From a virus: a DNA stretch of 20,557 nt. The position numbers and the translations under genes were made by a program. Shown here piece after piece: positions 1 to 20,557 of the stretch (the stretch's first letter is position 1; each line of letters begins with the position of its first letter). Where the stretch lies: IMG/VR virus record IMGVR_UViG_3300007538_000244, positions 1 through 20,557 of that record, one strand, 5' to 3'. Below the pieces are notes generated by a model that ran no database searches, was not told the origin of the DNA, and worked only from the letters and a program-made list of their open reading frames with translations.

Positions 1-80
1 AACGTCTCGAGCAACTGAAGTCAATTAAACGGGTGGATTGGGACGAAATTTTCAAGGATAATTTAGTTCGGGTTGAGTGA
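1..80 (+). CDS. 3' end of an upstream gene (partial)
   Basis: An open frame enters from the left edge, with its first complete codon at position 3, and stops at TGA 78-80. It gives 25 residues that begin RLEQLKSIKRVDWDEIF and end VRVE. The charged composition fits the C-terminus of a real protein, but the fragment is too short to assign. About 70 bases follow without a gene; I see no convincing terminator or promoter in them. Confidence 0.5.
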   Translation, partial: RLEQLKSIKRVDWDEIFKDNLVRVE

Positions 81-151
81 TAATTTGCGCGTGCTAGTGT
101 GTTACTGGGTACATCTAAGCCTCTTGTGCCCATAACGCATTCTCTTGAGTA

Positions 152-631
152 ATGCAACTCGATAATTTCCTCAAATCTAAGGTTCGCTGGCACCTGGGCT
201 ATAACACTACGTCTATTCCGGCAGGTGACTTGGCGCGTCTTGAGGAAGCTGTCAACAACATTCCGGATTCGTTCTGGTATTCAAAAATTGTCGAACAGGT
301 CAATCGGTGCGATGAAGCTGAAAAGCGCACTGATATGACCGGCAGCGTGAATAACAATACTGTTCCCCGTAGTCGTATCGAGAGTATAGCCGGTGACGTT
401 GACCGTACGATTGCAACTTCTGATTTTAGGGACACGCTGAAAACGTGGACGGCAATTTACATATACGAGACGGATCGATTAGCCCTACATCTTTATGTCC
501 CCAATTATCGAAATCCCGAGCAAGCTCGGTATCGATTCAACCGGGAAGGCGCTGAATTTATCCAAGCTCTTCCTGGCCCTGCCGATGTTGCTGTCGGTAC
601 TCGGCTTATGTTTGAAAACAACTTCCGCTGA
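152..631 (+). CDS. Probable cyanophage virion/connector-region protein (unknown function)
   Basis: A 159-residue acidic, soluble protein with no signal peptide or membrane segment. The N-terminus (KVRWHLGYNT, SIPAGDLARLEEAV) is predicted helical. The C-terminal part holds the aromatic- and arginine-rich segments VPNYRNPEQARYRF and ALPGPADVAVGTR. The overall pattern resembles conserved cyanophage proteins in the structural block, possibly a head-tail connector or neck component, but that is an impression of style rather than a motif assignment. No strong Shine-Dalgarno is visible at the chosen ATG. The protein ends 22 bases before the transglycosylase start I prefer (654). Its last 137 bases also carry an open frame that could extend the transglycosylase upstream; see findings. 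Confidence 0.7.
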   Translation: MQLDNFLKSKVRWHLGYNTTSIPAGDLARLEEAVNNIPDSFWYSKIVEQVNRCDEAEKRTDMTGSVNNNTVPRSRIESIAGDVDRTIATSDFRDTLKTWTAIYIYETDRLALHLYVPNYRNPEQARYRFNREGAEFIQALPGPADVAVGTRLMFENNFR

Positions 632-653
632 AGCAGCAACGAGGTACAGAGAC

Positions 654-1268
654 ATGGCCCAGCTTAAACCACAAGAAATTGCAGCCTTGCTCCAGCAACA
701 GGGCGTTGCAAAAGAAAAGATTCCCACCATGACTGCCATCGCATTGGCGGAATCTGGGGGGCGATCACAAGCTTTTAACCCCCGTGGTTTAGACAAATCT
801 TATGGTCTGTTCCAGGTGAACATGTACGGTGGCCTTGGCCCCGCCCGCATGAAGCAATTCGGTTTAAAAGAAGAAAAAGAATTGTTTGATCCAGCCACTA
901 ACGTTCGCGCTGCTAAAGACATTCTTGGTAGTCAAGGTTTAGGTGCTTGGTCCGTTTATAAAAGCGGTAAATACAAAGAGTTTCTTCCACAGGCTCAAGC
1001 AGCTGTTCAGCATTTAGGACAGCAGACTGAACAGAAGCCTGAGCAGATTGCTACTGCCCCTAAAGGCAACACTTACATTATTTACGGAGAAGACCCTGGA
1101 CTCGATTTTCTTCGTGGTTATACCGGCAAATTTAAGACTCCGGAAATTGAAGGACTCACGAACCTTGCTTCTCTGTTTAATGCTGCTCCAAAAGAAATTG
1201 ACACTGGATTTGATCCTGTAAAACTTTTGGTTGGCCAGTTAACACAGCCATCCGGAGGTTTTAATTAA
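654..1268 (+). CDS. Lytic transglycosylase/lysozyme-like virion protein
   Basis: A 204-residue protein with an N-terminal SLT/lysozyme-like fold. The catalytic glutamate is likely E33 in LAESGG, followed by the substrate-groove signature SYGLFQVNM (about 49-57), the segment LFDPATNVRAAKDI (77-90) and GAWSVYKSGKY (98-107). This family cuts the MurNAc-GlcNAc bond of peptidoglycan. I chose ATG 654 because GAGG lies 9 bases upstream at 641-644. The frame is open back to ATG 495, which would add a hydrophobic leader, but no ribosome site is visible there. The C-terminal 60 residues (from NTYIIYGEDPGLDFL) resemble the tail of the next gene's product, so both may be held in the same place. It is more likely a virion-associated entry enzyme than the lysis enzyme, because the holin-like gene and endolysin lie elsewhere. 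Confidence 0.85.
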   Translation: MAQLKPQEIAALLQQQGVAKEKIPTMTAIALAESGGRSQAFNPRGLDKSYGLFQVNMYGGLGPARMKQFGLKEEKELFDPATNVRAAKDILGSQGLGAWSVYKSGKYKEFLPQAQAAVQHLGQQTEQKPEQIATAPKGNTYIIYGEDPGLDFLRGYTGKFKTPEIEGLTNLASLFNAAPKEIDTGFDPVKLLVGQLTQPSGGFN

Positions 1269-1269
1269 A

Positions 1270-1896
1270 ATGGCCCGAGATTACTCGATTGTTGATGTTG
1301 GCAAAGAGCTGCAACGCTATGGTCTGCGCGTTGCCGAAAACCCTGCATTTGGAAAGGTTGGAAAACATGCCCCCAAATCTTTCCACTATGCCGGTAAGGC
1401 ACTTGATGTCACTGATTGGCGTCCTGACGTGGCACCTGCTTATGAGGGGGGTAAACCAATTGACTGGAAACAGCGGACAGGTGAATTGGCATACCGTGCT
1501 AAAAAATCTGGTTTATTTACAGAAGCTCTAGGTCCAGGGGATCCTGGTCATGAAACCCATGTACATTTAGCATTGTCCGACAAAGTCAAGGCTTCACCTG
1601 AGCTCATACAGTGGATTGCGACTGGTAGATATAAAACGCCAGAGGGTAAGTTGACCGACATAATGCCAACATTACAAGCAGCGGCGCCTCCGCAACAACA
1701 AGCAACTCCTGGCAACGATACTTACGTTTATATTTTAGGTGGAAAAGGAAAGAAGGAAGAAGATCCTGGAGCAGATTTTCTTTCTTCTTATATCCAAGAT
1801 TCTTTATTTGCTCAGCAGCCTCAGGTCAAATCAATGATCAATCCGGCTGCTCTACTGACCTCTGCTTTCTCGCAGACACCTAGTTTTATGACTTGA
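1270..1896 (+). CDS. Peptidase M15-like D-Ala-D-Ala/L-Ala-D-Glu peptidase
   Basis: A 208-residue protein whose first 120 residues match the M15/VanY-type zinc peptidase signature: SFHYAGKALDV (H39 and D46, the HxxxxxxD pair) and GHETHVH (H94, H97, H99), the second zinc ligand region. Such enzymes cleave peptide crosslinks or stem peptides in peptidoglycan. Residues 130-150 are a Pro/Gln-rich linker. The C-terminal part (DTYVYILGG, EDPGADFLSSY, INPAALLTSAF) repeats the tail pattern of the upstream transglycosylase-like protein. The ATG follows the upstream TAA by one base, so the two are almost certainly translated together. The pair would attack glycan and peptide bonds in the same wall, which suits a virion entry device. 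No signal peptide is seen. Confidence 0.85.
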   Translation: MARDYSIVDVGKELQRYGLRVAENPAFGKVGKHAPKSFHYAGKALDVTDWRPDVAPAYEGGKPIDWKQRTGELAYRAKKSGLFTEALGPGDPGHETHVHLALSDKVKASPELIQWIATGRYKTPEGKLTDIMPTLQAAAPPQQQATPGNDTYVYILGGKGKKEEDPGADFLSSYIQDSLFAQQPQVKSMINPAALLTSAFSQTPSFMT

Positions 1897-1897
1897 T

Positions 1898-2131
1898 ATG
1901 GCATACACTAAGCCAGAGCTCCGTGAGCGCTTAAAAAATCAAATTAAATCGGGATCTAAAGGTGGTAAGCCAGGGGAATGGAGCGCAAGGAAGGCTCAAC
2001 TTTTAGCTCAAGCATATAAAAAACGCGGTGGCGGTTATAAAGGTGAAAAAACCGAGGAACAGAAGTCTTTAAAACGATGGGGGGATCAAGATTGGATGAC
2101 AAAGGAAGAGTACGAGAAGAAAGATGACTGA
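1898..2131 (+). CDS. DUF5872-like small basic protein, N-terminal half
   Basis: A 77-residue lysine-rich protein with the segments KPELRERLKNQIKSGSKGGK, PGEWSARKAQLLAQAYKKRG and GGYKGEKTEEQKSLKRWGDQ, ending in DWMTKEEYEKKDD. This order (LRERLK, GGKPGxWSARKAQLL, KRGGGYK, SLxxW) is the recognisable pattern of DUF5872, a family of unknown function seen in phages and large DNA viruses. The start lies one base after the M15 gene's stop. The last 8 bases overlap the next gene (ATGACTGA), which appears to carry the other half of the same family. The high positive charge suggests nucleic-acid binding, but no role is established. Confidence 0.8.
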   Translation: MAYTKPELRERLKNQIKSGSKGGKPGEWSARKAQLLAQAYKKRGGGYKGEKTEEQKSLKRWGDQDWMTKEEYEKKDD

Positions 2132-2339
2132 TAAAGCAATAGAACCCGGTAAGAAGAGTACTGAACGGTATTTGCCGAGAGAAGCTTGGTCAAAGCTGTC
2201 TCCCGAAGAGCGCGAGCACACCGATCGTAAGAAGCAGCGTGAATCACGAAAAGGTAAGCAATTTGTTCCAAACACAGACCGAGCTAAAAAAGCTCGTCGC
2301 GCCGTGGAGCTAGCCTCCAGGAGGAAACAACATGGTTAG
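2124..2339 (+). CDS. DUF5872-like small basic protein, C-terminal half
   Basis: A 71-residue basic protein containing TERYLPREAWSKLSPEERE, TDRKKQRESRKGKQFVPNT and AKKARRAVELASRRK. The pattern YLPxxAWxKLSPxExxxTDRKKxxxSRKGKQFVxNT is, as I recall it, normally found downstream of the DUF5872 N-terminal segment in a single chain. Here it starts in a different frame 8 bases before the previous stop, so the two halves are separate, coupled genes. It ends at TAG 2337-2339, which overlaps the next gene's ATG. Function is unknown; charge suggests DNA or RNA contact. Confidence 0.78.
   Translation: MTDKAIEPGKKSTERYLPREAWSKLSPEEREHTDRKKQRESRKGKQFVPNTDRAKKARRAVELASRRKQHG
2319..2324 (+). promoter_or_regulatory. 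Consensus Shine-Dalgarno AGGAGG preceded by its own complement
   Basis: AGGAGG lies 7 bases before ATG 2332 and fixes that start. It is immediately preceded by CCTCC (2314-2318), making an 11-base palindrome, and GGAG at 2306-2309 can pair with CTCC. The ribosome site may therefore sit in alternative RNA pairings, although it lies inside a translated gene and would be opened by ribosomes. Confidence 0.6.
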
Positions 2340-2568
2340 ACCAAAGACCCGACTTGGTTATTATTACGGAGTTGGTCGAGATCAAACACCACGAGAACCG
2401 GCACCTTACTCGGGTGGCGAGAAGTTTGCAGAAGGTCGCCAGCCACGACGTAAGGCTGGGGATGCACTTGGAATAGACTTAATTTCAGGCACTGGACAGC
2501 CACCAACATTGCCCCCTCCTTATGTCGGCGGGGCTGAACTCCGCAACTTAGACATCAGCGGAATTTAA
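2332..2568 (+). CDS. Small hypothetical protein, Gly/Pro-rich
   Basis: A 78-residue protein starting MVRPKTRLGYYYGVGRDQT, with a basic middle (EGRQPRRKAG) and a proline-rich tail (GQPPTLPPPYVGGAELRNL). It has no membrane segment or known motif. The start is set by a consensus ribosome site and overlaps the previous gene's TAG by 8 bases. It belongs to the same tightly packed run of small proteins between the cell-wall hydrolases and the first large virion gene. The composition suggests an unstructured protein. I do not recognise a family. Confidence 0.7.
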   Translation: MVRPKTRLGYYYGVGRDQTPREPAPYSGGEKFAEGRQPRRKAGDALGIDLISGTGQPPTLPPPYVGGAELRNLDISGI

Positions 2569-2569
2569 A

Positions 2570-2782
2570 ATGACAAAGAAAAAAGGAATGCCGCCTGAAC
2601 TTCTGGCGCACTTTAAGAAGAAAAACGAAGAAGGCTCTGACAAAGGCGAAAAAGAAGGTAGTGACAAAGAGCGGCGCCGTGATGCCGTTAAGAAAGCCCG
2701 CGTTAGACTTGAAGGTAGTAAACGGAATCGTGTCCATGGCAAAAAAGACGCAATTGGTAAAGGACGCCCTGAAAAATCCTGA
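2570..2782 (+). CDS. Small lysine-rich hypothetical protein
   Basis: A 70-residue, highly charged protein: MTKKKGMPPELLAHFKKKNE, followed by alternating Lys/Glu/Asp and a basic C-terminus (KRNRVHGKKDAIGKGRPEKS). The opening MPPELLxxFKKK resembles short phage proteins of unknown role. It starts one base after the preceding TAA. Its last 47 bases overlap the next small gene in another frame, so one of the two ends could be imprecise. Likely disordered; no function assigned. Confidence 0.6.
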   Translation: MTKKKGMPPELLAHFKKKNEEGSDKGEKEGSDKERRRDAVKKARVRLEGSKRNRVHGKKDAIGKGRPEKS

Positions 2783-2876
2783 GTTGTACTCCCCAGCCGA
2801 GCTGCAGTATTTTCGGCTTTGGCTTTCCACCAAGAAAAAACAAAAAGCAGCTAAAAAGGCAGCTGCGCTACAATAA
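2736..2876 (+). CDS. Small hypothetical protein (46 aa), Lys/Ala-rich tail
   Basis: A short open frame from ATG 2736 to TAA 2874-2876. The product starts MAKKTQLVKDALKNPEL, continues YSPAELQYFRLWLSTKKKQK and ends KAAKKAAALQ. The middle reads as an amphipathic helix. An in-frame start at 2661 would lengthen it but would overlap the previous gene far more, and that extension looks non-coding, so 2736 is preferred. It is the last of the small basic genes before the first large virion gene. Confidence 0.55.
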   Translation: MAKKTQLVKDALKNPELYSPAELQYFRLWLSTKKKQKAAKKAAALQ

Positions 2877-2898
2877 AACCTAGGAGTTAGGTAGAACC

Positions 2899-3687
2899 TT
2901 GGCATCGTCGGCAACTAACAAAAGTCCTCTTATGCTGGATCGTCCAGCAACAGTATCCTCATTGGTTACGGTTGCGTCTGGTCAAGCATTTTCTACCAGT
3001 TTGATCCCAACTGCAATCGGTAACGCTACCAAGATTTTTGATGTTGATTCAACATTAACCGACGTTTCGATTAGTGGAGCATATATCGACGAAATTTGGT
3101 TTCAGTACTCGAAGCGAAATACTGAGTTCATTGACGCCACAACCGCGACCGTTGGTACTTACTCTGCAGATAGTACAGATGTTGTAGTTACCATTTCTAG
3201 TGGCCATAACGTCCAGGTAGGGCAAAAGGTTTACCTAGATTTCACCTCATACAGTTCCGGAGCCGTTCCTATTGACCAGGCTGTAACAGTTACTGCCGTT
3301 ACGCCTACTACGTTTACTGGCACCATTCCCAGTGTGTCTGGTCCTATTACTGGTAACGTTAGCTGCCGGTTGCCGATTGACGTTTGTTTTTACCTGGTCA
3401 GTAACGGAACGATTACTAATACCAACCAGTTTTTCCCTCTGTTCGTGGCCAGCATTCCGGCTACTTATGAGAACCAATTCTACAGTTTGACCCTCAATAA
3501 CGTTTTGCCCCTAATTAACCACCCTGTGGTACAAGCTGGTACAAACTTCACGAGCACTAACAGCACGACCTCTCCCAAGATGCGTGGGATGATGCTGCAG
3601 CGCGGTCAAGCCCTGTACGCGGCGGTCTCTGGGGGAACCTCGTTAACCAATGGTTTCTACGTAGGCGTTCAAGGCGGATACTACTAA
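2899..3687 (+). CDS. Virion structural protein with one FCCH-like beta domain
   Basis: A 262-residue protein rich in Ser, Thr, Val and Gly, typical of phage tail or capsid beta proteins. I chose TTG 2899 because AGGAG lies upstream (2882-2886, spacing 12) and no better start is nearby. Residues about 86-157 form a small beta domain (ISSGHNVQVGQKVYLDF ... VTAVTPTTFTG) that recurs three times in the downstream 770-aa protein. It resembles the domain often annotated in phage proteins as E1 FCCH-like. The flanking halves (IDEIWFQYSKR and DVCFYLVSNG, NQFFPLFVAS) look as if they would be continuous without it, which suggests an inserted domain. The C-terminus is GFYVGVQGGYY. Probably a tail or decoration protein; the exact role is not clear. 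Confidence 0.8.
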   Translation: MASSATNKSPLMLDRPATVSSLVTVASGQAFSTSLIPTAIGNATKIFDVDSTLTDVSISGAYIDEIWFQYSKRNTEFIDATTATVGTYSADSTDVVVTISSGHNVQVGQKVYLDFTSYSSGAVPIDQAVTVTAVTPTTFTGTIPSVSGPITGNVSCRLPIDVCFYLVSNGTITNTNQFFPLFVASIPATYENQFYSLTLNNVLPLINHPVVQAGTNFTSTNSTTSPKMRGMMLQRGQALYAAVSGGTSLTNGFYVGVQGGYY

Positions 3688-3690
3688 ACC

Positions 3691-3834
3691 GTGAAAGATA
3701 TAGATAGCTGGTCAAAAGAGCAAAACTATTTAAACTGGCAACGTGCTGTCCAGATGGCTAATCAATGGCGGCGTATACTAGGTGTTAAAGAAGTGGGATA
3801 TCCGTATCCAGGGGAACCTAGAAGCAGGCAGTAA
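3691..3834 (+). CDS. Small hypothetical protein (47 aa)
   Basis: A GTG-initiated frame between two virion genes. It starts 3 bases after the preceding TAA and ends at TAA 3832-3834, 4 bases before the next ATG. The product reads MKDIDSWSKEQNYLNWQRAV, QMANQWRRILGVKEVG, YPYPGEPRSRQ. It fills the gap exactly and has protein-like composition (helical, Trp-rich), which supports a real gene despite the small size. Function is unknown; its position suggests a virion assembly or accessory role. Confidence 0.65.
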   Translation: MKDIDSWSKEQNYLNWQRAVQMANQWRRILGVKEVGYPYPGEPRSRQ

Positions 3835-3838
3835 TCAA

Positions 3839-6151
3839 ATGCCTAGAAGTAAAAAAAGTTTCGGTGGTAAATTTGATTCTCCATCGAAAAATAATTTCAA
3901 CGGGGCTAATTTTAGTAAATTCACAGAAGATAACCCATTCAAAAGCAATCCGGATTACACAAAAGAGACTCAAAAGTTTCAGTTTTTACCAAGTAATTCA
4001 CAATTGTTGAGTCGTATTCGATTTTACGATTACGACTCACTTTGGACTCGATGGCGCCGTGGGTATGAGCTCTACACCATCACCCAGAGTGTCCTAGGAT
4101 CTTTCGCTACAGAACGAAGGTCTCGCGGGGACTTCAGGATGTACTGTACGTTCCAGCAGTTCCCTGGTGTATTCATTCCAGCCCGTTTTTTTACGTTCCC
4201 CTCAAGTGATAAAGAAATTGGGGAGCAAATCGTCGGTATGCGAGATGCTAACGGTTTTAATTTTTACAATTTTGGATTACCGATTCTCGCTGTTCGCTAT
4301 CTAGGAGATTCTGTAACGACCTCTTACTCTCAGTCTGGTACAACCGTCACTATAACTAAGACTGATCACGGTCTTTTTCCGGGGGAGAGTGTTTTTTTGG
4401 ATTTCCAGACGGGAGCGTCAGTTGATGAAACTTTAACTGTAGTAAGCGTCACGCAAAATACTTTTACGCTTACTGCGACAAATCCGTTTACAACGAGTGG
4501 AAATGTAATTTACTACCTATCGACTACGTTTAATGATCCTCGGTGGACTACAACTCGAGTTCGACTGCGCTCGATCCCGACCCCAGTTAGATTCTTTGCT
4601 GGTGAACGACTCGTCGACCGTATAGTAGAAAGAGATCCAGGCATCTTCAGTACGTATTCGCGCACAGGCTCTACGGTCACAGTTAACTGCACGTCTGCGC
4701 ACGGGCTCTCTACTGGAAATAAGATTTTCGTTGCAATTATCACCGGTTTAGTTTCTGCTGGTCAATATGAAATTACGGTAACAAGCCCAACTCAAATGAC
4801 ATTTACTACGATTGACAGTGGCAGTACAACTGGTAACTTAGTCGTCAATCGCTTAATCCCTGGATTTAGATACGATGATTATGTTGGTTACACCGTTACA
4901 GGTGTAGATACAAATACAAATGAAGTTATTTTCCAACGAGCGGATAGTTTCGGTACAAAGACGGTAAATAGTAAATACGTTACAACCGTTCCTGCCGAAC
5001 GTGGGTTCACTGTTGGTCGTTTTTTGACGACGGATTTACGTTGGCAATGCTCTTGTCAGGATTTTATAAGGCGGGATAGTTACAATTTTTACAGCGACAA
5101 AACTTCTCAGCGGTTCCCGGTCACTGCAATCACCTCTACAAAACCCGGTGAGACGCAGAATGCAGATAACTCAATCGATGACATACGTGATAGCCCTGGT
5201 GTATTTTCCGATTTAGGCTACTCGGTTACAAATAATTTTTACCAGTTACCTGATTACCAGGATAAAAAGGAGTTTTCGTACCCTAATTTGTTTTACTACC
5301 AGATCCGCTGGTGTAAGCATATCTATGCAGCAATGTTCTCGATCCTGCATGATGAAGGTAATGAGCCGATTGCTTTAGCGGCAACCTATAGCCAATCTGG
5401 GGCAAACATTACTGTGACTTCTCCAGATCACGGACTTTCTGCTAATAGCAAGATTCAACTTGATTTTACAAGTGGCGATGCTATATCAGGGCAGTACACA
5501 ATAACCAGTGTTCCAAACAAGGACACGTTTGTTGTTGTGTACCCGTTTAGTTCATCTACGGGCGGTTATGTGACGGTCAGTAACTTACGAGAACATGATT
5601 TTGTAAAGTCGTGGATTTTAGAGCCGAATGATAAACCAATTGGTAATGCTCTCGATAAATTCTATGAAAACTTCTTAAAAGAAAATGAACGAGTGAAGCA
5701 AGCTGCTGAGCGTCTTACCATGATGCAGCAGGGTATGGAGTGGACTGGCGGTAAATCCGTTACAGGGTCTCGGAACCAGCCGGAGCAGGTAGCAGACTAC
5801 GATCCCCAGCTTCTCACCATGATGATGACGGATAGCATCCGCAGGAATTCAACAGGGGAATTGGATCGCAACGGTATTGAAGTGAATACGACAAACCGAA
5901 TGATTTCGATGATGAGCAAACTCTTGAATATTAATCCGACTTTAATTCAAGATACGAAATTTGGTATGTTGGACGAACCCCTCGTTAACTACGTACCTGA
6001 CTTTGAATTTGGTTTAATCTTTGGTGGTACGTATCTTAACGGTAATCCCGTTGAACCCGCTTCGGCCACAAGTACAATAGACTGTGATACGTATTCCCCG
6101 CTGACAGCACAAGATACACTCGTTGACGGCGGTCTTTACATTAACTCGTAG
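3839..6151 (+). CDS. Large virion protein with three FCCH-like domains and a SWIM-type zinc motif
   Basis: A 770-residue protein. I use ATG 3839 rather than the in-frame GTG 3782, because 3839 follows the upstream stop by 4 bases and 3782 would overlap that gene. Residues 1-50 are basic and disordered. Residues 50-155 are an aromatic-rich domain (RFYDYDSLWTRWRRGYELYT). Three copies of a small beta domain lie at about 161-226, 271-336 and 517-582, each with xHGLxxGxxVxxxF and TxFT signatures. Between copies two and three there is a SWIM-like zinc signature: WQCSCQDF (C404, C406) and WCKHIYA (C492, H494), separated by about 85 residues. The last 170 residues are helical (KFYENFLKENERVKQAAERL, MMSKLLNI). 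It is probably a tail/baseplate or internal virion protein. It ends in TAG, 2 bases before the next ATG, showing that TAG is an ordinary stop here. Confidence 0.85.
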   Translation: MPRSKKSFGGKFDSPSKNNFNGANFSKFTEDNPFKSNPDYTKETQKFQFLPSNSQLLSRIRFYDYDSLWTRWRRGYELYTITQSVLGSFATERRSRGDFRMYCTFQQFPGVFIPARFFTFPSSDKEIGEQIVGMRDANGFNFYNFGLPILAVRYLGDSVTTSYSQSGTTVTITKTDHGLFPGESVFLDFQTGASVDETLTVVSVTQNTFTLTATNPFTTSGNVIYYLSTTFNDPRWTTTRVRLRSIPTPVRFFAGERLVDRIVERDPGIFSTYSRTGSTVTVNCTSAHGLSTGNKIFVAIITGLVSAGQYEITVTSPTQMTFTTIDSGSTTGNLVVNRLIPGFRYDDYVGYTVTGVDTNTNEVIFQRADSFGTKTVNSKYVTTVPAERGFTVGRFLTTDLRWQCSCQDFIRRDSYNFYSDKTSQRFPVTAITSTKPGETQNADNSIDDIRDSPGVFSDLGYSVTNNFYQLPDYQDKKEFSYPNLFYYQIRWCKHIYAAMFSILHDEGNEPIALAATYSQSGANITVTSPDHGLSANSKIQLDFTSGDAISGQYTITSVPNKDTFVVVYPFSSSTGGYVTVSNLREHDFVKSWILEPNDKPIGNALDKFYENFLKENERVKQAAERLTMMQQGMEWTGGKSVTGSRNQPEQVADYDPQLLTMMMTDSIRRNSTGELDRNGIEVNTTNRMISMMSKLLNINPTLIQDTKFGMLDEPLVNYVPDFEFGLIFGGTYLNGNPVEPASATSTIDCDTYSPLTAQDTLVDGGLYINS

Positions 6152-6153
6152 TT

Positions 6154-6579
6154 ATGGCTGTTCAGATTCTATCTCGGCGTTCTAGCGTCTTATACGATAG
6201 GCCCTTTCCAATCCGTCTTGGCACGGCTGAGCTTGCAGTCAACAACAATCCTGGGGATCCTGGACTGTATTTTGCAGATAGCACAGCTTCTCCGTCTACA
6301 GGTCTGATCAAAGTAGGTCCAACATTTATCGGATCTACCGCCCCCAACACACCTGCAGTAGGTTTTACTTTATCCAGTAAAGGTGAATCTTGGCTAGATA
6401 CGTCTAGCACCTACATTCATAAGCTTTATGACGGAACCAGCTGGCAAACGCCTAAGGCTGTGGCATCGAACAGTAATGGTAAACCTGTGAGCCCTGTTGA
6501 TGGTCAGCTTCACTACGACAAGTTGATTCCCGGTTTGTTTATGTATGACGGTGCTACTGCTGCTTGGATTGCAGTCTAA
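6154..6579 (+). CDS. Fibre/virion structural protein
   Basis: A 141-residue protein with the fibre-type opening RPFPIRLGTAELAVNNNPGDP and GLYFADSTASPSTGLIKVGP. This resembles the short N-terminal domains that anchor phage fibres, where a sequence like LGTAELAVNxxPGDPGLYF recurs in cyanophage proteins. The C-terminal part has GESWLDTSSTYIHKLYDGTSW and GQLHYDKLIPGLFMYDGATA, short aromatic beta repeats typical of fibre or adhesion proteins. It starts two bases after the preceding TAG. Its stop abuts the end of the convergent minus-strand gene without a gap. Probably part of a tail fibre assembly. Confidence 0.75.
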   Translation: MAVQILSRRSSVLYDRPFPIRLGTAELAVNNNPGDPGLYFADSTASPSTGLIKVGPTFIGSTAPNTPAVGFTLSSKGESWLDTSSTYIHKLYDGTSWQTPKAVASNSNGKPVSPVDGQLHYDKLIPGLFMYDGATAAWIAV

Positions 6580-6828
6580 TCAGTGAGGATGGTTTAGGAT
6601 GTGGTCCAGGATTCGATCGAGTTTCGTGTGAACAGCTTGCACCTCACGAAGGAAGTCTTCTTTTAGAACATATTCTTTGATTACTCGATCTTGGAAGTTA
6701 TCTAAATCATTCTCGATTGCTTCAAAACGACGTTCAATACGCTTGTTAAAATTAGATAGAGCTCGTGATAAACCGGCAAACGCGCCTGCACTGCCAGAAA
6801 GAACAGCCACAATCAATTCTGGCGTCAC
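6580..6828 (-). CDS. Small membrane-anchored coiled-coil protein (XhlA-like)
   Basis: An 82-residue protein. Residues 4-24 (ELIVAVLSGSAGAFAGLSRA) form a likely membrane segment. The rest (KRIERRFEAIENDLDNFQDR and FLREVQAVHTKLDRILDHIL) is a charged coiled coil. This arrangement recalls phage haemolysin XhlA/holin-accessory proteins and similar short cyanophage proteins, but the motif is generic. It is the only minus-strand gene inside the + strand structural block and converges with the upstream fibre gene with zero spacing, so the two transcripts would overlap. About 72 bases separate its start from the next + strand start at 6901. Confidence 0.65.
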   Translation of the reverse strand: MTPELIVAVLSGSAGAFAGLSRALSNFNKRIERRFEAIENDLDNFQDRVIKEYVLKEDFLREVQAVHTKLDRILDHILNHPH

Positions 6829-6900
6829 TTTTATCTGATTGATTTTTTACTATTCTAAAGGAGTCAACAGCTTAAAATAAAGTGAGGAGACAACCAGGCA

Positions 6901-6981
6901 GTGGCAACCGGATACGAACCTAATAATGGAACAATATCAACACAAGACTTTGCTGCCGCAATTGCAGTTGCACTAGGATAG
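6901..6981 (+). CDS. Very small peptide (26 aa) before fibre gene
   Basis: A GTG-initiated frame with AGGAG about 12 bases upstream. It encodes MATGYEPNNGTISTQDF and ends AAAIAVALG before TAG 6979-6981, 4 bases before the next ATG. Its ending (IAVALG) resembles the end of the following fibre protein (IALIVALG), so it may be a truncated copy of a fibre C-terminal segment, or a real minor peptide. The close spacing favours translation, but size alone makes the call tentative. Confidence 0.45.
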   Translation: MATGYEPNNGTISTQDFAAAIAVALG

Positions 6982-6985
6982 AACT

Positions 6986-7390
6986 ATGGCCACTCAAGTA
7001 CAATTTCGTCGCGGTACATCTACCGAAACAGCCAACTTTATCGGTGCCGATGGTGAAGTTACGGTCGATACAACTAAGAATACATGTGTTGTTCACGATG
7101 CTTTCCAGGCAGGTGGATACCCTCTCCTTCGTGAAGACGGCACTAACACCGCATTCTCCCCTGGCTCCTTAAGTAGTTGTGCTCTTAAGTTTGCTGGAGA
7201 TTTCAATACGGGTATCATCAACCCTGGTGCCGATCAGCTTGCACTTGTAACAGGTGGTGTTGCTAGATTTACAATAGATTCATCAGGTTCCGTTACTGTT
7301 CCAGGAAACATGACAATTACCGGAAGCTTGACCGTAACAGGCAGTCTTAACTCCACTGACAGCATTGCTCTTATTGTCGCTTTAGGTTGA
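6986..7390 (+). CDS. Tail fibre protein with Mtd_N-like N-terminus
   Basis: A 134-residue protein starting MATQVQFRRGTSTETANFIG, then ADGEVTVDTTKNTCVVHDAF. This is the typical QFRRGT...GADGEVTVDTxKxxxxVHD pattern of the Mtd N-terminal domain (PF18454-like) that many phage and cyanophage fibres use to attach to the tail. Next comes a trimer-type beta motif (LKFAGDFNTGIINPGADQLA, GGVARFTIDSSG), also seen in the 8099 gene (DSDLDTGIYNPAANEVG, AGVQRLKINSAG). It ends with serine/threonine-rich beta strands (MTITGSLTVTGSL). It is short for a complete fibre, so it may be a fibre base or adaptor. It stops with TGA one base before the next start. Confidence 0.82.
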   Translation: MATQVQFRRGTSTETANFIGADGEVTVDTTKNTCVVHDAFQAGGYPLLREDGTNTAFSPGSLSSCALKFAGDFNTGIINPGADQLALVTGGVARFTIDSSGSVTVPGNMTITGSLTVTGSLNSTDSIALIVALG

Positions 7391-7391
7391 T

Positions 7392-7736
7392 ATGGCTAAT
7401 ACATTCAAAAATAACACCAAGTCCAGCCTGGTAACTGCCGCCATCACCGATCCTTCGGCAACTGTTGTTACTACTGGTGGCACGGCAACTTTGATTATTC
7501 TGAGTGTTCTTGCATCTAACAAGACAGGCACCAGTGCAGACCTTGATGTTTATATCGATAAGAGCACTGGGGATGATGTCTACTTGATTCGTAATGCCCC
7601 TGTCCCCGCTGGATCCTCACTCGAGATTATTAGCGGTAATAAAGTGATCATGGAGGCGAGTGACAAGCTTCAAGCCAGGTGTGGCACAAGTAGTGCGATT
7701 GATTTGACTGTTAGCTATCTTGAGCAGACGCCGTAA
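7392..7736 (+). CDS. Virion structural protein (beta-sandwich type)
   Basis: A 114-residue protein of cyanophage virion type, starting MANTFKNNTKSSLVTAAITD. It continues with alternating hydrophobic strands (GGTATLIILSVLASNKTG, SADLDVYIDKSTGDDVYLIR) and ends in LTVSYLEQTP. The composition (Thr, Ser, Ala, Val) and even strand spacing suggest a single beta sandwich. The N-terminal FKNNTKSSLV resembles the start of the next, amber-interrupted frame (FTKNTTSKGLV), so the two may share a short attachment motif. It starts one base after the upstream stop. Confidence 0.72.
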   Translation: MANTFKNNTKSSLVTAAITDPSATVVTTGGTATLIILSVLASNKTGTSADLDVYIDKSTGDDVYLIRNAPVPAGSSLEIISGNKVIMEASDKLQARCGTSSAIDLTVSYLEQTP

Positions 7737-7744
7737 TACTCGTA

Positions 7745-8074
7745 ATGTCATTTACTAAAAACACCACTAGCAAAGGCCTTGTTAGCGAGGTTGCTCTATT
7801 GAAGGAGCGCGTGTAGCTTTTAGAAGAGGTGTTGCGCGAGAAAAAAGTTTTAGAGGAAGAAAATACATCTTGGGACGTAGTACGTGCAAAGTGTAATTAC
7901 CTTCTAAAATCGACCGATTGGACAGTCGCCTCAGGATCTTCTTTGGACTAGGCTCAGTGGGCTGCGTATCGACAAATCTTACGTGATCTACCACAGATAT
8001 ATATTAACTTTGAGGATGTGGTGTGGCTTACTCAGCCTCCTACTAACGGTCCCAACGTGGATCCGGTAGAATAA
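7745..8074 (+). pseudogene. Tail-assembly-chaperone-like frame interrupted by two in-frame TAG codons
   Basis: From ATG 7745 a single frame runs 110 codons to TAA 8072-8074, broken only by TAG at 7814-7816 (codon 24) and 7949-7951 (codon 69). Read through, it gives a short N-terminal motif (MSFTKNTTSKGLV), a coiled coil (EVALLKERV-x-LLEEVLREKK), then CNYLLKSTDWTVAS, GSSLD-x-AQWAAYRQIL, RDLPQIYINFEDVVW. The latter matches the pattern of phage tail assembly chaperone-like proteins (PF16778 type: LLxxSDW...W..YRxxLRDxP...V.WP) and is paralogous to the 9137 gene. There are no frameshifts and the product is otherwise fully protein-like. Both TAGs could come from CAG by one C-to-T change. Because TAG ends several neighbouring genes, I class it as a recent pseudogene or a readthrough gene. 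No other convincing gene occupies 7737-8098. Confidence 0.7.
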
Positions 8075-8098
8075 GGTTAATAGACTTATTTTGAAGAC

Positions 8099-8917
8099 GT
8101 GAGTTACATCGGGAACCAACTGCAGACCGCTTTCCCTGCTTATCTCAACATTGATGACATAAGCGGTTCTTTTGATGGTGTAACAACTTCGTTTGCACTT
8201 ACGGTTGGCGGTGTTGCGCCGGTGCCGGCACCTACTAGTTCGAACCAGTGTTTGATTTCTGTTGGGAGTGTTATACAACGTCCTGATGATACAGGTACTG
8301 AAGGTTTCCGTTTAAGTGGCGGCAACATAATTTTTAGCTCGGCTCCTGCGGCTTTAGATGATTTCTTTGGTGTTATCCTTGCCGGCGCAGATTATATCAA
8401 TGTGGGAGTTAACTTCCCTAGTGGTACAGCAGGCGCTCCCAGTATTACGTTTGACTCTGACTTAGATACTGGTATTTATAATCCTGCTGCAAATGAGGTG
8501 GGTATTGTTACTGCAGGGGTTCAGCGACTTAAAATCAATAGCGCTGGTTTGGTTACCTTCAGCGGTTCTTTAGATAATCCTGCAATCAAAGGAACCATTA
8601 TTGAAGATATTTATACCATTAGTGATGGTGCGGCATTTGAAATTGACCCTGGCAATGGTAGTGTCCAATTGATTACTCTTGGAGCTAACCGCACACCTAA
8701 GGCAACAAACTTCGCTGCAGGTCAGTCCATCATGTTAATGGTGGATGACGGCACCGCTTACACCTTAACTTGGACCGATGCTACTTTTGGTGGTAGTGGT
8801 GTGGTATGGAAAACTGATGCAGGTGTTGCGCCAACACTTAACACAAGTGGATATACTTCTATTGTACTGTGGAAAGTTGGGACGCAGGTGTATGGTGCTC
8901 GAGTGGGGGATGCATGA
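8099..8917 (+). CDS. Tail fibre protein (YIGNQ type)
   Basis: A 272-residue protein starting from GTG 8099 with MSYIGNQLQTAFPAYLNIDD. The YIGN[QxP/QLQT] opening followed by GSFDGVTTSFALTV is common at the start of cyanophage fibre proteins. A middle motif (ITFDSDLDTGIYNPAANEVG, VTAGVQRLKINSAG) matches the trimer-type element of the 6986 fibre. The C-terminal third (SVQLITLGANRTPKATNF, TLTWTDATFGGSG, SIVLWKVGTQVYGAR) resembles the fibre-end domains of T4-like cyanophages. The protein is short for a full fibre and may be one segment of a split fibre. Its TGA overlaps the next gene's start. Confidence 0.82.
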   Translation: MSYIGNQLQTAFPAYLNIDDISGSFDGVTTSFALTVGGVAPVPAPTSSNQCLISVGSVIQRPDDTGTEGFRLSGGNIIFSSAPAALDDFFGVILAGADYINVGVNFPSGTAGAPSITFDSDLDTGIYNPAANEVGIVTAGVQRLKINSAGLVTFSGSLDNPAIKGTIIEDIYTISDGAAFEIDPGNGSVQLITLGANRTPKATNFAAGQSIMLMVDDGTAYTLTWTDATFGGSGVVWKTDAGVAPTLNTSGYTSIVLWKVGTQVYGARVGDA

Positions 8918-9120
8918 TGTTGACTAAGAAAGCATTGTCTGCGACATCAGCTTCCACTGGGTGGAACCTGGCTAACGCTGTTTACGATGGTTCGTCATTT
9001 AACTTCTTCTCCGTAGTTCCACAGGAGACAAATCCACGAGGTCTGTTCTTCAAAGGGGGTGGTAAAAAGATGTATGTTCTTAGTCGCCTTACTCTTGGCG
9101 TGTGGTCTTACGACCTTTAA
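8914..9120 (+). CDS. One-repeat fragment of a fibre repeat protein
   Basis: A 68-residue product from ATG 8914 (a second ATG follows directly). It contains ASTGWNLANAVYDGSSF, NFFSVVPQETNPRGLFFKGG and GKKMYVLSRLTLGVWSYDL. This is one copy of the repeat FSVxxQxTxPxGLFFKxDGxKMYVLxxxxxxVxxYDL, which in other phage fibre proteins is arranged in tandem, probably as propeller-like blades. Here the chain stops immediately after a single unit, so it may be a remnant, or a blade that joins another chain. The start overlaps the preceding stop (ATGA), so translation is coupled to the 8099 fibre. Confidence 0.65.
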   Translation: MMLTKKALSATSASTGWNLANAVYDGSSFNFFSVVPQETNPRGLFFKGGGKKMYVLSRLTLGVWSYDL

Positions 9121-9136
9121 TCCCTAGCAGGCAACC

Positions 9137-9592
9137 ATGTACGTCAAACTTTTCGACAATAAGCCCAGCAAGTTTCCATACGGCTTGGGTGAGCTGAAAA
9201 AAGAAAATCCGGGGACATCTTTCCCGACCGTCATTCCTGCGGAAACCTTGGCATCCTTTGATGTTTACGAGGTAACTCCTACACCTGCTCCTAAATTTGA
9301 TAGCACCACACATTCTGCGACTGCTTGGGTCGAACATGTCAATGGTGCATGGTTGCAGACGTGGACAGTGCAGGAGTTGCCTGAAGATCTAGCCGCTACA
9401 AATGTGCGTGGTATCCGCAATCAGCTTTTATCAGAAAGTGATTGGACGCAGATTGCAGACAGTCCCTTAGATCCAGACGGCAAGGCTGCATGGTCACTTT
9501 ACCGCGAAAGCTTACGGATGATTCCGCAACAAGCTGGCTTTCCTCGGGATGTTCAGTGGCCGCCTGAACCTGGTTCTATTGATGAATCATGA
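9137..9592 (+). CDS. Phage tail assembly chaperone-like protein
   Basis: A 151-residue protein with an N-terminal fibre-chaperone-like part (MYVKLFDNKPSKFPYGLGEL) and a Pro/Thr linker. The C-terminal domain carries IRNQLLSESDWTQIADSPLD, AAWSLYRESLRMIPQQAG and VQWPPEP. That is the signature of PF16778-type phage tail assembly chaperones (RxxLLxxSDWTQxxDxPL...WxxYRxxLRxxP...VxWPxxP), which accompany fibre genes and help them fold or trimerise. The interrupted frame at 7745 is a shorter paralog. The stop overlaps the following gene by 4 bases (ATGA). Confidence 0.78.
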   Translation: MYVKLFDNKPSKFPYGLGELKKENPGTSFPTVIPAETLASFDVYEVTPTPAPKFDSTTHSATAWVEHVNGAWLQTWTVQELPEDLAATNVRGIRNQLLSESDWTQIADSPLDPDGKAAWSLYRESLRMIPQQAGFPRDVQWPPEPGSIDES

Positions 9593-9843
9593 CAAATTGG
9601 CTGTGGCGATCTATTGTTGGATGTGCTGCAGCCATTCTTGTCGTATCAACTGTCCAGTGGGCAGCCTGTAGATTCTATGTTCTACCTACTGTTTGGCCTT
9701 GGTACGCAAAATACGTAGGTACACCAGAAGGAGAACGCATCGACCCACAGCCTATGGGGTGTTCTGATGTTGACTCCCGCACAATTACAGTAATGATGGG
9801 CGTATTAACAACGCTGATTAGCCTCTCTAGGAACGCTGAGTAA
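9589..9843 (+). CDS. Small membrane protein, holin candidate
   Basis: An 84-residue protein with a clear N-terminal membrane segment (SIVGCAAAILVVSTVQWAA, about 8-26) and a weaker hydrophobic stretch near the end (TITVMMGVLTTLISL, about 65-79) before a charged RNAE tail. It lies directly upstream of the endolysin gene and overlaps the preceding gene by 4 bases. Two membrane segments, small size and this position are typical of a holin, which forms membrane lesions that release the endolysin to the wall. There is no family-specific motif, so the assignment rests on topology and context. Confidence 0.6.
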   Translation: MTNWLWRSIVGCAAAILVVSTVQWAACRFYVLPTVWPWYAKYVGTPEGERIDPQPMGCSDVDSRTITVMMGVLTTLISLSRNAE

Positions 9844-9880
9844 CTTAAAAAGGTAAACTAAAGGAAGTTGCTAAGACGCT

Positions 9881-11134
9881 GTGAAAACCTCCCAAGTAGG
9901 TGTAAACCTAATCAAACAATTTGAGGGATTCAGAACTGAAAGCTATATCTGTCCTGCCGGAGTATGGACAATTGGCTACGGGCACACCGGATCTGATGTA
10001 GCTGCTGGGATGGAAATCAAGGCCAGTAGAGCCGAATACCTACTCAAGCAAGATCTGATTCGGTTTGAAGATGTAATCAATAAAAACGTAAAAATTAAAT
10101 TAGAGCAAAACCAGTTCGATGCCTTAGTTTCATTCGCTTTCAACGTTGGTATTGGCGCTTTCTTGTCTTCTACTCTGCTAAGAAGGCTAAATTCTGGCGA
10201 AGACTCCTGCAACGTCGCAAAAGAAGAACTCCCAAGATGGAATAAAGCCAACGGAAAGCCTCTCGAGGCCCTAAGCCGTAGGCGTTCAGCAGAAGTTGAA
10301 CTGTTCTGCAAAGAACCACCGAAACCAAAGACAGGTCTAATTGCTATTACATCACTTCAGCAAACTTGGTTGAAGAAAAAGCCAATTCCTTCCTACGAGC
10401 TCCCGAACGACGAGAAGGCTAACGTATCTGGTGTAAGAACCTACCGCAATTGCCGCGTACTGGACCGGAAGGATAACCACACTCTCCTTGAATTCGGATT
10501 TGGCCTCGGTAACTGGTGGATCTTCGACAAGCACTGGAAAGGCCTGGTGACGGACACTAGCATCATGCCCTACGCGGTAGATGGTGATCTCCGATATCTC
10601 CGTAACTTTCCCTACTTCTACCAGCGTGACAACGGCCCTGAGGGGTGGAGACAGTGTCAAACCAGCAGTATCGCTATGTGTCTCAAGTACATCGATGCCC
10701 CTGGAATCAATGACGACCTAGACTATCTAAAAATCGTCAATAAATACGGAGACACAACCGAGAGGGAGCCACACTACCGAGCACTCGCTGAGCTAGGTGT
10801 AGGTGCTAACTTCATTGTGACTGCAGATAACGACATTGTTAAGGCGCAAATTGACAAAGGACTCCCTGTTGCTGCCGGTATTCTTCATCATGGAACTGTA
10901 TCTCGTCCTGTTGGTGGTGGTCACTTCGTCGTTATTACTGGGTATGATCAGAAGAGCTGGCTAGTTCAAGATCCATACGGAGAAATCGATATGGTCAACG
11001 GAGGCTGGGAAAAGACCGGTCCGACAGTTGGTCGGAACATTCGATACTCATTTAAAAGTTTCAACCGACGCTTCTGCCCAGAAGGTGGTGCGAGTGGTTG
11101 GTGCTGGCTCGGTTTCCGCCTTCTAAAAAAGTGA
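9881..11134 (+). CDS. Two-enzyme endolysin: GH24 lysozyme plus C39-like peptidase
   Basis: A 417-residue modular lysis enzyme. Residues 1-145 are a GH24 (T4/RrrD-type) lysozyme with E15 in FEGF and CPAGVWTIGYGHT (C24, T30) in place of the usual Asp-Thr arrangement; some lysozymes of this type carry Cys there. The helical core FDALVSFAFNVGIGAFLSST is also typical. Residues about 150-225 look like an SH3-like wall-binding segment. Residues about 240-400 are a C39-like cysteine peptidase: C259 in WRQCQTSSIAM, H348 in GGGHFVVITGYD, D364 in LVQDPYG. The GTG start at 9881 has an AAGGAAG ribosome site. Together the domains would cut both glycan and peptide bonds. The position after the holin candidate supports a role in lysis. 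No signal peptide. Confidence 0.88.
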   Translation: MKTSQVGVNLIKQFEGFRTESYICPAGVWTIGYGHTGSDVAAGMEIKASRAEYLLKQDLIRFEDVINKNVKIKLEQNQFDALVSFAFNVGIGAFLSSTLLRRLNSGEDSCNVAKEELPRWNKANGKPLEALSRRRSAEVELFCKEPPKPKTGLIAITSLQQTWLKKKPIPSYELPNDEKANVSGVRTYRNCRVLDRKDNHTLLEFGFGLGNWWIFDKHWKGLVTDTSIMPYAVDGDLRYLRNFPYFYQRDNGPEGWRQCQTSSIAMCLKYIDAPGINDDLDYLKIVNKYGDTTEREPHYRALAELGVGANFIVTADNDIVKAQIDKGLPVAAGILHHGTVSRPVGGGHFVVITGYDQKSWLVQDPYGEIDMVNGGWEKTGPTVGRNIRYSFKSFNRRFCPEGGASGWCWLGFRLLKK

Positions 11135-11165
11135 TAAGTTAGACTTCTGAAGAATTTTGACCACC

Positions 11166-11372
11166 ATGTTGGAAGCAATCGAAGAACTGGAAGACAGTTT
11201 GAAAGCGCAGCTTGATAGCCTCGCTAAAGACATTCGCACTGCAGAAGCATCCTTGATTACCACTAAGGAAGGCTTCTTGAAGGTGCAGGGTGCCTTAGAG
11301 ATCCTCAATATTCTCAAAGACAAACTGAAGGGTGACGAGGACAGGAGCAACCTCGCCACTGCCCTTGGATAA
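11166..11372 (+). CDS. Small coiled-coil protein of unknown function
   Basis: A 68-residue acidic helical protein. ATG 11166 is chosen over an in-frame TTG 9 bases earlier. The sequence LEAIEELEDSLKAQLDSLA, then ASLITTKEGFLKVQGALEIL and LKDKLKGDED, has heptad-like spacing throughout and probably forms a coiled coil. The stop is followed directly by the next ATG with no gap. It may be a lysis accessory or a virion-assembly factor; nothing in the sequence decides. Confidence 0.65.
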   Translation: MLEAIEELEDSLKAQLDSLAKDIRTAEASLITTKEGFLKVQGALEILNILKDKLKGDEDRSNLATALG

Positions 11373-11612
11373 ATGCTTGGTGATCTAAACCAAGGTCGCT
11401 ATCGGGCTCTCGAGCTGCTTGCGGATCATATTCGTGAACCGTCTCGAGAGCTCCGCCTTGATGCCATTGTCTGTGATGTCTCAGATGAAGACCTGCGTTG
11501 GGTGACGGATCGGGTTCGATACTTCATCCTCCGTTTACTGGAGGAAGCAGATTATGATCCCGCCGCAGATGAGGAAGCGTTCTTTTTAGATCAAATTGGT
11601 TTGACCGACTGA
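11373..11612 (+). CDS. Hypothetical acidic protein
   Basis: A 79-residue acidic helical protein (MLGDLNQGRYRALELLADHI, DVSDEDLRWVTDRVRYFILR, LLEEADYDPAADEEAFFLDQ). No recognisable family. It starts immediately after the upstream stop, indicating translational coupling. Its final 22 bases overlap the end of the convergent HNH gene on the other strand, which suggests the HNH block was inserted against its 3' end. Confidence 0.62.
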   Translation: MLGDLNQGRYRALELLADHIREPSRELRLDAIVCDVSDEDLRWVTDRVRYFILRLLEEADYDPAADEEAFFLDQIGLTD

Positions 11613-11884
11613 GCCCTCAGATCTCGATGCACTTTCCTATGGCAGTTAGCACATAGGCATTGACACTTCGCGATCTCCTCCAGGATCGCCTGCTTACCTC
11701 TATATTTCCACATTTTCGAAACGGAATACTCCTTTTTGGATGGATCTAGGTGGTGCCAATCCAGAGTGATAGGGTCGTCCTCACCACAAATCTCACATGC
11801 CCTGTTCTCCATCAAGGAAAGGTACCACTGGCGCCGATTATCGCGAGTACGCTTATTGGACGCCTTGGCTCGTTCGACGCTCAC
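11591..11884 (-). CDS. HNH endonuclease (free-standing)
   Basis: A 97-residue basic protein with a compact HNH zinc-finger nuclease: CEICGED (C30, C33), ITLDWHHLDPSKK (H44, H45 as the catalytic HH pair), CQCLCANCHRKVH (C78, C81, H82/H86). The N-terminal 27 residues are basic and likely contact DNA. Such small nucleases are often mobile homing endonucleases in phages. It lies 47 bases downstream of tRNA-Leu on the same strand, so both may be read from one transcript, and it overlaps the end of the acidic gene on the + strand. The zinc ligands and catalytic residues look intact. Confidence 0.85.
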   Translation of the reverse strand: MSVERAKASNKRTRDNRRQWYLSLMENRACEICGEDDPITLDWHHLDPSKKEYSVSKMWKYRGKQAILEEIAKCQCLCANCHRKVHRDLRAQSVKPI

Positions 11885-11931
11885 GCAGAAAGCTAAGTTC
11901 TGCGGAAATTTAAACTGTATACATCTTTAAA

Positions 11932-12017
11932 TGCTGCGGGTGGGATTTGAACCCACAAGAGCGTGACGCTCGACGCATTTTAAGTGCGTTCCGTATACCT
12001 GATTCCGGCACCGCAGC
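11932..12017 (-). tRNA. tRNA-Leu(UAA)
   Basis: Read on the minus strand, the 7-bp acceptor stem GCTGCGG/CCGCAGC (12017-12011 with 11939-11933) closes with discriminator A at 11932. The anticodon stem ACGCA/TGCGT encloses the loop CTTAAAA, giving anticodon UAA. A long variable arm (GAGCG-TCA-CGCTC) identifies a class II leucine tRNA. The T arm GTGGG-TTCAAAT-CCCAC is perfect. The CCA end is not encoded. No intron is present, although cyanobacterial tRNA-Leu(UAA) often carries a group I intron at the anticodon. A TAAGAT box 9 bases upstream could serve as the -10 element, but I find no good -35. Confidence 0.93.
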
Positions 12018-12087
12018 AGCGAATGCATCTTAGCCCACTGGAGAGATGTCTGCACCATAAAGTTCTGTTATGGATGCATGACAAAGC

Positions 12088-12498
12088 ATGTACCTCTGCG
12101 CAGACGACTTTCTCGTCAACCTCGTCGCCCTTACTCCGAAGCTTGCCAGAAGGCAGTTTCGTACACACATTTTCGAAGAATGGGATTGGAAATGTGCCTA
12201 TTGTGATAAGGAATTAACAGAGGACACAGCAACAATCGATCACGTCCTACCAAAACACAAAGGTGGACACAACGTCAAGAATAATATGGTCTGCTGTTGC
12301 TGTAAATGCAACCGCTCGAAGGGTTCTCAGCTACTGTCCAGCTTTTATACAGAGCAGAACCCTAATTACTGCGAGAGGAGGCTTGATAAACTTAATGAGT
12401 GGATGGAGCAGAAACCCTGCTCAATTAAATTAACTTCTTCGGACTCTGCGGTCCCGTACATATCCAATGATTGCTACATCGGCTGGGTCGCGACCTGA
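12088..12498 (+). CDS. HNH endonuclease (McrA-like)
   Basis: A 136-residue protein with a central HNH domain: CAYCDKEL (C36, C39), ATIDHVLPKHKGG (D51, H52), NNMVCCCCKCNRSKGSQ (zinc-binding Cys pair and CN-xx-KG). This is the McrA/HNH_5-like arrangement. It may be a homing endonuclease or a free nuclease. Residues 1-33 and the last 50 residues have no clear motif. The start is 70 bases from the tRNA on the opposite strand, and another HNH gene lies on the tRNA's other side. The C-terminal 32 bases overlap the next small gene in another frame, so the true end could reflect insertion into older sequence. Confidence 0.83.
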   Translation: MYLCADDFLVNLVALTPKLARRQFRTHIFEEWDWKCAYCDKELTEDTATIDHVLPKHKGGHNVKNNMVCCCCKCNRSKGSQLLSSFYTEQNPNYCERRLDKLNEWMEQKPCSIKLTSSDSAVPYISNDCYIGWVAT

Positions 12499-12646
12499 CG
12501 CAAAGAAATTCCTGGACGGTAAAGTTGAAGAATTGATGATCCGTTTAGGCGAAGAACGGATCCCTTCAGGATTTGATCAGCTTGCTCATGGTGCTGTACC
12601 TGATGACATCAAGACAAAAGCAGCATTTGGTCAAATTGTAGTGTAA
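12467..12646 (+). CDS. Small hypothetical protein (59 aa)
   Basis: An ATG frame at 12467 ending at TAA 12644-12646, 2 bases before the next ATG. The product is MIATSAGSRPDAKKFLDGK, then VEELMIRLGEERIPSGFDQL, ending AHGAVPDDIKTKAAFGQIVV. The composition is balanced, and the frame fills an otherwise empty 150-base interval. It overlaps the end of the HNH gene by 32 bases, so the start might instead be a later codon if that nuclease's tail is not native. No family recognised. Confidence 0.62.
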   Translation: MIATSAGSRPDAKKFLDGKVEELMIRLGEERIPSGFDQLAHGAVPDDIKTKAAFGQIVV

Positions 12647-12648
12647 TC

Positions 12649-12948
12649 ATGGCTGACCGAGCGAAAGCCAAGCGACTGTCGAAGGAGCGGCTGAAGTGCA
12701 ATAAGCCAGTCCGTACGCCAGATCACCCTACAAAATCTCATGTAGTGAAGGCGTGCGGAAAAGATGTACCTGGCGGCGAAAAAATAATCAGATTTGGTGA
12801 GCAAGGGGCTGAAACTGCAGGTAAACCCAAAGAAGGTGAGTCAGATAGAATGAAACAGAAACGTGCCAGTTTCAAGGCGAGGCACGCAAAAAATATTGCC
12901 AAGGGTAAAGGATCTGCAGCTTATTGGGCTGACCGAACAAAATGGTAA
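12649..12948 (+). CDS. Conserved small basic viral protein (SFKARH...SAAYWA type)
   Basis: A 99-residue strongly basic protein: MADRAKAKRLSKERLKCNKP, then TKSHVVKACGKD, IIRFGEQGAETAGKPKEGES, KRASFKARHAKNIAKGKGS, AAYWADRTKW. The ending SFKARHxxNIxKGxxSAAYWAxxxKW, together with RFGxQGxxTAG, is a distinctive pattern shared by small proteins of phages and large DNA viruses (a DUF of unknown role, possibly DUF6321). The charge suggests nucleic-acid or virion DNA association. The stop overlaps the Dps-like gene's start by 7 bases, so the two are translationally coupled. Confidence 0.78.
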   Translation: MADRAKAKRLSKERLKCNKPVRTPDHPTKSHVVKACGKDVPGGEKIIRFGEQGAETAGKPKEGESDRMKQKRASFKARHAKNIAKGKGSAAYWADRTKW

Positions 12949-13418
12949 TCAAAGCAATGAAAATCAAAGAAGACGCTAAATCCTCTTGCTATTGCCACTT
13001 GGTTCAGTGCCTACGGGATTCGATGCACCTTTACCAACAGACCTTACTGGTGCACTGGGGTCTGATGGGAGGTAAGTTTTACTCGATTCATAAACTTACT
13101 CAAGAAATCTACGAGGAGATGCAAGAAGGCATCGACGTAATTGCGGAACACGTTCGATCTTTAGATATCGCTACCCCGAAAACTGTCGAAGATTTGACGT
13201 ATTCAACTCTTCCTGCGATTCCCCTCGACGATTGCTTCAATCAAGAAGAAATCATTGCTCAGTTGGCAGCTAACCACAATTCCCTGGCAATGCGTTTCGA
13301 GGAGTTAGCGGCCAAATCAGAGACCATGGGAGACCAGTTGACGCTTGATATTGGTGTTGAGCGGGGTAGAGCCCACAAAAAGTTCCAATGGCTCCTCAAG
13401 GCGAATCTAGACGCCTAG
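12942..13418 (+). CDS. Dps/ferritin-like protein
   Basis: A 158-residue helical protein. The signature LLVHWGLMGGKFYSIH (H38, H50) followed by EGIDVIAEHVRSLDIATP (D65, E69) reproduces the Dps ferroxidase spacing (E. coli Dps H51, H63, D78, E82). The position equal to Dps D67 is Gln54. The C-terminal part DQLTLDIGVERGRAHKKFQW also fits a Dps fourth helix. Dps proteins form 12-subunit shells that oxidise and store iron with peroxide and may bind DNA. In a phage it could protect DNA from host oxidative stress or hold iron. I use ATG 12942, which overlaps the upstream stop; ATG 12957 is an alternative. It ends with TAG. Confidence 0.82.
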   Translation: MVIKAMKIKEDAKSSCYCHLVQCLRDSMHLYQQTLLVHWGLMGGKFYSIHKLTQEIYEEMQEGIDVIAEHVRSLDIATPKTVEDLTYSTLPAIPLDDCFNQEEIIAQLAANHNSLAMRFEELAAKSETMGDQLTLDIGVERGRAHKKFQWLLKANLDA

Positions 13419-13442
13419 AATAAAACGAAATAAATAAGGCCC

Positions 13443-13787
13443 ATGGCGTTTTTTGAAGGGTATCAGCAGACACTCAGTAAAAATTTTGATGAGCTGACCG
13501 CACCAGGAGTTACTGATGTAGTTGATGTGCATGTCGTTAACTATTTCTCTAGTAGAAATTACACGATGATTGTGACGGTTACGGATATTGATGATTCAGT
13601 TGTTGTTCGCTTGGATGCAAGCCTTGACGGTATCAATTACGGGCCGTTAATTTCAAATACCATCACCAAGAACGGAACCTATCCCTATTATGCTAATGGT
13701 GCGCCCGTTGGTTTTGTTAGGTGTAACTTTTTGAAGGAAACAGGTGGTACTAATGCAGTTGTTAAGTTCAGTATTTCCGCTAATTAA
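13443..13787 (+). CDS. Virion-like beta protein
   Basis: A 114-residue protein: MAFFEGYQQTLSKNFDELTA, NYFSSRNYTMIVTVTDIDD, VVVRLDASLDGINYGPLISN, ending VVKFSISAN. Alternating strands of Val/Ile/Thr and a DGxNYGPL turn resemble small beta-sandwich virion or decoration proteins. AAGG lies 4 bases before the ATG. The stop shares TTAA with the convergent oxygenase gene (4-base overlap). Otherwise unassigned. Confidence 0.68.
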   Translation: MAFFEGYQQTLSKNFDELTAPGVTDVVDVHVVNYFSSRNYTMIVTVTDIDDSVVVRLDASLDGINYGPLISNTITKNGTYPYYANGAPVGFVRCNFLKETGGTNAVVKFSISAN

Positions 13788-14575
13788 ATAAGGCTCCAGC
13801 TCCTAAACCACTTGGTAATTACGTATTTTGACCCACTTAGTGGCGGTTTCGCTTCATGGAGTGTTTTAGGGTTCGGTATCCCGTTGGAGTAAAGATTGTT
13901 CCAGGCGATTAACGTTCCCCTTTTAGGTTTTACAGTTAATTTTAGGTGCTTAAAGAATGTCTCGCCTCCTTCCTCTACATCATTGAGGTATAACATTGCT
14001 GTCCAGGTTCTTTGTCCCATCCATGTGCAATATGTTTCATATTCTTTAGACAACGGGGGGAAGAAATCGTGATGCTCTTTATAGTATTGACCAATTTCGT
14101 ACTTTTGGGATTGCATTGCTTCTCCGCAGAACGGACTAAGCCCCATGATGTTTGTTATCCGCTGATCAATTGCTAAATACAGGGAATCATGAAAGTAGTG
14201 TAAGCAAGCTGTTTTACTGGTTCTGTACGGAGAAACCACATTTTGCTTATCTTTATCGGCAACTGTAGACGGATTTAAATCTTTCTCTACTTTTTCGATT
14301 AAATCTTCCGCTTCTTTCTCTGTAACTAAGTTATCGTAGGTGTAAACCTGGGTGAATGGGTAGTAAATGCGTTTACCTTTCAGGGTAATAGGCGCGTTAT
14401 AGAATCCCTTGTAGTCAATAGATCTAGGTTTAGACCGAAAAGAGCAAAGTTCTATGATTTGCTCAATTTCTTCATCGGTTAGGTTGTATATATCTTTGTA
14501 GTTTTCTTTAAGGTGTAACTTGCTACTGCCACAAACGGCTGCCTCCATGAAAGATTTGATGATGCTGTTATCCAT
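13784..14575 (-). CDS. 2OG-Fe(II) oxygenase, prolyl-4-hydroxylase-like
   Basis: A 263-residue protein with a C-terminal dioxygenase domain. HHD at 168-170 gives the iron-binding HxD (YKEHHDFFP). MLYLNDVEEGGETFF (194-208) and GTLIAWNNLYSNGIPNP (220-236) match the double-stranded beta-helix core. TLHEAKPPLSGSKYVITKWF carries the distal iron His (H240) and the 2-oxoglutarate-binding Lys (K250). These enzymes hydroxylate proline or other residues or small molecules using O2, Fe(II) and 2-oxoglutarate. P4H-like genes are common in cyanophages; their substrate is generally unknown. The first 60 residues are a separate helical segment, and YYPFTQVYTYDNLVTEKEAE opens the enzyme domain. It is transcribed against the flanking genes. 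Confidence 0.9.
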   Translation of the reverse strand: MDNSIIKSFMEAAVCGSSKLHLKENYKDIYNLTDEEIEQIIELCSFRSKPRSIDYKGFYNAPITLKGKRIYYPFTQVYTYDNLVTEKEAEDLIEKVEKDLNPSTVADKDKQNVVSPYRTSKTACLHYFHDSLYLAIDQRITNIMGLSPFCGEAMQSQKYEIGQYYKEHHDFFPPLSKEYETYCTWMGQRTWTAMLYLNDVEEGGETFFKHLKLTVKPKRGTLIAWNNLYSNGIPNPKTLHEAKPPLSGSKYVITKWFRSWSLI

Positions 14576-14626
14576 GTGTAGCTTTACCGTTTGTAGAATA
14601 TCTTAGTTCAAAATGCTGCGGATCTA

Positions 14627-14782
14627 GTGGAGCTGATCATCTTAACGTTTGGTTTGGTTTTCGGCAGTATTTACGGCCTAAGCTCCGCCATTCTCGGACA
14701 GCAAGAAGATGCAAGCCATTTCAAATCCTCGAAGCTTCTTAAAAGAGTACGCAGTCAAGCACGGGGGACCCGGGCCTTCTAA
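14627..14782 (+). CDS. Small membrane protein (51 aa)
   Basis: A GTG-initiated frame: VELIILTFGLVFGSIYGLSS is a membrane segment, followed by AILGQQEDASHFKSSKLL and a basic end, KRVRSQARGTRAF. It stops at TAA 14780-14782. A hydrophobic N-terminus followed by a positive tail is a typical small phage inner-membrane peptide. It overlaps the next small frame by 74 bases, so at least one of the two may be non-functional. AGTGGAG near the start provides only a weak ribosome site. Confidence 0.5.
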   Translation: MELIILTFGLVFGSIYGLSSAILGQQEDASHFKSSKLLKRVRSQARGTRAF

Positions 14783-14858
14783 AGGTGTATCTGATTCACT
14801 GGATTTCACGATAGATCAGCGTTTTGAACCTCTGGAAAAGCCTCCTTACCGCGTCTGA
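14709..14858 (+). CDS. Small hypothetical protein (49 aa)
   Basis: An ATG frame with AAGAAG just upstream. The product is MQAISNPRSFLKEYAVKHGG, then PGPSKGVSDSLDFTIDQRFE, ending PLEKPPYRV, with TGA 14856-14858. Its composition looks like a real short phage protein with a Gly/Pro hinge. It shares 74 bases with the membrane peptide in another frame. A promoter begins directly at its stop. Function is unknown. Confidence 0.55.
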   Translation: MQAISNPRSFLKEYAVKHGGPGPSKGVSDSLDFTIDQRFEPLEKPPYRV

Positions 14859-14886
14859 TTGACACTCAGTTCAGCGCTGTTAAGAT
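14859..14886 (+). promoter_or_regulatory. Sigma-70-type promoter for the NblA-like gene
   Basis: A perfect -35 box TTGACA (14859-14864), a 16-base spacer, and TAAGAT (14881-14886) as -10 with 5 of 6 matches. Transcription should start near 14893, leaving a leader of about 15 bases before ATG 14909. It is the best sigma-70 match I noticed in the window and lies in one of the few real gaps. It would give host-polymerase (early) expression to 14909 and perhaps the genes after it. Confidence 0.7.
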
Positions 14887-14908
14887 AAGTGTAAGGTTTG
14901 GATCAACC

Positions 14909-15124
14909 ATGGAGGCTTTAGATTTGCCGATGGACGTGGAGTTCACCATCCACGCAGCGGCCCTGGCGATTCAGAACATGGATCGAGACGACCTGGAAGA
15001 AGCGTTCATCGAGATGCTGCACCAGAAAGCTCTAGACCGCCAAATGTTCCTGGGTATCCTTAAAGACCACGGCATCGACGCCAACATTAGCTTTAACTAC
15101 TCCACGCTCGGACAGATTTCCTAA
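14909..15124 (+). CDS. NblA-like small helical protein (tentative)
   Basis: A 71-residue protein: MEALDLPMDVEFTIHAAALA, IQNMDRDDLEEAFIEMLHQK, ALDRQMFLGILKDHGIDANI. The order (short leader, EF plus helix, MxRxxLxxxxxExxxQ, RxxxxxxxLKxHGI) is like the two-helix NblA proteins, which trigger phycobilisome breakdown and are known from some freshwater cyanophages. Length also fits (NblA is about 60 aa). The match is by pattern only, and other small helical-hairpin proteins could look the same. It has its own strong promoter, unlike its neighbours, which fits an early host-takeover role. It ends 5 bases before the next start. Confidence 0.5.
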   Translation: MEALDLPMDVEFTIHAAALAIQNMDRDDLEEAFIEMLHQKALDRQMFLGILKDHGIDANISFNYSTLGQIS

Positions 15125-15129
15125 CTCAA

Positions 15130-15516
15130 ATGGCCACCCGCATTATCAAAGGCACGCTTGACAACTTCCAGGTTGATTCTGGTTCCGACGTGACCTACCT
15201 GGGCAATACCTCCGCTGCTACTACTGGCGGCATCAATATCCGTGGTTTCCGCGTGAACCCCTCCACCACTGGTGACATTGTGGTGACGCTCGAGGGCACT
15301 GCCGGAATTAACACGATGGAAATCTTCCAAGAGGATGATTACAGCGCAGCCAGCGCTCCATCCGGCTATACCAAGTTCAGCAACATCGCCAAATCCGGCA
15401 AGGGTGGCGGCGCTGTCGGTGTCACGGTGACTGACGCAAGCAAAAACTATGTTGTCCTACTGAAGCTGGACGGTTACAGTGAGGTGAAGTACGCCGGCAC
15501 TGTGGTTGTCCCCTAA
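15130..15516 (+). CDS. Virion structural protein
   Basis: A 128-residue beta-rich protein: MATRIIKGTLDNFQVDSGSD, GGINIRGFRVNPSTTGDIVV, FQEDDYSAASAPSGYTKFSN, KNYVVLLKLDGYSEVKYAGT, VVVP. The Gly/Ser/Thr/Val content and regular strands are typical of phage tail-tube, fibre or decoration proteins. It is higher in GC than the structural block at 2899-9592, which may reflect a different origin or expression need. The stop overlaps the TTG start of the lysozyme-like gene by 11 bases. No specific family is recognised. Confidence 0.65.
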   Translation: MATRIIKGTLDNFQVDSGSDVTYLGNTSAATTGGINIRGFRVNPSTTGDIVVTLEGTAGINTMEIFQEDDYSAASAPSGYTKFSNIAKSGKGGGAVGVTVTDASKNYVVLLKLDGYSEVKYAGTVVVP

Positions 15517-16255
15517 GGTCTGGAAAGATTACCCCTTTCTAACTCAGAAAGGGGTTGACATCATAAAAGCTTACACAGAGCCCCGTACCCACTTAGGTAT
15601 GGGGCGTTATGGCTCGTACCGAGAATACGGCGAGGATATCTGGCGAATCGGGTATGGCAGCAAAAAACTAGGTAAACACTGGGTCAACCTACGAGAAGTT
15701 GCAAGCTACGGTCAGATTGAGCGTCAGCTGATTGAGGATCTCAAGGAGTTCTCAACGCAAGTAGCAGCCTATGTACACGTCCCGTTGAATAAAAATCGAC
15801 GTGCCGCTGTTCTCAGCTTCGCACACAGCCTCGGCATCGGAGGATTCAAAAATAGCCGTTTACTAGACCTAATCAACAGTCACGCCTCTAGAAAGGCGAT
15901 CATCCAGGAATGGTCGCCACACATCAACTCTATTTGGCGTTCTGGTGGTGAGCGGATGATCAACCGTAGGCGGACGGAGTTGGATACCTACTTTGCGGCC
16001 GACAAAGAAATCCCAACCATGACACCGCATGACTGTAAAACAGACGGGTGCCTTCTGAATTTGGTCGAGACTTACAGATACCTCCCAAATCAGGTGCGGG
16101 CTATCGAGTATCTCGAGCGCAAAATGACCGAATGGGACCCTAGTGGGGCTGCTCTTCGCTATTTTTTCCGTTTGTGGGGTCAGCGCCCAGTTTCTCTAGG
16201 ATCTCCGCAGCCTCTACTGCTTGACCCTTTTGGAGAAGATCCAGAGCCTCAATGA
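15506..16255 (+). CDS. GH24-like lysozyme with extra C-terminal region
   Basis: A 249-residue protein. Residues 10-60 carry the lysozyme opening FLTQKGVDIIKAYTEPRTHL and WRIGYGSKKLG, with E25 the likely catalytic acid and IGYG the conserved strand. The helical core AAVLSFAHSLGIGGFKNSRL, the ERMINRRRTE segment and the length match GH24. The C-terminal 80 residues (CKTDGCLLNLVETYRYL, AIEYLERKMTEWDPSGAALR) are an added helical part not seen in the endolysin at 9881. The start must lie before the hairpin at 15531, and TTG 15506 is the only suitable codon. The last 116 bases overlap a minus-strand gene. It could act in lysis or as a virion enzyme. Confidence 0.72.
   Translation: MSPKVWKDYPFLTQKGVDIIKAYTEPRTHLGMGRYGSYREYGEDIWRIGYGSKKLGKHWVNLREVASYGQIERQLIEDLKEFSTQVAAYVHVPLNKNRRAAVLSFAHSLGIGGFKNSRLLDLINSHASRKAIIQEWSPHINSIWRSGGERMINRRRTELDTYFAADKEIPTMTPHDCKTDGCLLNLVETYRYLPNQVRAIEYLERKMTEWDPSGAALRYFFRLWGQRPVSLGSPQPLLLDPFGEDPEPQ
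15531..15555. other. Perfect 10-bp hairpin at start of lysozyme gene
   Basis: ACCCCTTTCT (15531-15540) and AGAAAGGGGT (15546-15555) form a perfect 10-bp stem with loop AACTC, 15 bases after the virion gene's stop. No U-run follows on the + strand, so it is not a standard terminator. It lies inside the first codons of the lysozyme-like gene and could lower its translation or cause RNA processing. Confidence 0.6.
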
Positions 16256-16301
16256 GCTGTAGCTCTGGTATGTAGTTTTTTAGAAATTCTTCATATTTCA
16301 C
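16140..16301 (-). CDS. Small helical protein overlapping the lysozyme gene antisense
   Basis: A 53-residue frame starting with GTG at 16301, which overlaps the upstream stop codon in a GTGA junction. It reads MKYEEFLKNYIPELQLIEAL, then DLLQKGQAVEAAEILEKLGA, ending DPTNGKNSEEQPH with TAG. The composition is a clean two-helix protein and the coupled start supports expression. It is antisense to the last 116 bases of the lysozyme-like gene, whose encoded tail there (from about residue 212) includes a Pro/Leu-rich end. Function is unknown. Confidence 0.6.
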   Translation of the reverse strand: MKYEEFLKNYIPELQLIEALDLLQKGQAVEAAEILEKLGADPTNGKNSEEQPH

Positions 16302-16576
16302 GCCGCCACCTCCGAATCACGTTTCAGTGCAATCTTGAGGAGCACCAGGTAGCCAATTAGGTCCATTACAACGTCTTCATCGTTGGCCAGTAGTCCTGCA
16401 CCCTGCTTCACCCGATTCAGTTTGTCATCAATCCGCACCAAGATCTGCTCTACGGCGTCGGCCTTACTGAAAACGCGGGCAGGATTTAGCGCACTGTCCC
16501 CATACTTGGCATTCTTCTCCAGTAGCAGTTCCTTGATTTGATCACAAATCAGTGCAATGTGTGTCTGAGTGTCCAT
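16298..16576 (-). CDS. Nmad1/DUF1599-like nucleotide-associated protein
   Basis: A 92-residue helical protein with ELLLEKNAKYGDSALNPARV, then FSKADAVEQILVRIDDKLNR, and EDVVMDLIGYLVLLKIAL. The pattern KNxxYGDSxLxPxRVFSKxxAxExIxxRIDDKxxRV...DxxxDLIGYLxLL resembles DUF1599/Nmad1-type and MazG-like all-helical proteins in phages, which are linked to nucleotide handling or base modification. No activity can be proved from the sequence. The end is coupled to the following small gene. The start lies about 25 bases from the divergent + gene. Confidence 0.72.
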   Translation of the reverse strand: MDTQTHIALICDQIKELLLEKNAKYGDSALNPARVFSKADAVEQILVRIDDKLNRVKQGAGLLANDEDVVMDLIGYLVLLKIALKRDSEVAA

Positions 16577-16601
16577 AGTTAGGTTCTGCGAGAATAGTGA
16601 A

Positions 16602-16829
16602 ATGAACCGACAGCTTAGCCAGGATTACGATGTTGACTCTCGTTACAAAGGGGGTAAATACGCACTAGATAATAGTGCTGGTAAAGCCTTTGTGATGAAA
16701 TTCTTAAAAGAACGGCAAGCGTCTAAGGAAATTCCTTATGGCCTTGATTTGCGAACTGAGGATCGTTTCATTGTAGCTGGCCCTGGTGAAAGTAATTATT
16801 CGTACCGAAATGCATTCCGTGCTACGTAA
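16602..16829 (+). CDS. Hypothetical protein (75 aa)
   Basis: From ATG 16602 (an upstream in-frame GTG at 16569 would run into the divergent gene). The product is MNRQLSQDYDVDSRYKGGKY, then KAFVMKFLKERQASKEIPYG, LDLRTEDRFIVAGPGESNYS, YRNAFRAT. Soluble, mixed charge, no known motif. It overlaps the end of the minus-strand methyltransferase-like gene by 8 bases. AT content and codon use are like the structural block, in contrast to the GC-richer surrounding genes. Confidence 0.6.
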   Translation: MNRQLSQDYDVDSRYKGGKYALDNSAGKAFVMKFLKERQASKEIPYGLDLRTEDRFIVAGPGESNYSYRNAFRAT

Positions 16830-17448
16830 TTAGCTTACCTAGGTGTTTGAAGATATAGCGAAATCGCTCAACCTGGTCAAATCCAAACGACACCGGAGGG
16901 AGGTAAATAAAGTACCCCCAAAACAGAGGTGCTGGAACCCTAAAAAACTCCCTGCCGTGAATTAGGTTTGCTCGATCAGTCGGGATACACATTGGAAAAT
17001 CCCAGATTTCAGGACAAACACGCATCATTTCAGGGTACGTAGTGTAAAACAAGGCCTCAGGGATATTTCTGAGTTTCCACTCACGTAGAAGTCTCCGAAA
17101 CCAGATCACCGACGGTGCTTTTGCTCCCGTACCAGCATTTAAACTCCATCGCCATGTCCCACGCTGTTTGTTAAATGAACAGCGACCATAGGTAGGAGGA
17201 AATAGGTAGGTCGTCCCTTTCCATGACTCCTGGATGTTGAGACCATCTTCCTCGAGGGTGTAAATTTTTTTAGCACGCAGGAACTCTGAATTAGCTAAAT
17301 GCGTTGAACACGGGTCCAGATCAATGTCACCCAGCAGCGCGTCAATGTAGGGAAGGTACTCAACAGGAGTAAGCCAATCATCTTTTACGTGACGAATCCG
17401 GCTCATCAGCCGGCGTCTGCGCATAAATTTTTTGCCGTGTAAGCTCAC
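16822..17448 (-). CDS. Dam-type DNA adenine methyltransferase-like protein with altered catalytic motif
   Basis: A 208-residue protein. DDWLTPVEYLPYIDALLGD, DIDLDPCSTHLANSEFLRAK and KIYTLEEDGLNIQESWKG reproduce the opening of phage DNA N6-adenine methyltransferases (PF05869-like): W-T-P, (I/F)DLDxC/A, NxxxxAxxYxTxExDGL, W.G. The catalytic (D/N)PP(Y/F) that should follow is replaced by LFPPTYG (F83 P84 P85 T86), so activity is doubtful or changed. The later part (EALFYTTYPEMMRVCPEI, LIHGREFFRVPAPLFWGYF) keeps the typical aromatic layout. The start overlaps the upstream stop by 4 bases. It may be a protein-binding relative or act on another base. Confidence 0.72.
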   Translation of the reverse strand: MSLHGKKFMRRRRLMSRIRHVKDDWLTPVEYLPYIDALLGDIDLDPCSTHLANSEFLRAKKIYTLEEDGLNIQESWKGTTYLFPPTYGRCSFNKQRGTWRWSLNAGTGAKAPSVIWFRRLLREWKLRNIPEALFYTTYPEMMRVCPEIWDFPMCIPTDRANLIHGREFFRVPAPLFWGYFIYLPPVSFGFDQVERFRYIFKHLGKLIT

Positions 17449-17852
17449 ATCTTCAACAGCGAAGTACCATCTGCGTCATATTTATAGTGAATTAATGACA
17501 TTTGGTCTTTATCTTGGATAATAAAGAGCGCTTCATTCTCGGGATTGATGGATTCCGCCCTGGCGATTGCCTTCTTCATCACATCGGCCGGACCATCCAT
17601 ATCTCGACCATTGAAGTCATTAAGTGCGTTCATTAACGCTTCTACCGTCAAATAGAACATCGAATCGTCCGCATTTTCCGCATCGGGAGCATAGATAACA
17701 GCTCCTGGTCCTTCAAAACCGTAAAACTTCTTAAAGAAATCGCACATATCCACGCAGATCCTTTCGACCACAAGTTTCATCATGGTTTGCTCTGCCTCTG
17801 TTGGTGATGACAGCATCAGTTTGCTAATCATTTTTTTCCTGCGCTCGCTCAT
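17445..17852 (-). CDS. Hypothetical protein (135 aa)
   Basis: An acidic protein: MISKLMLSSPTEAEQTMMKL, then VVERICVDMCDFFKKFYGFE, GPGAVIYAPDAENADDSMFY, KAIARAESINPENEALFIIQ, DKDQMSLIHYKYDADGTSLL. It could be an alpha/beta regulator, but nothing is diagnostic. The first residues MSERRKK are basic. It lies in a three- or four-gene minus-strand run, with its TGA overlapping the methyltransferase-like start (ATGA), suggesting co-expression with that gene. Confidence 0.68.
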   Translation of the reverse strand: MSERRKKMISKLMLSSPTEAEQTMMKLVVERICVDMCDFFKKFYGFEGPGAVIYAPDAENADDSMFYLTVEALMNALNDFNGRDMDGPADVMKKAIARAESINPENEALFIIQDKDQMSLIHYKYDADGTSLLKM

Positions 17853-17877
17853 AGGTTTCTCCAGTTGGCTTAGTTTA

Positions 17878-18462
17878 TCAAGTTTTGTCCTGTTCTGCCA
17901 CCTGAGGTTTCTTGATCAAGTGTGTAAGTCCGGACCGCTTTAAGGTCTCGAGTAGCTTCGGTAGCGGCTTGTATAAGACAACGGCTTTCTGCATATTACC
18001 GATTTTCTTAATGAGTTTCCCGTTTTCGTCCCGTAGCTTCGTCAGCTCCCCCTGGCGGATCAGGTATTCAGCCACGCACCGATAGCGCCGTTTTTCGGCT
18101 AAACCAATGTCCGGATAGCGGTCACAGATGGTGCTGGTCTTCATATCACTAAAAGTGAGTCTAATTTGATCCGCTAGAGACAACCCCATCATCAAGTCCG
18201 TGGTGCTGGTCTCGTAACTGCAAATTAACTCGAGATACCGCCTCAGATCCAGTGTTTCAAAGCTACCGACAGGTGGGATAAAGGGCTCAACCTGAATCGC
18301 CAACGAATCCACCAACAAATCCGCATAATTCTCTACCGTCACGTCATTGATGTCCAGATCGATAAAACGATAGCTCTGGTAGGTTGTTGGAGCGGTCTCA
18401 TCGATCTCGAAATCTGTTTTATCAAGAACTTCAAGCCAGTGTTCAGCGTCGCTTTTCGACAT
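17878..18462 (-). CDS. Hypothetical protein (194 aa)
   Basis: An acidic N-terminal part (MSKSDAEHWLEVLDKTDFEI) and a helical C-terminal half with a basic coiled segment (KLRDENGKLIKKIGNMQKAV) ending VAEQDKT. The middle LELICSYETSTTDLMMGLSL, ADQIRLTFSDMKTSTICDRY, PDIGLAEKRRYRCVAEYLIR could be a helical DNA-binding or regulatory domain, but I cannot match a family. It sits in a minus-strand run, 7 bases after the upstream gene's stop and 25 bases before the next start. Confidence 0.66.
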   Translation of the reverse strand: MSKSDAEHWLEVLDKTDFEIDETAPTTYQSYRFIDLDINDVTVENYADLLVDSLAIQVEPFIPPVGSFETLDLRRYLELICSYETSTTDLMMGLSLADQIRLTFSDMKTSTICDRYPDIGLAEKRRYRCVAEYLIRQGELTKLRDENGKLIKKIGNMQKAVVLYKPLPKLLETLKRSGLTHLIKKPQVAEQDKT

Positions 18463-18469
18463 CAGAGAG

Positions 18470-18859
18470 CTACTTTTGTTGTAGTTTAGCTAATTTGTCG
18501 CGTTTGTCCCACTGTTTCATATGGTCCAGGATCAGTACGTACTCGCAATAAACGCGCTCTTCTTCCATATGGTCCTCCAATCGGGTGACGCTACGCCAAC
18601 GTGGTCCATATACCTCGGTCAGGTGCTTTATGCACTTCTCTTTGGATCCTCCGTAATTAGTAGCCTCCCATAATGCCCGAGCAAACAGACGCTGCTGGTA
18701 CGTCATGAGTTGTGATTTCAACGCCTTGGTGGACACAGAGGTGAGAAATTCGCTAAACTCCTCGATATACGGGTATTTTTCTTCATGAGGCGAATCACAT
18801 ACGCTGAGCTGATTTTGATCATAATCCTTGGCCCACTTGGGGTGATCGGGGTTCAGCAT
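18470..18859 (-). CDS. Hypothetical protein (129 aa)
   Basis: ATG 18859 is chosen because the longer frame (to 18946) would overlap the divergent virion gene. The product begins MLNPDHPKWAKDYDQNQLSV, followed by YIEEFSEFLTSVSTKALKSQ, LMTYQQRLFARALWEATNYG, RVYCEYVLILDHMKQWDKRD and a lysine-rich end. Mostly helical; no family found. It is the first gene of the minus-strand run. The 55-base gap to the divergent ATG at 18915 must carry promoters for both directions; TATAGA and TAGAAT occur there but without a clear -35. Confidence 0.65.
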   Translation of the reverse strand: MLNPDHPKWAKDYDQNQLSVCDSPHEEKYPYIEEFSEFLTSVSTKALKSQLMTYQQRLFARALWEATNYGGSKEKCIKHLTEVYGPRWRSVTRLEDHMEEERVYCEYVLILDHMKQWDKRDKLAKLQQK

Positions 18860-18914
18860 CTGTACGGATTCATCACCGATAGAATCAGTATAGAAGTTAA
18901 ATTGAAGTAAAACA

Positions 18915-19541
18915 ATGGGCGGTTCCAGACCCTCTGCGCCTGTCACTTATATTCCAGAGCCGGCCACTCCTAGCCTGTTTATCTCCACTGTTCCGGAGGA
19001 GGATTATCAGCGTGCAGATGATCTGATTAAGCGGACCGAAGAAATGCGCCAGGAGTTGATCCGGAAGCGCTATAAGGAAGTTGGTACATCCGAAGAACTG
19101 GGTGAGCGCCAAGCAGGTATTCGTGCCCAAGAAGCTGCATCTTATCTTGCTTCTCTTCCGCGAGGTGATCGTTATTTAGCAAATATTACCGGCGTAGCGA
19201 ATCAATATCGTCCAGCTATTGATCAAGCTGGTACTCGTCTAACTCAAGCTCAGCAAGATTATGCTCGAGCAATTGAGGAAACCAAAAAATCAAGAGAAGC
19301 TCCGACACCTGAGCCGGCACCTGAGCCGACACCTGAGCCGACACCTGAGCCGACACCGGAGCCTACGCCTACGCCTGCACCTGCTCCGCAAGAGAAGTTT
19401 ATTACAGGTTATGACATTATGGAGAGGAGGAATCCTAATCCAAAAATGGGCGTAGGCTACACGACTCAAAGATATAAAGTCCCCATTTACAATGACGGAA
19501 CTCGTGGTCAACCGATAGCACAACGAGGTCTTTTTTCCTAG
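18915..19541 (+). CDS. Virion-like protein with Pro-Glu-Pro-Thr linker
   Basis: A 208-residue protein starting MGGSRPSAPVTYIPEPATPS. A long charged helical region follows (EDYQRADDLIKRTEEMRQEL, QQDYARAIEETKKSREA). Residues about 131-158 are a PEPT/PAPA repeat tract. The C-terminus is RRNPNPKMGVGYTTQRYKVP and ends GLFS. Helix plus stiff Pro/Glu linker plus short basic end suggests a structural or tail-assembly protein that spans a distance. The start is set by the divergent layout. The stop is TAG, and it ends 10 bases from the antitoxin-like gene's end. Confidence 0.7.
   Translation: MGGSRPSAPVTYIPEPATPSLFISTVPEEDYQRADDLIKRTEEMRQELIRKRYKEVGTSEELGERQAGIRAQEAASYLASLPRGDRYLANITGVANQYRPAIDQAGTRLTQAQQDYARAIEETKKSREAPTPEPAPEPTPEPTPEPTPEPTPTPAPAPQEKFITGYDIMERRNPNPKMGVGYTTQRYKVPIYNDGTRGQPIAQRGLFS
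19305..19388 (+). repeat. 12-bp tandem repeats encoding PEPT/PEPA
   Basis: Five copies of a 12-base unit (ACACCTGAGCCG, with variants GCACCTGAGCCG and ACACCGGAGCCT) occupy 19305-19364, then a degenerate Thr-Pro/Ala-Pro tract runs to 19388. They encode a rigid Pro/Glu spacer within the 18915 gene. Copy number is likely to vary between relatives by slippage. Confidence 0.85.
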
Positions 19542-19551
19542 TTAATCATGT

Positions 19552-19791
19552 TTAAATCTCGAGCTTAGGTTCAGCATCGCCTAAGTACTGAATAGGTAAA
19601 GGAGCAGGGTCGATTGTCGGTTCTTCGACCCACTCTTGGTAGGTTTCTTTGAGGACTTCGTACTCCTCATGTGGGACCAGCATGAAGTCGCCTTTTTCTG
19701 TTTGAATACGGTAGTACTGCTTGTTTTCTGACACGTCGTCCAGTATCTCATCGAAATTAGCTTCAAGATCCTTTAGCGTGATGATTTTCAT
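19552..19791 (-). CDS. Phd/YefM-like antitoxin (orphan)
   Basis: A 79-residue protein starting MKIITLKDLEANFDEILDDV, then SENKQYYRIQTEKGDFMLVP and HEEYEVLKETYQEWVEEP. The opening MKxIxLxxxxxNxxxIxxxV, the GDFMLVPxEEYExLxE segment and the length fit the Phd/YefM fold, which binds its own operator and neutralises a toxin. The tail (TIDPAPLPIQYLGDAEPKLE) is longer than usual. No toxin gene is adjacent: the upstream neighbour is a virion-like protein. It may block host toxin-antitoxin defence or act as a regulator. An inverted repeat sits directly before its start. Confidence 0.72.
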   Translation of the reverse strand: MKIITLKDLEANFDEILDDVSENKQYYRIQTEKGDFMLVPHEEYEVLKETYQEWVEEPTIDPAPLPIQYLGDAEPKLEI

Positions 19792-19828
19792 GGTTAGGTA
19801 AGCAGCCTTAGTAGCTTAACACCTAACC
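19792..19828 (-). promoter_or_regulatory. Inverted repeat abutting the antitoxin-like start
   Basis: GGTTAGGT (19792-19799) and ACCTAACC (19821-19828) pair perfectly. Inside, AAGC (19800-19803) pairs with GCTT (19814-19817), with three extra bases (AAC) on one side. The start codon lies immediately after on the minus strand. AAGG in the loop region is the only ribosome-site candidate, at a long distance of 14 bases. It could be an operator bound by the Phd-like protein or an RNA stem that limits translation. Confidence 0.6.
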
Positions 19829-19838
19829 TTAATAATGG

Positions 19839-20504
19839 TTACAATGAGCCAAAATCGATTGTTTCTTCGGCGCCCTCAGTCAAAAACCTAAAGTTGAGTG
19901 AGTCCTCTACAACTTCATTAACGAATCGCCAGTCGGTGAGCGCAATAGCTACACTAATTGAATAAGTCGTCTCAAGATATCGAATATCATTCGTGATTAA
20001 AAAGAGATACTCCCCAGGATCCAAGCGGACGTTAGGGTAGTCTCTAATTGGAGTTGTTATTTCTTCGTAATCGATTGAAGTCGAAGTGTAAACATATCCT
20101 TGATCGTTAATGGGAAGTTCTTTGCGTCTGCTCCCATCTTCAATCTTGTAGAACGCTAAAAGTGTATTCTTATTAGTATTTTCGGTGTACGAAAACTGAC
20201 TAAAGTTCTGAGTGAATTGAACAGAGCGCGGTCGGCGTAATTTAATCCGATAGAAGGTGGATTGCCGCCGAGACAATCCACCGTGACTATTGGTCAGCGG
20301 TACAATTCGAAATATACTTGAGAAATCTCCGAGATCAATTGCAGTATAGATTGAATCCCCTGGGGTGGGCGGTAGAGGATCGCTGCCGTAATAAGAGGTA
20401 GGCCCGTAAGCAGTCGGGCCTGTACCTCCGGTTGGATAAGACTCAACAGTTCCTAAATTGACGAGGCCCTGGTTATTGGGTATGGTTGTCAGAAATCTAG
20501 CCAC
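19839..20504 (-). CDS. Virion/tail-like protein
   Basis: A 221-residue protein from GTG 20504. It begins MARFLTTIPNNQGLVNLGTV, followed by a Gly/Pro/Tyr-rich spacer (YPTGGTGPTAYGPTSYYGSD). A beta-rich part (STFYRIKLRRPRSVQFTQNF, EEITTPIRDYPNVRLDPGEY, LFLITNDIRYLETTYSISVA) resembles PPC-like or jelly-roll domains found in secreted and virion proteins. The end is NFRFLTEGAEETIDFGSL. Its context, just after a gene ending in LAGLAW, suggests a second structural block on the minus strand. No specific homolog is recognised. Confidence 0.68.
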   Translation of the reverse strand: MARFLTTIPNNQGLVNLGTVESYPTGGTGPTAYGPTSYYGSDPLPPTPGDSIYTAIDLGDFSSIFRIVPLTNSHGGLSRRQSTFYRIKLRRPRSVQFTQNFSQFSYTENTNKNTLLAFYKIEDGSRRKELPINDQGYVYTSTSIDYEEITTPIRDYPNVRLDPGEYLFLITNDIRYLETTYSISVAIALTDWRFVNEVVEDSLNFRFLTEGAEETIDFGSL

Positions 20505-20523
20505 TACTTGTTTTCAGGTCTTT

Positions 20524-20557
20524 TTACCATGCTAGGCCAGCTAGTCTTTCTGGCAGT
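20524..20557 (-). CDS. 3' end of an upstream minus-strand gene (partial)
   Basis: A minus-strand frame enters at the right edge and encodes LPERLAGLAW before TAA at 20526-20524, 19 bases upstream of the next minus gene's start. The spacing fits a continuing minus-strand operon. Ten residues cannot identify the product. Confidence 0.4.
   Translation of the reverse strand, partial: LPERLAGLAW

Follow-up and report, generated by a model that had tools for sequence, protein, structure and literature searches.

A tail-fibre chaperone gene with two in-frame TAG codons: probable decay after exchange of the fibre tip

The tail-fibre locus

The window analysed here is the whole of a 20,557-base IMG/VR record, which is probably a fragment; compared in full by megablast with annotated phages, it gave no match. 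Its tail-fibre gene cluster (Table 1) includes a reading frame, chap1, that runs from ATG at 7745 to TAA at 8072-8074, 110 codons without a frameshift, of which codons 24 and 69 are TAG, exactly as described in the initial annotation. When translated with X at each stop, the form in which a search against phage proteins had been proposed there, chap1 matches the Pfam family PF16778 (Phage_tail_APC) with an E value of 6.5e-10 and 39.1 bits, above the gathering cut-off of 26.6 bits, and also phrog_4912 (tail fiber assembly). The suggested kinship with PF16778-type chaperones is thus borne out, and the frame that had been proposed as a paralogue, chap2, proves to belong to the same family. The conserved PF16778 core of chap1 comprises residues 45-97, and the second stop falls inside it. 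Chance cannot account for the frame, because dozens of relatives in syntenic positions match it on both sides of each stop.

Table 1. Features of the tail-fibre locus, with positions in the window
Feature	Position	Strand	Description
Deletion stub	6901..6981	+	26 codons; the first part of one gene joined in frame to the last part of a second
gB	6986..7390	+	Intact gene for a short, fibre-like protein; Mtd_N domain (PF18454); usually found next to gC and chap1, on their upstream side
gC	7392..7736	+	Small conserved protein, intact; adjoins chap1 upstream in most relatives; 93% identical in contig L130
chap1	7745..8074	+	Apparent pseudogene of a PF16778 tail-fibre assembly chaperone; two TAG codons, otherwise open
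TAG codon 24	7814..7816	+	Column variable among relatives
TAG codon 69	7949..7951	+	Relatives have Gln (58 of 64) or Pro (6 of 64)
Chimeric fibre	8099..8917	+	Residues 1 to ~150, chap1-type module; residues 157-272, different tip module
Propeller remnant	8869..9120	+	About one repeat left; frameshifted in twin contig L002
chap2	9137..9592	+	Intact PF16778 chaperone (E 6.5e-20); in other contigs it occurs together with the fibre tip module

Two gene modules meet at this locus. Module A, found in most relatives, has the order gB, gC, chap1, fibN, with fibN running on into its own tip. Module B, found in a second set of contigs, has the order fibTip, a propeller-repeat gene (in some of them) and chap2. 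Only the window and a twin contig join the two, giving the order gB, gC, chap1, a fibN-fibTip fusion, the propeller remnant and chap2. The twin, L002 (IMGVR_UViG_3300007542_000249), is 99.83% identical to the window across 15.9 kb. The tip part of the fused fibre is up to 89% identical to contigs L054-L056. The breakpoint in the fibre gene lies near residue 150, and its two tail modules otherwise occur in separate contigs.

Other genes of the locus are also altered. The ends of the two parent genes that are fused in the stub lie ~2.3 kb apart in a relative (L004, 4307-6696), which carries three tail genes there (177, 154 and 440 aa), and the stub is the junction of a ~2.3-kb deletion by which, compared with L004, three genes were lost. 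A ribosome-binding-like GAGGAG stands upstream of the stub. Downstream of the fibre, a propeller-repeat protein that has 538 aa in contig L104 is reduced in the window to about one repeat (blade). The corresponding region of the twin (around 6713-6847) has an extra G that shifts the frame, together with two amino-acid changes in 252 bases; other coding differences between window and twin are mostly silent. Elsewhere in the window, the minus strand carries a 2OG-Fe(II) oxygenase-like gene (13784-14575), the nearest annotated relatives of which are from a faecal phage and Erwinia phages, not cyanophages.

Comparison of chap1 with its relatives

A tblastn search over all fetched loci identified dozens of chap1 relatives, most of them directly downstream of a gC homologue. 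They number about 65 and are mostly syntenic, and the column counts given here are taken from 64 of them. Stops at codons 24 and 69 are seen in the twin contig alone; the ~65 others are open at both positions. The two sites differ in character. Whereas codon 69 is a Gln site in most relatives, codon 24 is occupied by Glu in 22, Ala in 12, Ser in 8, Asp in 6, Lys in 5 and Gln in just 1, and the closest intact copy (L051, 70% identical) has Glu (GAG) at codon 24 and Gln at codon 69. The proposal that both TAGs arose from CAG is therefore plausible for codon 69, but not for codon 24.

The window copy also departs from its relatives at sense codons. Position 50 is Cys in the window and Arg in 64/64 relatives, and position 95 is Leu where all 64 have Pro; at position 85 Ile replaces the Thr of 56 relatives (the other 8 have Lys or Arg), and at position 63 Ser replaces a Pro found in 53 of the 64. 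In its number of departures at conserved columns, chap1 of the window exceeds every relative with an intact frame, and only L174 has as many or more. The L174 copy (7574-7833), a chaperone of the same family, is split by a frameshift, so that either the window is not alone in having a broken copy or this contig contains an assembly error. The changes at conserved positions 50, 63, 69, 85 and 95 are each explicable by a coding-strand C-to-T substitution.

Leave-out profile scoring places chap1 of the window last of 65, with 133.8 bits compared with 167-180 bits for sister proteins of the same length. When sense residues are supplied at both stops it rises to about sixth from last, within the low end of the intact members. 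Among the backbone relatives closest to the window, a 77.6-kb contig included, neither the family profile nor tblastn detected a chaperone gene of this kind, and chap1 is thus dispensable in the group. Pattern scans for closer relatives, or for intermediates with a single TAG, returned only contigs that were already known.

A codon model applied to the branch that ends in the window copy rejects neutrality over the branch as a whole (two-rate against neutral model, 2dlnL 16.4), with synonymous sites saturated. Because the whole branch is not neutral, most of the divergence from L051 appears to have accumulated under selection, and any loss of chap1 must be late. Relative-rate tests give window-specific excesses of 11:5, 10:5 and 7:3, which lean towards the window copy and are not significant. 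With saturated synonymous sites and a recombining locus, both kinds of test are too weak to prove relaxed selection by themselves. A comparison of chaperone identity with upstream-gene identity is uninformative, since fibre modules are swapped. Considered together, the lost residues and the branch tests fit a gene that selection maintained over most of its history and has ceased to maintain only recently. If change is neutral, some 5% of the single-base mutations in chap1 create a stop, nearly half of these being TAG; at that rate, a pair of TAGs with no further stop, set against roughly a dozen amino-acid changes specific to the window copy, is not remarkable.

Readings of the two TAG codons

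Use of TAG at other gene ends leads us to reject its recoding throughout the genome, as the initial annotation had argued. The TAG at 6149 terminates a large baseplate-like gene (3782-6151) whose relatives end there too, with TAG in 32, TAA in 39 and TGA in 4, and another TAG terminates 2124-2339 where relatives likewise end. A more restricted reading is that the two TAGs in chap1 are read as an amino acid, with the help of a suppressor tRNA from the phage or its host or through programmed readthrough, so as to give a full-length chaperone late in infection. This would agree with a frame that is intact apart from its stops, with the prevalence of Gln at codon 69 and with purifying selection across most of the chap1 branch. 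Against it, no tRNA with a CUA anticodon, the suppressor whose presence had been proposed as a check, was found in the window, the twin, the related 77.6-kb contig or the other related loci scanned; the only tRNA that ARAGORN finds in the window is the Leu(UAA) already noted. No further gene of the window carries a well-supported internal stop. When 6,002 of its codons were aligned, in the best frame, with the proteins of relatives, the only broadly supported interior stops were those at 7814 and 7949; the remainder lie at alignment ends or are backed by one to three sequences, except for one at 6142, which falls just ahead of a gene start at 6154. Taken with the ordinary use of TAG as a stop, the usual absence of Gln at codon 24, the conserved residues lost at sense codons and the decay of the neighbouring fibre genes, these results speak against the double readthrough or suppression to Gln that had been put forward, and we consider translation through the stops very unlikely. 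Unassisted readthrough of two stops is expected to yield very little protein. There is a slim chance that a tRNA or other factor encoded beyond the examined sequences acts on them; that an amber suppressor of phage or host, encoded outside the fragment, would be supplied only late in infection, with two TAGs gating a single chaperone, is of similarly low probability.

The evidence base consists of metagenome contigs only, and the TAGs might on that account have been introduced into an intact gene by faulty sequencing or assembly. A sequencing error common to both contigs is unlikely, however, since both TAGs are present in the twin even though 27 positions of the 15.9 kb separate it from the window, and error at these sites would leave the loss of conserved residues unexplained; we give this reading next to no weight. 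Barely credible, too, is the idea that chap1 is translated by re-initiation as three cooperating pieces (residues 1-23, 25-68 and 70-109). All three lie in one frame, and GTG and TTG codons follow the first TAG, but the conserved core itself is broken by the second stop, no relative has a split gene so arranged, and the lost residues again count against a working product.

Probable decay after module exchange, and comparison with known systems

We conclude that chap1 is very probably a young pseudogene that became redundant after a swap of the fibre tip and its chaperone, and that its stops reflect ordinary decay and not a novel mode of decoding. The initial annotation had offered a very young pseudogene as an alternative; it is now the better supported explanation, given relatives that are open at both sites, the loss of invariant residues and the decayed neighbours. 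The frame is broken where those of its relatives are intact, as is expected of a pseudogene; that it is broken by substitutions alone, with no indel, counts against this assignment. A member of PF16778 should have one uninterrupted reading frame, which chap1 lacks, and on the sequence evidence we class it as a putative pseudogene of the family and do not count it as a working member.

In this population the fibre has taken on the tip of a different module, and the new tip arrived together with a propeller gene and a dedicated chaperone, chap2. The tip that was lost would have been the client of chap1, and with this likely client gone chap1 would no longer have been maintained. It would then have acquired its two stops and lost several conserved residues, in each case through a single-base change, so that it probably yields no useful protein today. 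This order of events places the tip swap before the decay of chap1, as seems likely. The upstream deletion, like the reduction of the propeller gene to a remnant, is probably part of the same turnover of the locus.

On this interpretation chap1 drops out as a possible example of regulated suppression of stop codons in an aquatic phage. What would be left is one documented case of tip exchange in which the incoming fibre tip came with a chaperone of its own and the earlier chaperone decayed afterwards, and the chap1/chap2 pair fits the idea that such chaperones are specific to their own fibre tip. A literature search on tail-fibre chaperone pseudogenes found nothing relevant.

Comparison with phages that use code 15 (TAG = Gln), such as crAss-like phages (PMC9523058), brings out both a likeness and clear differences. 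As in those phages, TAG occurs inside a phage gene of the window, and one of the two lies at a Gln site of the relatives. Recoding in known TAG-recoding phages is spread over many genes, as in phAss-1, with TAG in 41 ORFs (PMC10607447), whereas in the 20.5 kb of the window a single gene has in-frame TAGs. A code-15 phage would be marked by a CUA tRNA, many genes with in-frame TAG, TAG unused as a terminator and TAG at conserved Gln sites. The window has none of the first three, TAG being a true stop there as well, and the last holds for codon 69 but not for codon 24.

The likeness to PF16778 (phrog_4912) lies in a C-terminal domain match above the cut-off and in the tail-fibre gene setting. 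The syntenic relatives in this family have kept the residues concerned, whereas chap1 differs from them by its two in-frame stops and its lost residues. The closest parallel is with the ordinary pseudogenes that arise from phage tail-fibre module exchange. The chap1 locus shares with them a chimeric fibre, an imported chaperone, a deletion stub and broken neighbours; it shows no essential difference from them, and we regard it as an individual instance of that process.
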